Positions 1 through 63,956 of a DNA stretch of 63,956 bases are shown in pieces (position 1 is the first letter of the stretch; each line of letters starts with the position of its first letter). A program made the position numbers and the translations under genes. The DNA comes from Chloroflexota bacterium. Lineage in GTDB: Bacteria > Chloroflexota > Anaerolineae > Aggregatilineales > Phototrophicaceae. The DNA lies in NCBI GenBank assembly GCA_013388735.1, contig JACAES010000058.1:1-63956 (forward strand), in the 5' to 3' direction. The notes beneath the pieces are model-generated. The model made no database searches. It had not been told where the DNA came from and saw only the letters and a list, made by a program, of their open reading frames with translations.

Positions 1-49
1 ACCAGAGACTAATGACCCGTATCGAAATGGAGTTGAGCGAGCGACACTT

Positions 50-1324
50 ATGGCAATCAGCTTTGAAATCCCCGAATTTGCACAGCAGATGGCGCAGATG
101 GCCGGCTTTATGGCGCAGACCTATATGCGCCCACATGCGCGCCGGCTGGACGAAAACGAACATGAGCGCCCGAAGGAATTTATCGAGGCGATGTGGCCGA
201 TTTTGCGCGACCAGCAGAAGGCCACGCTCGACAAACTGACCGCCGCCCCGGCCAACGGCGGCAGCAAGGACGGCGAGCCGAAGAAAAAACGCCCCGGCAC
301 GCGCAACCTGCAACTGATGCTGATGATCGAGCAGTTGGCCTGGGGCGATGCAGGCGTTTATCTGTGCCTGCCGAGCGCCGGCCTGGGCGGATTCGCCATC
401 GAGGCGGTCGGCACGACCGAGCAAAAGCTCCGCCTGCTGACGCGCTTCGCCGAAGGTGACCAGCCGGTATGGGGCGCGATGGCGATCACCGAGCCGGGCG
501 CGGGGTCGGATAACTCATCCATCGCCACGACGGCGGTTTTCGATGAGGAGCATAACCAGTGGGTCATCAACGGCGAAAAAATCTTCATCACCAGCGGCAA
601 GCTGGCGCTGGAAGAATCCAACGGCCTGGTGATCGTATGGGCGACGGTGAACAAAGCCGCCGGGCGCGCGGGCATCAAACCGTTTGTGGTGGAAGCCGGC
701 ACGCCGGGCGTGAGCATCGGCAAGGTGGAGATCAAACACGGCATCCGCGCCAGCGACACGGTTTCGATTGTGTTCAACGACGCGCGCATCCCGGCGGATA
801 ACATTCTGGGCAGCCCGGAAGTGCAGGCCAGCAGCGAGGACAAGGGTTTTAAAGGCGCGATGGCGACTTTCGACGCCAGCCGCCCGATTGTGGCCGCCAG
901 CGCCCTGGGGGTGGGGCGCGCCGCGCTGGAGTTTGTTAAAGAAAAACTGGCCGAAAACGGCGTCGAAATTCCCTACACCGTGCCATACCACAAGCTGACC
1001 GCCGTCCAGCGCGATGTGCTGGAGATGGAGGCTCAGTGGAAAGCGGCCTACCTGCTGACGCTGCGTTCGATTGCCATGCTGGACGAAGGGCTGCATAACA
1101 GCCTGGAAGCCTCGATGGCGAAGGTGAAGGCGGCCAAAGCCTGCGCCTGGATCGCGCAGAAGGCGGTCGAGATGCTAGGCATGATGGGCTACAGCCGCGA
1201 ATGGCTGGTCGAGAAGTGGATGCGCGATTCCAAGATCGCGGAAATTTACGAAGGCACCAACCAGATCAATACCCTGATCGTGGCGCGCCGCATCCTGGAT
1301 TACTCGCGGCGGGAACTGGCGTAA
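50..1324 (+). CDS. fadE: acyl-CoA dehydrogenase
   Basis: The 424-residue protein is an FAD-dependent acyl-CoA dehydrogenase, which makes trans-2-enoyl-CoA in the first step of beta-oxidation. Visible signatures are the FAD/substrate segment AITEPGAGSD near residues 146-155, and the C-terminal IYEGTNQI motif in which Glu401 is the expected catalytic base. Residues about 68-84 form a Lys/Gly/Pro-rich insertion that is not typical of short-chain enzymes and suggests the FadE type found beside fadN and fadA. It heads a three-gene set on the same strand with the fadN-like and fadA-like genes. The ATG at 50 has no strong ribosome binding site; a short overlapping frame starts at 12 but looks spurious. 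Electron acceptor and chain length cannot be read from sequence. Confidence 0.93.
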   Translation: MAISFEIPEFAQQMAQMAGFMAQTYMRPHARRLDENEHERPKEFIEAMWPILRDQQKATLDKLTAAPANGGSKDGEPKKKRPGTRNLQLMLMIEQLAWGDAGVYLCLPSAGLGGFAIEAVGTTEQKLRLLTRFAEGDQPVWGAMAITEPGAGSDNSSIATTAVFDEEHNQWVINGEKIFITSGKLALEESNGLVIVWATVNKAAGRAGIKPFVVEAGTPGVSIGKVEIKHGIRASDTVSIVFNDARIPADNILGSPEVQASSEDKGFKGAMATFDASRPIVAASALGVGRAALEFVKEKLAENGVEIPYTVPYHKLTAVQRDVLEMEAQWKAAYLLTLRSIAMLDEGLHNSLEASMAKVKAAKACAWIAQKAVEMLGMMGYSREWLVEKWMRDSKIAEIYEGTNQINTLIVARRILDYSRRELA

Positions 1325-1352
1325 TGGGCGGCTGAGAACCCCATGAGAGCGT

Positions 1353-1428
1353 AACGCAAAGGCGCAAGGAGGCGAAAGGCGCGCAGTAACCTGTTCTTTG
1401 CGTCTTTGCCCCTTCGCCTCTGTGCGTT
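1353..1428. repeat. intergenic imperfect palindrome (CGCAAAGG family)
   Basis: The left arm (1353-1379) and right arm (1395-1428) are imperfect reverse complements built from CGCAAAGGCGCAAGG-like words. The unit lies between fadE and fadN. A related inverted unit occurs after the GH1 gene (19368-19442). It may form a hairpin in the operon mRNA; no function can be assigned. Confidence 0.5.
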
Positions 1429-1473
1429 GAATCTATTTATCGCGCATCTGGAATTTATTGTTGAGGAGACAAA

Positions 1474-3945
1474 ATGGCTTATAACATTCGCAAAGCAGCC
1501 GTCATCGGCTCCGGCACGATGGGCGGCGGTATCGCCACTCTGCTGGCGGCGGTGGGCATGGATACCGTCGTGCTGGATATCCCGGCCAAAGGCACGCAGC
1601 CGGGCGACCCGCCCGCCAAACGCAATGCTCTGGTTAACGACAACCTGAAAAAGCTGATCGGCGCGCGCCCGCCGCAGGTGTTTGTTGCCTCCGACATGGA
1701 GCGCATCCAGACCGGCAACCTGGACGACAACCTGGATATGGTAAGCGACGCCGACTGGATCATCGAAGTGGTGGTCGAACGGCTGGACGTGAAACGCAGC
1801 CTGATGGCGAAACTGGTCGAAGTCGCCCGCCCGGATGCCATCATCACCACCAATACCTCCGGTATCCCGATTCAGGCCATCGCCGAAGGATTAGGCGAGG
1901 GCTTCAGCCGCCGGTTTATGGGGACGCATTTCTTCAACCCACCCCGCCACTTGTACCTGCTGGAAGTTATACCCCATTCAAATACCGACCCTGAACTGGT
2001 GCAGTATATGGTGGACTTCGGCACGCGGACGTTGGGCAAAGGCGTGGTGATCTGTAAGGACAAACCCAACTTCATCGGCAACCGTTTTATGAGCATGTCC
2101 GGTATGCAGGTGATGAACTACGCGCTGGACAACGGCTTCACGGTCGAGGAAGTGGACAGCCTGACCGGGCCGCTGATCGGGCATCCCAAGACGGCCACCT
2201 TCCGGCTCAACGATCTGGTCGGCTTCGACGTGGCGGTGCATGTCGCCCGCAACCTGTATGAAGCCATCCCCGACGACCCGGCGCGCGAGGTGCTTAACCA
2301 CCCGAAAGCGGTGGCGCTCAGTCAAAAACTGCTGGACAACAACTGGCTGGGCAACAAAACCGGCCAGGGTTTTTACAAGATGGTGAAAGGCGAAAGCGGC
2401 GAAAAAGAATTCTGGTCGCTGAACCTGGAAACGCTGGACTACGAGCCGCCGAAAAATCCGCGTTTTGAAAGCGTCGGCAAACATCGTAAGGTCGAGCCGC
2501 TGGGCGAGCGGATTCGCCTGCTCATCAACGAGGAAGACCGCGCCGCCAAGCTGCTGTGGCATCTGCACGCTTTTTACCTAGCATATGCCTCCAACCGCGT
2601 GCCGGAAATCACCGACACCATCCTGAACATTGACAATGCTCAGAAGTGGGGCTTCGGCCATGAGATGGGGCCGTTTGAAATCTGGGATGCTATCGGCGTA
2701 GCGGAGACGATCCCACAGTTCGAGGCAGCGGGCTACCCGGTGGCAGACTGGGTTAAACACATGGTTGCCAAAGGCAGCCGGAACTTTTACCTGTATGACG
2801 AGGATGGCCTGAAAACCGCCTTCTACAGCCCGCAGGATAACGACTACGTGCCGGTTCCGGTTGACCCGCGCGCCATCAGCGTTAAACAACTGCGCGCGAA
2901 AAAAGTGCCGACAGCGGTCAGCCCGCAGGCCGGTGTACCGGAAAGTGTGCTGGAACAGTGGCGGCGCGAACCGCTGGGCGTGGTCGCCAGCAACGGCAGC
3001 GCCAGTGTGCTGGATATGGGCGATGGCGTGGCGCTGCTGGAACTGCACAGCCAGGCCAACGCGATTGATCTCGATCTGATCGAAATGGCGTGGCAGGCGC
3101 TGGACATCCTCGACCGGGACTTCGACGCGCTGGTGGTCGGCCACGACGGCGAACGTTTTAACATCGGCGCGAACGTCTTCATGGTGGTGATGGCTGTGCA
3201 GAGCGGCCAGATGGAACAGCTGGATGGCATGATCCGCCGCCTGCAAGACCTCACCCAGGCCATGCGCTACCATCGTAAGCCGGTTGTGACCGCGCCGTTT
3301 AATATGGCGCTGGGCGGCGGCACGGAACTGCTGATGTCCGGCACGAAAATCGTCGCCCATGCCGAACTGTACGCCGGGCTGGTCGAGTTCGGTGTCGGCC
3401 TCATCCCGGCGGGCGGCGGCTGCAAGGAACTGCTGCGCCGTGTGGTCAGCCCGGTGATGGCCGCCTCGCCCAACGCCGACGCGCTGCCGCATCTGCAAAA
3501 GGCTTTTGAGGCGATAGCGACTGCCAAAGTCAGCACCAGCGCGATGGAAGCGCGTGAGATCGGTTTCCTGGCGGCAGAAGATAAAATCGTGATGAACCGC
3601 GCGCATCTGCTGGGCGAGGCCAAGCGCGTCGCGCGCCGGCTGGCGGACGATTACACACCGAAGCGTCCCGGCAAAGTGTGGGCCGCCGGGCGCGATGCCT
3701 ACGCCGCGCTGCTGCTGGGCATCGAGGGTTTCCGCGAAAGCGGCTTCGCCAGCGACTACGACGCTTTCATCGCCCGCAAGCTGGCTTACGTGCTGACCGG
3801 CGGCGCGATCAGCGAGCCGGGTTGGGTGGACGAGCAGGTCATTCTGAACCTGGAGCGCGAAGCCTTCATGAGCCTTGTCACCGAGGAGAAAACCCAGGAG
3901 CGCATCGCTTACATGCTGCAAAACAACAAGCCGCTGCGGAATTAG
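1474..3945 (+). CDS. fadN: 3-hydroxyacyl-CoA dehydrogenase / enoyl-CoA hydratase fusion
   Basis: This 823-residue bifunctional protein performs the middle two steps of beta-oxidation. The dehydrogenase half comes first: the NAD-binding loop GSGTMGGGIA is at residues 12-21, and the catalytic His is in THFFNPPRH (His152). A crotonase fold follows in the C-terminal third, with ALGGGTE and LVEFGVGLIPAGGG carrying the two expected acidic residues. Dehydrogenase-then-hydratase is the order of Bacillus FadN and the reverse of E. coli FadB. The start is preceded by a good ribosome binding site (GAGGAGA about 5 bases upstream). It lies 149 bp after fadE and about 100 bp before the thiolase, so the three probably form one transcription unit. 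Confidence 0.94.
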   Translation: MAYNIRKAAVIGSGTMGGGIATLLAAVGMDTVVLDIPAKGTQPGDPPAKRNALVNDNLKKLIGARPPQVFVASDMERIQTGNLDDNLDMVSDADWIIEVVVERLDVKRSLMAKLVEVARPDAIITTNTSGIPIQAIAEGLGEGFSRRFMGTHFFNPPRHLYLLEVIPHSNTDPELVQYMVDFGTRTLGKGVVICKDKPNFIGNRFMSMSGMQVMNYALDNGFTVEEVDSLTGPLIGHPKTATFRLNDLVGFDVAVHVARNLYEAIPDDPAREVLNHPKAVALSQKLLDNNWLGNKTGQGFYKMVKGESGEKEFWSLNLETLDYEPPKNPRFESVGKHRKVEPLGERIRLLINEEDRAAKLLWHLHAFYLAYASNRVPEITDTILNIDNAQKWGFGHEMGPFEIWDAIGVAETIPQFEAAGYPVADWVKHMVAKGSRNFYLYDEDGLKTAFYSPQDNDYVPVPVDPRAISVKQLRAKKVPTAVSPQAGVPESVLEQWRREPLGVVASNGSASVLDMGDGVALLELHSQANAIDLDLIEMAWQALDILDRDFDALVVGHDGERFNIGANVFMVVMAVQSGQMEQLDGMIRRLQDLTQAMRYHRKPVVTAPFNMALGGGTELLMSGTKIVAHAELYAGLVEFGVGLIPAGGGCKELLRRVVSPVMAASPNADALPHLQKAFEAIATAKVSTSAMEAREIGFLAAEDKIVMNRAHLLGEAKRVARRLADDYTPKRPGKVWAAGRDAYAALLLGIEGFRESGFASDYDAFIARKLAYVLTGGAISEPGWVDEQVILNLEREAFMSLVTEEKTQERIAYMLQNNKPLRN

Positions 3946-4047
3946 GGACGAGGGATGAGCCATGAGGTACGAGTCGAGAAAAATCGCTGCATCTAACCAC
4001 TGACAACCGAAGACTAAGGACTATAGACTGACGACTGGAGACTTATT

Positions 4048-5232
<1,185 letters not shown>

Positions 5233-5259
5233 GCCGCCGGAGAAACGACACTATTTATC

Positions 5260-5288
5260 AGGGGCAGATCGGCGTGTCTGCCCCTTTT
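5260..5288 (+). terminator. rho-independent terminator of the fad operon
   Basis: A perfect 9-bp stem (AGGGGCAGA at 5260-5268 with TCTGCCCCT at 5277-5285) with an 8-base loop runs into TTTT. It lies 28 bp after the thiolase stop codon. Confidence 0.85.
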
Positions 5289-5334
5289 GCTGCCTGCCGA
5301 TGCCCCGATTAACGACTGCAAGAATTTTAAATGA

Positions 5335-5361
5335 TTTCAAAAAGCAATTATAGCCTATAAT
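5335..5361 (+). promoter_or_regulatory. probable promoter of the SGNH-like gene
   Basis: A perfect TATAAT lies at 5356-5361. A weak -35 candidate TTTCAA lies at 5335-5340, with a short 15-bp spacer. The region is AT-rich compared with its surroundings and sits 38 bp upstream of the start codon at 5399. Confidence 0.45.
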
Positions 5362-5398
5362 TGAAGCAGCGACATTTTCTGCGAAAAGGAGTCTCTTG

Positions 5399-6691
5399 AT
5401 GAACGGGAGAACCATCGCCGCTGCTTTGCTGCTGGTGGCCCTCTTCCTGATGAGCCTCAGCGGCACCGCCGCGCAGGATGACCCCATCCGTATCATCTTT
5501 ATGCACCATTCGACGGGCGCGGGCCTCATCTGGCAGGGGGGCGTGCGCGAAGGCCTGACCGAACGCAGTTACGAATTCTGGGATCACGGTTACAACGATG
5601 AAGGGCTGACGGACGCCGCCGGCGAGAATCTGGGCCTGAACTGGGACGTGCCGGGCGACAACACCGACCCGGATGGCTGGTATGCCATCTTTAACCAACC
5701 GGTCGGCGACCCGCCGGATAATACCTTCAGCCATATGCTCGAATACGACGTGATTATCTTCAAAAGCTGCTTTCCTTCTTCCGACATTCAAAGTGAGGAG
5801 CAGTTCGAAGCCTACCGCGACTACTACCTCAGCATCCGCGACGTGATAGACGAACATCCCGATAAACTGTTCATCCCGTTCACTACACCGCCGCTCGTCC
5901 CCAACGCGACCACTTCGGAAAATGCCGCCCGCGCCCGCCGCTGGTCGGAATACCTTACCTCGGACGAGTACCTGGACGGGCATCCGAATATTGTCGTTTT
6001 CGACATTTTCGGCCTGCTGGCGGATGCAGACGGTTATCTGCGCGAGGATTACCGCGTTGATGAATGGGACAGCCATCCCAACGACATCGCCAACGGCGAA
6101 GTAGGCGCGGCATTGATTGAACGGGTTGACCTCAGTATTCAGGAGTTCTTTGGGGTAGAAGTGGCTACGTCGCAGTCGTCCGCCGCGCCGCAGGCCGCCG
6201 ATATGATCCAGGATTTTGAAACCATGATGCCTGATGAATCCTGGTATGTCTACCGGGAAGACGATACCGAGATAGCCTGCGACCGGGGCGAGCCGGGTTA
6301 TGAAAGCGAAGGCGCGCTGCAAATCACCTTCCAGGCTGCCACCGGGCGCTACCCGGCGTGCAGCCGGGGGGTGATTGCCGCCGACTATTGGGCCGATGCT
6401 CAGGGTTTGCGTTTCTTCTGGAAGTCTGATGCGCCGGGTATATCGGTCGGCATTCTGCTGTGGATTGAGCAGAGTCCCTTTGAACTCAAAACCGGCCTGG
6501 AAACCCCCGGCGAAACCTGGACGTTGGTAAATCTGGCCTGGGATGATTTTCAGAAGGCGAGCTGGGCCGATGATTCTAATCTCGACGTGCTTGAGCCGTC
6601 GCAGGTTGACGCTATCGCCATCACTTTTGGCAATTGGGAACAGCCACAGCAAGGCACGATCTGGATTGATGATTTACGGCTGACGGAGTAG
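5399..6691 (+). CDS. secreted SGNH-hydrolase-like protein with C-terminal carbohydrate-binding-like domain
   Basis: The product has about 430 residues with an N-terminal signal peptide ending near GTAAQ. Residues about 30-255 resemble secreted SGNH-like proteins that begin with an HHSTG motif (MHHSTGAG near residue 38), contain a KSCFPSS segment and carry a late WDSHPN segment with Asp and His as possible catalytic residues. After a short linker, residues about 270-430 look like a beta-sandwich carbohydrate-binding module related to CBM11, ending in WIDDLRL. The start is set at the ATG 5399, because the AAGGAG at 5386-5391 is 7 bases away and too close for the TTG at 5396. The substrate is unknown; a carbohydrate-ester role is only a guess. 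Confidence 0.65.
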   Translation: MNGRTIAAALLLVALFLMSLSGTAAQDDPIRIIFMHHSTGAGLIWQGGVREGLTERSYEFWDHGYNDEGLTDAAGENLGLNWDVPGDNTDPDGWYAIFNQPVGDPPDNTFSHMLEYDVIIFKSCFPSSDIQSEEQFEAYRDYYLSIRDVIDEHPDKLFIPFTTPPLVPNATTSENAARARRWSEYLTSDEYLDGHPNIVVFDIFGLLADADGYLREDYRVDEWDSHPNDIANGEVGAALIERVDLSIQEFFGVEVATSQSSAAPQAADMIQDFETMMPDESWYVYREDDTEIACDRGEPGYESEGALQITFQAATGRYPACSRGVIAADYWADAQGLRFFWKSDAPGISVGILLWIEQSPFELKTGLETPGETWTLVNLAWDDFQKASWADDSNLDVLEPSQVDAIAITFGNWEQPQQGTIWIDDLRLTE

Positions 6692-6781
6692 GAACTTCGC
6701 GCTATGCGCGGTTATGGCCGGCCACATCCCGCCCGCTGCGAAAAACGGCAGCGAGATGCGGTCGGCCTGCTGCTGTCGGTT

Positions 6782-7963
6782 CTAAAATCGCCCGGTCATG
6801 GCCTGGGCGTAGCCGGTCAGTTCGGCGTAACCATAACCGGCTGCATCGCCGGAGATGGCGACCGCGCCTTCCCAGTAGTCCACGCCCCCGCCGCCGTGTA
6901 ATTCCTGGTCGGCCAGCAGCGGCGTAAGGGTGATGTCCAGCCGCTCCGCGCCGGTGTTGACCGAGATATTCCAGCCCGCCGGGTAGGCTGCTCCGGTGTG
7001 GGGACTCGTCCATGTGGCGGTCACTTCGATATTAAAATCCTCGGCGCTCAGGTAGCGGGTGCTGCCGTCGGCGTTCACCAACAGGCCGCCGAAGGCCGGC
7101 TCGCGCGAGCCATCCACCATCCGAATCTGGCCGAGCATCAGTTCGCGGTTATCGTCCAACTGCAAGCCGAACCAGTCCCAGCCCTGCGCGTCCGCGCCCA
7201 GGGCGCTGGTGCTGAATTCGTGGTCTTTCCAGCTTGCGCCGCTGACCTCAAACGTTTGGTCGTTCACGCTGATGGTGCCTTCGGTTTGCAGGCGCGTTAA
7301 GCTGTAGTAGTAGCTGGCGTTGCCCGGTTCGTCGCTTTTGGGGCTGAGGCCGTTATCGCCTTGCAGCGCGGGCGGCTTGAGCTGATCCAGGCGCAGGTTG
7401 ATGCCAAACGCTTCGCTTTGTGCTGTGATCTGGGTGATCTGCGCGGTTTCGTCCAGGGCAACTACTTGCCAGTCTTCCAGCCACACGCGGTAAACCGGGT
7501 CAGCAGTTGCCCCGGCCAGGCCGGCGCTGCCCCGGCTGAAACGCTGCTCGTGGAAGTAACGCCCGCCTTCGACATCACTCACAGCAAAATGCGCCATGTA
7601 AATCTGGTCGGCGCGCCATTCAGAAGCCGTGTCGTCTTGCGCGGAAGGTAAAGCAGGGGACAAAGGCGGCGTTAATGCCCGGCGGAAGATGGTGAACTGG
7701 TAGCCGAAGTGCCGTCCATCAGCGGTTTTGAGGTTGCCGGTGTAATACCACCACTCGGTCTGAAAAGCCGGGTGTGCGCCGAAATCCGACGGAAACTGCC
7801 AATTGTAGGGGGCGGTCGCCTGCGCGAAGCCGCCGGTATCGCCCGATACGCTCATCAGTATGACATCGGCGCTGATGCCGTCGCCGCCGTTGGCGTCCAT
7901 CAGGCTGAAGCCGAACACAATGATGCCCAGCGCCAGCAGTGCCAGGAAGACCCATCGCCACAT
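6782..7963 (-). CDS. AttH/CrtC-type lipocalin-like secreted protein
   Basis: The protein of about 393 residues belongs to the predicted secreted hydrolase family related to AttH and to carotenoid 1,2-hydratase (CrtC). An N-terminal membrane or signal segment (residues about 3-20) is followed by the family hallmarks EWWYYTGNL and GASWKDHEFST, plus GWDWFGLQLDD. AttH-type proteins are usually encoded beside an FtsX-type ABC exporter. A lone FtsX-type permease occurs 5.4 kb away on the same strand, but no ATPase is adjacent. CrtC-like hydratase activity should not be assumed. The ATG at 7963 is preferred to the GTG at 8011, because a TATCAT-like -10 just upstream would place the transcript start near 8011. 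Function is unproven. Confidence 0.7.
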   Translation of the reverse strand: MWRWVFLALLALGIIVFGFSLMDANGGDGISADVILMSVSGDTGGFAQATAPYNWQFPSDFGAHPAFQTEWWYYTGNLKTADGRHFGYQFTIFRRALTPPLSPALPSAQDDTASEWRADQIYMAHFAVSDVEGGRYFHEQRFSRGSAGLAGATADPVYRVWLEDWQVVALDETAQITQITAQSEAFGINLRLDQLKPPALQGDNGLSPKSDEPGNASYYYSLTRLQTEGTISVNDQTFEVSGASWKDHEFSTSALGADAQGWDWFGLQLDDNRELMLGQIRMVDGSREPAFGGLLVNADGSTRYLSAEDFNIEVTATWTSPHTGAAYPAGWNISVNTGAERLDITLTPLLADQELHGGGGVDYWEGAVAISGDAAGYGYAELTGYAQAMTGRF

Positions 7964-8055
7964 GATTATGGTTTGACCCTTCTGTCCGGTCTTGATTGTT
8001 TGATTTATCACAAAGGCATGATAACCTAACCGGCTGAGAAAACGATGAGCGCTGC

Positions 8056-8640
8056 CTAAGTCAGCCGTTCCAGCACATCCGTCAGCCCGGCGATGATGCG
8101 GTCGAGTGAGTAATTGAGAAAGCGGCGCTGGAAATTAATCATGCGGGCGTCCAGCATGGCATACAGCACATCGGCGGTGTAATCCACGTCGCCCGGCGCG
8201 CGGCGCTGCAACAGCAGCCCGCGTATGGTCTGCCGCCACCACAGATGCGCGGGATGTTCCAGCATGGCGTTCTGATCACCGTGCGCGCTTTCGCACAGCA
8301 GCGCGGCATTCTGGTCTACAAACAGGATCACCTGCGTCAGGAACCAGTGCAGGTTCGCCAGCGTATCGCCGCCCGCCGATAATCGGCGCAGCGTGCGTTC
8401 CTGCAAGTCGCGCTGGTCTTCGTCCAGCAGCGCCTGGCAGAGCGCGGTTTTGTTCTCAAAGTGCCGGTAGAGCGTTCCCTTGCCTACCCGCGCAGCCTCG
8501 GCCACTGCCGACATCGGCACGGCTTCCACGCCCCGTTCGGCAAACAGCCGCCGGGCGGTTTCCAGCAGCAGGGTATGGTTCTTCAGGGCGTCGGCGCGGG
8601 TGGGATGGTTTTCGTTTAAGATCAGGTTTTCGTCGGCCAT
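8056..8640 (-). CDS. TetR-family transcriptional regulator
   Basis: The 194-residue protein has an N-terminal TetR DNA-binding domain: residues about 20-65 contain MSAVAEAARVGKGTLYRHF, the usual helix-turn-helix and following YRHF signature. The C-terminal ligand domain is family-typical in size but has no recognisable ligand. A longer reading starts at 8676, but that ATG overlaps a TGCTATAAT extended -10 on the same strand (8675-8683), so initiation at the ATG 8640 is preferred. The creatininase-family gene is divergent from it, so it may control that gene or itself. Confidence 0.9.
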   Translation of the reverse strand: MADENLILNENHPTRADALKNHTLLLETARRLFAERGVEAVPMSAVAEAARVGKGTLYRHFENKTALCQALLDEDQRDLQERTLRRLSAGGDTLANLHWFLTQVILFVDQNAALLCESAHGDQNAMLEHPAHLWWRQTIRGLLLQRRAPGDVDYTADVLYAMLDARMINFQRRFLNYSLDRIIAGLTDVLERLT

Positions 8641-8674
8641 ATTCAGGTTAAATCGTACCTTTTGTTGATTTATC

Positions 8675-8683
8675 ATTATAGCA
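8675..8683 (-). promoter_or_regulatory. extended -10 promoter for the TetR gene
   Basis: The minus strand reads TGCTATAAT, a consensus extended -10 element, 35 bp upstream of the chosen start. No good -35 is visible, as expected for extended -10 promoters. Very similar TGCTACAAT elements precede hrcA and the large sensor kinase. Confidence 0.6.
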
Positions 8684-8748
8684 GAGGGTGTTAGAATGAA
8701 CTTACAGAAGGTTGGAATTCGGTTTACCTGGATAGGAGCAGGCGTGTC

Positions 8749-9435
8749 ATGCGATTTGAAGACTTCAATTGGATGGACATCGAGCGCTATCTGGAACAGG
8801 ATGATCGTGTCATCCTGATTACCGGCTCGACGGAGCAGCACGCTTATCTCAGCCTGCTGACCGACATCCTCATCCCCACTCGGATCGCGCTGGCCGTCGC
8901 AGAGCGTGAGCGAGTAGTGATTGCGCCGCCGCTGAACTTCGGTGTCAGCGAGTTATTCGTGGACTTTCCCGGCACGATCAGCCTCAGCCGGGCGACGTTC
9001 GAGGCGGTGCTGTCGGAAATAACTGACGGCCTTCTGCATCATGGGTTCCGCCGCTTTTTCGTCCTCAACGGACATGGCGGCAACCAGATGCCCACTCACC
9101 TGAACGACTTGCAGCTTGAAGGACTGGCGCGGGTGGAATGGTACGACTGGTGGCGGGAGGGCGCCGTCCGCGCCTTCGAGGCCGAACACGGTTTGCAGGT
9201 GAACCATGCCAACTGGGGCGAGAACTTCCCCTTTAACCGGGTGGCCGATTCGCCCACCAATGATAAACCCGCTGTGATGCTGCCCGACATCCAGGGTGGG
9301 CGCACGCCCCGCGAGGTGCTGGGGGATGGTAGTTTTGGCGGCCCATACCAGGCCGACGATTCACTGATGCAGGCGCTTTTCGAGCGCGTGGTGGACGAGG
9401 CCGCCGAGCGCCTGCGCGCGATGCCGCCGGTTTAA
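8749..9435 (+). CDS. creatininase-family amidohydrolase
   Basis: The 228-residue protein has the creatininase (CrnA/FAPy deformylase) fold signatures. GSTEQHAYLSLLTD (about residues 26-39) supplies the Glu, His and Asp metal ligands, and NGHGGN lies near residue 108. The usual HAGEFETS segment is represented by HANWGENFP, so the second half of the metal site is altered. Family members hydrolyse cyclic or formyl amides, and the substrate here is not predictable. The ribosome binding site AGGAG at 8734-8738 fits the ATG at 8749. The gene is divergent from the TetR regulator with about 108 bp between starts. Confidence 0.85.
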   Translation: MRFEDFNWMDIERYLEQDDRVILITGSTEQHAYLSLLTDILIPTRIALAVAERERVVIAPPLNFGVSELFVDFPGTISLSRATFEAVLSEITDGLLHHGFRRFFVLNGHGGNQMPTHLNDLQLEGLARVEWYDWWREGAVRAFEAEHGLQVNHANWGENFPFNRVADSPTNDKPAVMLPDIQGGRTPREVLGDGSFGGPYQADDSLMQALFERVVDEAAERLRAMPPV

Positions 9436-9443
9436 TCTGCGCT

Positions 9444-10271
9444 TCAGATCTGTTCGCCCGGATGCCGGAAGGACACAATCAGAATCAGGCGTCCCAGGCG
9501 CAGTTCATCGCCATGATGCAGCGCGCGCACTTCTTTTGGCAGCACGCGCTGCCCATTGATGAAAGTCCCATTGGCGCTGCCCAGATCCGACGCCAGCACA
9601 GCTTTCTGGTCGGCATCGTAGCGCAGCGCCAGGTGCATCCGAGAAACGCCCAGGTCGGCGGCCTGCCGGTCTTTTAAGTCCACGTCTGGCGCGATGGCGC
9701 TGCCGCTGGAACTGCGCCCCACGATGATTTCATGGTCGGCCTTTTGTGGACGCACCTCGTAGGTTTCGGATGACCCCCGCGCGCGCAGCGCCAGCACCGA
9801 GTCGTCGCCAAAGTAGCCGGAATCCATCGTATCGCCCGCATCGGCGAAATGTTTGGTATTCTGCTCCCCCCGGCGCGTATCCAGCAGATGGCCGCAGGCG
9901 TAACAGAACACCTCGTGCGACTGGTTGGTTTTGCCGCAGTTCGGGCAGGCAACCCAGGTGATGGCGTTCTCCGGCTGAGGCGCGACCGCAGCTGGCGCGG
10001 GCGGCGGCGTGTCGGCAGCCGGTTTGGCGGCCAGCGGCTTGATGACCGGGTGCGGGCGCGGTTTGGTTTTTTCGGCAGGGTTTTGATTTTCCCAGGTTCG
10101 GATGAGCGCCGCCAATTCTTCCCGCTGTTTTTTATTGAGTTTTTCAATGTGTGGACGAAGCGCCTGCAGGGCGGACTTGCTCTCCGCGCCGTTGTCGCGC
10201 ATCTGGGTGTATTCGTTTAGAATATCCTGTATATAATTCAACCTGGTCTTCCTTCTCATATGCAGGAGCAT
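9444..10271 (-). CDS. zinc-ribbon and FHA-domain protein
   Basis: The product has about 275 residues in three parts. An N-terminal helical segment (about 1-75) is followed by a Pro/Ala-rich linker. A zinc ribbon CPNCG-CYACG lies near residues 115-140. A C-terminal FHA domain has IIVGRSSSGS, GVSRMHLAL and DLGSANGTFINGQ, and FHA domains bind phosphothreonine peptides. It is probably a cytoplasmic partner of a Ser/Thr kinase, but no kinase is in the window. A longer frame to 10547 would run antisense through the SelW-like gene and is not convincing. The starts at 10271 and 10259 are both possible and neither has a clear ribosome binding site. Confidence 0.85.
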   Translation of the reverse strand: MLLHMRRKTRLNYIQDILNEYTQMRDNGAESKSALQALRPHIEKLNKKQREELAALIRTWENQNPAEKTKPRPHPVIKPLAAKPAADTPPPAPAAVAPQPENAITWVACPNCGKTNQSHEVFCYACGHLLDTRRGEQNTKHFADAGDTMDSGYFGDDSVLALRARGSSETYEVRPQKADHEIIVGRSSSGSAIAPDVDLKDRQAADLGVSRMHLALRYDADQKAVLASDLGSANGTFINGQRVLPKEVRALHHGDELRLGRLILIVSFRHPGEQI

Positions 10272-10308
10272 CGGTCTTAGTATATAACGAAGTTGTAAGG
10301 AGTGCTTG

Positions 10309-10605
10309 ATGCAATACCCGCTTCTGGATGTCACGATTGAATACTGCGCGGTTTGAAAATATACCCCGCGCATCGTCAGTTTGACGAATGAAATTTTGAG
10401 CGAACGCGAGATTGAAGTGTTTATCCGCTCCTGGCTGCTGATACCCGGTACAGGCGGCAAGTTTGAAGTGATGGTCAACGGCGAACTGGTCTTTTCCAAA
10501 AAGGCGCTCGGACGCCACGCCGAACCTGGCGAAGTCCGCGCCCGCATCCTGGAAAAGCTGGAAGCCGTTCGCCCGCCGGGAATTCGGTTTAACGCGGACG
10601 AGTAA
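10309..10605 (+). CDS. selenoprotein W-like Rdx-family protein, Sec encoded by in-frame TGA
   Basis: Reading from the ATG at 10309 gives a 98-residue protein only if the TGA at 10354-10356 is decoded as selenocysteine. The N-terminus then reads VTIEYCAVUKYTPR, which is the CxxU redox motif of SelW/Rdx proteins (Cys13, Sec16). The rest matches the family: a thioredoxin-like fold with PGTGGKFEVMVNGELVFSKK. A good AAGGAG (10297-10302) lies 6 bases before the ATG, with no equally good signal for the TTG at 10381 where a plain ORF caller would begin. A hairpin with a GTT loop follows the TGA at the right distance. Family members are thiol-redox proteins of uncertain partner. selA, selB, selC and selD must lie elsewhere. 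The alternative is a nonsense mutation of a Cys codon. Confidence 0.83.
10373..10387 (+). promoter_or_regulatory. candidate bacterial SECIS hairpin
   Basis: TCGTCA (10373-10378) pairs perfectly with TGACGA (10382-10387) around the three-base loop GTT. The loop starts 22 bases after the TGA codon. A short stem, a G as first loop base and a 16-37 base distance from the UGA are the accepted features of bacterial SECIS elements bound by SelB. Confidence 0.65.
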
Positions 10606-10615
10606 AAGGAAACTT

Positions 10616-11698
10616 ATGCTCAAACGGCTTGGATTCATCGTTTTGCTGCTGGCGCTTTCCTCCGCGACACTGGCGCAGGAGGAGACACCCGCCGCCGTCA
10701 TCGGCCCAACACTTAATTCGGTGCTGTCGCGCGGGGTAGTGGCCTGCGGCATCAACCAGAGCCTGCGCGGCTTTGGCTTTCTGGACCCCAACACCGGTGA
10801 ACTGCGTGGTTTTGATGTGGATTTCTGCCGCGCGCTGGCGGCGGCGGTTTTTGGCGACGCGACCGCCGTACAGTTAGTCCCCTTCAGCGGCGATAATGGC
10901 CTGGACGCGCTTGAATCCGGCGAGATTGACGTGCTGATGCGCAATGTCATCTGGACGCTTTCGCTGGATTCCAGGCCGGAACTGGATTTCGGGACGATCA
11001 CCTTTTATACCGGGCAGACTTTTATGACCCGCACCGACAGCGGTCTGAGCGATTGGGCAGTGCTGGATGGCGCGGTGATCTGCGTGGCAGAAGGTTCGAC
11101 GGCGGAGACCAGCCTGGGGCAGGCGATGGTGTCTCGCGGGCTGTCCTACCAGCCGGTGACGCTGCCGACGGCGGCAGAGGCCGCGCAGGCGTTCACCGAT
11201 GGGCGCTGCCAGGCTTACAGCGCCGGGCTGATAGACCTGGAGTCCGCCCGCCAGCGGCTTCCCGACCCGGCGGCCTACGTGGTCTGGCAGGGACGCGAAC
11301 ACCTGTACACGCAGGAGCCGATCGCGCCGGTTTATCGCAATGATGACCCGCAGTGGGCGGATATTGTCAACTGGACAATCCTCGGTCTGATTCAGGCTGA
11401 ACAACTGGGCATCACCAGCGAGAATATCAACACCATCGTGCGCCAGCCGGAAGAAGGCGAGGACACCTATATCAGCCGCGTCGGCCTGGACGTGGCGCGT
11501 TTCCTCGATGCGCGTACCGGTATCGGCGGCCAGCTTACCTTAGCGAATGATTTTATGGTCAGCGTGATTCGTGAGGTGGGCAACTACGGCGAAATCTTCA
11601 ACCGCCATTTTGGCCCCGGCGGCGATCTGCGGCTGGAACGCGGCCTGAACAGCCTGTGGCGTGACGGCGGCCTGCTCTATGCCCCGTCCTGGCGATAA
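10616..11698 (+). CDS. amino-acid ABC transporter substrate-binding protein (AapJ-like)
   Basis: The 360-residue protein has a signal peptide (cleavage near ATLAQ) and a bacterial extracellular solute-binding family 3 domain. The run VVACGINQ...GFGFLDPNTGELRGFDVDFCRALAAAVFGD is characteristic of AapJ-type general L-amino-acid binding proteins. No permease or ATPase gene is adjacent, so it is an orphan receptor here. It starts 10 bp after the SelW-like gene with AAAGGAAACTT before the ATG, and the two may share a transcript. It ends 13 bp from the convergent glycosyltransferase gene. Confidence 0.87.
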   Translation: MLKRLGFIVLLLALSSATLAQEETPAAVIGPTLNSVLSRGVVACGINQSLRGFGFLDPNTGELRGFDVDFCRALAAAVFGDATAVQLVPFSGDNGLDALESGEIDVLMRNVIWTLSLDSRPELDFGTITFYTGQTFMTRTDSGLSDWAVLDGAVICVAEGSTAETSLGQAMVSRGLSYQPVTLPTAAEAAQAFTDGRCQAYSAGLIDLESARQRLPDPAAYVVWQGREHLYTQEPIAPVYRNDDPQWADIVNWTILGLIQAEQLGITSENINTIVRQPEEGEDTYISRVGLDVARFLDARTGIGGQLTLANDFMVSVIREVGNYGEIFNRHFGPGGDLRLERGLNSLWRDGGLLYAPSWR

Positions 11699-11711
11699 TG
11701 CTGCTGAGGCT

Positions 11712-13100
11712 CTATGGGGCGGCGAGGGCCGGGTGCTGGCGTCGCCCCCGCCACCAGTTCCACAGGACGACCAGCATATAGGCCGAGAATAAAAACCATA
11801 GGGGGTCGGTGGGGACGCGATAGCGTGTAGAGGGGTGGAAGGCCAGATAAACCAGCGACATGCTGATCTGCGCCAGCCACAGCAGCGCGGTTTCGCGCCA
11901 GCGGCGCAGCGCCAGCACACCGCCCGCCAGCCCCAGCAGGAACAGCCCGCCCCAGTACAGCCGGTGAACGGCGCGCCCCAGCACGTCGAACAGCGGCTCG
12001 TCATAGGCGTTCACCGGGTCGTTTTCGCCAAAGGTCAGCAGTTGGCCGTTGGCGTCCACACGCCGGATGATAAACGCGCCGTCTTCGTCCAGGTCGATTT
12101 GTTCGCCCGGCTGCGGGTTGTAACGCGGCGCGATGTCTACACTCCAGTACACCAGAAATTTTACCCACAGCAGTTCGGGGATTTTATCCGGGTTTTCGCG
12201 CAGATACCGGAAGCCAAGCGCAAAGCGTTCGGCATCGGCCTCGCGGCTGTAGGGGTCAGGCGATTCCAGTTCGGGGGCCGTCCACTGCACGTCGTATCCG
12301 GCGCGGAAAACCGGGACGGTATAGCGGCTGTTGCCCTGCCAGAAGTTCGCGCCGGATGTGGTAGTCATCGGCACGAAGGCGTCGTAAACGGCAGTGTTAC
12401 GCACAATCCAGGGGACAAGCACCAGCGCCGACACCGCCGCGACCGGCAGCAGCCGGATGACGGTTTGCCATAGGCTGAGCCGGAACCAGAACCAGACCGC
12501 CACCAGCAGCGCCAGCGGTGGCGTGATCGGGCGCGTGAGTATGGACGCGCCCAGCGCCAGCCCGGCCAGCGTCGCCAGTCCCCAGGCGGCGCGGTCGAAA
12601 ACCGGGCACTCGCGCAGTTGGATGACCAGCAGCAGGAAGGCGTACAGCAGCGCCATGAAAAACGGCGTGTCTATCAGCGTCAAATTCTGAAAAATCAGAT
12701 AGGGATACAGGGCATAAAACAGGCTTGCCAGCGCCGCGACGGTTTTATTTCCCAGCAGGCGTTTGCCGGCGTAAAACAGGCAGCCGATAGAAAACAGGTC
12801 AAGCGCGATATGAAACAGCCCGACCTGTACATGGCCGCGCCCGAACAGGTCGTAGACGCCCGCCAGCGCATAGCTGTACAGCGGCGGGATGGCCGCATCC
12901 GGGACGCCCGGCGTCCGCCCGTACACGCCCGTCGCCAGCAGGTTTTGCGCGTAGGCGTCGTAGGCGTCCGAGCCATGCACCGCGCCGGTCTGCTCGAAGG
13001 CGAACACCTGTGGAAAGCCCAGTAGTACGATCAGCCGGACGGCGGCGGCCAGCAGCAAAATGAACGGTAGTGGATGGTCGAGTAAGCGTTTGAGGCGCAT
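11712..13100 (-). CDS. glycosyltransferase family 39-like membrane protein
   Basis: The 462-residue integral membrane protein has about 9-11 predicted membrane segments. It follows the GT39/ArnT (PMT_2) pattern: an N-terminal membrane helix, then a loop with acidic residues (GSDAYDAYAQNLL), the conserved LYPYLIFQNLTLIDTPFF segment and PWIVRN followed by an extracytoplasmic C-terminal part. Such enzymes transfer a sugar from a polyprenyl-phosphate donor to protein or lipid. The acceptor cannot be told. It lies downstream of the FtsX-type permease on the same strand but is separated from it by 245 bp including a terminator-like hairpin. Confidence 0.8.
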   Translation of the reverse strand: MRLKRLLDHPLPFILLLAAAVRLIVLLGFPQVFAFEQTGAVHGSDAYDAYAQNLLATGVYGRTPGVPDAAIPPLYSYALAGVYDLFGRGHVQVGLFHIALDLFSIGCLFYAGKRLLGNKTVAALASLFYALYPYLIFQNLTLIDTPFFMALLYAFLLLVIQLRECPVFDRAAWGLATLAGLALGASILTRPITPPLALLVAVWFWFRLSLWQTVIRLLPVAAVSALVLVPWIVRNTAVYDAFVPMTTTSGANFWQGNSRYTVPVFRAGYDVQWTAPELESPDPYSREADAERFALGFRYLRENPDKIPELLWVKFLVYWSVDIAPRYNPQPGEQIDLDEDGAFIIRRVDANGQLLTFGENDPVNAYDEPLFDVLGRAVHRLYWGGLFLLGLAGGVLALRRWRETALLWLAQISMSLVYLAFHPSTRYRVPTDPLWFLFSAYMLVVLWNWWRGRRQHPALAAP

Positions 13101-13310
13101 GAAGTTCCGTAGGTGTCGGTTTTTCAGCCTGCCTGTAAACAGCCATCAAAGCCTTTTCGCAGACAGTTCGGGCATTATACACCGGCAGAAGATGGACGAT
13201 CAGGGTCAGAATCGGGCACGGGCATCCGCCTTTGGATGGAGATTTTTTACGCCGGAGACGCTGCTCAAGCCGTCGGCGTAACCCCGGCAGCATCCAAATC
13301 CCGAAAACGG

Positions 13311-13336
13311 CGGGGCGGGTTCTAAAACTCGCCCCG
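13311..13336 (-). terminator. terminator-like hairpin after the FtsX-type permease gene
   Basis: An 11-bp stem with one mismatch (CGGGGCG core, four-base loop) lies 10 bp beyond the permease stop. On the minus strand it is followed by CCGTTTTC, a short U-run, so it is probably a terminator of moderate strength. Confidence 0.55.
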
Positions 13337-13345
13337 TTTGCATTC

Positions 13346-15925
13346 CTATTCGCTGCGCAGCGCCGCCGCCGTCACCAGCCGCCCCAGTCGCCAGGCCGGG
13401 TACAGCCCTGCTGCCAGCGCCGCCACCACCGCTACCAGGAACGCCTCGGCAAACTCGACCGGCAGTAGTTGGAGCTGCATCGTCCAGCCGAACGACCGCA
13501 CGTTGATGACGTAAACCAGCACCAGCGCCAACGCCAGCCCAATCGGCAGCGCCAGCAGCCCGGCGGTCAATCCCATCAGGCCGGTCTGCACCAGCGTGAA
13601 GCGCCATAACTGGCGCGGCGTCATGCCGGTGGCGCGCATGATGCCATACTGCCGCGTCTGTTCCAGTTGCAGCGACATCAATGCGCTGAGGATGCCAACG
13701 AAGGCGACCACCGTCGCCAGGATTTGCAGCGCGGTCGTGATCGAAAATGCCCGCTCGAACACATCAAAGACGCCGTTCCGCAGCGAACGATAGCTCTGAA
13801 TCTGCAAGTCCAGACCGGCCAGCGTTTCGGTCTGGAGCGTGTCTATCAGGGCGCTCGTGTCGGCCTCCGGCGCGACGAACAGCGAGAAAGCCGTCAGATA
13901 CGGATCGTCCCAGAAGCGCCGGTAAACCGAGTCGGCCATCAAAATCGTGCCTTGATCGGTCGAATAATCGTAAAACACGCCCACGACCGTGAACGTCTGG
14001 ATACCCCGGTCGGTTTGCAGGCGGATGGAGTTGGCTTCCGGCGTGATGCCCCGGCGGAAGGCGAACGGCTCGCTGACGACGACCTGTCCGGCTTCCAGCG
14101 CCGCCCAGGTATCACCGCCCGGCGCGGTATTCCAGGCCATACGCCGCTGCCCGCCGGAGATGTCCTGGTTGATCGCGTCCAGGTTGGCGGGGGGCAGGTT
14201 GGGATAATCGGGCGCGGGGACGGCCACCGAACGCACGGTCGCCACGCCGATGACGCCCGGAACGACCAGCGCCCTATCTACCAGCGTGGGTTCGACTACC
14301 GCCGCCGACCCGCCGTTGCCGGAGGCCGTGACCTGCGGCGGGGAGATGTAAATGTCCGCGCCCAGGGTGGTATCCAGCCAGTCGGCCACCGTGTTACGAA
14401 AGCTGCCGATCATCACGCTGACGCCGACGATCACGCTGACGGCGACGGTGAGCGCCGCCACCGCCACCGATGTGCGGCTGAGCGAGCGCACCACCGCGCG
14501 CGAGGCCATGCGCCCGACCACACCGAACAGCCGGTCGGCCAGGGGAGCGGCCAGCCGCATAAACACGATCAGTGCCAGAGGGGTGAGCAGGGCGCTGCCG
14601 ATGACGATGCAGAACAGCGCCGTGAAGCTGATGAACAGGTCGCGGGTGGGGACTTGCAGCAGCAGCACGCCCGCGCCGTTGAGCAGGATGGCGGCAGCGG
14701 TCATGGCCGGGATCAGCCGGCGCGCGCGCTGTTCCACGTCGGAGCGGCGCAGCGTCCCGGCGGGGGGCGTGCGCGTGGCCTCGTAAGACGGGATGGCGGC
14801 GGCGGCCAGGCTGGCGGCCAGGCCGACCAGCGCGCCCTTCAGCAGCGTGTCCGGCGGCACCGTCACGCGCTGGACGTTGACCGTGAAGTACAGGTCGCTG
14901 ATGGTTTGCGCTACCAGACCGACCGATGATCGCCCGAAGATGATGCCCAGCGCCAGCCCCAGCACTGTGCCGATCAGACCGAGCAGGGCGGCTTCGCCCA
15001 GGATGAGCGTGAAAATCTGGCCGCGAGTTGCGCCCAGCGCCCGCAGGATGCCGATCACCGGGCGGCGCTGCACGACGCTGAAAGTGACCGTGTTGTAGAT
15101 GAGGAAGACGCCCACCACCAGCGCCAGCAGACTGAGCGCTTGGAGGTTCAGCTCAAAGGCTTCGCTCATCTGGTTGATGGCGCTGTTTTCGGCGTTGGGT
15201 GTGGTCAGGCGCGCGCCGGGGGGCAGCAGCGCCTCGATTTTCGACGTATCGTAACCGCGCGGCAGAATCAGGTCAATGCGCGTCAGCCGCCCCGGCATCC
15301 CGGCGATTTCCTGAGCAGTGGCGATGTCGGCCAGCAGCAGGTTGTCGAGCGCCTGCGCGCTGGTATCATCCTCCGGCAGCAGCAGGCCGATCACGCGCGC
15401 CTCGACGCGCCGCCCGCCGGGGCGCAGTTGGAGCGTATCGCCGGGTTCGATGCCGTAACGTTCCGCCAGCGTGCGGCTGACCAGCAGCGCGCCGGGTTCG
15501 GCGATGAAAGCGTTAAAAGCCGCCGCCGTGTCCGGGTTTTCGCCCTGGATGGTGACGCCGCTCAGGTAATCGCGGAAGGGGGGTTCGGCAAATGAATCCA
15601 CGCCCAGCAGGCGCAGCGGGCTGTCGCCCAGGTCGGCGGCGCGCAGGTACTGTTCGACCACCGGGGCGCTCAGACGCAGGCCCAGTTCCAGTCGAATCTG
15701 GCTGTACAGTTCGGTAGGCAGCCCCGATGGGCCGCCGAAAATCTGATGCGTGGCTTTGCCGGTGACGCTTTCGGCGCTGAGGTCGAAAGCGCGGCCTGCC
15801 GAACCGTTGGCGATGTCAATGGCGATCACCAGCGCCACGCCCAGCGCCACGCCGATGATGAACAACACACTTTGAAGCGGGCGGCGGCTGGTGTGCCGCC
15901 GCGCCAGTCGCAGCAGAATCCTCAT
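13346..15925 (-). CDS. FtsX-type ABC transporter permease (large, two FtsX domains)
   Basis: The 859-residue membrane protein is a long permease of the FtsX/LolC/MacB superfamily, with a duplicated FtsX core. An N-terminal helix (RRPLQSVLFIIGVALGVALVI) is followed by a large extracytoplasmic domain. A first set of helices contains VVQRRPVIGILRALGATRGQI and a second repeat contains QLEQTRQYGIMRATGMTPRQLW near the C-terminus. These segments form the inter-helix loop contacts typical of the family. Such permeases move lipoproteins, lipids or peptides. No ATPase gene adjoins it. The ATG at 15925 is preferred (CAGGA 8 bases upstream) over the upstream extension to 15997. The rhodopsin gene is divergent. 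Confidence 0.87.
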   Translation of the reverse strand: MRILLRLARRHTSRRPLQSVLFIIGVALGVALVIAIDIANGSAGRAFDLSAESVTGKATHQIFGGPSGLPTELYSQIRLELGLRLSAPVVEQYLRAADLGDSPLRLLGVDSFAEPPFRDYLSGVTIQGENPDTAAAFNAFIAEPGALLVSRTLAERYGIEPGDTLQLRPGGRRVEARVIGLLLPEDDTSAQALDNLLLADIATAQEIAGMPGRLTRIDLILPRGYDTSKIEALLPPGARLTTPNAENSAINQMSEAFELNLQALSLLALVVGVFLIYNTVTFSVVQRRPVIGILRALGATRGQIFTLILGEAALLGLIGTVLGLALGIIFGRSSVGLVAQTISDLYFTVNVQRVTVPPDTLLKGALVGLAASLAAAAIPSYEATRTPPAGTLRRSDVEQRARRLIPAMTAAAILLNGAGVLLLQVPTRDLFISFTALFCIVIGSALLTPLALIVFMRLAAPLADRLFGVVGRMASRAVVRSLSRTSVAVAALTVAVSVIVGVSVMIGSFRNTVADWLDTTLGADIYISPPQVTASGNGGSAAVVEPTLVDRALVVPGVIGVATVRSVAVPAPDYPNLPPANLDAINQDISGGQRRMAWNTAPGGDTWAALEAGQVVVSEPFAFRRGITPEANSIRLQTDRGIQTFTVVGVFYDYSTDQGTILMADSVYRRFWDDPYLTAFSLFVAPEADTSALIDTLQTETLAGLDLQIQSYRSLRNGVFDVFERAFSITTALQILATVVAFVGILSALMSLQLEQTRQYGIMRATGMTPRQLWRFTLVQTGLMGLTAGLLALPIGLALALVLVYVINVRSFGWTMQLQLLPVEFAEAFLVAVVAALAAGLYPAWRLGRLVTAAALRSE

Positions 15926-15986
15926 GAAGCAGTCCTGATTGTGAAAGGTTTCGCCATTGTACAGGGCTAAGGTGAGAATCGCTTGA

Positions 15987-16011
15987 GAAAAGCGCATTTA
16001 AGGCGCTTTTC
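15987..16011. repeat. 9-bp inverted repeat in the permease-rhodopsin divergent region
   Basis: GAAAAGCGC (15987-15995) and GCGCTTTTC (16003-16011) are perfect arms around 7 bases. No T-run follows. It could be an operator or a leader hairpin for either divergent gene. Confidence 0.4.
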
Positions 16012-16071
16012 ATGTCTTTCCAATGTGCGAATCACCTTACTGAATATCATGGGATTCATAACATTCAAAAA

Positions 16072-16085
16072 GTGATGAATATCAC
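16072..16085 (+). promoter_or_regulatory. CRP/FNR-like palindrome upstream of the rhodopsin gene
   Basis: GTGA-N6-TCAC (16072-16085), followed by A, matches the core spacing of CRP-family operators. It lies 43 bp before the rhodopsin ATG. The 8-mer GAATATCA within it (16077-16084) is repeated directly 35 bp upstream (16042-16049). No convincing sigma70 hexamers were found. Confidence 0.4.
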
Positions 16086-16128
16086 AAATGAATGTGGTCG
16101 TTGAGGATAAGTTGTCGAGGATTTCACC

Positions 16129-16941
16129 ATGTTACCGGAGTTAAGTGTCGGGCAGTACAGTTTGGTCTATAACCTCTTTTCCTTCACCATCGCCGCTATG
16201 CTGGCTTCCTTCATCTTTTTTGTGCTGGGACGCCAGCAGGTGGCTGCCAAGTATCGCGGCGCGCTGGTTATGTCGGCTATCGTCGTGGCAGTCGCTGGCT
16301 ACCACTATTTTCGTATCTTCGAGAATTGGTCGGCAGCTTACAGCCTTCAGGAAGGCGTTTATGTCGCCAGCGGCGTTCCATTCAACGATGCCTACCGCTA
16401 TGTTGACTGGTTGCTGACCGTGCCGCTGCTGGTAGCAGAACTGGTGGCCGTACTGGCGTTGGCGCGCGCCCGCAGCATCAGCCTGACGTTCCGTCTGGCA
16501 CTGGCGGCGGCGCTGATGGTCGTGCTGGGTTATCCGGGCGAGATCGCGGCGGATACCGGCACGCGCGCGCTGTGGGGCTTCATCGCCACCCTGCCTTTCC
16601 TGTACATCCTGTGGGTGCTGTTCCGCGAGTTGGGGCCGGCGATTGGACGCCAGCCAGGCGAGGCCAAGGTGCTGGTACGGAACATTCGCCTGCTGCTGTT
16701 CGCTACCTGGGGCTTTTACCCGATCGTTTACCTTCTGCCTATCCTGGGGGTGAGCGGCGCCGGGGCGCTGATAGCGGTGCAGGTCGGTTATGCTATCGCT
16801 GATGTGCTGGCGAAGTGCGGCTATGGTGTGATGATTTACGCCATCGCCCGCGCCAAGACTGAAGCCGAGGAAAACGGTGGGCTGGTGGCCGAGACTGACC
16901 GGGATGGCAACCGTATGGCGGTTGCTGCAAGCAGCAACTAA
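16129..16941 (+). CDS. xanthorhodopsin-like proton-pumping rhodopsin
   Basis: The 270-residue protein has seven membrane helices. Helix C reads RYVDWLLTVPLLVAEL: Arg90, Asp93 (Schiff-base counterion and proton acceptor), Thr97 and Glu104 (proton donor) form the DTE set of outward proton pumps. Leu101 sits at the tuning position that gives green absorption. His59 in helix B pairs with the acceptor. Lys229 in ADVLAKCGYG is the retinal lysine, and Asp225 is the second counterion. Gly150 in LWGFIATLPFLYIL falls at the place of the xanthorhodopsin glycine that leaves room for a carotenoid antenna. GAGG lies 8 bases before the ATG. No retinal or carotenoid synthesis gene is in the window. Confidence 0.94.
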   Translation: MLPELSVGQYSLVYNLFSFTIAAMLASFIFFVLGRQQVAAKYRGALVMSAIVVAVAGYHYFRIFENWSAAYSLQEGVYVASGVPFNDAYRYVDWLLTVPLLVAELVAVLALARARSISLTFRLALAAALMVVLGYPGEIAADTGTRALWGFIATLPFLYILWVLFRELGPAIGRQPGEAKVLVRNIRLLLFATWGFYPIVYLLPILGVSGAGALIAVQVGYAIADVLAKCGYGVMIYAIARAKTEAEENGGLVAETDRDGNRMAVAASSN

Positions 16942-16953
16942 ATCCGCTGCTCT

Positions 16954-16984
16954 GGGACGCTCTCAGTTGGAGCGTCCCTTTTTT
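16954..16984 (+). terminator. rho-independent terminator of the rhodopsin gene
   Basis: GGGACGCTC (16954-16962) pairs perfectly with GAGCGTCCC (16970-16978), followed by TTTTTT, 13 bp after the stop codon. The gene is therefore probably monocistronic. Confidence 0.92.
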
Positions 16985-17019
16985 GTTTTGATTCTGGCCG
17001 GTTTGCCCGGATGCGCGCC

Positions 17020-17721
17020 TTACACCCCGGCGCGGTTATAGTATGGGTTTTCGCGCACGACCAGTGCGGCGCAGTTATTGGTGCGTGGGTCGCTCCGGTG
17101 GTTGTAGAGGATACCCTTCACCTTAAAACCGTTTCTGATCTGCATGGACAGCGTGGGATCACGCAGTTCTCCGGCCACGATTTTTTCAATATAGCTTTCA
17201 ACGCTCAGATAATTGCGATACTGTTCGTAGCCGGGGATCAATCCGGCAGCCACTTCGCCACGCAGGTTCAGCCAGCGCACCAGCTCCCGGCGCGCTTCGT
17301 ACAGGCGGCTGCCGATGCCCAGCCCTTGAAAGTCGGGTTGCACGCACAAATCCGTGCCGTACAGCCATTCACCGTTTGGGTCATGCCGGCTGAACCAGCC
17401 GCCGCCGGTTATCTCGGCAGCGGGAAGATGCTGCTGTATAGTCGCCCAGGTGGTGCGAAAGGTGCTGGTGCAGCCGACTGCCGCCCATTTGCCCTGGACG
17501 CGGGCCAGGGCGGCGAACTGTCCTTCAGGAAATAGCTGAATGTGCCGCAGGAAATGTTCGGCGCGCAGCAGGTCATGATCGGGCAGCGTGGGGAAGGCAA
17601 GCTGCTGAAGCGCCGCCAGCCGCCGGGCATGTTTCGGGTCGGTATTGCCGATATGCACGCTGACTGCGCGGGTCGTTATGACAGGTTTTCGATATGGCTC
17701 ATCTCGCCGGTTCATCAGCAT
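17020..17721 (-). CDS. GNAT-family N-acetyltransferase
   Basis: The protein has about 233 residues and a GNAT fold. The acetyl-CoA binding motif A is YGTDLCVQPDFQGLGIGSRLYEARREL (about residues 120-146), with the Q/R-x-x-G-x-G/A loop as QGLGIG. The acceptor is unknown. The frame stays open to 17790. The ATG at 17721 is chosen for lack of a better signal; a TTG at about 17763 is preceded by GGAGGG with short spacing and is a real alternative. It is convergent with the rhodopsin gene. Confidence 0.78.
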   Translation of the reverse strand: MLMNRRDEPYRKPVITTRAVSVHIGNTDPKHARRLAALQQLAFPTLPDHDLLRAEHFLRHIQLFPEGQFAALARVQGKWAAVGCTSTFRTTWATIQQHLPAAEITGGGWFSRHDPNGEWLYGTDLCVQPDFQGLGIGSRLYEARRELVRWLNLRGEVAAGLIPGYEQYRNYLSVESYIEKIVAGELRDPTLSMQIRNGFKVKGILYNHRSDPRTNNCAALVVRENPYYNRAGV

Positions 17722-17859
17722 AAAACACCGCTTGCGGCTAAAAACACACAGCGGGAAGATCAAAGACCCTCCCACTTCTGGCAAAACCATATCACATGTG
17801 TTTTAAGCTGCGCTTCAGATGGTTCTATGAACTATAGTAAGGCTTTTTTGCATAATCTA

Positions 17860-17879
17860 AACAAAAACTTTCGTTTGTT
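17860..17879. promoter_or_regulatory. inverted repeat upstream of the GH1 gene
   Basis: AACAAA (17860-17865) and TTTGTT (17874-17879) form a perfect 6-bp dyad around 8 bases, in an AT-rich stretch 110 bp before the beta-glucosidase start. The layout would suit a sugar-responsive repressor, but no regulator gene is adjacent. Confidence 0.3.
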
Positions 17880-17989
17880 AAAATTATCACATGGCATCTT
17901 TCTTAATCCTTGTTCAAACGTGCAGTTTTCCGCGCCTGGCGGTATATTCATAGCCGTTTCGCCAATCAACTCCGCACTGAGGGAATATC

Positions 17990-19345
17990 ATGGTTTTTCC
18001 AACTGACTTTACGTGGGGCGCGGCAGCAGCTTCGTATCAGATCGAAGGCGCGGCCTACGAGGACGGCAAAGGGCTGTCCGTCTGGGATATGCTCTGCCGC
18101 CAGCCGGACAAAATCTGGAATGGGCATACCGGCGATGTCGCCTGTGACCACTACCATCGTTATGAAGAAGACATCGCCATCATGCGCGACCTGGGGCTGA
18201 AGGCTTACCGGCTGTCCATTGGCTGGCCGCGCGTGCTGCCAGAGGGTCGCGGCGCAGTTAACGAAAAAGGGCTGGCCTTTTATGATCGCCTGATTGATGG
18301 GCTGCTGGCGGCAGGCATCACGCCGTTTGTGACGCTGTTTCACTGGGATTTCCCCTACGAACTGTTTTTGCGCGGCGGTTGGCTGAACCCCGACAGCGCC
18401 GATTGGTTCGCGGATTATGCCCGCGTAGTTGTTGAGCGGTTCTCCGACCGGGTGCGCCACTGGATGACACTGAATGAACCGGAGGTGTTCATCGGCCTGG
18501 GGCATCAGGTCGGCATTCACGCGCCGGGGTTGAAGTATGGCTGGGCCGAAGTGCTGCGTGCCGGGCATAATGCGCTGCTGGCGCACGGCAAGAGTGTCCA
18601 GGTTATCCGCGCCGCCGCCAAAATGCCGCCGCTGGTGGGTTATGCCCCGGTTGGGACGGTCGCCTATCCGGCCACCGACAGCCCCGCCGACATCGAAGCG
18701 GCGCGGCAGGCGATGTTCAGCGTCAGCGATAAAACCCTGTTCTGCAATGTGTGGTTTGCCGACCCAATCTTTTTCAAGCGGTATCCCGAAGACGGCCTGA
18801 AGCTGTTCGGCGCGGACGCGCCACCGGTCGGCGCAGGCGATATGGACATCATCGCGCAGCCGCTGGATTTCTACGGTGTGAACATCTATCAGGGGGTGGC
18901 GGTCAAACTCGGGGAAGATGGCCGCCCGGTGATCGTGCCGCACGTCACCGGCCATCCGCAGACGGCGAACCGCTGGTTTGCAACGCCGGAATGCCTGCGC
19001 TGGGGGCCGCGCTTCCTGTACGAACGTTACAAACTGCCCGTTTATATCACCGAGAACGGCCTTTCCAATGTGGACTGGGTGTCGCTGGACGGGCAGGTGC
19101 ATGACCCGCAGCGCATTGATTACACGGCGCGCCACCTGCGGGCGCTGCACCAGGCCATGCAGGACGGCGCCGATGTGCGCGGCTACTTTCACTGGTCTAT
19201 TCTGGACAACTTCGAGTGGGCCGAGGGTTATAAGGAACGCTTCGGTATGGTGTATGTGGACTTTAACACGCAGCAGCGCATCCTGAAGGATTCGGCGCTG
19301 TGGTACAAAGCGGTGATCGCCAGCGGCGGCGCGAACCTGCTGTAA
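17990..19345 (+). CDS. bglA: GH1 beta-glucosidase
   Basis: The 451-residue protein is a family 1 glycoside hydrolase with a TIM barrel. It hydrolyses beta-linked glucosides or galactosides by a retaining mechanism. The acid/base Glu163 is in MTLNEP and the nucleophile Glu355 is in YITENG. The N-terminal FTWGAAAASYQIEGA and the aglycone-site FHWSILDNFEWAEGY are typical. There is no signal peptide, so it is cytoplasmic and would act on imported disaccharides. The ribosome binding site GAGGG (17979-17983) fits the ATG. No sugar transporter is adjacent. Confidence 0.96.
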   Translation: MVFPTDFTWGAAAASYQIEGAAYEDGKGLSVWDMLCRQPDKIWNGHTGDVACDHYHRYEEDIAIMRDLGLKAYRLSIGWPRVLPEGRGAVNEKGLAFYDRLIDGLLAAGITPFVTLFHWDFPYELFLRGGWLNPDSADWFADYARVVVERFSDRVRHWMTLNEPEVFIGLGHQVGIHAPGLKYGWAEVLRAGHNALLAHGKSVQVIRAAAKMPPLVGYAPVGTVAYPATDSPADIEAARQAMFSVSDKTLFCNVWFADPIFFKRYPEDGLKLFGADAPPVGAGDMDIIAQPLDFYGVNIYQGVAVKLGEDGRPVIVPHVTGHPQTANRWFATPECLRWGPRFLYERYKLPVYITENGLSNVDWVSLDGQVHDPQRIDYTARHLRALHQAMQDGADVRGYFHWSILDNFEWAEGYKERFGMVYVDFNTQQRILKDSALWYKAVIASGGANLL

Positions 19346-19367
19346 AGGGGCTAATGGGCTGAAGTTC

Positions 19368-19442
19368 AAGGCGCAAGGGGCAGCCGCGCGACGATTTCGC
19401 AAAACGAGAATCGTTCCTTGTCTGTGTTTCTTGCGCCTTTTT
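19368..19442 (+). terminator. two-tier hairpin after the GH1 gene
   Basis: AAGGCGCAAG (19368-19377) pairs with CTTGCGCCTT (19430-19439) across a 52-base interval that itself contains the small hairpin AACGA-GAA-TCGTT (19403-19415). TTTTT follows. It can act as a terminator, and its arms belong to the same CGCAAGG word family as the palindrome at 1353-1428. Confidence 0.5.
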
Positions 19443-19583
19443 ATCTGCCGTCGCCGCGTTTGTACGGGTGGGGCAGATTGGTTACAATCGGAAACGTGGA
19501 CAAAATCGCGGCGGGATTTAACCACGCTGCCACCGATTCTTAACTTCCTCGTTGTATCTTATGAAATTGTGTAGGGTAGCGCC

Positions 19584-19934
19584 GTGAAACTTCAAGATAA
19601 TCTGACCGATCTGCACTACGCTTATATGGATATGGTGCGTCACTGGCATCCGGGATCAGAGCCGTATGCCGGTGGCGATGCGCTGTTCACGGCTCTCGAA
19701 AACGGCTGGGATGTCAGCACCACCGTCCGGTATGAAGAATACGGGTATACCGGGATGCGCTTTGTCCTCATTTATTACTTCGAGCTGACGCGCGGCGACG
19801 AAAGAATGGTGATGCCGGTTATCCGTAATCCTTTTGTAAATCGCCTCGTGCGCGAGATGCCCGCCGAACTGGTGCCGGTTGAGGCCGCCGCCGTTCAGCG
19901 CCGACGCCCTGCAAACTCCGCTACCACCTCCTGA
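19584..19934 (+). CDS. hypothetical protein, 116 residues
   Basis: This is a small acidic protein starting at a GTG. It is rich in aromatic residues in its first two thirds (HYAYMDMVRHW, YEEYGYTGMRFVLIYYF). It has no signal peptide or recognisable domain; the last 25 residues (RRRPANSATTS) look disordered. There is a weak AGGG upstream. It is isolated between the GH1 and thiolase genes. Codon pattern and the lack of a better reading frame support it modestly. Confidence 0.45.
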   Translation: MKLQDNLTDLHYAYMDMVRHWHPGSEPYAGGDALFTALENGWDVSTTVRYEEYGYTGMRFVLIYYFELTRGDERMVMPVIRNPFVNRLVREMPAELVPVEAAAVQRRRPANSATTS

Positions 19935-20092
19935 GTCCAGAGAAAACATCGGGCTGCACTTAGCACAGTTTGATGCCACTTCCTGAGCAGCGAGTGAATC
20001 TTTGCTTCAGGGTTAAAACCGAATAGGTTTTGACAGTTTTTCCATGTTACAGTGAAAGCCGTACATTGTGAAAAAGCGAACGAGGAAGCATC

Positions 20093-21253
20093 ATGCGGGA
20101 TGTGTGTATTATCGGCATCGGCCAGACGCCGATTGGCGAGCTGTGGGATTACAGCCTGCGCGAACTGGCTTTTCAGGCACTCAATCAGGCCGTGCAGGAA
20201 GCGGGCATTGAACGCCCTGAGGCGCTGTTCGTGGGTAACATGCTGGCCCCGCGCCTGAGCGACCAGGCACACCTGGGGGCGCTGATCGCCGACTTCGCCG
20301 GGTGGCGGGGCATCGAGGCGACGACGGTTGAAGCGGCCTGTGCCTCCGGTGGGGTGGCCTTTCAGGCGGCGGTGCGCGCGGTCGGCGGCGGCGCCGTGGA
20401 CGTGGCGGCGGTATGCGGCGTGGAAAAGATGACCGACGATACCCCCGAACTGGTCACGTCGGCGCTGGCGACGGCGGCTGACGCCGATTATGAGTGCGTT
20501 CATGGCGCGTCGTTCGTGGCGCTTAACGCGCTGGTGATGCAGCGTTACATGCACGAATACGGCGTGCCGCACGAGGCCTTCGCGCCGTTCAGCATTAACG
20601 CCCACCGCAATGCCATGAACAACCCGAACGCCATGTTCCAGCGGCCTATCACGCTGGAAGATTATCGGCGCGCCTCGATGATCTCCGCGCCGATCAACCT
20701 TTACGACAGTTCGCCCATCTGCGACGGCGCGGCGGCCATCATCGTCTGCCCGCTGGAGATGGCGCGCGGTTTGATTGATAAACCGCTGGTGCGCGTGCGG
20801 GCCAGCGCCACCGCCACCGACTCGCTCGATCTCGCCAGCCGCCGTGACCTGCTGGGGCTGGAAGCGGCGCAGTTGAGCGCCCGTAAAGCCTACGAAAAAA
20901 CCGGCCTGACGCCGGCTGATGTGGATGTCTTTGAAGTTCATGACGCTTTTTCGATCATGGCGGCCTTAAGCCTGGAAGCGGCGGGTTTTGCCGAGCGGGG
21001 CCGGGGGACGTGGCTGGCGCGCGATGGAGAAATCGCCATCGGCGGGCGCATCCCGATCAGCACGATGGGCGGCCTGAAGGGGCGCGGACATCCGGTGGGC
21101 GCGACCGGCGTTTACGAACTGGTAGACCTGGTGACACAGCTTCGCGGCGAGGCCGACGCAAACCAGGTGAAAGACGCGCGCATCGGCATGACGCAGAACA
21201 TCGGCGGCACCGGCGCGACGGTTGTCACGCACATCCTGGAACGGATGGATTGA
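20093..21253 (+). CDS. thiolase-family protein, SCP-x/archaeal type
   Basis: The 386-residue protein belongs to the thiolase branch that includes SCP-x thiolases and archaeal acetoacetyl-CoA thiolase. The nucleophilic Cys83 is in EAACASGG and the catalytic His is in LKGRGHPVGATG. The C-terminal cysteine of classical thiolases is replaced (NIGGTGAT), as is normal for this branch. Relatives often sit next to a DUF35 OB-fold partner; none is present here, so the acyl substrate is uncertain. GAGGAA precedes the ATG by 5 bases. It is a standalone gene, not part of the fad operon. Confidence 0.88.
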   Translation: MRDVCIIGIGQTPIGELWDYSLRELAFQALNQAVQEAGIERPEALFVGNMLAPRLSDQAHLGALIADFAGWRGIEATTVEAACASGGVAFQAAVRAVGGGAVDVAAVCGVEKMTDDTPELVTSALATAADADYECVHGASFVALNALVMQRYMHEYGVPHEAFAPFSINAHRNAMNNPNAMFQRPITLEDYRRASMISAPINLYDSSPICDGAAAIIVCPLEMARGLIDKPLVRVRASATATDSLDLASRRDLLGLEAAQLSARKAYEKTGLTPADVDVFEVHDAFSIMAALSLEAAGFAERGRGTWLARDGEIAIGGRIPISTMGGLKGRGHPVGATGVYELVDLVTQLRGEADANQVKDARIGMTQNIGGTGATVVTHILERMD

Positions 21254-21261
21254 GTCACGGT

Positions 21262-21286
21262 GGGGCAGGTAGCGTTGGCCTGCCCC
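21262..21286 (+). terminator. hairpin after the second thiolase gene
   Basis: GGGGCAGG (21262-21269) and CCTGCCCC (21279-21286) form a perfect 8-bp stem 8 bp after the stop codon, without a T-run. It is a weak terminator or an mRNA 3-prime end structure between convergent genes. Confidence 0.45.
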
Positions 21287-21418
21287 GCTGTTCAGGGATT
21301 AAAGCGTGGGTGTTACGAGGCGCGACCAAACGCCAGCGCCGCACAGATTTACGTAAAGTGCTGCTGCGTCTGTTTGGGAAATCTGTAAACCTCGAACGAT
21401 ACCCGCCGGATGAGCGGG

Positions 21419-22333
21419 TTAAGGCTGTGGCCGGACAGATTCGACCAACACCCAATCGCTCTGCTGGCGGCGGGCGGTGGGCTGGAGGCCGGTTTTGCGG
21501 AGGGCGGCTTCCACATCGTCGGTCTGATCTTCAATGATGCCGCTGAACAGTGCCAGACCGCCGGGGCGCACCACCTGGCCGAGATGCTGGTCGCACATGG
21601 CGATGATGACCTTCGCCAGGATATTGACGACGATCAGATCGAACCGTCGTGACGAGGTGATGAGGCTGTCGAGGCTGCCCTGCTGAACGGTGATTGTATC
21701 CGCTACGCCGTTTTGCGCGATATTCGCCCCGGCGATTTCGACGGCGATGGGGTCAATATCCAGCGCCAGCACGGACGCCGCGCCCAGCCGGGCAGCAGCA
21801 ATCGCCAGGATGCCCGACCCGCATCCCAGGTCAAGCACGCGCGCGCCGGGCGGCAGCCGGTCTTCCAGGGCTTCCAGGCAGAGCTGCGTGGTGGGGTGTG
21901 TGCCGGTTCCGAAAGCCATACCCGGATCAAGCACGATTTCGATGTCCCCTTCGCGGGCGGGCGCTGCGGCCCACGGCGGGCGAACGAGCAGTCTTCGCCC
22001 GATGCGTACCGGGTGATAGTGGGCTTTCCAGGCTTCCGCCCAGTCCGATTCCTGAATGATTTTGTAGACCGGAGTCGGCATAGGGTAGAGCATGTTCAGA
22101 TGGCCGAGGGCGGTTTCCAGTTCCAGGCGCGCGGCTTCGGCGCGTTCGTCGGCGCGGATGTAGGCGCGGACAGTCAGCCGACGCGGGGCTTCGGCTTCGC
22201 CATCATCCCAGAGGTCGGGCGGGATGCCTTCCTGTTCGACGGCCACACCCTGATGCCCGTAACGCTGGAGCAGTTCGGCGACCGCTTCGGCGGCCTCGCC
22301 GTCCACACTGAGGGAAACTTCAATCCAGTCCAT
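21419..22333 (-). CDS. prmA: ribosomal protein L11 methyltransferase
   Basis: The 304-residue protein is a SAM-dependent methyltransferase that trimethylates ribosomal protein L11. The SAM-binding segment VLDLGCGSGILAIAAARLGA with LALDIDPIAVE is diagnostic, as are DPGMAFGTGTHPTT and VVNILAKVI. The N-terminal domain begins MDWIEVSLSVDGEAAEAV, the PrmA substrate-binding region. It starts only 6 bp after dnaJ on the minus strand, as in many Gram-positive dnaK operons, so it is probably cotranscribed with it. Confidence 0.94.
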   Translation of the reverse strand: MDWIEVSLSVDGEAAEAVAELLQRYGHQGVAVEQEGIPPDLWDDGEAEAPRRLTVRAYIRADERAEAARLELETALGHLNMLYPMPTPVYKIIQESDWAEAWKAHYHPVRIGRRLLVRPPWAAAPAREGDIEIVLDPGMAFGTGTHPTTQLCLEALEDRLPPGARVLDLGCGSGILAIAAARLGAASVLALDIDPIAVEIAGANIAQNGVADTITVQQGSLDSLITSSRRFDLIVVNILAKVIIAMCDQHLGQVVRPGGLALFSGIIEDQTDDVEAALRKTGLQPTARRQQSDWVLVESVRPQP

Positions 22334-22339
22334 GACACG

Positions 22340-23482
22340 CTACGACTGATCGCCGGCAAAGAAGTTCATCACGCGGTCAAAGAATCCGCGCCCGTTTTGC
22401 TGCGGCTGCACGCTGCGGCCAAACGTTTTCGCCAGCCGCTCGAACAACTCGCGCTGTTCGGGGGTCAGGCTGGAAGGCACTTCAACCTGGATATACACCA
22501 GTTGGTCGCCTCTGCCGGAGGTCGTGCCGTCGCTGCGCAGGCGCGGCACACCTTTGCCCCGCAGCCGGAAGACTTTGCCGGTTTGCGAACCAGCCGGGAT
22601 GGTCAGTTCGACATCACCGTCTACGGTCGGGATGGTGACTTTATCGCCCAGGGCGGCCTGAGCGACGTTGATATTGATGTCCAGGATAATGTCGTTATCC
22701 CGCCGTTTGAAGTAGGCGTGTTCCTGAACCTGGATGACGACGTACAGATTGCCGCTGGGCGCGCCGCGTTCGCCGGCATCACCCTCGCCGCGAATCTGAA
22801 TTTGCAACCCTTCGCGCACGCCGGGGGGGATCTGAACATTCAGCACCGCATGACGGCGCAGCACGCCGTTGCCGTTGCAGGTATGGCATGGGCTGGGGTT
22901 AACCTCGCCGCGCCCGCCGCAGCGTGGGCAGACGCTGGTGCGCACCATCGCACCCAGGAAGGTCTGCTGAACCTGGCGGATTTCGCCCGTGCCTTTACAC
23001 TCTGGGCAGCGCATGGGCGTTGTTCCGGGTTCGGCTCCGCTGCCCTGGCAGGTATCGCAGGTTTCCAGCCGGTCGAACTCGATTTCTTTTTCCACACCGA
23101 AGATGGATTCTTCAAAGCTGATGGTGACGGATACGCGCCGGTCTTCGCCGGTCTGCGGCCCCCGGCGGCGCGTTGCGCCACGTCCGACGCCAAAACCGCC
23201 AAAAAATTCCTCGAAGATTTCTTCAAACGGGCTGTAACCGCTGCTGGTGCCAAAGCCGTTACCTGTCACGCCGGCATGGCCGAAGCGATCATAACGCGCG
23301 CGCTTGTCGTCGTCGGAGAGGACTTCGTAGGCTTCGTTGATTTCTTTGAAGCGCGCCTCGGCGTCGGCGTGTTTGCTCACGTCGGGATGATATTCGCGGG
23401 CGAGCTTGCGAAAGGCGCGCTTAATATCGTCCTTGCCGGCGTTTTGTGGAACGCCCAGAACATCATAATAGTCTCTTGCCAT
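22340..23482 (-). CDS. dnaJ: chaperone DnaJ, type I
   Basis: The 380-residue co-chaperone stimulates the DnaK ATPase and delivers substrates. The J domain has the HPD motif at residues 32-34. A short Gly/Phe region follows, then four zinc-binding repeats: CDTCQGSG, CPECKGTG, CPRCGGRG and CHTCNGNG. The C-terminal substrate domains are complete. The start is the MARDYYDVLG methionine; the longer frame to 23509 adds a non-conserved leader. It follows dnaK after a 147-bp gap containing a hairpin. Confidence 0.96.
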   Translation of the reverse strand: MARDYYDVLGVPQNAGKDDIKRAFRKLAREYHPDVSKHADAEARFKEINEAYEVLSDDDKRARYDRFGHAGVTGNGFGTSSGYSPFEEIFEEFFGGFGVGRGATRRRGPQTGEDRRVSVTISFEESIFGVEKEIEFDRLETCDTCQGSGAEPGTTPMRCPECKGTGEIRQVQQTFLGAMVRTSVCPRCGGRGEVNPSPCHTCNGNGVLRRHAVLNVQIPPGVREGLQIQIRGEGDAGERGAPSGNLYVVIQVQEHAYFKRRDNDIILDININVAQAALGDKVTIPTVDGDVELTIPAGSQTGKVFRLRGKGVPRLRSDGTTSGRGDQLVYIQVEVPSSLTPEQRELFERLAKTFGRSVQPQQNGRGFFDRVMNFFAGDQS

Positions 23483-23569
23483 AGATCGTTTAGAGTCCCC
23501 CGGCCACACGTCTTATTTTCAGTATAGCGCGTTCTTGTGCTGGTTGGCATAAAAGTACACCAACCAATC

Positions 23570-23597
23570 AGGGACACGGCGTACTCACCGTGTCCCT
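23570..23597 (-). terminator. hairpin between dnaK and dnaJ
   Basis: A perfect 10-bp stem (AGGGACACGG / CCGTGTCCCT, 8-base loop) lies 33 bp downstream of dnaK on the minus strand, with no U-run. It probably attenuates or protects the dnaK transcript so that dnaJ is expressed at a lower level. Confidence 0.5.
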
Positions 23598-23629
23598 CCG
23601 TTGGCGTGTTATACGGCAGTGGGCAGTTG

Positions 23630-25525
23630 TTACGCTTCGGTGAAGTCGGCGTCCACCACGTCTTCTTCCGGCCCCTTCTTTGACCGACCATCGGTGTGGG
23701 CGTCCGCTCCGGCGACATCTGGTTGCTGATACATGCTGCCGCCCAACGCCTGCACCTGCTGGTTCAGCGCGTCGGTCGCAGCGCGAATGCGGCTGACATC
23801 ATTGCCTTCCAGCGCCTTGCGCGTGGCGTCAATCTTCTCCTGCGTCTGCTTTTTGGCGTCTTCCGGCAGGCGGTCGGCGAAGTCGCGCAGCACTTTTTCG
23901 GCGGCGAAGATGGCGCTGTCGGCCTGGTTTCGCGCTTCGGCAGCGTCTTTGCGCTTGCTGTCCTCCGCAGCATACTTTTCGGCTTCCTTCACCATACGCT
24001 CGATTTCCGCATCGCTCAGGCCGCTGCTGGCGGTGATGGTGATCTTCTGCTGGCGTCCAGTGGCTTTATCCTGGGCGCTCACATTCAGGATGCCGTTCGC
24101 GTCAATGTCGAAAGTCACTTCAATCTGCGGCACGCCGCGTGGCGCCGGCGGGATGCCGTCCAGGATGAAACGCCCCAGCGATTTATTGTCGGCAGACATC
24201 GGGCGTTCGCCCTGCACCACGTGAATTTCAACCTGCGTCTGCCCATCGGCGGCGGTGGAATACACCTGGCTCTTTTTGGTGGGGATGGTTGTGTTGCGCT
24301 GGATCATGGGGGTTGCCACGCCGCCCAGCGTTTCGACGCTCAAAGTCAGCGGGGTCACGTCCAGCAGCAGAATATCCTTCACGTCGCCGCCCAGCACACC
24401 GGCCTGGATGGCCGCGCCCAGCGCCACCACTTCATCCGGGTTAACGCCCTTGTAGGGGTCCCGACCGAAGAGGCTGCGGACGGCCTCCTGCACGGCAGGC
24501 ATACGGGTCATGCCGCCCACCAGGATGATCGAATTCACTTCGCCGGTGGAAATGCCGGCATCCTTAAGCGCCTGATTGCATGGGCCGATTGAGCGTTTGA
24601 TGAGATGTTCAACCATGCTTTCCATCTTGGCGCGGGTCAGGGTCATGTTCAGGTGTTTCGGCCCACTGGCGTCCGCCGTGATGAAGGGCAGGTTGATGTC
24701 GGTCGAGAGGGTGGTCGAAAGCTCGATCTTGGCCTTCTCGGCGGCTTCCTTCAGGCGTTGGAGCGCTTGCCGATCCTGGCGCAGATCAATGCCGCTTTCT
24801 TTCTTAAACTCGGCGGCCACCCAGTCAATAATCACTTCGTCGAAGTTGTCGCCGCCCAGGTAGGTATCGCCGTTGGTGCTGCGGACTTCGAACACGCCGT
24901 CGCCCACTTCCAGGATGGAAATGTCGAACGTGCCGCCGCCCAGGTCATAGACGGCGATGATTTCGCTTTTCTTTTCGCCCAGGCCATAAGCCAGGCTGGA
25001 GGCCGTCGGTTCGTTGATGATGCGCATCACTTCCAGGCCGGCGATACGTCCGGCGTCTTTGGTGGCGTTACGCTGCGCGTCATTGAAGTAAGCCGGAACG
25101 GTGATGACGGCGCGATCTACCGGCTCGCCCAGGTAGGCTTCGGCATCGGCTTTGATCTTTTGCAGAATCATAGCCGAAATTTCCGGCGGGCTGTATTCCT
25201 TACCGCCCATATGCACGCGAATATCGCCGTTAGGCGCGGCGCTCACTTTATACGGCACGCGCTTGAGCGTTTCCTGCACCTGCGGGTCGCTGAATTTGCG
25301 CCCCATAAAACGTTTGACGGAGAAGATGGTGTTTTCGGGATTGATAACCGCTTGGTTGCGCGCTACCTTACCCACCAGCCGCTCGCCGGTTTTGGGATTA
25401 ATCGCCACGACGGATGGCACGAGATTGCCACCCTCCGCGGAAGGGATCACTACCGGCTGCCCGCCTTCCATGACGGCGCAGACCGAGTTGGTTGTTCCGA
25501 GGTCAATGCCAATGATTCTGCCCAT
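23630..25525 (-). CDS. dnaK: chaperone DnaK (Hsp70)
   Basis: The 631-residue Hsp70 folds proteins in the cytoplasm in an ATP cycle with DnaJ and GrpE. It begins [18 protein letters not shown], has [19 protein letters not shown] and the phosphate-2 loop [16 protein letters not shown]. The substrate domain and helical lid are complete, and the C-terminus ends in an acidic [12 protein letters not shown] tail, close to the EEVDAD-like ending of the family. It is the third gene of the hrcA-grpE-dnaK-dnaJ-prmA series. Confidence 0.98.
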
Positions 25526-25581
25526 GAATTCTAATCACTCCTGTCCTCAAATCCGTGTGCGACATATGATGATCTGACTGC

Positions 25582-26157
25582 TTACCGGGCGACCCGCACC
25601 ATTGCCGGACGCAGAATCCGCTCGCCATGCGCGTACCCCTTTTGCAGGGTTACGGTGACGTGACCGCTCTGGATGTCCGTCGTGTCGTCTATTCCGACTG
25701 CTTCGTGACGATTGGGGTCGAAGACCTCCCCGGCCGGATCAAGCGCTGTCACCCCTTGGTCATCGAGCAGCTTCTGAAACTTGCGGTAAATCAGCATCAC
25801 ACCATTAAGCCAGGGCTGATCGGCGAGTCCTTCCGGCGCGCTGGTCATAGCCCGCTCGAAGTCATCAATAATGGGGATGAGGCTTTTGAGCATATCCAAC
25901 GAAGCATTCTGATAGCTGTCTTTGAGCTGCTGCTCCACACGCCTCCGGTAGTTGCTGAATTCCGCGCGTTCGCGCTGCCAGCCCTCAAGGTACTCCTGCG
26001 CCTGCTTCTGAGCCTGGACGAGCGCCGCATCGGAAGGCTGCGGCTGTTCCGCCGTTTCTTCGCGCGCGGTTTTGACAGACTCGGCGTCCACCGGCTCATC
26101 GGCGGTGGTTTGGTGATCGGTTTCGTTCTTAATCTGTCCTGTCTCCTCTTGGCTCAC
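25582..26157 (-). CDS. grpE: nucleotide exchange factor GrpE
   Basis: The 191-residue protein releases ADP from DnaK. An acidic disordered N-terminus (about 1-55) is followed by the long dimerising helix (YLEGWQRERAEFSNYRRRVEQQ) and the C-terminal beta domain ending with the GrpE signature GHVTVTLQKGYAHGERILRPAMVRVA. The GTG at 26157 is chosen as start because a perfect GGAGG lies 6 bases upstream; the open frame to 26220 adds an unrelated leader. It is preceded by hrcA and followed by dnaK. Confidence 0.95.
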   Translation of the reverse strand: MSQEETGQIKNETDHQTTADEPVDAESVKTAREETAEQPQPSDAALVQAQKQAQEYLEGWQRERAEFSNYRRRVEQQLKDSYQNASLDMLKSLIPIIDDFERAMTSAPEGLADQPWLNGVMLIYRKFQKLLDDQGVTALDPAGEVFDPNRHEAVGIDDTTDIQSGHVTVTLQKGYAHGERILRPAMVRVAR

Positions 26158-26239
26158 TGAATTCCTCCCTGCACAGACACGATCAAATAACCGGTGCAGA
26201 AGATCTGCTTTAGTGTACAAGTATCCTGTAAGAAATGCG

Positions 26240-27388
26240 TTAGCGAATGTCCCCGGTTAATGGGGACAATTTCGAGGGCGGGTCGGTTTGCGGCGGATTA
26301 TCCGAATCATCAGCCGGCGTTTCGTCCTCTTCGTAGAGCCTGACCATCATATCCGACATCAGGTTCGAGATGTAACGCACGGTGCTGATCGCCCGACCAT
26401 AGTCTATGCGGGTGGGGCCAAGCACGCCAACTGCGCCGCTCATCTGCCCCGGAATGCCGTAGCGGCTGAGCACCATACTCAGGTGTTTGAGTTCTTCCCA
26501 GCGCCCCTCACCGGCGATGATAACCTGAACGCAGTTGACCAGCGGCGTCAGGATTTCTGCCAGGATGGTGTTCATAAAAGCGCGTTCCTCGAACACCCGG
26601 ACGGCCTGCTGCGCCCCTTCGGTATTGTCGAAGCTGTTGATAATTTCGCTCAAGCCGTCGCGGTAGATCAGGATCGTTTGGTTGTTGTCCGCCTTCTCCA
26701 TCAGGTCGGCAGCCAGATCGGTAATTTCGCGCTCCAGAACCCCCATCATGATGCCCTTCATCCGCACTTCGTTCGCGTTCAGTCCGGGGAAGTGCGCATT
26801 GATCTGGTTGGCAACTTCGCTCAGCCGCGCCTGGGGAACGGATTCGGCCAGGGTGAGCATCTGCTGGTTGACCGACCCGCCGTGCAGCACCAGCACCATC
26901 AGAACCAGCCGCCCCTGAATGGCGATCAGTTCCAGGTGTTTGAAGCGGTGCGTTTCGGCAATCGGCGCTGTCACCAGCGCGGCGATGTGCGAGGCGCGGG
27001 CGAGCGTCGTCACCGTCGTGCGCATCCACTGATCGGTTGCCAGCGCCTGCCCCTGGAATTTTTCGGTGATGCGCGATTGTTCGGCAGCGGATAGATCGCT
27101 GGCATCCAGCAGGCGTTTGACGAAGTAGCGGTAGCCGATCTCGGTCGGGACACGTCCGGCAGAGGTGTGCGGGGCGGAGATGTATCCCAGGTCTTCCAGG
27201 ACGGCCATCTCGTTGCGAATCGTGGCCGAACTGACGCCTAGATTGAAGTTTTCCGCCAGATATTTGGAGCTAATCGGTTCCGGCGACTGCGTGAAACTGC
27301 GGACAATCAGCGATAGGATTTCTTCCTGACGTTTCGTAAGTTCGGGAAGTTGTGTGTCGTCTATAGTCATGGATGCAGACATAAACAT
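26240..27388 (-). CDS. hrcA: heat-inducible transcription repressor HrcA
   Basis: The 382-residue repressor normally binds CIRCE operators and is kept active by GroEL. The N-terminal winged helix (LTKRQEEILSLIVRSFTQSPEPISSKYLAE...VSSATIRNEMAVLEDLGYI) is followed by HTSAGRVPTEIGYRYFV and the GAF-like dimer domain. Downstream sequence reads ISTVRYISNLMSDMMVRLYEE. It heads the heat-shock cluster. No complete CIRCE is visible before hrcA, grpE or dnaK; only a half-like GTAGCACGC overlaps the hrcA -10. The start could also be the ATG at 27370. Confidence 0.96.
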   Translation of the reverse strand: MFMSASMTIDDTQLPELTKRQEEILSLIVRSFTQSPEPISSKYLAENFNLGVSSATIRNEMAVLEDLGYISAPHTSAGRVPTEIGYRYFVKRLLDASDLSAAEQSRITEKFQGQALATDQWMRTTVTTLARASHIAALVTAPIAETHRFKHLELIAIQGRLVLMVLVLHGGSVNQQMLTLAESVPQARLSEVANQINAHFPGLNANEVRMKGIMMGVLEREITDLAADLMEKADNNQTILIYRDGLSEIINSFDNTEGAQQAVRVFEERAFMNTILAEILTPLVNCVQVIIAGEGRWEELKHLSMVLSRYGIPGQMSGAVGVLGPTRIDYGRAISTVRYISNLMSDMMVRLYEEDETPADDSDNPPQTDPPSKLSPLTGDIR

Positions 27389-27417
27389 ACTGCTGGCGTT
27401 CTACGTCCTTTATCATC

Positions 27418-27444
27418 ATTGTAGCACGCAAACTCACGTTTCAA
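27418..27444 (-). promoter_or_regulatory. promoter of the hrcA operon
   Basis: The minus strand has TTGAAA (27439-27444), a 15-bp spacer and an extended -10 TGC-TACAAT (TACAAT at 27418-27423). It is divergent from the trxA promoter. The -10 overlaps a CIRCE half-site-like GTAGCACGC. Confidence 0.55.
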
Positions 27445-27461
27445 AGCCGGAAATCATCGTT

Positions 27462-27467
27462 TATAAT
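27462..27467 (+). promoter_or_regulatory. -10 element of the trxA promoter
   Basis: A perfect TATAAT lies 33 bp upstream of the trxA start. The -35 at the right distance (TTTCAA) is weak. Confidence 0.55.
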
Positions 27468-27500
27468 CATCCACATATCAGATAGACTCAGGAGACAAGC

Positions 27501-27830
27501 ATGGGTTCCAAGACGTTTGAGGTCACTGGAGCAACCTTCGAGACCGATGTACTGCAATCATCCCAGCCGGTGCTGGTAGATTTTTGGGCGGAGTGGTGCG
27601 GCCCCTGTAAAATGATTGCGCCTATCGTAGACCAGCTGGCGCAGGAATACGAGGGCAAACTGCGGGTCGGCAAGCTGGACGCCGACGCCAACCAGGACAT
27701 CGTGATGCGCTATGGTATTATGGGCATTCCGACGCTGATTCTGTTTAAGGGTGGCGAAGCAGTAGAACGTATCATCGGCTACCAGCCGAAGGAACGTATC
27801 ACCGGGAAGATCGTGCCGCACCTGGGGTAG
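27501..27830 (+). CDS. trxA: thioredoxin
   Basis: The 109-residue cytoplasmic disulfide reductant has the active site WCGPCK with Cys33 and Cys36, the conserved DFWAEW lead-in and the cis-proline loop GIPT. AGGAG at 27490-27494 is 6 bases from the ATG. It could supply reducing power to the arsenate reductase encoded at 59037, which has the thioredoxin-dependent Cys triad, but they are not linked. The gene is divergent from hrcA and ends before a shared terminator. Confidence 0.97.
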   Translation: MGSKTFEVTGATFETDVLQSSQPVLVDFWAEWCGPCKMIAPIVDQLAQEYEGKLRVGKLDADANQDIVMRYGIMGIPTLILFKGGEAVERIIGYQPKERITGKIVPHLG

Positions 27831-27852
27831 TCGCCGAAACAACGCCCCCGCG

Positions 27853-27890
27853 AAAAAAACAAACGCCCGCTTGCAACAGCGGGCGTTTGT
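27853..27890 (-). terminator. terminator shared by trxA and the convergent sensor kinase
   Basis: A perfect 12-bp stem (ACAAACGCCCGC 27859-27870 with its complement 27879-27890, 8-base loop) is flanked on the left by seven A. It therefore has a U-run for the minus-strand kinase transcript. On the plus strand the tail is GTGTTG, so termination of trxA would be weaker. Confidence 0.85.
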
Positions 27891-27905
27891 GTTGTGTTGG
27901 TGGTT

Positions 27906-30900
27906 TTATTTAAGCGGCTGGGTCGCTTCTTCCAACTCCTCGACGGCAGGTTCAGCCGCCAGCGGGACGGTGAAGAAGAAGGTCGTCCCCTGGTTGAGTG
28001 CGCTTTCCACCCAGATTTTACCGCCGTGCCGCTGCACGATGCCGTGCGTGATTGTCAGACCCAGACCGGTGCCGGGCTGCTCGCGCGCCTGCGGGTTTTC
28101 GCTGCGGAAGTAGGGCGTGAACAGCTTTATCAGGTCTTCCTCGCTCATGCCGATGCCGGTATCGCTGACGCTGACCTGCAAAAACGGGCCGATGTCGCGG
28201 TTTTTGTTGTCGTAGACATGCTCAATCACCTGAGCATTTATCGTGATTGTGCCTTCTGGCGGCGTGTATTTGTGCGCGTTGCTGACCAGATTGGTGAGAA
28301 CCTGGATTAACCGATTCTGGTCGGCCCAGATATTCGGCATGTTCTTGGGTGTATTGATAACCAGGTCTTGCTGCTTCTCTTCGATCTGGCGGTGCAGTGG
28401 GCGCAGCGTCTCGGTGATGACGTTGCGGAAGTCCACTGCCGAAAACTCCATATGCAGGTTGTTGGTTTGCAGTTTGGTCACATCGTTCAGGTCGCTGACC
28501 AGGGTACTCATGCGCTCGATGTTGGAGCGGATGGTATTCAGGAAGGTGTTCTGCTGGTCGGTCATGCTGCCCGTCACGCCGCTTAACAGCAGCTCGGTAT
28601 AGCCCTTGATGGAAGTCATCGGCGTTTTCAGCTCGTGCGCCACGAAGCTGACGAACTCACTCTTCGATTGGTTGGCGCGCGTCAGTTCATCGTAGAACTG
28701 GGCGTTGGTGATGGCGATGATGGCGTGTTCCGCCAACCGCTGGGCGAAGCTCATATCCAGCAGGTTCAGACGTGGGTCGGTGTCTTTTTCCAGCACCAGC
28801 AGGGCATGGATGTCGCCCGCCGACAGCATGGGGATGGTAAGCTGGCTCTTTGAGCCTTTGAGGCTGGGGATATAGTCGCGGTCAATCCGCACGTCAGGCA
28901 CCAGGTCGGCCTGCCGGGTGCGCATCACGCGGCTGACGATGCCCCTGTCCAGCGGCCACAGCTTGCCTTCCGCGCCTTCCGGCTCATCGCCACTCTGGTA
29001 GCCATAACTGGCGATGATCTGCAACTGCGGCGGGTCGCCTTGCAGCACCAGCCCCAGCACGCCGGCAGTTGCGCCGGTGTTGGCGATTGCCCAGCGCATG
29101 GTGGCGTCCGCCACTTTTCTGAGGTCAAGCGAGCGGTTAAGTTCGGCGTCTATGCGCTCCATCGCCTGGAGTTCATCCACGCGCTGGCGAAGCTGCAAGT
29201 CGGTCACTTCGACGCGGCGGGCGGTTTCGATGGCGATGGCCGCCTGCCCGGCGAAGGTGGTCAGCAGGTCGAGGTCTTCCTGAACGTACACGCCGCCGTC
29301 TTTACGGTTTAGCATTTCCAGAACGCCGATGACGCGGTTCTGCGTGATGAGCGGCACGGCCAGCACGGCAGTCGTGGTGAATCGGCCCTGGGCAACCTCG
29401 CCGCCCCAGCGCGGGTCATTGGCGGTATCGTTGACGATCACGGCCTTGCCGGTGCTGGCGACTTCGCCGACCAGCCCGCGACCGGCTGGAAATCGCCGGC
29501 CGATCAGTTCCTGCCCGCTGCTGCCGACCGCCACGCGGAATTCAAGATCGCCGGAAGTGTCATCCAGCGTCAGCAGCAGTGACCCAGCCTCGGCGTTAAG
29601 GATGTCCACCGCGCTGCGGGTGATGAGTTCCAGCAGGCTCTCGACGTGCAGTTCGGAAGCCATCTGGCGGCTGATGGTATTGAGGACGGAAAGCTGGCGG
29701 GCGCGCAGGTTGGTTTCACCGAACAGGCGCGCTTTTTCGATGGATGTGGCCGCCAGCGCGCCGATATCGCCAAAGATGCGGAGCTGGTCGGTGGTATAGC
29801 CGGTGTCCGGGTCAGAACTGCCCAGCGCCAGCAGGCCGATGGTATTCGACCCGACGATCATCGGCACGCCCATCCAGGCTTTGATGTCCGGCGTAACCAG
29901 GCGCATCTCGGCATGGCGCTGCCGCATCGCCGCTGCATAATCGCCAACCCGGAGCGGCTGCCCATCGCGCAGAACTTCGCTGAACAGGTCGCGTCCCAGC
30001 GTCCAGCGCCGGTTTTCGCGCTCCCGGTAGCGGTCGTAGTCTTCAGAGAAAAAGGCGAAATACAGCCGGTCGGTCGCGGCATCACGCAGAACGATGTAAA
30101 AGTGTGGGGCGTCAATCAGCTTGCCGGTCTGCGCGCTGATGAGTTCCAGCAGGTCGTCGTATTCGATGGTGAAGTTGACCGCCTGGCTGACCTGGCTGAG
30201 GGTATCCAGTTCGCGCACACGGCGTTCCAGCGATTCGACCACCTGGGCGCGCTCGACGGCGATGGCGATCTGGCTGGTCAGGTTTTGCACAAACCGCAGT
30301 TGTTCAAAGTTATAGACTCCGGCCCCGGACAGCGGCGGGCCAATGCAGACGAAGCCGATCAACTGCTGTCGGCCACGCATCCGGGCGATAACCAGTGTTC
30401 TGAGAATGCTCAACCGGGCGCGTTCCGACCGCAGCGCCGCCGGCCAGGAGCGGCCTGCTTCCAGATAAATCAGGTCTTCCTGCGCCGGGTCATCCAGGAG
30501 GGCGACTACGCCGCTGCCGACGCCGAATCGGATGTCCGTCTGGGACTGCGTTTGCGGATAGCGGAAGGCGATATAGTCGCTGCTCTGCCGGTCCGGCAAA
30601 AACACAAACGCGCTGGAAGGTGCCAGCGATTCGTCAAGCTGCCGGTGAAAAGCGTGAATGATCTGGTTGATGTCCACCAGGTCGGTTAACAGGCGGCTGA
30701 AGGTTTCCAGTCGTTCCTGGTAGTTCGTCCGCATTCGGAAGTAAATCCGGTCAATGCGATCCTGTAAAAAGGTTCGGGCGGGCAGGAAAAGCACCGCCAT
30801 GACGAACACCGTCAGAGCGATCAGCAGCGGGTCGCTGGCGCGAATTTGCAGCGCCTCGCGGGTAATCAGGCTGCTGCCGAAGACCACCAGGAAGTAGCTC

Positions 30901-32144
30901 GTCACAAGCGCCACCAGCAGCAGCACGTAGGTGATGCCTTTGCTGATGACCTGATCGGTGTCAAAGGTGCGGTATTGCAGGGTGGCGTAAGCAAAGCTGA
31001 CCGGCGGCATAATGAAAAACGGCATGATGGCCGACGTGTTAAACGCCACCAGCAGGCTGCCCGTCAGGTTCTGCGCCAGGGTGTTGGCAATCCAGAAGGC
31101 AATCGGGCCGATGGTCATGGCGACGCCGATAAGCGCCGTATTGCTCTGATCGCGGACGGTAGCTGTTGTCGCCAGACGGCGGCGGCGAAGCAGATTGACG
31201 ATCAGCAGAACTGCTGCCGCTGCCCCGGTGAAGATACCGGTCTGCCATACGACCGGGAAGGAGCGGGCGGAAGGCGGATTGAGGAAAATCGCCACCATCA
31301 GAACGGCCTGCGCCATGCCAAGCGCCAGCGGCACGTAAACCAGCGCCGGACGCCGGTAAACCATCATGATCTTGATCGGAAAAACCAGCGCCAGCGCGGC
31401 GGTCAGCCCGCCGATGTTGTTGACCGCCACTAACCACAGGGGGATAAGCTGGTAAGTGTTGTTGGAGTTGTAAGCGCCGCCCATAAAAATAGCGAACACG
31501 ACGGAAAATAAAGTCACCAGCCGGGCGGTGGGCTGGTTGGGGCGCAGCAGCAGCACGGTCACGCCAACCGCCAGACTGAGTACCCCCATCAGATAGGGGA
31601 TAACGAAGTAGGCCAGGAAATCGTTACCGGGTAGCTCTGTCAGCCGATAGCCGACGCGACAGGTCAGGGTATCCGGCGCGCTTCGGCGACAGGCTATATC
31701 CGGCGGTGTCTGCGTCGTGTCGCTGGCAGGGCGCTCGAAGTCCACTTCGACTCGGTCACCGGCGGCCAGCCCCGAAAAGATGTCCAGATATTTCTGGCGC
31801 GCGGCGGCATAATCGGTGGGCTTTTCAAACAACGGCTGGTCATTGATGGCGATGATACGGTCGAATCGTTTTAAGCCAGCGTTCAGCCCTGCCCAGGGAA
31901 CGGCACTGATGGACTCGTTGCCATCTACGACCAGGTAGGGGGTCAGCGTTGCGCCGAAGAAGGGATGGCTGCGAGACTGCAATGCGGCCACCAGGAAAAC
32001 GATGAGCGCAATGGCGGCCAGGCCGCAGGCCGCTGCGGTGAACACAAATCCGGCGCGTTGATCGGGCGCGATGGCAAGGGGGAAAACGCGCGCGCGTGTG
32101 CCGCCAACGCCGATTTTCGAGGTTATTTTGGACGCCGCACTCAT
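27906..32144 (-). CDS. giant membrane sensor histidine kinase with PDZ-like and multiple GAF domains
   Basis: The protein has about 1412 residues. Its order is a first membrane helix (about 25-45), an extracytoplasmic PDZ-like segment (NAGLKRFDRIIAINDQPL), a block of about eight more membrane helices to about residue 440, and then four GAF-like domains to about 1140. The HisKA phosphoacceptor is in VAHELKTP (about His1170), and the HATPase domain has N-box NLVSNAHKYTPPE and G-boxes DTGIG and GTGLGL. GAF segments such as GRGLVGEVASTGKAVIVND and AVPLITQNRVIGVLEMLN suggest small-ligand or redox sensing. No response regulator adjoins it. The ATG at 32144 is preferred because the -10 element overlaps the upstream ATG. 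Confidence 0.9.
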   Translation of the reverse strand: MSAASKITSKIGVGGTRARVFPLAIAPDQRAGFVFTAAACGLAAIALIVFLVAALQSRSHPFFGATLTPYLVVDGNESISAVPWAGLNAGLKRFDRIIAINDQPLFEKPTDYAAARQKYLDIFSGLAAGDRVEVDFERPASDTTQTPPDIACRRSAPDTLTCRVGYRLTELPGNDFLAYFVIPYLMGVLSLAVGVTVLLLRPNQPTARLVTLFSVVFAIFMGGAYNSNNTYQLIPLWLVAVNNIGGLTAALALVFPIKIMMVYRRPALVYVPLALGMAQAVLMVAIFLNPPSARSFPVVWQTGIFTGAAAAVLLIVNLLRRRRLATTATVRDQSNTALIGVAMTIGPIAFWIANTLAQNLTGSLLVAFNTSAIMPFFIMPPVSFAYATLQYRTFDTDQVISKGITYVLLLVALVTSYFLVVFGSSLITREALQIRASDPLLIALTVFVMAVLFLPARTFLQDRIDRIYFRMRTNYQERLETFSRLLTDLVDINQIIHAFHRQLDESLAPSSAFVFLPDRQSSDYIAFRYPQTQSQTDIRFGVGSGVVALLDDPAQEDLIYLEAGRSWPAALRSERARLSILRTLVIARMRGRQQLIGFVCIGPPLSGAGVYNFEQLRFVQNLTSQIAIAVERAQVVESLERRVRELDTLSQVSQAVNFTIEYDDLLELISAQTGKLIDAPHFYIVLRDAATDRLYFAFFSEDYDRYRERENRRWTLGRDLFSEVLRDGQPLRVGDYAAAMRQRHAEMRLVTPDIKAWMGVPMIVGSNTIGLLALGSSDPDTGYTTDQLRIFGDIGALAATSIEKARLFGETNLRARQLSVLNTISRQMASELHVESLLELITRSAVDILNAEAGSLLLTLDDTSGDLEFRVAVGSSGQELIGRRFPAGRGLVGEVASTGKAVIVNDTANDPRWGGEVAQGRFTTTAVLAVPLITQNRVIGVLEMLNRKDGGVYVQEDLDLLTTFAGQAAIAIETARRVEVTDLQLRQRVDELQAMERIDAELNRSLDLRKVADATMRWAIANTGATAGVLGLVLQGDPPQLQIIASYGYQSGDEPEGAEGKLWPLDRGIVSRVMRTRQADLVPDVRIDRDYIPSLKGSKSQLTIPMLSAGDIHALLVLEKDTDPRLNLLDMSFAQRLAEHAIIAITNAQFYDELTRANQSKSEFVSFVAHELKTPMTSIKGYTELLLSGVTGSMTDQQNTFLNTIRSNIERMSTLVSDLNDVTKLQTNNLHMEFSAVDFRNVITETLRPLHRQIEEKQQDLVINTPKNMPNIWADQNRLIQVLTNLVSNAHKYTPPEGTITINAQVIEHVYDNKNRDIGPFLQVSVSDTGIGMSEEDLIKLFTPYFRSENPQAREQPGTGLGLTITHGIVQRHGGKIWVESALNQGTTFFFTVPLAAEPAVEELEEATQPLK

Positions 32145-32175
32145 AAAACAGCAATCTCCCATAGCCCATTGTTTC

Positions 32176-32184
32176 ATTGTAGCA
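32176..32184 (-). promoter_or_regulatory. extended -10 promoter of the giant sensor kinase
   Basis: The minus strand reads TGCTACAAT, an extended -10, about 32 bp upstream of the ATG at 32144. It is nearly identical to the elements before hrcA and the TetR gene. Confidence 0.5.
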
Positions 32185-32246
32185 TAGTCTCAAAATCACA
32201 ACTATTGGGTTTAATTTACGCGCGGTTTGATTCTGGTTTTGGTGTG

Positions 32247-32275
32247 TTGGGGTGGGTAGGGGTTTCTGATATAAT
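32247..32275 (+). promoter_or_regulatory. promoter of the mutase-subunit/meaB operon
   Basis: TTGGGG (32247-32252), a 17-bp spacer and TATAAT (32270-32275) preceded by TGA give a good extended -10 sigma70 promoter 59 bp before the start codon. Confidence 0.7.
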
Positions 32276-32333
32276 TTAAACAGGTTATTTCGAACAGCGG
32301 GGATTAACCCTGCGGTTGAACTTCAGGACAATC

Positions 32334-32750
32334 ATGAGCATAAACCAGACGATTCGCGTATTGATCGCCAAGCCCGGCCTGGACGGCCATGACCGGGGGG
32401 CGAAAGTGATCGCCCGCGCCCTGCGCGATGCCGGTATGGAGGTCATTTATACCGGGCTGCGCCAGACGCCGGAGATGGTGGCCGAGGCCGCCTTGCAGGA
32501 AGACGTGGATGTGGTGGGCTTAAGCATCCTCAGTGGAGCGCACATGGCGCTTGTGCCGCGCGTTCGCCAGTTGATGGATGAAAACGGCCTTCAGGATGTG
32601 GCGCTGCTGGTCGGCGGCATCATCCCGGAGGAAGATGTGTCGGCGTTGAAAGCCATGGGCATTTCGGGCGTGTTTGGCCCCGGCACGAGTACCGAGGATA
32701 TTATCCGGCATATCAGACAACTGGCAGCAAGAGGCGGAAACCCTGGCTGA
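32334..32750 (+). CDS. methylmalonyl-CoA mutase B12-binding subunit
   Basis: The 138-residue protein is a stand-alone cobalamin-binding domain of an acyl-CoA mutase. Its N-terminus is the hallmark [23 protein letters not shown], in which His19 of the DxHxxG motif is the lower cobalt ligand. [11 protein letters not shown] and LVGGIIP complete the B12 fold. Together with a separate large subunit it would convert methylmalonyl-CoA to succinyl-CoA or a related branched substrate; that large subunit is not in this window. The ATG at 32334 (AGGA 8 bases upstream) is preferred to the TTG at 32316. Its stop overlaps the meaB start by one base. Confidence 0.92.
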
Positions 32751-33766
32751 TGGAAGCGTTGGTTCAGGCTGCACTCAACCATGACCGCCGGGCGCTGGCA
32801 CGTCTTTTAACGGTTGTCGAAAACAGGCGCGAGGGTGTGGATACCGCCCTCGCTGCTTTGTTTCCCCACACTGGCCGCGCCTGGATCATCGGCGTGACGG
32901 GCGCGCCGGGGACAGGCAAAAGCTCGCTGGTGAACGCGCTGGCGAAGACCTTCCGCGCTGCCGGTAGAACGGTCGGTATCGTGGCTGTTGACCCCACCAG
33001 TCCGTTCTCCGGCGGGGCGATTATGGGCGATCGCATCCGAATGCGCGATCTGGCCGGCGACCGGGGTGTATTCATCCGCAGCATGGCGACGCGCGGCAGC
33101 CTGGGCGGGCTGTCGCGGGCGACCCGCGACGTTATTCGCGTGCTGGATGCCGCCGGCTTCGAGATTATTTTTGTCGAAACGGTTGGTGCGGGACAGAGCG
33201 AGGTGGATATCGCACGGGCGGCCCAGACGACCATCGTCGTGGAAGCGCCGGGTCTGGGTGACGATGTTCAGGCCATCAAAGCCGGCATCCTGGAAATTGC
33301 CGATGTGCTGGTGGTGAACAAAGCTGACCGGCCAGGGGCAGACAATACGGCGCGCGCCCTGAAGGCCATGCTGGAAATGGGCCATCCCGCCACGCGCACC
33401 GATCTGATCAGCCATCATGGCCGCCTGATGCCGGCGGAAAGCGCGCCCGGTTCGTCTGCCGCTTCCATCTGGATTCCGCCGGTCGTGTCTACCGTTGCCC
33501 CAGAAAACACCGGCATCGGCGATCTGGTGGCGGCGCTGGAGGCGCATCATAAGTACCTGATCGAAACTCAGGCACTCGATGGCCTGGAACGGCAGCATAT
33601 CGAAATCGAACTTTATGACCGCTTGCAAGCGGCGTTGATGGCGCGTCTCCTTAAAGGGGTGCCGGGCGAGGTTTTCGCCGATGTCATCCACCGCATTCAA
33701 ACACGGGAACTGGACCCCCAGTCGGCAGTGGACGCGATTTTGTCCCTGCCCGATCAATCGTGTTGA
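32750..33766 (+). CDS. meaB: methylmalonyl-CoA mutase-associated GTPase
   Basis: The 338-residue G3E-family GTPase gates cofactor loading of, and protects, the B12-dependent mutase. The Walker A loop GAPGTGKS is at residues 51-58. VDPTSPFSGGAIMGDRIRM and the switch segment DVIFVETVGAGQSEVDIA-type sequence (here EIIFVETVGAGQSEVDIA) are diagnostic, and the guanine specificity motif is NKAD. Start and stop overlap with the preceding B12 subunit (TGATG), so the two are translationally coupled, which fits MeaB's role as chaperone of that mutase. Confidence 0.94.
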   Translation: MEALVQAALNHDRRALARLLTVVENRREGVDTALAALFPHTGRAWIIGVTGAPGTGKSSLVNALAKTFRAAGRTVGIVAVDPTSPFSGGAIMGDRIRMRDLAGDRGVFIRSMATRGSLGGLSRATRDVIRVLDAAGFEIIFVETVGAGQSEVDIARAAQTTIVVEAPGLGDDVQAIKAGILEIADVLVVNKADRPGADNTARALKAMLEMGHPATRTDLISHHGRLMPAESAPGSSAASIWIPPVVSTVAPENTGIGDLVAALEAHHKYLIETQALDGLERQHIEIELYDRLQAALMARLLKGVPGEVFADVIHRIQTRELDPQSAVDAILSLPDQSC

Positions 33767-33860
33767 TCGTTTGGCCGGTTCTGTGGTTTAACAATCTGAT
33801 ACGGATTATCCGCCTTTTCCCCGGCGCAGGTACGGTGGTCAGGCTCAAAAAGGGTAACTG

Positions 33861-33876
33861 TGTTAAGGTATTAACA
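33861..33876. promoter_or_regulatory. palindrome upstream of prs
   Basis: TGTTAA-GGTA-TTAACA is a perfect 16-bp dyad, 116 bp before the chosen prs start and 41 bp before the alternative start. It looks like an operator; the regulator is unknown. Confidence 0.35.
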
Positions 33877-33991
33877 GCAGGACAGGTCAATTGAATGTGA
33901 GGGAGAAACGTAATATATGGACGGCACGCTGGTCAAAGTGCCTGGGACCAAACTCACACGTGGAACACGCGCGCATCCGGGAAGATTAACA

Positions 33992-34942
33992 ATGGGCCAA
34001 TACGGACAGATCATGCTATTTGCGGGGTCGGCGTCGGTGGCATTATGCCAGCAGATCGGCGCTTACCTGGGCATCGAGTTGGGCGGGTCAGAACGCATCG
34101 TCTTTCCCAACGAAAACATCTTCATCCAGCTTAAAGAAAGCGTGCGCGGCCAGGATGTCTACATCGTGCAAACGATGTCGCACCCACTGCATGACAACTT
34201 CATGGAACTGCTCATCATGGTGGACTGCGTGAAGCGGGACTCCGCCGGGCGCATCAATGTGGTTATCCCCTATATGTCCTATACACGCTCGGACAAAAAA
34301 GACCAGCCGCGCGTGCCGATCACGGCGCGGTTGGTCGCCAATATGATCGAAACCGCCGGTGCCGACCGCTACATCACGATTGACCTGCATACCGGCCAGA
34401 TTCAGGGTTTCTTTAATATCCCCGGTGATGCGCTGACCGCCTTCCACCTGATGAGCGATTACGTCAAGGAGCAGCAGATCGAAAATCTGGCGGTGGTATC
34501 TGCCGATCTGGGCTTCGCCAAAAAAGCCCGCAACTGGGCGGAAAAACTCGGCACGCCGCTGGCGGTGGTGGAAAAACGGCGGCTCTTTAATACCGGCCAG
34601 TCGGAGGCCTTAACCGTCATCGGCGACGTGGAAGGCAAAAACGTCCTGATCGTGGACGATGAGGTGCTGACCGCCGGCACGATGCTGAACGTGGTCGAGG
34701 CACTGCGTGAACGCGGCGTCCATGATGTGTATCTGGCCTTCACCCATGCCGTGCTGTCGGACAAGGGCACTGAACGCCTGCGCAGCCTGAACCTGAAAGA
34801 GATCATCACCACCAATACCATTCCGCTGCCGCCGGAACGCAAGCTGCCGAACATGACGGTGCTTTCGGTCGCGCCGCTGCTGGGCGAGGTGATCCTGCGG
34901 GCGCACGAAGGCCGCAGCGTCGGGGAACTGTTTAACGAGTGA
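33992..34942 (+). CDS. prs: ribose-phosphate pyrophosphokinase (PRPP synthetase)
   Basis: The 316-residue cytoplasmic enzyme makes PRPP from ribose 5-phosphate and ATP for nucleotide, histidine and tryptophan synthesis. ITIDLHTGQIQGFF is the divalent-cation and PRPP-synthetase signature, and VLIVDDEVLTAGTM is the ribose-phosphate binding loop. YMSYTRSDKKDQPR matches the flexible-loop lead. The ATG at 33992 gives the usual family length and start (MGQYGQIMLFAGSAS) with GGGAAGA upstream. An ATG at 33917 with GGGAG 11 bases before would add 25 unconserved residues. Confidence 0.94.
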   Translation: MGQYGQIMLFAGSASVALCQQIGAYLGIELGGSERIVFPNENIFIQLKESVRGQDVYIVQTMSHPLHDNFMELLIMVDCVKRDSAGRINVVIPYMSYTRSDKKDQPRVPITARLVANMIETAGADRYITIDLHTGQIQGFFNIPGDALTAFHLMSDYVKEQQIENLAVVSADLGFAKKARNWAEKLGTPLAVVEKRRLFNTGQSEALTVIGDVEGKNVLIVDDEVLTAGTMLNVVEALRERGVHDVYLAFTHAVLSDKGTERLRSLNLKEIITTNTIPLPPERKLPNMTVLSVAPLLGEVILRAHEGRSVGELFNE

Positions 34943-35054
34943 TTGGGCGCGTTTCTTAACGCTGGCGTCAGGTTCGCGTCCGCCGCTCCGGTTTAGAATC
35001 AGATTACGGCTTTGAAGGCCGTCTGTGCCGGTTCAACGAACGGGGGATACAAAC

Positions 35055-35918
35055 ATGATGCGAACACGGTCGGCAAAAATCAGCCTGGCGCTGGTGATCG
35101 GGGTATGTCTGATTGTGCCGGTTGCGGCGCTGCTGTGGCCGGTGGGTCAGGCCGTCGCGCAGCCGCGCGCCACCATTCAGGCGCGCAGCACGGAAGCGGC
35201 CATGACGGTGCAGGCGCAGTTCCAGGGCGCGGCAGGGACGGTGGAAGCCCGCGTCACCGGCTTTGACAGCATGGTGACTGCCGCGTGGATGACCAGCCAG
35301 GCGCGCCTGACCGATGTAGCCGCCACTATGAGTTCATTTTCGGCGTTGGCGGCACAGGGCGCAGCCAACCTCCGGGCGACCGGGACGGCCATCGTCGCCA
35401 GCCTGCAAGCCGCTCTGGCCGCGCTGCCGCCGGAACTGGCGGAACTGGTGACATATCTGGCCGATCAGAGCAGCCTGGTTTATGACCCCACGACACAAAC
35501 GCTGGACGCGACGACTTTCGTCAGCGAGGCGCAGGCGAACCTGCTGCTGGATACGGTTCTGCTGGCGGTCGGTTATAACCCGGATGCCGCCGGCCTGGAG
35601 ACGTTTCCGGGTTATGTGGTGGTAACGCTGGTGGACGCCAGCGCGCAGCTTCCCGGCACGGTGGAACTGACCTATACGCTGGCGGCTGAAGAAGGCCGCG
35701 CGACCGCCACGCTCATCAGCGTGACGATCAACGGGCGGGACGTGCCAGCCGACCAGCTGCCGGATGATCTGTTGGCCGCGCTTGAAATGGCGCTGGCGGG
35801 GGCGGCCACCCAGACCATGCTCAACGCGCAGGCCATGCACCCCGCCTATACGGTGGATGCGGTGGATGTCAGCGACGAAGGCTTCCTGGTGGCCTACACC
35901 ATCTATTTGCAGCCGTAA
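35055..35918 (+). CDS. secreted hypothetical protein, Ala/Thr-rich
   Basis: The product has about 287 residues, with a signal peptide or N-terminal anchor (LALVIGVCLIVPVAALLWPVG) and Ala/Thr/Gln-rich helical sequence with TVQAQ/TVEARV-type repeats at about 35-130. A C-terminal globular half contains PGYVVVTLVDASAQLPGTVELTYTL. No known domain was recognised. The ATG at 35055 has GGGGGA about 8 bases upstream. It follows prs by 112 bp on the same strand but probably has its own promoter. Confidence 0.6.
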   Translation: MMRTRSAKISLALVIGVCLIVPVAALLWPVGQAVAQPRATIQARSTEAAMTVQAQFQGAAGTVEARVTGFDSMVTAAWMTSQARLTDVAATMSSFSALAAQGAANLRATGTAIVASLQAALAALPPELAELVTYLADQSSLVYDPTTQTLDATTFVSEAQANLLLDTVLLAVGYNPDAAGLETFPGYVVVTLVDASAQLPGTVELTYTLAAEEGRATATLISVTINGRDVPADQLPDDLLAALEMALAGAATQTMLNAQAMHPAYTVDAVDVSDEGFLVAYTIYLQP

Positions 35919-36049
35919 TGCAGTTTCAGCGTATCAGGTTTGAAGGCTGCTTGTAAACCACAAGCCCGTAAGAAGTCCGATCAGCTATTCAGGGTCATCA
36001 GGGATGGTGATTTAAACTGGCAGCTGACAACCTGTAACTGAAAACTGTG

Positions 36050-37015
36050 CTAATAACCCTGGCTGGCTTCGTTCAGCCGGGTGATTTCCTCCGGCGCAAG
36101 CGACACTTCCGCCGCGCCGGACACCTCCTGAAGCTGGGCAACCGTGCGCGCCCCGATGATGGGCGAGGTGATGGCCGGGTCGGCCAGCATCCAGGCCAGC
36201 GCAACCTGCGCGACCGGCACGCCGTGATCGCGGGCGATGCTCTGCGCCACGTCCAGCACCGCGTAGGCGCGCTCGTCGTTGATGAGGCGCTGGATGAGGC
36301 CGCTGTTCATGCGTGAGGTGTCGGCCTGTTTGTTCTCGCGGCTGTATTTGCCGGTTAAAAATCCCGCCGCCAGTGGGCTGTAGGGGATGACGCCGATGCC
36401 CTGGTCGAGACACAGCGCCCGCAGTTCGCGCTCGAACTCGGCGCGGTTGAACAGGCTGTAATGCGGCTGCAAGCAGTCGTAACGCACCAGCCGGTTCACG
36501 TCGCTCACCCAGAGGGCTTTGGTCAGCAGCCAGGCCGGGTAGTTGCTGGCCCCGATGTAGCGCGCTTTGCCGGACTGCACCAGCGCGTCTAGCGCGGACA
36601 GCGTTTCGTCCAGCGGCGTTTCGTCGTCCGGCCAGTGAGTCTGGTACAGGTCAATGTAATCGGTTTGCAGGCGGCGCAGGCTGTCCTCGACGGCTTGCAG
36701 GATGTGAGCGCGGCTCAGCCCTTCGCCGTTCGGGCCGCTCCACATGCGCCCACGCACTTTGGTGGCGATGATGACCTCCCGGCGCGGCCTGGTCTTGAGC
36801 CAGTTGCCGACGATGGTTTCGGACTCGCCGCCCTGGTTGCCCTCAATCCAGCGCGAATAAATGTCCGCCGTGTCTATGAAGTTGATGCCGGCCTCAAAAG
36901 CCGCGTCCATGATGGCGAACGAGGTTGGCTCGTCTGCCGACCAGCCGAACGTCATCGCGCCCAGGCACAGGCGGCTGACCTTCAGCCCGGTGCGTCCGAG
37001 TTTCGCGTACTGCAT
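36050..37015 (-). CDS. aldo/keto reductase
   Basis: The 321-residue NADPH-dependent oxidoreductase has the aldo/keto reductase barrel. The catalytic set is visible as Asp and Tyr in [11 protein letters not shown], Lys in IATKVRG and His in LYQTHWPD. The C-terminal [14 protein letters not shown] segment binds the cofactor phosphate. It resembles the Gsp69/Tas-like group that reduces sugar-type aldehydes or ketones, but the substrate is not predictable. AGAGGAG lies 10 bases before the ATG. Its stop faces the end of the secreted protein gene. Confidence 0.92.
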
Positions 37016-37054
37016 AAATCAACGCTCCTCTGAAAATATACAAAAATCCGATGT

Positions 37055-37819
37055 TTATGACTGCGGCACGAGCAGCGTCACTTCGATGACCGAATCGGTC
37101 ACGGCGATGTCCCGCAGCTGCTGGTTCGGGCCGAGCCGCTGCTTGAGGATGCTGTCCAGCGAATCCAGCATCATGGCGAAAAAGTCGCTGCTGACGACCT
37201 GCACGTAAACTTGTGGCGGTTCGGGCGCGTTCACCTGAATGTCGCCGATAGCGATGGTGGCGAAACTGCCCGTCAGTTCCACCGTCACCAGCACGATGCC
37301 GGTGGTCAGCGCTTCGCCGCCCAGGGCCGTCAGTTCGACCTGGATGCCGCCCGGCACAAAATCCACGATGGCGCGGTCAATCGAAGGCAGGTCTGCCACC
37401 CGGCGATCTACTTCTTCCTGGAACTGCGCCTCCGTGATGACCACATCGGCCAGTTGTTTTGGCGTGCCGGTCGGAAGCAGGCCGTCCGGCGCGGGCGTGA
37501 AAGTCGAAAAGCGCGGCGCTTCCAGTACGGCCTGGGTTGCGGTGCCGACAGCGGCCAGCGTCGGCGGAACGGTGGCCGGCGGCGCGTCGGTCGGACGCGG
37601 CGTGCGCGTCGGGCGGGGCGTGCTGGTCAGGGTCGGCACGGCGGTCGAGAAGGGGGTATCGGTCGGCGCGCGCGTGTCGGTCGGAATCGCCGGGGTATCG
37701 GTGGGAGTGACGCTGGGCAGAACTGCCAGCGTCGGCAGGTCGGGTTCGGTGGTCTGGGCTGCCGGGGCGCAGGCCGCCGCCATTACCAGCAGCGCCAGCG
37801 CGAGAGGGACGAATCGCAT
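37055..37819 (-). CDS. secreted protein with Thr/Pro-rich linker
   Basis: The 254-residue protein has a signal peptide with a cysteine at the end (LALLVMAAACAP), which could be a lipoprotein site although the -3 residue is Ala. Residues about 28-100 are a low-complexity Thr/Pro linker (TPTDTPAIPTDTRAPTDTP), common in surface proteins of this kind of organism. The C-terminal half is a globular domain of unknown type (VVITEAQFQEEVDRRVADLPSI), reminiscent of LppX/LolA-like two-layer folds. AAGGA lies 6 bases before the ATG. Confidence 0.65.
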   Translation of the reverse strand: MRFVPLALALLVMAAACAPAAQTTEPDLPTLAVLPSVTPTDTPAIPTDTRAPTDTPFSTAVPTLTSTPRPTRTPRPTDAPPATVPPTLAAVGTATQAVLEAPRFSTFTPAPDGLLPTGTPKQLADVVITEAQFQEEVDRRVADLPSIDRAIVDFVPGGIQVELTALGGEALTTGIVLVTVELTGSFATIAIGDIQVNAPEPPQVYVQVVSSDFFAMMLDSLDSILKQRLGPNQQLRDIAVTDSVIEVTLLVPQS

Positions 37820-37942
37820 AAGTAATCCTTGCTGAAAAAGATAGTCACACTCTACAGACCGTTTTTATGGTAACACAGGTTACGCATCCGGCGAGTTTTA
37901 GGACCGGCTGCCCCGCCGAACTTCAACGGAAGTCCCGCAAGG

Positions 37943-37962
37943 TCTTGACAATATCTTCAGAA
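37943..37962 (+). promoter_or_regulatory. direct-repeat box upstream of the exporter operon
   Basis: TCTTGAC-AATA-TCTTCAG-AA contains two 7-bp direct repeats spaced by 4 bp, the 11-bp helical repeat typical of PhoB/OmpR-family sites. 18 of 20 bases match the box at 46790-46809. A possible -10 (CAGAAT, 37970-37975) starts 8 bases after the box, similar to activated PhoB-type promoters. It lies 131 bp before the macA-like start. Confidence 0.6.
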
Positions 37963-38092
37963 TTGCGGCGCAGAATAAAAACCAAACGGCTTATCGGCGA
38001 CGCTTGAGCCGGTTGGATTTTCGACGTTCGACAGGGGGTAAACCCCTGGCGATACATAGTCAGACGAAACTCACCAGCGAATGGAGTACCTT

Positions 38093-39553
38093 ATGCGAAA
38101 AACGTATATCGCCATCGGGGCAGCCCTGATCCTGATTCTGGTCGTTGCGGTGATGGGTATCCCCGGCTTTACGGGCAGTGTCATGCCCACCGTCGAGGCG
38201 CAAGCCCCGGAAACCGCGCGCGTGGAGCGGGTGACGCTTTCGGACACTATTGAAGCGACCGGGACGATTGCAGCCAGACAGACCGGTTATCTGGTGTTCA
38301 GGATGTCCGGCACCGTCCAGGAAGTGTTGGTCGAAGTTGGTGATGTGGTGGCTGCCGGCCAGGAATTGGCGCGGTTGGATACATCCGATTTGGAATACGA
38401 AATCGCGCTGAGGGAAAAATCGCTGATCGTCCAGCAGGCCAGCTACGACGATCTGGTTGCCGACCCGACCGACACGGAACTCGCGCAGGCACGGGCGAAC
38501 CTGGCTTCGGCGCAGTCGCAGCTTTTGTCGGCACAGAACAACCTGGAAACCGCACCGAACCAGGAAACGATTAGCTGCTCCAATCTGGACAGCCTGCTGC
38601 TGCAACTGGAAGACGCGCAGACGGCCTACGATGAATATCTGAATGATGGTTATACGTGGGATGCCACCTTTCAGCCGGACCCGAACGCGGCGGTGAGCAG
38701 CGCGCTGCGGTCGGCGCAGACGGCCTATGACGTGGCGCTGGCGCAGTGCAGCGAAACCACGCCCATTTCGCAGTACGAGGTGCAGCTCGCCGCCGCGCAG
38801 GCCAGCTTCGACCAGGCGCAGGCATCCCTGGACAGCCTGTTAAGCGGCCCGACGGAACTGGAAATCACGTCCGCCGAAGCGCAGCTTGAACAGGCCCGCC
38901 TGGAACTGGAGAATGCCCGTTCGCAGCTTGAAGACGCGGTGCTGGTCGCGCCGTTTAGTGGGGTTGTCGCCGACGTGGCGATTGATGTCAGTGACATCGT
39001 TTCGTCCAATCTGGTGGCTGTCACGCTGCTGGATACCAGCCAGTTGCATGTCGAAGTGGACGTGGATGAACTGGACATCGCCAACCTCGCCGTTGGGCTG
39101 CCGGCGACCATCATCCCGGATGCGCTGGATGATGTCGTGATTAACGGCGAAGTGGCGCGCATCACGCCGCTCGGCAGATCATCCAACAACGTCGTGACTT
39201 ACCCGGTGCGGGTTGATCTGACCGATATTGGCGATTTGCCGATACGAGTAGGCATGACCACCGGCGTCGAAATCAACGTCGAAATCGCCGCTAATGTCCT
39301 GGCCGTGCCGACCGATGCCATCCAGCGCGAAGGCACGAACGAATTTGTGGATGTCTATAACGCCGATGGCACTACGCAGCGCATTGCGATCACCAGCGGA
39401 CGCAGCAGCAACGGCATGACAGAAATCAGTGGGGAAATCGCCGAAGGCGCGATAGTGGTCGTGCCGCAGCAGGTCGCCGATAGCCAGGACACCCAGAACG
39501 GTAATCTCGGCGGGCCGGGTATGCCGGGCGGCTTCTTCTTCGGTGGGGGGTAG
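38093..39553 (+). CDS. MacA/HlyD-type exporter adaptor
   Basis: The 486-residue protein has an N-terminal membrane anchor (residues about 4-24). A split biotinyl-lipoyl-like barrel follows ([32 protein letters not shown]), then a long coiled-coil hairpin (about 105-285, Ala/Gln/Leu-rich). The barrel then closes ([20 protein letters not shown]), and a membrane-proximal domain and a Gly/Phe-rich tail complete the protein. It would link the ABC core to the cell envelope. The ATG at 38093 has GGAG 6 bases upstream; the frame-open ATG at 38081 is part of that signal. It is first of four closely packed genes. Confidence 0.9.
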
Positions 39554-39557
39554 TGCC

Positions 39558-40269
<712 letters not shown>

Positions 40270-40292
<23 letters not shown>

Positions 40293-42174
40293 TGGGTTGA
40301 AGCCCTATTTCAAGAATCTGGTAGTGGCGGCCTGCGCGCTGGTCATGCTGGTGGCCTATTTTCTGATGTCGCCCTGGATGCAGATGGGCATGGGGGCATT
40401 TGCGCGGGCAGGGGACGTGGCTGACATGCCCGCCGCCGCTGCCTCCGGCGCGCAGGCCGCCGTGATCCTGCCGCCGTCGGGTTTCCAGCCCCCGGCGGGT
40501 TTTGAAGCGCCTGCCGGTTTTGATGCCGGCGGCCAGTCCGCGCTGGCGGGGCAGGCCGGTACACAGGCCAGCAGGACTGGGCAGCGCCTGGCGGCGCGCT
40601 TGCAGGCCGGCCGCCTGCCCGGCACGACCGGGATTATCCTCATCCCGGCGGCGGCGGTGGTGGCGCTGGTTGGCGCGGTCGGCAGCGCCTTCAGGCCGCG
40701 CTTTAACCGGCTGGCGACCATTCTGGCCGTACTGGCCGGGCTGGTGGCGCTGGCCTACTACGTCATCTTTTTTGTGCAGGACGCGGCCATTCCGATTGAT
40801 TTGAGCAGCCTGCTCACACCTGGATTCTGGATCGCGCTGGTCGCCAGCCTGGGATTGGTGATCCAGGTGGCGATTCCGCGCCGCCGCGAACGCGACCTGC
40901 ACGATAAAAAGGCGGCGGCGCTGGTCACGTCCACGCGGCGCAGCGGGTTGAGTATCCGGCAGAATCTCGCGGTTTCGATTGATGCGCTGCTGGCGAACAA
41001 ACTGCGTTCCGCCCTGACGATGCTGGGCATCATCATCGGCGTGGCTTCGGTGGTGTCGCTGACGTCGGTCGGCCAGGGCGCGCAGAACACGGTCGCCGAG
41101 CGGTTGGGCGAGACAGGTCTGAACATCCTGACGATCAGGGATGGCGGTGGTTTGCAGCGCGGAGGCCCCGGCCAGCGCCCCAACCTGACTTACGATGATG
41201 CCGAAGCAATTGAAGAACAGGTCGGCGGGCTGCTGGCAGTGCTGCCGCAGTTCAGCGGCAGTCTGACCGTCCGCACCGATCAGGCCAGCTATACCGCCAG
41301 TATCCTGGGGACGACCGAGCAGTACCTCGAAGCTAATAATCTGACGGTCGAAATCGGGCGTTTCTTCAGCGAAGATGAGTACGAAAGCAATAAACGGGTA
41401 GCCGTCCTGGGGTATGATGCTGCCGAGGAATTGTTCGGCACCCTGAACCCAATCGGGCGCGAAGTCCGCATTGACCGCGCCAGGTTTGAGGTCGTCGGCG
41501 TGCTGGAAGAGCAGGATGCGCTGGGCATTAACGACCCGAATCTGCAAATTTTTGTGCCGCTGACCACCGGCTATCGTTCCCTGTTCGACGCCCGCATACC
41601 GGGCAGCAGTAAAAATCAGGTCAGCCAGATTGTTGTGGCTGTCGCCGACGAAGAACAGGTGGACGCCGCCAGCACACAGATCGAAGCGGTGCTGCGCGAA
41701 CAGCACGACCTGGACACGGACACGGATAATGACTTCAACATCACCAGCCGCCAGACCCTGCTGGAAACGGCCAGCAATGTTTCCAGCATCATGACGCTGC
41801 TGCTGGGCGCAATCGCCAGCATCTCCCTGATGGTCGGCGGCATCGGCATCATGAATATCACCCTGGTATCGGTCACGGAACGGACGAAAGAAATCGGGCT
41901 GCGGAAAGCCGTCGGCGCGCGCCGGTCGCATATTCTACAGCAGTTTTTGTTCGAGACGGTCACGCTCAGCGCGATTGGCGGTCTGATCGGCACGCTGTTT
42001 GGGATGGTTATCGCCATGCTGGTAGACAACAGCGGCCTGATTAATACCGCCATCACGCCGGAGTCGCTGGCTATCGGCCTGGGATTTTCGGTTCTGGTTG
42101 GCATCTTCTTCGGGGTTTACCCGGCGAGGCAGGCCGCCGCGCTTCAACCAATTGAAGCTTTACGCTACGAATAA
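40270..42174 (+). CDS. MacB-type permease with extra N-terminal membrane domain
   Basis: The 634-residue protein has a standard MacB permease in residues about 235-634: a first helix after [26 protein letters not shown], a periplasmic core domain, and three C-terminal helices with [25 protein letters not shown]. The first 220 residues are unusual: about four more membrane helices, with a short Pro/Gly repeat ([18 protein letters not shown], residues about 77-94) between helices 1 and 2. Bacillus YknWXYZ uses a separate multi-helix partner, so this part may be a built-in equivalent (inference). The start overlaps the ATPase gene. Confidence 0.93.
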
Positions 42175-42189
42175 ACACGGAGGATAAAC

Positions 42190-44469
42190 GTGAACAGGTT
42201 CAAACGCACAATCGGATTGGCTGCCGCGCTGCTGTCCCTGCTGGTGATCGTCCCGGTGGCGGCGCAGAGTAGCTTCGAGATGCTGACCATCGGTTTTATC
42301 GGGGCGAGCGAGGGGCAGTCCGCTGAATTTGACCGGCAGCTTTACCAAGCCGCCGTACTGGCTGCCGAGCAGATCAACGCCGGCGATGACGATGATGCCG
42401 CCGGTGTGCGCGGCCCCGGCGACAGCTACCAACTGGAAGTGGTCTACTACGAAGCCGATACCCCCGCCGAGGCGCTGGACGCCTATTACAAGGCGGTAGA
42501 TGAGGGCGCAGTGGCGGTGCTTGGGCCGCACCATGCCGAATGGCTGACGGCCATCACCGACGATGGCACGCCCGACGTGGCGATCATCACCGGCCTGCCG
42601 GAAGCGGAAAAGAGCAGCCGCGTGCTGCGTGCCGCCGCCGACTACGAAACCTGGGCGGAAGCCGCCGCCGATTACCTGGAAAACGCGCGCGCCTTCACCA
42701 AAATCGCGGTCGTCACGTCGGATACCGGCGCGGCTGCGGACGCCGTGAAGTCCTTCAAAAAAGCAGTGGATGATGATCTGCTGGTGGTCGAGCTGACGAA
42801 TGACGCCGGCGAGTCCAACTTTGACGATGATGCGCGCGCCATCCGCGATGCGCAGGCCGAGGCGGTTTTCGCCTGGATGCTGGACGCGCAGACCACCGAA
42901 CTGCTGGCGGCTTTGGAGCGCGTGGGCTGGGATGGCGTCGTGCTGGCTGCCGGCGTAGACCAGGATTTTCTGGACACGACGGATGAGGCGCTGCCGGAAC
43001 TGATGAAAGTATTGGGTCTGGTAGGGTGGACTCCGACGGCTTACGACGCGGCCAGCCGGTCGTTTGTGCTGGATTACGAAGAACAGTGGCGTGAAACCCC
43101 GCCGGAGGCCGCCGCCGCCTACTACGATGCGGTGTATATGATTGCGGTGGCGCTGAGCAAAGCCGGGGATAAACCGTCATCGGTCGCCACGCGGCTGTCC
43201 GGTCTGGACGATTTCGAGGGTGTGCAGGGGGTTTATGATGACGGCGTGACCGAGGCGCTGCGAATCGTCCAGGTTGGGGCGGACGGTGGGTTGATTGAAG
43301 CCGCCCGGTACAATGATGGCGAATGTATGAACTGCTCGGATACGCGCCGGGTAGATACGACGGCTAAAAACACCAGCCAGAGCGCGATGTTTAACATTGG
43401 CCTCATCACAGCAGGCAGCGGCTCGGCGCAGGACATCGGGGAAAACATCGAACAGGCCGTGCGCCTGGCCCTGCGCGAGATCAACAACGCTGGCGGCGTC
43501 GTGCGCAGCAGCACCCGCTATACCCTTAATCTGAAAGTGTACACGGCGACGACCGCCGACGAAGCGCGGATCGCCTTCCAGGAAGCGGTGGCCGATGGCA
43601 TGAACATCGTGATCGGCCCGGACGCCAACGCTCAGATTCTGGCCGACCTGAACGCCGCCGCGAATGCCGGTCTGGTGCAGTTGGTGTCGGCCACCAGCTC
43701 GCAGATCGCGCTGACGGACGTGAATGATATGGTCTTCCAGCTTCGCGCCACCGACGATACGCTGGCAGCCACCGCCGCCAACTATCTGCTGGATGTGCGC
43801 GGCCTGGAGCGGCTGGCGTTCGTCGCCGTCCAGACCGACTACGGGCTGGACTCCGCCGATACTTTTGCCGATGTGGTCAGCGCATCCGACGATGGCGAAC
43901 TGGCGCTGCGCCTGGAACACGCCGTTGGCGAAACGGATTTTTCGAGCCTGGCGGAAAAGATCGCCGGTGCCGATGTGGAAGCAGTGGCGGTGTGGTCTAC
44001 GTCGTCGGCGGCTTCGGGGCTGCTGGCCGCGCTGGATGATCTGGGCTGGGACGGTGTGTTCGTCTACGGTTATCTGACGCCGGATTTCGCCGCGCAGGCC
44101 GCCGGGTCTTCAATCGAAGTGATCGGCCCGGCAGGCTGGTGGGCGAGCGGGTTGGACTGGGCCAGCCAGGATTTTGTCGCCCGCTTTAACGAACGCTACG
44201 ACAGCCAGCCGCTTCCGCAGAGCGCGGCCTACTATGACGCGGTATACCTGATCGCTGCCGCGCTGGAAGACGCCGGGTCGTCGTCCAGCAGTATTCAAAG
44301 CTGGCTGTCGAAGCTGGACTCGTTCACGGGTGTGCAGGGTGTGTATCATCCCGAAGTCTACGACACGGGCGAACTGACCCGCGCCGTGATGATGCTGGGT
44401 GTTGGCGCGGATGGCGTGTATGAAATCGCCCGTTATGATGACCTGACCTGCCAGGTCGGGTGTGAATAA
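42190..44469 (+). CDS. secreted tandem periplasmic-binding-type receptor protein
   Basis: The 759-residue protein has a signal peptide (cleavage near VAAQS) and two consecutive type 1 periplasmic-binding (branched-chain amino-acid receptor-like) domains, about 34-395 and 400-759. Both begin with I-G-(F/L)-I-x-A and carry AAYYDAVY. Both end with GVQGVY, then GADG..EIARY-like and a Cys pair (CMNC and CQVGC), which shows internal duplication. It is not a lipoprotein. It starts with GTG after a perfect GGAGG and lies 16 bp behind the exporter permease. A binding protein in an export operon is unusual; it may sense a ligand or be the exported cargo. Confidence 0.88.
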   Translation: MNRFKRTIGLAAALLSLLVIVPVAAQSSFEMLTIGFIGASEGQSAEFDRQLYQAAVLAAEQINAGDDDDAAGVRGPGDSYQLEVVYYEADTPAEALDAYYKAVDEGAVAVLGPHHAEWLTAITDDGTPDVAIITGLPEAEKSSRVLRAAADYETWAEAAADYLENARAFTKIAVVTSDTGAAADAVKSFKKAVDDDLLVVELTNDAGESNFDDDARAIRDAQAEAVFAWMLDAQTTELLAALERVGWDGVVLAAGVDQDFLDTTDEALPELMKVLGLVGWTPTAYDAASRSFVLDYEEQWRETPPEAAAAYYDAVYMIAVALSKAGDKPSSVATRLSGLDDFEGVQGVYDDGVTEALRIVQVGADGGLIEAARYNDGECMNCSDTRRVDTTAKNTSQSAMFNIGLITAGSGSAQDIGENIEQAVRLALREINNAGGVVRSSTRYTLNLKVYTATTADEARIAFQEAVADGMNIVIGPDANAQILADLNAAANAGLVQLVSATSSQIALTDVNDMVFQLRATDDTLAATAANYLLDVRGLERLAFVAVQTDYGLDSADTFADVVSASDDGELALRLEHAVGETDFSSLAEKIAGADVEAVAVWSTSSAASGLLAALDDLGWDGVFVYGYLTPDFAAQAAGSSIEVIGPAGWWASGLDWASQDFVARFNERYDSQPLPQSAAYYDAVYLIAAALEDAGSSSSSIQSWLSKLDSFTGVQGVYHPEVYDTGELTRAVMMLGVGADGVYEIARYDDLTCQVGCE

Positions 44470-44501
44470 ACAGCCGTCCGTCTTGTGACCTCACCCCCAA
44501 A

Positions 44502-44527
44502 CCCCCTTGCCAAATTCGGCGAGGGGG
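44502..44527. repeat. C/G palindrome after the receptor gene
   Basis: CCCCCTTGCC and GGCGAGGGGG form a 10-bp stem with one G-T pair, preceded by CCTCACCCCCAAA. A related nested unit lies between gcvH and gcvPA (51687-51729). It probably also ends the exporter transcript, though no T-run follows. Confidence 0.45.
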
Positions 44528-44568
44528 TAAGCCCTGGGGATTTCCCCGTATGGGCAGATTCTTAGCGC

Positions 44569-44596
44569 AGAACCGGGTGAGAACCGGGTGTATGAT
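44569..44596 (+). promoter_or_regulatory. promoter of the two-component system with 11-bp tandem repeats
   Basis: AGAACCGGGTG is repeated exactly and without gap (44569-44579 and 44580-44590), immediately followed by a -10 TATGAT (44591-44596). Adjacent 11-bp repeats in the -35 position are the usual binding architecture of OmpR/PhoB regulators, suggesting autoregulation. The repeat sequence differs from the TCTTGAS box. Confidence 0.5.
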
Positions 44597-44628
44597 GAGA
44601 ATCAGATCGTATTGGCGCAGGCTGGCGT

Positions 44629-45354
44629 ATGGAAACTGAGCAGATCGTAAAACCTGGACGGCAGCGCATCCTGGTGGTGGATGACGACAAACAGATCGTG
44701 CGCGTGTTAAAAGCCTATCTGGAACAGGCGGGGTATGATGTGTTCGTCGCCTATGATGGCAATACCGCTTTGCATATGCTTAAGCGCGAGCGCCCCGACC
44801 TGATGGTGCTTGACCTGATGTTGCCGGACAAGGACGGCCTGGACATCACCCGGATGGTACGCGCCGAGTCTACCCTGGCGCGGGTGTATATCCTGATGCT
44901 GACGGCGCGGGTCGAGGACGCCGATAAGGTGGTCGGTCTGGAACTGGGCGCGGATGATTACGTGACCAAACCGTTCAGCCCGCGTGAGATCGTGGCGCGG
45001 GTGCGGTCGGCGCTGCGGCGGATACAACTGGACGCCGATACGCTCAATCATGAAATTCTGCGCTACGATCAACTGGTAATGGATGTTGTGCGCCGCCGGG
45101 TGACGCTGGCCGACCAGGTGTTAGACCTGACGCCGACGGAGTTTAACGTTCTGCTGGAACTGATGCGCCATCCGGGTATTCCGATCACACGATCCGACCT
45201 GGCGCAAAAACACCCCGGCTACGACTACGACAGCCTGGAACGTTCGATTGACACGCACATTCGCAACCTGCGAAAAAAGATCGAGGCCGACCCCCGCAGC
45301 CCGACTTACATCCAGACTATTTACGGCGTTGGATACCGGCTGGGCGACGAGTGA
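44629..45354 (+). CDS. OmpR/PhoB-family response regulator
   Basis: The 241-residue protein has a receiver domain (residues about 13-125) with acidic pocket DDD at 18-20, phosphoacceptor Asp62 in VLDLMLPD and the conserved Lys in VTKPFSPRE. A winged-helix DNA-binding domain follows (about 145-241, ending IRNLRKKIEADPRSPTYIQTIYGVGYRLG). It pairs with the histidine kinase 26 bp downstream. Proposed targets are its own promoter and the two TCTTGAS boxes at 37943 and 46790 (inference). Confidence 0.95.
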   Translation: METEQIVKPGRQRILVVDDDKQIVRVLKAYLEQAGYDVFVAYDGNTALHMLKRERPDLMVLDLMLPDKDGLDITRMVRAESTLARVYILMLTARVEDADKVVGLELGADDYVTKPFSPREIVARVRSALRRIQLDADTLNHEILRYDQLVMDVVRRRVTLADQVLDLTPTEFNVLLELMRHPGIPITRSDLAQKHPGYDYDSLERSIDTHIRNLRKKIEADPRSPTYIQTIYGVGYRLGDE

Positions 45355-45380
45355 ACGGTCAGAGCGGGTGATTTGTTGTG

Positions 45381-46778
45381 ATGAAGCTGACGAGACGTTT
45401 ATGGGTTCGGATGAGTCTGGCTTTCAGTCTGGCGGTGGCAATCAGCATGATTCTGGTCGCTATGACGGGATTCATCATCAATCGCCATGACCGTCTGGGC
45501 GATTTTTTCCTTGACCGCTACCAACTGCCCGGCACGCTCATCACTCAACTGGTGGATTATTACCAGCAGCACAAAAGCTGGGTCGGGGTAGGGGAGTTCC
45601 TGGCCGCGCAGGAGTCGGAACTGCCGAGTGTGCCGGGGCGCGGGCTGGCGCTGCTGCTGGCGGACGCCGCCGGCAGGATCATCTACGGTTCGCAAACGGA
45701 CGCGGAAGAAGCGCCCATGCCGCCGGATAACCCGCTGGCGATCATCTGGCGCGGGCAGGTCATCGGCTACATCCAGCTCAACCGGGTGCCGGTGGCAGCG
45801 CCTCCGAATCCACCCACCGGCTTCCTTCAGCAGCAGATCGGCAGCCTGGTGGTGATCGTATCGGTGATCGGCGGCCTGACCAGCATCATCGCCGGCATTG
45901 TCGTCACGCGCTCGCTGACCGCCCCGCTGAGTCACCTGGCACAGATGGCGCGGGAGTTCGGGGCGAAAAACATGGACAAACGCGCCAGTCTCCAGGGCAG
46001 CGCCGAGATCGTCGAAGTGGCGAAAGCCTTTAACGATATGGCCGATGCCTTGCAAGAGAATGAACGACAGCGGCGCAACATGGTAGCGGACATCGCCCAC
46101 GAGCTGCGCACCCCGCTGGCCGTCTTAAAAAGCAACCTGGAGGCGCTCCAGGATGGCGTGTTCCAGCTTACGAACGAAGAACTGCAAGTGCTGATAGACC
46201 AGACAGAACTGCTCGGCCATCTGGTCAATGACCTGCACGATCTGGCGCAGGCCGAAGCCCGGCAGCTTCACCTGGATACCCAGGTGGTTGATTTTTCCGG
46301 CCTGGTTTCCCGGACGGCGGAAAAGTTCACATCGGTGGCAAATGCGCACAACATCACGCTGCAAACGCACCTGTCGCCGGAGCCGCTGCCGGTCGAAGCC
46401 GACTGGAAACGGCTTGACCAGGTGATGAACAATCTGCTGACCAACGCCTTCCAGCACACGCCGCCCGGCGGCAGGATTCAGATCAGCCAGCGCCGGGACG
46501 GCCAATGGGCGCGGCTGATGATTCGGGATACCGGCAGTGGTATTCCCGCCGAACATCTGCCGCACGTCTTCGAGCGGTTTTACCGGGTAGATGCCTCGCG
46601 CAGCCGTGAAACGGGCGGGGCCGGTCTGGGGCTGGCGATTGTTAAGGCCATCGTCGAGATGCACGATGGTTACGTGGAGGCGGACAGCGATGGTATTCCT
46701 GGCAGCGGAACCTGCATCACCGTATCGCTTCCGCTGGCAAAAACCGCCGGCCAACCCGCCCTCGTAACTTCCTCGTAA
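45381..46778 (+). CDS. membrane sensor histidine kinase (HAMP type)
   Basis: The 465-residue kinase has two membrane helices (about 11-33 and 152-176) around an extracytoplasmic sensor of about 115 residues. A HAMP domain follows (RSLTAPLSHLAQMAREFGAKNMDKR), then HisKA with His240 in DIAHELRTPLAVL, and HATPase with N-box NNLLTNAFQHTPPGG and G-boxes DTGSG and GAGLGL. It forms the two-component pair with the upstream response regulator. The sensor part resembles extracytoplasmic stress kinases. The end of the gene overlaps the start of the 11-bp repeats that precede the SH3 gene. Confidence 0.94.
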   Translation: MKLTRRLWVRMSLAFSLAVAISMILVAMTGFIINRHDRLGDFFLDRYQLPGTLITQLVDYYQQHKSWVGVGEFLAAQESELPSVPGRGLALLLADAAGRIIYGSQTDAEEAPMPPDNPLAIIWRGQVIGYIQLNRVPVAAPPNPPTGFLQQQIGSLVVIVSVIGGLTSIIAGIVVTRSLTAPLSHLAQMAREFGAKNMDKRASLQGSAEIVEVAKAFNDMADALQENERQRRNMVADIAHELRTPLAVLKSNLEALQDGVFQLTNEELQVLIDQTELLGHLVNDLHDLAQAEARQLHLDTQVVDFSGLVSRTAEKFTSVANAHNITLQTHLSPEPLPVEADWKRLDQVMNNLLTNAFQHTPPGGRIQISQRRDGQWARLMIRDTGSGIPAEHLPHVFERFYRVDASRSRETGGAGLGLAIVKAIVEMHDGYVEADSDGIPGSGTCITVSLPLAKTAGQPALVTSS

Positions 46779-46782
46779 CTTC
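46761..46782 (+). promoter_or_regulatory. perfect tandem 11-bp repeat at the end of the kinase gene
   Basis: CTCGTAACTTC occurs twice without gap (46761-46771, 46772-46782). It overlaps the kinase stop codon and lies 7 bp upstream of the TCTTGAS box. Its spacing fits a regulator site, but it may partly be coding coincidence. Confidence 0.35.
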
Positions 46783-46789
46783 AGCCGTT

Positions 46790-46809
46790 TCTTGACAATT
46801 TCTTGAGAA
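46790..46809 (+). promoter_or_regulatory. direct-repeat box upstream of the SH3-protein gene
   Basis: TCTTGAC-AATT-TCTTGAG-AA, two 7-bp repeats with 4-bp spacing, is the second copy of the box found at 37943-37962 (18/20 identical). A possible -10 TACAGT (46818-46823) starts 8 bases after it. It is the best candidate binding site for the response regulator at 44629. Confidence 0.62.
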
Positions 46810-46812
46810 TAG

Positions 46813-46837
46813 CCGCCTACAGTGAAGATGTAGGCGG
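46813..46837 (+). repeat. 8-bp hairpin in the SH3-gene leader
   Basis: CCGCCTAC (46813-46820) and GTAGGCGG (46830-46837) are perfect arms around 9 bases, between the direct-repeat box and the start codon. There is no T-run. It may be a leader structure or an additional operator. Confidence 0.4.
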
Positions 46838-46889
46838 TGAAACCGTTCGCCGCGTTTATCGTCTGAGCAAAGCAGAAAGGTCGAAGTTC

Positions 46890-47765
46890 ATGCATATCCG
46901 AAGGTTCTTCTGGATATTTACATGTGTTTTCGCGCTGGTGGCCGCTGCCGCTCCCATGCTAGCGTCGGATGTCATGGTGCGCGCTTACACGCAGACCAGA
47001 GTACGCAGCGGCCCCGGCACGACTTATTCGGTGATCGGTCATCTGTCGCCGGGCGTGGAGGTGACGGCCACCGGGCGCGCCGATACCAGCAACGAATGGC
47101 TGCGGATCACGTTCGAGAACGGTGAAGGCTGGGTGGCCGCGTCGGTAGTAACCATCGTCGGCGACCCCACCGAACTGCCGGTGGTTACGCCGTCCAGGCC
47201 CGTGACCACCGTCGGTAATACCGATGTGACCGCCACAGTGGGCGCGGAAGTGAACATCCGGCAGGAACCCGGCGCGTCGGCGCGCGTGGTTGGCGTCACC
47301 GGCGAATCCGGCGCGACGTTTGATGTCACGGGGCGCTCGGCGCTGCGTTATCCGCTGGCGTGTGGGGACAGCGGGCTGTCCGATCTTTCTGGCGGTGAGG
47401 TTGAAGAAAGCGGCCTGTGGCTGCAAATTGACTACAACGGGCATCCGGCCTGGGTGTCTTACGATTATGTCACCGTCAGCGGCGATGTCTGTTCGCTGGA
47501 CGAAATCACCGGCACGGCGCAAGATGCCGCGACGCCGGGCGTTTCGGTTGTGACGCTTAACAACACCAACCTGCGCGCCAGCAACTATGCAGAGGCGGAA
47601 ATCATCGCCGTTATCCCCTACAACGTCGTGCTGGAAGCAGAAGCGCGCAATGCGGACAGCAGCCGGATTCGCGTCACCTATGGCGATGAAACGGGCTGGA
47701 TTGCCGTCAGCCAGGTCAGCGTGCTTTCCGGCAGCCTTGACGCTTTACCGGTCGAAGAGGAATAG
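46890..47765 (+). CDS. secreted protein with three SH3b domains
   Basis: The 291-residue exported protein has a signal peptide (cleavage near MLAS-DV) and three bacterial SH3 repeats: residues about 29-90 (TRVRSGPGTTYSVIGHLSPGVEV), about 110-195 (VNIRQEPGASARVVGVTGE) and about 215-280 (TNLRASNYAEAEIIAVIPYN). SH3b domains bind peptidoglycan or peptides, so it probably acts at the cell wall. The ATG at 46890 has GAAAGG 9 bases upstream; the frame extends open to 46803 through the promoter, which is not coding. It is linked to the following secreted protein gene by 9 bp. Confidence 0.87.
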   Translation: MHIRRFFWIFTCVFALVAAAAPMLASDVMVRAYTQTRVRSGPGTTYSVIGHLSPGVEVTATGRADTSNEWLRITFENGEGWVAASVVTIVGDPTELPVVTPSRPVTTVGNTDVTATVGAEVNIRQEPGASARVVGVTGESGATFDVTGRSALRYPLACGDSGLSDLSGGEVEESGLWLQIDYNGHPAWVSYDYVTVSGDVCSLDEITGTAQDAATPGVSVVTLNNTNLRASNYAEAEIIAVIPYNVVLEAEARNADSSRIRVTYGDETGWIAVSQVSVLSGSLDALPVEEE

Positions 47766-47774
47766 GACGCGACG

Positions 47775-48728
47775 ATGAAAGCGTGGAAGTACCTCCTGGC
47801 AGCAGTCGTCTTCATGGTCGGTTGGGTGGGAACGGCAGCGGCGCAGAGCAGCGCCGATCCCGCTCTGCTGCAAATCGTCACCCAGGCGTTTGAGAAAACC
47901 CGCGCCAGCGCCAGCCTGCACATCGAGCGCCAGAGCATCATCGAAATCACCGGGGCGCAGCAGAGCCTCAGCCAGCAGGAAAGCGCCAGCTACGACGCGG
48001 CCCAGGGCGCCAAGGGTTGGAATCTGGCCGGGAAACAGACATCAACCTTCACCCTCCAGGACATCGAAATCGCCAGCACCATCGAGACGGTCATCCTGGA
48101 CGGCGTGGTTTATCTGCGTCTCACCGGGCAGCGGGGCGGTTTTCTGTCCGGCGCGAGACAGGATACCCAGAACGCGCCGTCCCAGCCGGAAGGCTGGTTT
48201 GAGGCGTCTCAGCTTTCAGCCGGGCAGGGCGCGCCGCCGGCAGGACGCAGCGGCATGGCTTCGGCGGATAATGCGCTGGGGATACTGCTGCTGCCGGTAA
48301 GCGCCGACAGCGCCCTGACGATCACGGAGCTGCCGACGGATACGATCAGCGGCCAGGCCATGCGTGTGTTCCAGGTGACGATTGATCCACAGGCCGCGAT
48401 TGAGGCCGGTTTCGGCGGGCTGATGATGAACGCGGGGTCGGGGCTGTCGGGACGCCAGTTTAATGCAGACCCGAACGTCGCCCCGCCGGATGTCACCCCC
48501 GGCGCTGAAGGCGCTTTGCAGGGCGTGCCGGCGATGCTGAACCCTGAAAACTTGCAGATCACTTTTGCTGCGTACATCGGCCAGGATGACGGCTACATAC
48601 ACCGGATATACAGCGTGGTTTCAACCCTGTCCGACGCCGCGCCGGGACAGGTCATCGCCACGAGCATCACCGATTTTTCGGCCTTCGACGCGCCGGTGAC
48701 CATCACCGCGCCGGAAATCGGTTCGTAA
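47775..48728 (+). CDS. secreted LppX/LolA-like protein
   Basis: The 317-residue protein has a signal peptide (VGTAAAQ). The sequence has alternating beta strands with amphipathic pattern (ASLHIERQSIIEITGAQQS, ETVILDGVVYLRLTG) and a late YIGQDDGYIHRIYSVV segment. This is reminiscent of LppX/LprG and LolA-type proteins that carry lipids, but the match is by fold pattern only. AGGA lies 7 bases before the ATG. It is the last gene of the region and is followed by a terminator hairpin. Confidence 0.6.
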   Translation: MKAWKYLLAAVVFMVGWVGTAAAQSSADPALLQIVTQAFEKTRASASLHIERQSIIEITGAQQSLSQQESASYDAAQGAKGWNLAGKQTSTFTLQDIEIASTIETVILDGVVYLRLTGQRGGFLSGARQDTQNAPSQPEGWFEASQLSAGQGAPPAGRSGMASADNALGILLLPVSADSALTITELPTDTISGQAMRVFQVTIDPQAAIEAGFGGLMMNAGSGLSGRQFNADPNVAPPDVTPGAEGALQGVPAMLNPENLQITFAAYIGQDDGYIHRIYSVVSTLSDAAPGQVIATSITDFSAFDAPVTITAPEIGS

Positions 48729-48752
48729 TCCCCCATTTTCCGCAGCGCGTTT

Positions 48753-48781
48753 GGGGCGGGCGTCACAGCCCGCCCCCCTTT
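48753..48781 (+). terminator. terminator of the SH3/LppX-like operon
   Basis: GGGGCGGGC (48753-48761) pairs perfectly with GCCCGCCCC (48768-48776) over a 6-base loop, followed by CCTTT. The stem is strong and the U-run short. A 15-bp near-direct repeat (TGCACAGYTAACCRC, twice) follows at 48781-48810. Confidence 0.65.
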
Positions 48782-48826
48782 GCACAGCTAACCACTGCAC
48801 AGTTAACCGCTTTGGACAGCGGCGCG

Positions 48827-50292
48827 TCACTCAGCCCATTCGGGAACAGGCCGGCAGCACAACACAAGCTGTTTGGCGGCACGCACTTCGTCCACGCGGG
48901 AAACCGGCGTGGTGTGCGGCGCGCTTTTCAGCAGGTCAGGGTTTTCGCGCGCTTCGGCGGCGATCTTTTTCATGGCGTCCACGAAGCCGTCGAGCGCCTG
49001 TTTATCCTCGGTTTCGGTCGGTTCGATCATGAGGGCTTCCGGGACGATGAGCGGGAAGTAGTTGGTGGGCGGGTGGATGCCGTAGTCCATCAGCCGCTTG
49101 GAGATGTCCAGGGCGTGAATATCCGGCGCGTCGCCAAAATGCCCTTCCAGCACGAATTCGTGGCCGCAGTAGCGATTGTACGGGATGTGGTAGGTGTCTT
49201 GCAGTTTGACGCGCAGATAGTTGGCGTTTAATACGGCGTAGCGCGTCACGTCTTTGATGCCCTCGTCGCCGTTGATGCGAATGTAGGTATAGGCGCGGAC
49301 GTGCATCCCGAAATTGCCATGAAACGCCTTCAGCCGACCGATGGATTTTTCCGGCATGTGCAGGCCATAAAGCGGTGGTTCGTCGTCCGTGCCGTCTTCA
49401 ACCTGGATGACAACCGGGCCGGGCAGATAAGGAACCAGTTTTTCGCCCACACCGACCGGCCCACTGCCGGGGCCACCGCCGCCGTGCGGGGTGCTGAACG
49501 TCTTGTGCAGGTTATAGTGCATCACATCGAAGCCGAGCTGGCCGGGTTTGACGACGCCCATCAGCGCGTTCATGTTCGCGCCGTCCATGTACATCAGGCC
49601 GCCGCAGTCATGCACGGTTTTGATGACTTCCAGGATGTGGCTCTCGAACAGCCCCAGCGTATTGGGGACGGTAATCATCATCCCGGCTACGGTGTCGTCA
49701 CAGGCGGCCTTAAGCGCCTGCAAATCCACGTCGCCATTTTCATCGGAGGGCAGTTCGACCACCGTAAAGCCGGCCATCGTAACGGTAGCAGGATTGGTGC
49801 CGTGCGCGCTGTTGGGAATGAGAATTTTGGTGCGCTGCGTGTCGCCCCGGTCGAGGTGATATTTGCGGATCATCAGGATGCCGGCAAATTCGCCCTGGGC
49901 GCCCGCTGCCGGTGCCAGGCTGACGGCCTTGAAGCCGGCGATTTCCGCCAGCCATGTCTGAAGCTGGAACATCAAAGCCAGTGCGCCCTGCGCGCCCTCG
50001 TCATCCTGCAAGGGATGAAGGTGGGCGAAGCCGGGCAGCCGCGCCATATCCTCATTGATCTTGGGGTTGTACTTCATGGTACACGACCCCAGCGGATAAA
50101 AGCCCTTATCAATGCTGTGGTTAAGCTGGCTGAGACGTACAAAATGGCGGATTACCTGCATTTCGCTGACTTCGGGCAGATCAAGTTCTTTGCGCAGCAG
50201 TTCGGCTGGCAGGGGTGTTTGCGGCACGTCCACGCCGGGCAGCGAAGCGCCGCAGCGCCCCGGCACGCTGATGTCGTAAATTAGGGGTTCGG

Positions 50293-50296
<4 letters not shown>
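48827..50296 (-). CDS. gcvPB: glycine dehydrogenase (decarboxylating) subunit 2
   Basis: The 489-residue PLP-containing subunit of the P-protein decarboxylates glycine and passes aminomethyl to GcvH. The PLP lysine is Lys265 in YNLHKTFSTPHGGGGPGSGP. FYPLGSCTMKYNPKIN and PNSAHGTNPAT are family signatures. It overlaps the end of gcvPA by 4 bases, so the two halves of the P-protein are made together. The operon also has gcvH; gcvT and lpd are elsewhere. Confidence 0.96.
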
Positions 50297-51642
<1,346 letters not shown>

Positions 51643-51686
51643 AGGTTAGACCTCAATCGCTCATATCACAGGGAGCGTTTCACAAA

Positions 51687-51729
51687 CCCCTCGGCCCCTT
51701 CTGGATTGGCGAGAAGGGGCGTTGAGGGG
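51687..51729. repeat. nested C/G palindrome between gcvH and gcvPA
   Basis: Outer arms CCCCTC (51687-51692) and GAGGGG (51724-51729) enclose inner arms CCCCTTCT (51695-51702) and AGAAGGGG (51712-51719). It is related to the unit at 44502-44527 and is probably a dispersed intergenic repeat that also forms an mRNA hairpin inside the gcv operon. Confidence 0.5.
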
Positions 51730-51742
51730 GAGCGCAGAACGA

Positions 51743-52138
51743 TTATTCGCGGCTGTCGCAGTAAGCAGCATAGGCCGCCGCGTCCATCAGGTCGGCGGCC
51801 TCGTCGGGGTCAGCGATCTCAAATTTAATCACCCAGCCCTTGCCGTAGGGGTCGCTGTTGATCAGTTCCGGCTCATCCTCCAGCGCCTGGTTGACCTCGG
51901 TGATTTTGCCGCTGATCGGGGCGTAAATATCCGATGCCGCTTTCACCGACTCGACCGCGCAGATGGCCGTGCCTTTTTTCAGCGTATCGCCTTTATCGGG
52001 CAGGTCTACATACACGAGGTCGTTGAGCTGGTTTTGCGCGTAATCGGTCAGGCCAATCGTGCCGATGCTGCCTTCAATCCGAAGCCATTCGTCGTTGCGC
52101 GTATATTTCAGATCTTCCGGTGTTTTCCAACTGCCCAT
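51743..52138 (-). CDS. gcvH: glycine cleavage system H protein
   Basis: The 131-residue lipoyl carrier shuttles the aminomethyl group between P, T and L proteins. The lipoylated Lys66 is in AVESVKAASDIYAPISG, and the family ending NSDPYGKGWVIKFEIADP is present. The start at the ATG 52138 has AAGGAG 6 bases upstream; the frame extension to 52186 lies in the riboswitch terminator region and is not coding. It is first of the gcvH-gcvPA-gcvPB operon under glycine riboswitch control. Confidence 0.95.
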   Translation of the reverse strand: MGSWKTPEDLKYTRNDEWLRIEGSIGTIGLTDYAQNQLNDLVYVDLPDKGDTLKKGTAICAVESVKAASDIYAPISGKITEVNQALEDEPELINSDPYGKGWVIKFEIADPDEAADLMDAAAYAAYCDSRE

Positions 52139-52173
52139 GTTGCTCTCCTTGTGGATCGTTAGTTGATAGAAAC

Positions 52174-52334
52174 AAAAAGAGCGCACCAGCCAATGCTGTG
52201 CGCTCTGTCAGGCATTACTGCTTCCAGAGTGAGCAGCCTGCAAATCCTTGAACCTGAGAGTTTCACCACCCGGCCAGCGATACCGGGCGGCTTGCCCCTT
52301 CGGCGTCTCAATGGCGAGAACTCTCTTTGCAGGC
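52174..52334 (-). ncRNA. glycine riboswitch, single aptamer with terminator
   Basis: On the minus strand, stem P1 is formed by 9 perfect pairs (GCCTGCAAA 52236-52244 with TTTGCAGGC 52326-52334). Inside lie the conserved glycine-aptamer elements CGCCGAAGGGGCAAGC and AAACTCTCAGG. A small hairpin (CTGCT/AGCAG, 52218-52236) follows, and then a terminator: GAGCGCAC (52179-52186) with GTGCGCTC (52198-52205) and a U-run. Only one aptamer is present. Bound glycine is expected to prevent termination and switch on the glycine cleavage genes. Confidence 0.9.
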
Positions 52335-52350
52335 CGTTCGATTTGTTTTT

Positions 52351-52379
52351 ATTTTAACCGGTTTGCCGGAGGATAGCAA
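52351..52379 (-). promoter_or_regulatory. promoter of the gcv operon
   Basis: The minus strand has TTGCTA (52374-52379), a 17-bp spacer and TAAAAT (52351-52356). This places the transcript start about 10 bases before the aptamer P1 stem. Confidence 0.65.
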
Positions 52380-52390
52380 CGCATACGGTC

Positions 52391-52813
52391 TTAAGCTTCG
52401 GCGGCTTGTTCCGGTTGGACGGGCAGCCAATTGTACAGTGCCTTGCGCGCGCTGTCGCTTAAGGACAGATTGAAGGCCAGATGGCCGGTCGCATCGGCGA
52501 CGAGCGTCGGGCGGATGAGCAGTATGCCGTCCGGTTGGAGGCCGAGCGCCAGAAAAGCCTGCCCGGTGCCGACCTGACGGGTGGTTTGCAGCCCTTCGAC
52601 CGGCTGCAAACGGGCCAGCACCCGCGTGAATTCCTCGAAGCGCGGGCGCAGCGCGATCTCCAGCGGGCCATAGCTGGCCGAGATAACCAGGTAGCTACCC
52701 TCACGGCGCATAGCTACGACCGGAGCCGTATCATCCTCCTGACCGCTTTCCAGGTAAATCACGCCGATTTCGGTGTTCACCCTGGCCTTGTTGAGTTGTT
52801 TGAAGTTTCTCAT
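52391..52813 (-). CDS. hypothetical protein, 140 residues
   Basis: The small soluble protein has mixed alpha/beta pattern. Residues about 14-60 are strand-rich (EIGVIYLESG, SYLVISASYGPLEIAL), and the C-terminal part reads LSLSDSARKALYNWLPVQPE. No domain was recognised. The ATG at 52813 follows a GGGGG stretch; a TTG at 52831 is the alternative. A TATACT -10 lies at 52856-52861 on the same strand, so it likely has its own promoter between the MurF-Alr gene and the gcv region. Confidence 0.55.
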   Translation of the reverse strand: MRNFKQLNKARVNTEIGVIYLESGQEDDTAPVVAMRREGSYLVISASYGPLEIALRPRFEEFTRVLARLQPVEGLQTTRQVGTGQAFLALGLQPDGILLIRPTLVADATGHLAFNLSLSDSARKALYNWLPVQPEQAAEA

Positions 52814-52906
52814 GGGTGCCCCCTGCTCCAAAGTTCACAAATTGGCTGACAGGCGAGTATAACACAAGAGCGCGATGTGAAAAGTAAAAAGTTGGGAACT
52901 GAAAGG

Positions 52907-52958
52907 TAAAAAAGCGAAATCGGAAACCAAGACCCAATAAGCCTGTCCCGATTTCGCT
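52907..52958 (-). terminator. terminator of the MurF-Alr gene
   Basis: On the minus strand an 11-bp perfect stem (CCGATTTCGCT 52948-52958 with AGCGAAATCGG 52913-52923, 24-base loop) is followed by a run of T. It lies 22 bp after the stop codon. Confidence 0.75.
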
Positions 52959-52980
52959 GCGATTTTACGGCCGGCGGCCT

Positions 52981-55536
52981 TCACCGTCGGGTCTGGATGC
53001 CCGTCAACACTTCGTAGCTGATGGTGTTCAGACGGCGGGCCAGGTCGTCGGCGGTGATGGTTTCCTCGCCCTGGGTGCCGATCAACACCACTTCGTCGCC
53101 AATCGAAACGTCGGGGATGTCCGTCACGTTGACCACGATTTTTTCCATACTCACGCGACCGATGATGGGCGCGCGCCGGCCATGAATCAGCACCTCGGCA
53201 TTGCTGCTCAGGCCGCGCCGGTAGCCGTCGGCGTAACCCACCGGCAGCATGGCGACACGCTCCTCGCCATGTGTAAGGTAGGTGTTGCCGTAACCGACCG
53301 GATGGCCGGAAGGCAGGGTTTTGACCTGGGCGACGACCGTCTTCCAGGATAGCACCGGGCGTATCCCGGCAGGCAGGGACAGCTTTTCGGCTGGTGACAG
53401 GCCGTACATCGCCAGGCCAACGCGTACCATATTAAAGTGATTATCCGGTGAGGCCAGCGTCCCGGCGGAGTTGGCGGCGTGGATATAGGCGAAGTTAAAA
53501 TCGGAGGCGCGCAGCGGCCTGAGCAGGTCTTTGAAGATTCGCACCTGACCGGCGGTGTAGTCGGGGTCACTGTCTGCCGACGAAAAATGGGTGTAAATGC
53601 CCTCGATCTCCAGGTTATCCAGGTTAATGAGATGGCGGAAGAACGGCAGCGTCTCGCTCGCCAGCACGCCCAGCCGTCCCATGCCCGTATCCACCTTGAC
53701 ATGCACATAGAGCTTGCCGCCGATTTCGCGCGCGGCGCGGTTGTACATGCGCGCCAGATTGAGATCGTAAAGCGTCAGCGTAATGCGCTGGCGCACTGCC
53801 TGGCGGACGAGGTGAATGGGCGTGTAACTCATCACTAGGATGGGCGCATCTATGCCGGCGTCGCGCAGTTCCATCGCCTCGTTCATGGAAGCCACTGCCA
53901 GATATTCCGCGCCGTTAAAGAGCGCCGTCCGGCTGACCGAAACCGCGCCGTGTCCGTAAGCGTCTGCCTTGACGACGGCCATAAGCGCTACCGTATCGCC
54001 GATGAAGGTCTTGAGGGCGCGCACGTTGCCGCCCAGCGCGTCCAGGTCTACCTCGATCCAGCTTGGGCGGGTGGGCTGCGCCAGCGCCAGCATCTCCTGG
54101 GTGGTCTGCTGACGCGGCAGGCCGGCACGCTCCTGCGCCTCGCGCATTAAAGCGCGCACGATCTGCTCCATCCGGGCGGATGCGCCGCCGGTGACGATGA
54201 TGATGTCGTTCTGGGATGGGGTGAACTGCTCCTTAAGGGCGACCACCGCATCCTGAATGCCGTAGGTCATACACACGCGCCGCCGTTCCATGCCTTTGTC
54301 GAGCGCGGCGCGCCCGGCATGAGCGGCGTCGCTGCCCTCGGTGATGATGAGGTCTGCGACTTCGGCGGCGCGCTGGCCGACCGACCGGTGGCCGTACTGG
54401 CTGTAAGAGCCAAGGTTGTCCATGTCGCCCAGAACCAGGACGACCCGGTGGCGTTCGTCCGCCGGGCGCTCACCGTTGACGGCCTGAATCCAGTTCAGCG
54501 CCGCCAGCGCCGACTGCGGGGTAGCAGTAAAGGTATCGTCTATCACCAGGCAGTCGTTGATGCCGATGTGCGGGCGCATCCGGCCCGGCAGCGCCTCCAT
54601 CTCGGTGAGGGCTTTAAGCGCATCGTCCATCGGCGCGTCATAATACAGGCCGACGGCCAGCCCGGCCAGCACAGCGTAGAGCTGGTGTTTGCCCAGCAGC
54701 GGAGTCCAGCGGCCTACGTAACGTTCGTTTTTGTAACGCAGGTCGAAGCCGGTTTTGGTCAGGCCGGCGACGATGTTGTAGGCCATCATGTCTGCGCCAA
54801 AACGTTCGATGCCGATGGTGGTGACGCGGGCGGACGTGAGACCGGCCATCTGGCGCACCAGCTCATCATCGTCGTTCAAAACCGCCAGGCCGCCGGCAGG
54901 CAGATGTTCGACCAGGATGCGCGTCTCGCGGGCAATTTCATCCAGGCTGGCGAACATATCGGTATGGGCGTGGCCGATGGTGGTGATAATGCCGACATCC
55001 GGCTGGATGGTCTGAACCATCTCCAGCATTTCGCCGGGGTAATTGGGGGACAGCTCCAGCACCACAAAGTCATGTTCTGATGACAGGTGCGCCAGTGAAA
55101 GCGGCAGGCTCAAACGCCCGGCATGGAGTCCGGCGCTGCTGCAAACCTGGTAGCGGGTCGCCAGCACGCGGCTGACAGCCTGCACCGTCACCGATTTGCC
55201 AGATGTGCCGGCGACGGCGATCACCTGGATGCCGGTTTTGTTCAGCACATAGCGCGTCCAGGCCACCAGCGCGGCTTCGGTATCCTTGACGATGATGACG
55301 GACAATCCCTGCGTGTCGAACGCCGGCGGGTTGGTACACAGGATGCCGATCACGCCGCCGTCTACGGCCTCGCGCATGTACTGGTGCGTATCCCCCCGGT
55401 CGGTCTTGAGGGCGACATAAAGCTGGCCTTCGGCGGCCAGCCGCGAATCGAGGCAGAAATCGGTGAAAATGTGCGCCGCAGGTTCGCCAAAAAGCTGACC
55501 GTTGGAGGCTTCGAGCAGGTCGTACAGGCTTATCAT
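52981..55536 (-). CDS. MurF-alanine racemase fusion
   Basis: The 851-residue cytoplasmic protein joins two cell-wall enzymes. Residues 1 to about 475 are MurF, which adds D-Ala-D-Ala to UDP-MurNAc-tripeptide: P-loop VAGTSGKS (110-115 region), ITTIGHAHTDMF and VIDDTFTATPQS. Residues about 490-851 are alanine racemase: the PLP Lys523 is in VVKADAYGHG, and the second-subunit base region is HPVGYGNTY with LPVGYADGYRRG. The fused enzymes make and use D-alanine in one chain. A similar fusion is known in Bacteroidetes. No D-Ala-D-Ala ligase is in the window. tgt is divergent. Confidence 0.94.
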   Translation of the reverse strand: MISLYDLLEASNGQLFGEPAAHIFTDFCLDSRLAAEGQLYVALKTDRGDTHQYMREAVDGGVIGILCTNPPAFDTQGLSVIIVKDTEAALVAWTRYVLNKTGIQVIAVAGTSGKSVTVQAVSRVLATRYQVCSSAGLHAGRLSLPLSLAHLSSEHDFVVLELSPNYPGEMLEMVQTIQPDVGIITTIGHAHTDMFASLDEIARETRILVEHLPAGGLAVLNDDDELVRQMAGLTSARVTTIGIERFGADMMAYNIVAGLTKTGFDLRYKNERYVGRWTPLLGKHQLYAVLAGLAVGLYYDAPMDDALKALTEMEALPGRMRPHIGINDCLVIDDTFTATPQSALAALNWIQAVNGERPADERHRVVLVLGDMDNLGSYSQYGHRSVGQRAAEVADLIITEGSDAAHAGRAALDKGMERRRVCMTYGIQDAVVALKEQFTPSQNDIIIVTGGASARMEQIVRALMREAQERAGLPRQQTTQEMLALAQPTRPSWIEVDLDALGGNVRALKTFIGDTVALMAVVKADAYGHGAVSVSRTALFNGAEYLAVASMNEAMELRDAGIDAPILVMSYTPIHLVRQAVRQRITLTLYDLNLARMYNRAAREIGGKLYVHVKVDTGMGRLGVLASETLPFFRHLINLDNLEIEGIYTHFSSADSDPDYTAGQVRIFKDLLRPLRASDFNFAYIHAANSAGTLASPDNHFNMVRVGLAMYGLSPAEKLSLPAGIRPVLSWKTVVAQVKTLPSGHPVGYGNTYLTHGEERVAMLPVGYADGYRRGLSSNAEVLIHGRRAPIIGRVSMEKIVVNVTDIPDVSIGDEVVLIGTQGEETITADDLARRLNTISYEVLTGIQTRR

Positions 55537-55538
55537 GA

Positions 55539-56732
<1,194 letters not shown>

Positions 56733-56824
56733 CCCAAAGGATACCACGCTCTTGACTCTGCGCTCATCTGTTTTTCTCCACGAACCTGATTTGACGGCGC
56801 TCGATCATCGAGTGTGAATCTAAG

Positions 56825-57634
56825 ATGCGGCGGACTAAGCGCGCTCTGGCGATTCTGGCACTGACCCTGGCGAGCTGCGGCCCGCAGTTGGTGCCTGCCT
56901 CGACGCCGACCTCCGGCGCGGTGACGCTGCGCATTTACGCGGCCAGTGCCGCCTTCCCGCTGCTGAACGACCTGACGCACTACTACAGCCGCGCGAATCC
57001 GACCGTTACCTTCGACATCGAAACCGGCAATTACCAGATGGTGCTGGAACGGGTGATGAAAGGGGATACGCCGTTTTTGCTGACCAACCATCTCGGCTCG
57101 GAAAGCCTGTGGGCTGCGCCGCTTGGACAGGACGGAATCGCCGTGATCGTGCATCCGGCCAACCCGGTTCCCGGCCTGACGACCGAAGAACTGCGACGTA
57201 TCTATCAGGGACACGTGGGGAACTGGCAGGATGTCGGCGGCCTGGATATGGATATCGTCGTCGTCAGCCGGGAGGACGGCTCCGGCACGCGGGCGGAGTT
57301 CGAGCGGCTGGTGATGGGCGCGCGTCGGACGACTCGTTCGGCACAGATCGCCCCTTCCAGCGCGGCGATGGTCGCCAGCGTGGCGCGCCAGCCCGGCGGC
57401 ATCGGTTATGTCTCGATGAGTTACGTCGGCGAACTGGTGCGGACGATTCCGGTAGACGGCGTGCAGCTTACGCCGGATACGGTCTACGGCAATATTTACC
57501 CGCTGCGCTCGACGCTGTATGTCGTGGGGCTGGCAGAACCGCACAATGACTACCTGGACTTCATCGCCTGGATACAGAGTCGGGAAGGGCAGATGGTGGT
57601 GGCGCAGCATTATGCGCCGCTGCTGCGGCCATAA
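56825..57634 (+). CDS. PstS-like phosphate-binding lipoprotein
   Basis: The 269-residue protein has a lipoprotein signal (LALTLASC, Cys at about 19) and a PBP-like type 2 domain of the phosphate-binding family. LTTEELRRIYQGHVGNWQDVGG and VVVSREDGSGTRAEFERLV are signature segments, the latter holding the phosphate-binding Ser/Gly/Thr/Arg. The last part contains GIGYVSMSYVG. No pstCAB follows, so it is an orphan receptor; the ligand could be phosphate or another oxyanion. Confidence 0.86.
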   Translation: MRRTKRALAILALTLASCGPQLVPASTPTSGAVTLRIYAASAAFPLLNDLTHYYSRANPTVTFDIETGNYQMVLERVMKGDTPFLLTNHLGSESLWAAPLGQDGIAVIVHPANPVPGLTTEELRRIYQGHVGNWQDVGGLDMDIVVVSREDGSGTRAEFERLVMGARRTTRSAQIAPSSAAMVASVARQPGGIGYVSMSYVGELVRTIPVDGVQLTPDTVYGNIYPLRSTLYVVGLAEPHNDYLDFIAWIQSREGQMVVAQHYAPLLRP

Positions 57635-57640
57635 CACCGC

Positions 57641-58015
57641 TCAGGCGGCAAAACTAAGCAGCATGGCGTACAGCAGGGTAATCACCAGCAGCCACATAGC
57701 CGCCAGCGACAGATCACGGTAAAAACGCAGGCGCGCACGCCGTTTTTCCAGCAGCATTTCCGGCCCGCGAATGCGATACAGCGCCCCGGCGGCTTCGCTG
57801 TTACCGGGGTTGACCCGCAGCACGTTATCCAGACAGATCGAACTCTGATCGAGCGAGTCGACCGCGACGCTCATCCACAGCCAGGCGGCCTCAAAATTGT
57901 TGTCTTCCTGGATAAGCTGACGCAGCAGGTGGCGTGCCTCGTCCCGGCGTTCCTGTTTGACCAGATCAATCGCGTCTATCAGGCGGTCAATACGCTCGGC
58001 CCGCGAATCACTCAT
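57641..58015 (-). CDS. small TPR-like membrane protein
   Basis: The 124-residue protein has helical repeat sequence at about 5-75 (IDLVKQERRDEARHLLRQLIQEDNNFEAAWLWMSVAVDSLDQS), similar to a pair of TPR-like hairpins. A single C-terminal membrane helix (LAAMWLLVITLLYAMLLSF) follows. The ATG at 58015 is chosen; a GTG at 58027 is possible. It starts 15 bp after the PIG-L gene and is probably cotranscribed. Function is unknown. Confidence 0.6.
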   Translation of the reverse strand: MSDSRAERIDRLIDAIDLVKQERRDEARHLLRQLIQEDNNFEAAWLWMSVAVDSLDQSSICLDNVLRVNPGNSEAAGALYRIRGPEMLLEKRRARLRFYRDLSLAAMWLLVITLLYAMLLSFAA

Positions 58016-58029
58016 GCGGCAACTCACTC

Positions 58030-58887
58030 TTAATCTGCCAGCACTCCGGCGAATAAGTCGGTTTCGTCTATCTTATCATAAGCAGGCGCGGGATAGATGC
58101 GTGTATAACCCTGCGCCCCACCGATGAGCTTGCGAATGAAGAGGGGCAGGCGGGGGAAACCGCCGCCAAGCTGGCTGGCATGGCAGGCGTTGGCTTCGTC
58201 CCAGGCTTGCAGATAAGCGCGAACGTCTATCCGCGCATGGGCCGGCTCGGCGTTTTCGAGAACCGCCAGAAAATCCAGGTCAGCGTTTTTCCCGGCGCGG
58301 CGCGGGTCCTGGCCGCGCAGGCGCATAAGCGTCACGTAGAACCGCACCAGCACCGTCGGGAAGGCGGTGTAATACAGCTTTTGCGGCGGGTAAGGCGGCT
58401 GGCCGGTCTCGTAAGCGGCATCCCCGGCCAGTGAAAAGGCTTCGACTGCGGCGCGCTGGATGGCGATATGGTCAGGGTGGCCGTAACCGCCGTAGCGGTT
58501 GAAAGTGATAACCACCTGTGGCCTGATTTCGCGGATGACCTCGACCACGCGCCGGGTGACTTCGGCCTGCGCGGCCTGCCACAGACAGGCCGGGTCACGG
58601 CTGGTTTCCGAGTTCATCATACCGCTGTCTTTGTAACCGAATTTGTAGACTTTTTTAAAGCCCAGCTTGCCGGACGCACACTCCAGTTCGGCCAGGCGCA
58701 GTTCGGCCACCGATTTATAGCCGTTTAGCATTTCTGCCGAAACGGTTCCCACGTCGCCATTGGTGGCGCAGATCAGATAAACCTCGACACCTTCCGTGAC
58801 GTACCGGGCGATTGTGCCGCCAGAGCCAAAACTCTCATCATCGGGATGTGCCAGCACAAACAATAACCGCCGACCAGACACGATCAT
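58030..58887 (-). CDS. PIG-L family deacetylase
   Basis: The 285-residue zinc-dependent N-acetylglucosaminyl deacetylase has the metal site HPDDES (about residues 15-20) and the third ligand in YGGYGHPDHIAIQRAA. VEVYLICATNGDVG matches the MshB/Mca/BshB branch, which acts in mycothiol or bacillithiol chemistry, but the substrate here is uncertain. The ATG at 58887 has AGGAG 4 bases upstream; the frame to 59007 runs through the divergent arsenic promoter and is rejected. Confidence 0.88.
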   Translation of the reverse strand: MIVSGRRLLFVLAHPDDESFGSGGTIARYVTEGVEVYLICATNGDVGTVSAEMLNGYKSVAELRLAELECASGKLGFKKVYKFGYKDSGMMNSETSRDPACLWQAAQAEVTRRVVEVIREIRPQVVITFNRYGGYGHPDHIAIQRAAVEAFSLAGDAAYETGQPPYPPQKLYYTAFPTVLVRFYVTLMRLRGQDPRRAGKNADLDFLAVLENAEPAHARIDVRAYLQAWDEANACHASQLGGGFPRLPLFIRKLIGGAQGYTRIYPAPAYDKIDETDLFAGVLAD

Positions 58888-58959
58888 ATACTCCTGAAAC
58901 CCAAGCCGGATACAAGGATGCCTAATTTTAGCGCAAATCGCCCGATTTTTCCTGCGCTC

Positions 58960-58988
58960 TTGCCAAGCGTCTCCATCCGTGCTATCAT
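58960..58988 (+). promoter_or_regulatory. sigma70 promoter of the arsenic operon
   Basis: TTGCCA (58960-58965), a 17-bp spacer and TATCAT (58983-58988) match the consensus at 5 of 6 bases each. The start site would be near 58995, just before the ArsR-like operator. Confidence 0.72.
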
Positions 58989-59002
58989 TCAAAATGAACT
59001 GT

Positions 59003-59018
59003 ATCAATTTAATTTGAA
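59003..59018 (+). promoter_or_regulatory. ArsR-like operator
   Basis: ATCAA-N6-TTGAA is the ArsR/SmtB-type dyad ATCAA-N6-TTGAT with one mismatch. It lies between the promoter and the first arsenic gene. A second small dyad TTCA-AAA-TGAA is at 58988-58998, overlapping the end of the -10. Confidence 0.6.
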
Positions 59019-59036
59019 ATAAATTCGGAGGAACGG

Positions 59037-59462
59037 ATGATTCAGCAAAAGGTGCTTTTCGTCTGCACCGGCAATTCGGCGCGTTCGCAGATGGCGGAAG
59101 CTTTGCTGCGGAAATATGCCGGCGACCGTTTTGAAGTCCACAGCGCCGGCTTGGAGCCGAAAGGCATTCACCCCTTAACCGTTCGCGTGCTGGACGAAAT
59201 CGGCGTGGACATCAGCGGCCAGCACTCGAAATCGCTCAAAACCTATATGGGGCGGGATTTTTTCCGATACGTCATCACCGTTTGCGGCCACGCCGATGCC
59301 AACTGCCCGCAGCCGCTGTGGGCGCAGGGCGGCGTTAAACTGCACTGGCCGTTTGATGATCCCGCCGCCGTCGAAGGGACGGAGGAAACCCAACTGGCGA
59401 AATTCCGCGAGGTGCGCGACCAGATTGACCAGAAGATTCAGGATTGGCTGCTGTCTGTATAA
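59037..59462 (+). CDS. arsC: arsenate reductase, thioredoxin-coupled
   Basis: The 141-residue protein of the low-molecular-weight phosphatase fold reduces arsenate to arsenite. The P-loop is VCTGNSARS with nucleophile Cys10. Cys83 and Cys90 (VCGHADANC) complete the three-cysteine relay of the Staphylococcus pI258 type, which is recycled by thioredoxin. A trxA gene is present at 27501. GGAGG lies 6 bases before the ATG. It is the first gene of the operon. Confidence 0.94.
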
Positions 59463-59497
59463 TCCGGTTGTTCACGCAGCACTCGGAACTCGGAACC

Positions 59498-60244
59498 ATG
59501 GACCCTTCTCTGTTTGAGCCGCCGGCGTTCATCAAGCTGCTGGCGAATGATCTGCGCTGGACGCTGCTTAAGTTTCTGGTGGCAGGCGACCATCGCGTGC
59601 AGGAATTGGCTGAACTGATAGCCCAACCGGTGAATCTGGTTTCGTATCACTTAAAAAAACTGCGTGATGAAGATGTGGTACAAGTGCGCCGCAGCGAAGC
59701 CGATGCCCGCGACATTTATTACAGCCTGAATCTTGATCGCCTGTATGAGCAGTATCAAGCGGCAGGCCGCGCGCTGCACCCGGCTTTTGCCGAAACACAC
59801 CAGATGCCGCTTGCCACGCCAAGCGACCCGATCCGCGTGCTGTTCGTTTGCACGCACAACAGCGCCCGCTCGCAAATGGCCGAAGCGTTAATGCGCTTTA
59901 TGGGGGCGGGACGTGTCGAAGCGCACAGCGCCGGCAGCCATCCGGGCGATATTCACCCGGATACGATCACGACGATGGCGCGAATGGGAATTGACCTGGG
60001 CGGACAGCGCGCCAAACACCTGAGCGTGTTCGAGGCGCAGCCCTTCGATTATGTCATCACGGTCTGCGACCGCGCACGCGAGGTTTGCCCGGCTTTTCCC
60101 GGCGCGGGGCAGCAGATTCACTGGGGTTTTCCCGACCCCACCGCGATTGACGACCAAGCTGAACGTCTGGCAGCTTTTGAGGACATCGCCGGACGACTGC
60201 GGTCGCGTATCGGTTATTTTTTGACGATGGTAACGACATCTTAA
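59498..60244 (+). CDS. ArsR-ArsC fusion: repressor with arsenate reductase domain
   Basis: The 248-residue protein joins an N-terminal ArsR-type winged helix (about 1-100, recognition region LIAQPVNLVSYHLKKLRDEDVV) to a C-terminal arsenate reductase domain. The latter has P-loop VCTHNSARS (Cys118) and resolving Cys190 and Cys197 (VCDRAREVC). The ArsR half has no cysteine at all, so it lacks the usual arsenite site. Metalloid or redox sensing may therefore use the reductase cysteines (inference). The start at 59498 gives a clean ArsR N-terminus. It probably represses the operon through the dyad at 59003. Confidence 0.9.
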   Translation: MDPSLFEPPAFIKLLANDLRWTLLKFLVAGDHRVQELAELIAQPVNLVSYHLKKLRDEDVVQVRRSEADARDIYYSLNLDRLYEQYQAAGRALHPAFAETHQMPLATPSDPIRVLFVCTHNSARSQMAEALMRFMGAGRVEAHSAGSHPGDIHPDTITTMARMGIDLGGQRAKHLSVFEAQPFDYVITVCDRAREVCPAFPGAGQQIHWGFPDPTAIDDQAERLAAFEDIAGRLRSRIGYFLTMVTTS

Positions 60245-60254
60245 GGAGTTAAAT

Positions 60255-60980
60255 GTGAATCGAGCGGTTGTTTTTGGCGATATTCACGCCAACTTGCCGG
60301 CCTTGGAAGCAGTGATCGCCGATATGGACGCGCGCCGCCTGACCGACCGTTATTGTCTGGGCGATCTGGTGGGGTATGGCACTTTTCCCAACGAAGTTAT
60401 CGCCCGGATACGCGAGATGAACGTGCCGACGCTGATGGGCAATTACGACCAGGGCGTGGGTAATGACAGCGACGACTGCGGCTGCGCCTACACCAACCCG
60501 GTATCGGAGGCGCTGGGCAAACGCTCTATCGCCTGGACAAACGCGCATACCTCTGCCGATCATAAAGCCTATCTGCGCCAGCTTCCCGCTCATATCCCGC
60601 TGCAACTGGGCGATCTGCGGGTGCTGCTGGTGCATGGCAGCCCACGCCGCGTCAACGAATACTTGTTTGAAGATCGCCCGGACGACAGTTTTGAGCGCCT
60701 GCTGGATGTCGCCGAGGCCGATGTGCTGGTGTGCGGCCATACCCATCTGCCGTATCACAAGGTTCTGCCGAGCGGCAGGCAGGTTGTTAACGCGGGCAGC
60801 GTGGGCAAACCGAAAGATGGCGACCCGCGTGCCTGTTATGTCGTGCTGTCGGCGGAAGGCGCGCAGCTTTCGGTCGAGTTTGTCCGCGTGCCGTATGACG
60901 TGGAAAAAACCGCCCGCGCCATCGAGGCCAGCGAGATGCCGCATGAATATGCCCAGATGCTTCGGGATGGCAAGGGTTAG
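60255..60980 (+). CDS. metallophosphoesterase of the arsenic operon
   Basis: The 241-residue calcineurin-like phosphoesterase has the metal motifs GDIHAN, GDLVGYG, GNYD, HGSP and GHTH in order. It is of the YfcE/small diesterase type. AAGGAG is 6 bases before the GTG start and 11 bp after the fusion gene, so it is cotranscribed. Similar phosphoesterases occur in other arsenic gene clusters, where their role is unclear; hydrolysis of arsenylated sugar-phosphate type products is only a suggestion. Confidence 0.88.
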   Translation: MNRAVVFGDIHANLPALEAVIADMDARRLTDRYCLGDLVGYGTFPNEVIARIREMNVPTLMGNYDQGVGNDSDDCGCAYTNPVSEALGKRSIAWTNAHTSADHKAYLRQLPAHIPLQLGDLRVLLVHGSPRRVNEYLFEDRPDDSFERLLDVAEADVLVCGHTHLPYHKVLPSGRQVVNAGSVGKPKDGDPRACYVVLSAEGAQLSVEFVRVPYDVEKTARAIEASEMPHEYAQMLRDGKG

Positions 60981-60995
60981 GACGGGGGAAACAGG

Positions 60996-61658
60996 TTGAA
61001 CAACGGACTTTTGTGGCGCACAATCGCCGAGCTGGTGGGGACATATGCGTTGGTGACGGCGGGCTGCGGCGCGGTGATGGTGAATGAACTTTCCGGCGCG
61101 CTCGGTCATGTCGGTGTGGCGCTCACTTTCGGGCTGGTCATCCTGGTGATGATCGCGGCCACCGGCCATATCTCCGGCGCGCATTTTAACCCGGCAGTGA
61201 CGCTGGCTTTTGCCCTGACGCGCCATTTCCCCCTGCGCGAGGTTGTGTTTTATGTGATTGGGCAGGGAGTGGGCGCGGTACTGGGCGCGCTGACGCTGCG
61301 CGTTCTGGTGGGGGATGTGGCTCAACTGGGCGTTACGCTGCCGGCGGGTTCGGCGGCGCAGGCGTTCGGCCTGGAAGTGCTGCTGACGGCAGCTTTGATG
61401 TTCGTCATCATCTCGGTGGCAACCGATACCCGCGCGGTCGGCACGCCCGCCGCCGTCGCCATCGGTTTTACGGTGGCGGCCAATGCGCTTTGGGGTGGGC
61501 CGATCAGCGGCGCTTCGATGAACCCGGCGCGTTCGTTCGGCCCGGCGCTGGTGGCGGGGGTGTGGGCCGACCAGTGGATTTACTGGACTGCTCCGGTTAT
61601 CGGCGCGGCGCTGGGTGCGCTGCTCTACCAGTTCGTGCGCCGGACGGACGCGGCTTAA
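60996..61658 (+). CDS. aquaporin-type channel of the arsenic operon (AqpS-like role)
   Basis: The 220-residue MIP channel has six membrane helices and both half-helix motifs, GAHFNPAVT and GASMNPARS. The residue after the pore Arg is Ser, as in water channels, while glycerol facilitators usually have Asp. Arsenite crosses MIP channels as As(OH)3. In Sinorhizobium an aquaporin replaces the arsenite pump of the ars operon, and no ArsB or Acr3 gene is present here, so the same downhill exit is likely. The start is a TTG with GGGGGA about 6 bases upstream. Confidence 0.9.
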   Translation: MNNGLLWRTIAELVGTYALVTAGCGAVMVNELSGALGHVGVALTFGLVILVMIAATGHISGAHFNPAVTLAFALTRHFPLREVVFYVIGQGVGAVLGALTLRVLVGDVAQLGVTLPAGSAAQAFGLEVLLTAALMFVIISVATDTRAVGTPAAVAIGFTVAANALWGGPISGASMNPARSFGPALVAGVWADQWIYWTAPVIGAALGALLYQFVRRTDAA

Positions 61659-62917
61659 CGCAGACGGTATAACATCTCGCCGGCTTTTGGCACGTACAGC
61701 AGGCCTTCGGCCTCGCGTCCCTGCCATTCAGCCGGGTTGATGTCGTCCGGGTTCAGATAATCCAGCCCCAGGCGGCGGCAGTCCTCCGATGGGATGCGAG
61801 TCGCCAGCGTGACCTGGATGCGGGCGCGTTCGATGCCGTTTTCATACAGGCCGCTGCCGCGCAGGTGTGTGCCGTGCGCCAGCACGCCAGACGGGATATG
61901 TTTGAAGCGATCCCACTGTTTCAGATAATAATCGCGCACGTGGTAGCCGGCTTCGTAGATGTACGCGCCATGCACACGGCTCACGGTATCCAGGTGCGGG
62001 GCGTACACGATGACCTCACCGCCATCGGCGATAGCCGGTTCGAGTTTGTACATGGCTTTGGCCGCCGTCCATAGTTCGTCGTACATGGCCGGGGCGTGAG
62101 ACAGCACCCGCCGGAAAGGCGTCTCGACCCAGCGGATATGGCGCTGGGCGGAAAGATCGGCGGCGGCTTGCCAGGCATCCAGGTGATCGCCGATGAAAAT
62201 GCCGGCCAGATCGTTCCCGACCACCACCAGGCTGACCAGCGTCACCGGCGTCGGCAGGCAGGCGGCGGCGGCATGAATCATGTCGCGCACCGGCGTATGT
62301 TTGATGCCGATGGTGTTCAGGATGGTGATGAGCGCGCCCAGCCAGTGCGTCGTGTTAATCATCTCTGCGCCGGAAATGCCGGGGAACAGGTACTTGGCTC
62401 CGCCGCTGAAGCCGACGACTTCATGCGGGAAGGTTGGGCCGATGATGAGGATATGGTCGTATTCCAGCGCCCGCCGGTTGATGCGAACGGGTGTGTCGCC
62501 GCCGAGTGATGGATGCCAGTTTTCGCCGGCGATCTGCTGAATCTGCGCCTGTTCCAGCACGCCGATCTGAACCAGTGCGGCGGGGTCGTCCCAGGCATGG
62601 TTGAGCAGGCCGATCTGCCGGTAGGTGGTTTCGCGCTCGGCGCGGGTGATGCCGACCAGTGCGCACAGCGCGTCTGGGTCAAGCGGCGGGTGCGTGCCGA
62701 GCGCGACCATAAAATCAAGCTGCTGTGCGTCGTGCAGCAAGGCGACCACCAGCCGGAACAGCAGAGGCAGAGGGGCTGTGCGGGTGTGGTCGGGGATAAG
62801 GGCGAGAACACGGGCGCGGCCAAAACGCCCGGCCAGCCCTGTCGCCAGGGTTTGCTGAACGGTATCGGCCTCCAGCCGCGTCTTTTCCGGCGCAGTTGCC
62901 TGGGCAAAAACGGCCAT
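61655..62917 (-). CDS. LarA-family (lactate racemase-like) protein
   Basis: The protein has about 420 residues and the LarA/DUF2088 fold. LIPDHTRTAPLPLL carries the N-domain Asp/Arg, and VGFSGGAKYLFPGISG contains the Lys that binds the nickel-pincer cofactor in LarA. A His in NTTHW follows at the LarA position. The segment HPSLGGDTPVRINR is also typical. LarA enzymes racemise or epimerise alpha-hydroxy acids, and the substrate here may be a sugar acid, given the SDR partner. No larB, larC or larE is in the window. GGAGG is 7 bases before the ATG, 1 bp after the SDR stop, and the stop faces aqpS. Confidence 0.88.
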   Translation of the reverse strand: MAVFAQATAPEKTRLEADTVQQTLATGLAGRFGRARVLALIPDHTRTAPLPLLFRLVVALLHDAQQLDFMVALGTHPPLDPDALCALVGITRAERETTYRQIGLLNHAWDDPAALVQIGVLEQAQIQQIAGENWHPSLGGDTPVRINRRALEYDHILIIGPTFPHEVVGFSGGAKYLFPGISGAEMINTTHWLGALITILNTIGIKHTPVRDMIHAAAACLPTPVTLVSLVVVGNDLAGIFIGDHLDAWQAAADLSAQRHIRWVETPFRRVLSHAPAMYDELWTAAKAMYKLEPAIADGGEVIVYAPHLDTVSRVHGAYIYEAGYHVRDYYLKQWDRFKHIPSGVLAHGTHLRGSGLYENGIERARIQVTLATRIPSEDCRRLGLDYLNPDDINPAEWQGREAEGLLYVPKAGEMLYRLR

Positions 62918-62918
62918 T

Positions 62919-63752
62919 CTATACCCCTCCATAGGCGCTGAAACCACCATCCACCGGCACGACCACACCGGTCACAAACCGGCTGGCATCGCTGAGCAGC
63001 CACAGCACCGTACCCAGCAGGTCTTCTGGTTCGCCAAAACGTTTCATCGGCGTGTGGTCTAAAATCTGCTGGCCGCGCGGGGTCAGACTGCCGGTCTGTT
63101 CGTCCATCAGCAGATAGCGGTTTTGCCGCCCGATGAAAAAGCCGGGCGCGACGGCGTTAACCCGGATGGCCGGGCTGTATTCCATCGCCATGTGGACGGC
63201 CAGCCATTGGGTGAAGTTGGTCACGGCGGCTTTTGCGCCGGCATAGGCCGGCACGCGGGTGAGCGGGCGATGCGCCGCCATAGACGACAGGTTTAAAATC
63301 ACGCCGCTGCCCCGTTCGGCCATGCCGCGCCCGAACACCTGGCAGGGCATGATCGTGCCGAGCATATTCAGGTCGAGAACCTCGCGCAGGGCTTGTTCGG
63401 GCAGATCAAAAAAAGGGCGTTCGGCAGACGTGGTAGCGGCGGGCTGGTTGCCGCCGGCTGCGTTGATGAGCGTATCCACCGGGCCGAATTCCTGCCGGAT
63501 GAGCGCCTCGGCCTGGAGCAGCGTATCGCGTTCCAGGACATTGGCATAAAAAGCGGCGGCGCTGCCGGAGCCGCTGCCCAGACGTTTTTGCAGTGGTTCG
63601 GCCAGGTCAGGGCTGCGGTCGAGGATCGCCACGTTCGCGCCCAGGCCGACCAGCGCGCAGGCGATTTCGCCGCCCAGCACGCCGGATCCGCCGGATATGA
63701 CGATTGTCCGCCCCTTGAAGTTATACAGCGCAGTCAGTTCTTCCCGGTTCAT
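62919..63752 (-). CDS. SDR oxidoreductase, fructuronate reductase-like
   Basis: The 277-residue short-chain dehydrogenase has the cofactor loop SGGSGVLGGEIA, INAAGGNQP, catalytic Ser in NLSSMAAHRP and the YxxxK as YAGAKAAV. The NAAGGN segment and NRYLL region resemble SDR-type D-mannonate/fructuronate oxidoreductases. It is tightly coupled to the LarA-like gene (about 1 bp between genes). No ribosome binding site precedes its ATG, because the structured repeat region begins only 19 bp upstream, so translation or transcription may have been altered by an insertion. Confidence 0.88.
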   Translation of the reverse strand: MNREELTALYNFKGRTIVISGGSGVLGGEIACALVGLGANVAILDRSPDLAEPLQKRLGSGSGSAAAFYANVLERDTLLQAEALIRQEFGPVDTLINAAGGNQPAATTSAERPFFDLPEQALREVLDLNMLGTIMPCQVFGRGMAERGSGVILNLSSMAAHRPLTRVPAYAGAKAAVTNFTQWLAVHMAMEYSPAIRVNAVAPGFFIGRQNRYLLMDEQTGSLTPRGQQILDHTPMKRFGEPEDLLGTVLWLLSDASRFVTGVVVPVDGGFSAYGGV

Positions 63753-63770
63753 AAGATTTAGCGCAGGAAA

Positions 63771-63956
63771 CCACCAGCTTTAGCGGGTGGATGAATGCGC
63801 TCTTGCTCCTTTCGCGGCATAATGGTCTTGGGTGAAAACACTCCCTCACGGGAGCAACGGTTACTGTACCGGTGCAACTTCCAAACCGAGCCTATGTGGT
63901 TGTGGCGGGAAGTCCGCCACGTAAAAGGCGAGACTAGCGAAGCTCTGCTGCTTGTC
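63771..63956 (-). mobile_element. structured right-edge region, candidate IS200/IS605 end with TnpB guide RNA
   Basis: Three hairpins follow one another: CCACC...GGTGG (63771-63790), CTCCC-TCAC-GGGAG (63841-63854) and GTGGCGG-N5-CCGCCAC (63902-63920). Read on the minus strand, the region ends in a CCACC/GGTGG hairpin with an AAAGCT-type loop next to the SDR gene, as seen at the end of IS200/IS605 elements whose tnpB carries an omega RNA. The tnpB gene would lie beyond the window edge. A 65-codon open frame on the same strand ends at the hairpin but has no recognisable TnpB motif. The identification is tentative. Confidence 0.42.

Follow-up and report, generated by a model that had tools for sequence, protein, structure and literature searches.

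The interval 10309–10605 on the forward strand of the window (the whole stretch of 63,956 nucleotides analyzed here, contig JACAES010000058.1 of the Chloroflexota assembly GCA_013388735.1) almost certainly encodes a SelW/Rdx protein in which the UGA at 10354–10356 is read as selenocysteine (Sec), a reading carried by the gene itself, by the Sec machinery of the host genome and by selection on a hairpin that follows the UGA. The interval is very probably a true SelW-like selenoprotein gene and as such a new bacterial instance of a known family.

Reading frame and active site

The selW frame opens at ATG 10309 and, as a sequence-only reading of the same DNA had proposed, is broken solely by TGA 10354–10356 before it ends at TAA 10603–10605. 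The product has 98 residues with Sec at position 16, and its translation with TGA as U contains EYCAVUKY, which places U at the last position of a CxxU redox motif (C-A-V-U, residues 13–16, 10345–10356), also as proposed. The AAGGAG said to precede the start codon is found at 10297–10302 (plus strand), 6 bases 5′ of the ATG, and resembles a Shine-Dalgarno site; no sigma-70-like promoter was found on the plus strand in 10150–10700. In an alignment of 28 hand-picked proteins, the window's own included, neither the motif Cys column nor the Sec/Cys column varies when TGA is read as Cys, and outside the active site the stretch GRHAEPGE (10510–10533) is strongly conserved.

The sequence-only reading had also expected that ordinary gene callers would start at TTG 10381, and the mechanical list of open reading frames does contain, in the selW frame, only TTG 10381–10605 (74 aa). 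As the sole frame so listed, it raises the question whether the real product is a short protein that begins at the TTG and has no active site. This is extremely improbable, as the 24 codons upstream are conserved as protein, with Cys13 present in 28 of 28 aligned sequences, the Shine-Dalgarno-like site sits before ATG 10309, the match to the Rdx profile starts at residue 8, and TTG 10381 falls within the loop and stem of the hairpin described below.

Protein family and predicted fold

Assignment of the Sec-containing, full-length product to the SelW/Rdx family, claimed from the sequence alone, is borne out by two profiles that score over their cut-offs, namely Pfam Rdx PF10262 (E=9.8e-17, 61.4 bits against a cut-off of 22.6, residues 8–80 aligned to profile positions 2–72 of 74) and TIGR02174 SelT/SelW/SelH (3.6e-14, 52.8 bits against 34.2); in the profile search the Rdx domain spans most of the protein. 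The model NF041051 SelTWH_Campy, which by its name we take to describe a Campylobacter-type family, gave a better E value than the other models (3.3e-20) yet at 72.1 bits remained below its cut-off of 88, and the window protein is therefore filed under the wider Rdx/SelW family only.

Comparison of the sequence with solved structures returns Rdx proteins such as 3dex and 2fa8, which in the alignments have CxxC whereas the window protein has CxxU. A structure model prepared from the 28-protein alignment, with Cys in place of Sec, has a mean pLDDT of 84.7 and shows a strand at residues 6–13, the CxxU motif at 13–16 and a helix at 19–30, that is, the order strand-CxxU-helix. The solved structures nearest to the model are the SelW-related entries 2fa8, 2oka, 2obk, 3dex, 2p0g and 2ojl, which share both fold and family with the window protein, and after these come MIEN1 (2ljk) and mouse selenoprotein W (2npb). 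The native mouse protein contains Sec; the Rdx-type fold is common to the two proteins and the sequence match is weak (E 0.13).

The UGA column in relatives

The window protein is matched in 69 of the 98 genomes of the host's taxonomic family, and in 66 of these the column carries TGA with no further stop inside the match. The three remaining matches have no intact TGA gene: in G146 the codon is TGT; G319 has two distant copies without a stop, one with TGC at the column and the other with its codon not read; and G411 has a decayed copy that keeps the TGA, has Gly for the first Cys of the motif, and is missing the stretch in which the hairpin would lie and the part after it. Among 200 records tried, the column was readable in 181 loci (174 TGA, 6 TGT, 1 TGC), a count that includes duplicate assemblies and the decayed copy of G411; when duplicates, the window copy and the decayed copy are left out, 135 loci remain, with 129 TGA, 5 TGT and 1 TGC. 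In both counts the loci are best matches and not a random sample. Rdx matches occur in 179 of the 396 genomes of the host's class, and among the matches listed nine loci are without a stop and the rest have one TGA each. Sec/Cys pairs exist at this column in homologues, where TGA, TGT and TGC are all encountered, as the sequence-only reading had anticipated.

The same column bears on the possibility that the TGA is a mutated Cys codon, in a pseudogene or through a sequencing error, and that the frame downstream is a remnant. The 74-aa downstream frame may indeed look like a truncated gene, and G411, which has no selA match, does hold a decayed copy; set against this, 66 of the 98 family genomes have TGA at this very column, flanked on both sides by conserved protein, the hairpin covaries and the host genome has the full Sec machinery, so that such decay in the window has only the slightest probability. 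Relatives with a stop and no conservation beyond it, named in the sequence-only reading as the pattern that would speak against a selenoprotein, are not what the comparison returned, the downstream protein being conserved in TGA relatives.

Selenocysteine machinery of the host

In the host genome, estimated to be 94% complete, all four components that the sequence-only reading had named as the ones to look for are present. Profile searches find selA (543 bits), selB (367.5 bits) and selD (355 bits, with one in-frame TGA), and a tRNA-Sec scores 64 bits, over the Rfam cut-off (RF01852); ARAGORN calls the same tRNA tRNA-SeC with a TCA anticodon. The in-frame TGA of selD lies near the N-terminus in the context CAG-U-ASKLGPGDL (locus L018, contig 121 of the host assembly G000, minus strand). 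Because of this codon selD is a likely second Sec gene, and SelD is probably the second Sec protein of the host genome.

These components weigh on whether the UGA is instead read as Cys or Trp through a suppressor or an altered code, for which it may be said that Cys occupies the column in G146 and G319, where Sec machinery was not found. In the host, the tRNA with the TCA anticodon is called tRNA-Sec, selA, selB and selD accompany it, and a hairpin linked to the UGA is not expected under general reassignment; moreover, several open reading frames of the window translated with table 11 (e.g., Creatininase, CrtC) match nearly whole models, and this speaks weakly for TGA being a stop elsewhere. 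Reassignment to Cys or Trp is accordingly given hardly any credence, and decoding as Sec is the reading followed below.

A SECIS-type hairpin inside the coding frame

Bacterial SECIS elements lie at 16–37 bases from the UGA. In the window, a SECIS-type hairpin of 6 bp with a GTT loop occupies 10373–10387 on the plus strand (TCGTCA-GTT-TGACGA, arms at 10373–10378 and 10382–10387, loop at 10379–10381). The sequence-only reading had described this stem and loop, and the hairpin stands; the distance does not, as the 22 bases it had assigned to the start of the stem lead to the first loop base, the stem itself beginning 16 bases past the TGA. Its further claim of a bacterial SECIS with an early loop G within the above range agrees with the GTT loop at 22 bases, which is conserved on a covarying stem.

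Folding energy is unimpressive by itself, with z values of -0.48, -1.64 and -1.78 for three stretches of the window, and is not unusual in the 66 family sequences either (mean z -0.72, -0.49 and -0.09 in three stretches, by synonymous recoding). The case for the hairpin is instead made from synonymous conservation, covariation and position, not from minimum free energy. Synonymous identity at codons 6–12 after the TGA is 0.87–1.00, against 0.24–0.56 expected from the genes' own codon usage; elsewhere it is mostly close to expectation, which codons 1–3 and 5 exceed moderately and codons 15 and 24 clearly.

Across the 66 family sequences 99.2% of the cells of the six pairs are paired, and partners slid by up to 6 columns pair in at most 60%; for the 57 distinct rows the fraction is 99.1%, versus no more than 52% with slides of 1–3 columns. 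Two-sided changes are seen at four of the six pairs, in 12 cells compared with a mean of 1.1 in shuffled controls that ignore the relatedness of the sequences, and none of 500 such shuffles reaches either the observed pairing fraction or the observed two-sided changes; further pair types number 7 against 5.0 in the shuffles, a value matched by 20 of 500. Some two-sided changes, e.g., in L064 and L190, keep the stem yet alter the protein. A C-C mismatch occurs in the stem of one family member, and two have one at the innermost pair.

Position is constrained as well. With a simple hairpin finder, 63 of 66 family members (5.1 expected under synonymous recoding) have their best hairpin 22 bases from the TGA to the loop, with 3 loop bases and 5 pairs or more, and the same geometry is found outside the family in 48 of 63 distinct TGA homologues (5.2 expected), a set from which L124 and L125 are excluded as duplicates of family members; in the other 15 of 63 the best hairpin lies off the common position. 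For sequences taken singly the significance is weak, with 18 of 65 below 0.05 in a set that still holds the two family duplicates. The Cys homologues L045 and L126 gave no hairpin, but their recoded controls score low too, which leaves this as weak evidence. Judged from these sequence comparisons, the hairpin after the TGA is under selection.

The geometry of 22 bases and a 3-base loop is nearly constant across the class and actinobacterial records (L022–L049, L120–L159). A longer fold, in which a GCGCGG/CCGCGC stem encloses the TGA in its loop, was dropped, as inspection by eye shows that its stem bases vary in relatives.

Gain and loss of selW and selA

In the host's family selA scores over its cut-off in 74 of 98 genomes and is counted as present in 75, the addition being G430, which has a clear fragment below the cut-off (254.8 bits); the weak matches of G416, G425, G427 and G436 are counted as absent. 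On this basis 64 genomes have both selA and selW, 11 have selA only, 2 have selW only and 21 have neither, an association with a Fisher p of 2e-11, uncorrected for relatedness. The 11 selA-positive genomes without selW mean that selW is not tied to every Sec user. The two genomes with selW only (G416 and G465) have a TGA selW, no selA in their assemblies, and selB over the cut-off; G465 (68% complete) has a tRNA-Ser as its highest-scoring RF01852 match.

The best RF01852 match, as a candidate for tRNA-Sec, was examined with ARAGORN in 10 of the 23 family genomes counted as selA-less, and nine of these matches are tRNA-Ser, four of which had scored over the Rfam cut-off of 47 (G146, 50.5 bits; G411, 47.7 bits; G403 and G408, 47.1 bits each); the second RF01852 matches L210 and L211 are likewise tRNA-Ser. 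The tenth, that of G416, is a tRNA-Sec by ARAGORN. In this genome (97% complete) the tRNA-Sec is located ~4.3 kb from selW, both on contig 174.

The pattern is sharper in the host's genus (17 genomes), where 11 of 11 selA-positive genomes carry a TGA selW and an intact copy is missing from all 6 that lack a selA match (Fisher p 8e-5, relatedness again uncorrected). All 17 have the selW slot bordered by a relative of the FHA gene on its upstream side and a relative of the binding-protein gene on its downstream side. In five of the six selA-less genomes nothing SelW-like was found between these neighbors at E 0.01 (L231, L232, L233, L236, L237), and the sixth, G411, has its decayed selW in the same slot (L199, L227). 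In all six, no selB match reaches the cut-off and the best RF01852 match is a tRNA-Ser. The completeness of these six assemblies is 76–97%, and the strongest cases for a missing selA are G398 and G405 (97% and 96% complete, with 10% and 8% contamination, respectively). Within the genus, whether selW is retained, lacking or decayed at its constant chromosomal position thus follows the Sec machinery, and the genus constitutes a natural experiment in this respect. The Cys-type genome G146 gave no match to selA and none to selB above the cut-off, and its best RF01852 match is a tRNA-Ser.

At the level of the class, selA is over the cut-off in 315 of 396 genomes. Among the 179 Rdx-bearing genomes, 166 have selA at 1e-40 or better, as read from the search listings, and the other 13 have no match or a weak one (E above 1e-20). 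Two of the 13, G146 and G319, have a Cys-type Rdx; the remaining 11 (G047, G132, G188, G205, G225, G290, G318, G328, G335, G353 and G369) are 55–90% complete, and at least 8 of them have TGA at Rdx. Missing contigs are the likely explanation for the selA gap in these 11 incomplete genomes.

Proposed mode of action and relation to known SelW proteins

Judged from family and pathway, Sec insertion and redox chemistry would probably proceed as follows. SelA and SelD would make Sec-tRNA-Sec, SelB would hold the hairpin at 10373–10387 while delivering the charged tRNA to the ribosome, and the ribosome would decode UGA 10354–10356 as selenocysteine. The product is a small thioredoxin-fold redox protein of the SelW/Rdx family, probably cytosolic, with the CxxU active site predicted to follow the first strand and precede the first long helix; the motif probably switches back and forth between a selenenylsulfide and a reduced selenolate/thiol pair, and may reduce a partner thiol or form mixed bonds with it.

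By 2005 bacterial SelW-like selenoproteins already counted as a known family, according to the part of the Sargasso Sea study drawn on here (PMC1088965), where those with CxxU are the most abundant prokaryotic selenoprotein family with 48 genes; they are also the most abundant in the table of the GOS study (427; PMC2398784, in the portion used). The 2006 survey, in the sections drawn on (PMC1794560), states that Sec-using organisms have few or no Cys homologues of SelW-like proteins. The bacterial SECIS is described in this literature as a hairpin with a G in a small apical loop. The window gene resembles the bacterial SelW-like selenoproteins described there in its CxxU, its in-frame UGA and its hairpin with a small-loop G, and no essential difference from them was found in the portions used (PMC1088965, PMC2398784, PMC1794560); the window copy is of Anaerolineae type and its hairpin geometry is very fixed (22 bases, 3-base loop). 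The eukaryotic SECIS sits in the 3′ UTR, and in this mouse SelW differs from the window gene, whose hairpin is inside the coding frame.

Among the titles listed by the literature searches, none is on SelW in Chloroflexota; PMC1794560 mentions Chloroflexi twice, at least once in connection with selenouridine. In Epsilonproteobacteria, SelW genes were completely missed by annotation and share a 5/6-bp hairpin whose loop G is invariant (PMC4607533, in the passages used), and selW of the host is an instance of this gene class that annotation is known to miss. Like SelW of Campylobacter jejuni as portrayed in the available part of PMC11955535, the window protein is short, has an in-frame UGA and is unannotated. 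In C. jejuni full-length read-through is backed by ribosome profiling and peptides (PMC11955535, same part), whereas the window protein is known from sequence and falls short of the SelTWH_Campy cut-off (72.1 bits <88).

Neighboring genes

Upstream of selW, in divergent orientation, a zinc-ribbon/FHA-domain protein is encoded at 9444–10259 on the minus strand (start codon placed by eye, profile scan on 9444–10247). Downstream, 10 bases past the selW stop and on the plus strand, 10616–11698 encodes a solute-binding protein of the amino-acid type of ABC transporter (SBP_bac_3, by profile match), whose product resembles amino-acid binding proteins and is below the cut-offs of the four NCBIfam models that it matched. 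In 37 of the 47 loci L080–L126 a relative of this binding protein is encoded downstream of selW in the same orientation. Beyond the family, 70 loci were tested, 30 of them with short flanks only, and a binding protein near selW was found only in L125, which is itself identical to a family member. A literature search for a connection of SelW with an ABC transporter and operon brought up a single paper, the one on C. jejuni (PMC11955535).

A functional tie between SelW and amino-acid uptake in the host's Chloroflexota family, which gene adjacency might suggest, is regarded as unlikely. If there were such a tie, SelW would influence whether the transporter, or else an imported thiol or seleno compound, is oxidized or reduced, and the binding-protein neighbor offers one testable lead on the physiological role of bacterial SelW. 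Six downstream open reading frames were scanned, two of them returning no match and four a BPD_transp_1 domain; the frame that follows the binding protein has this domain in L090, L095, L110 and L125, four of the five scanned.
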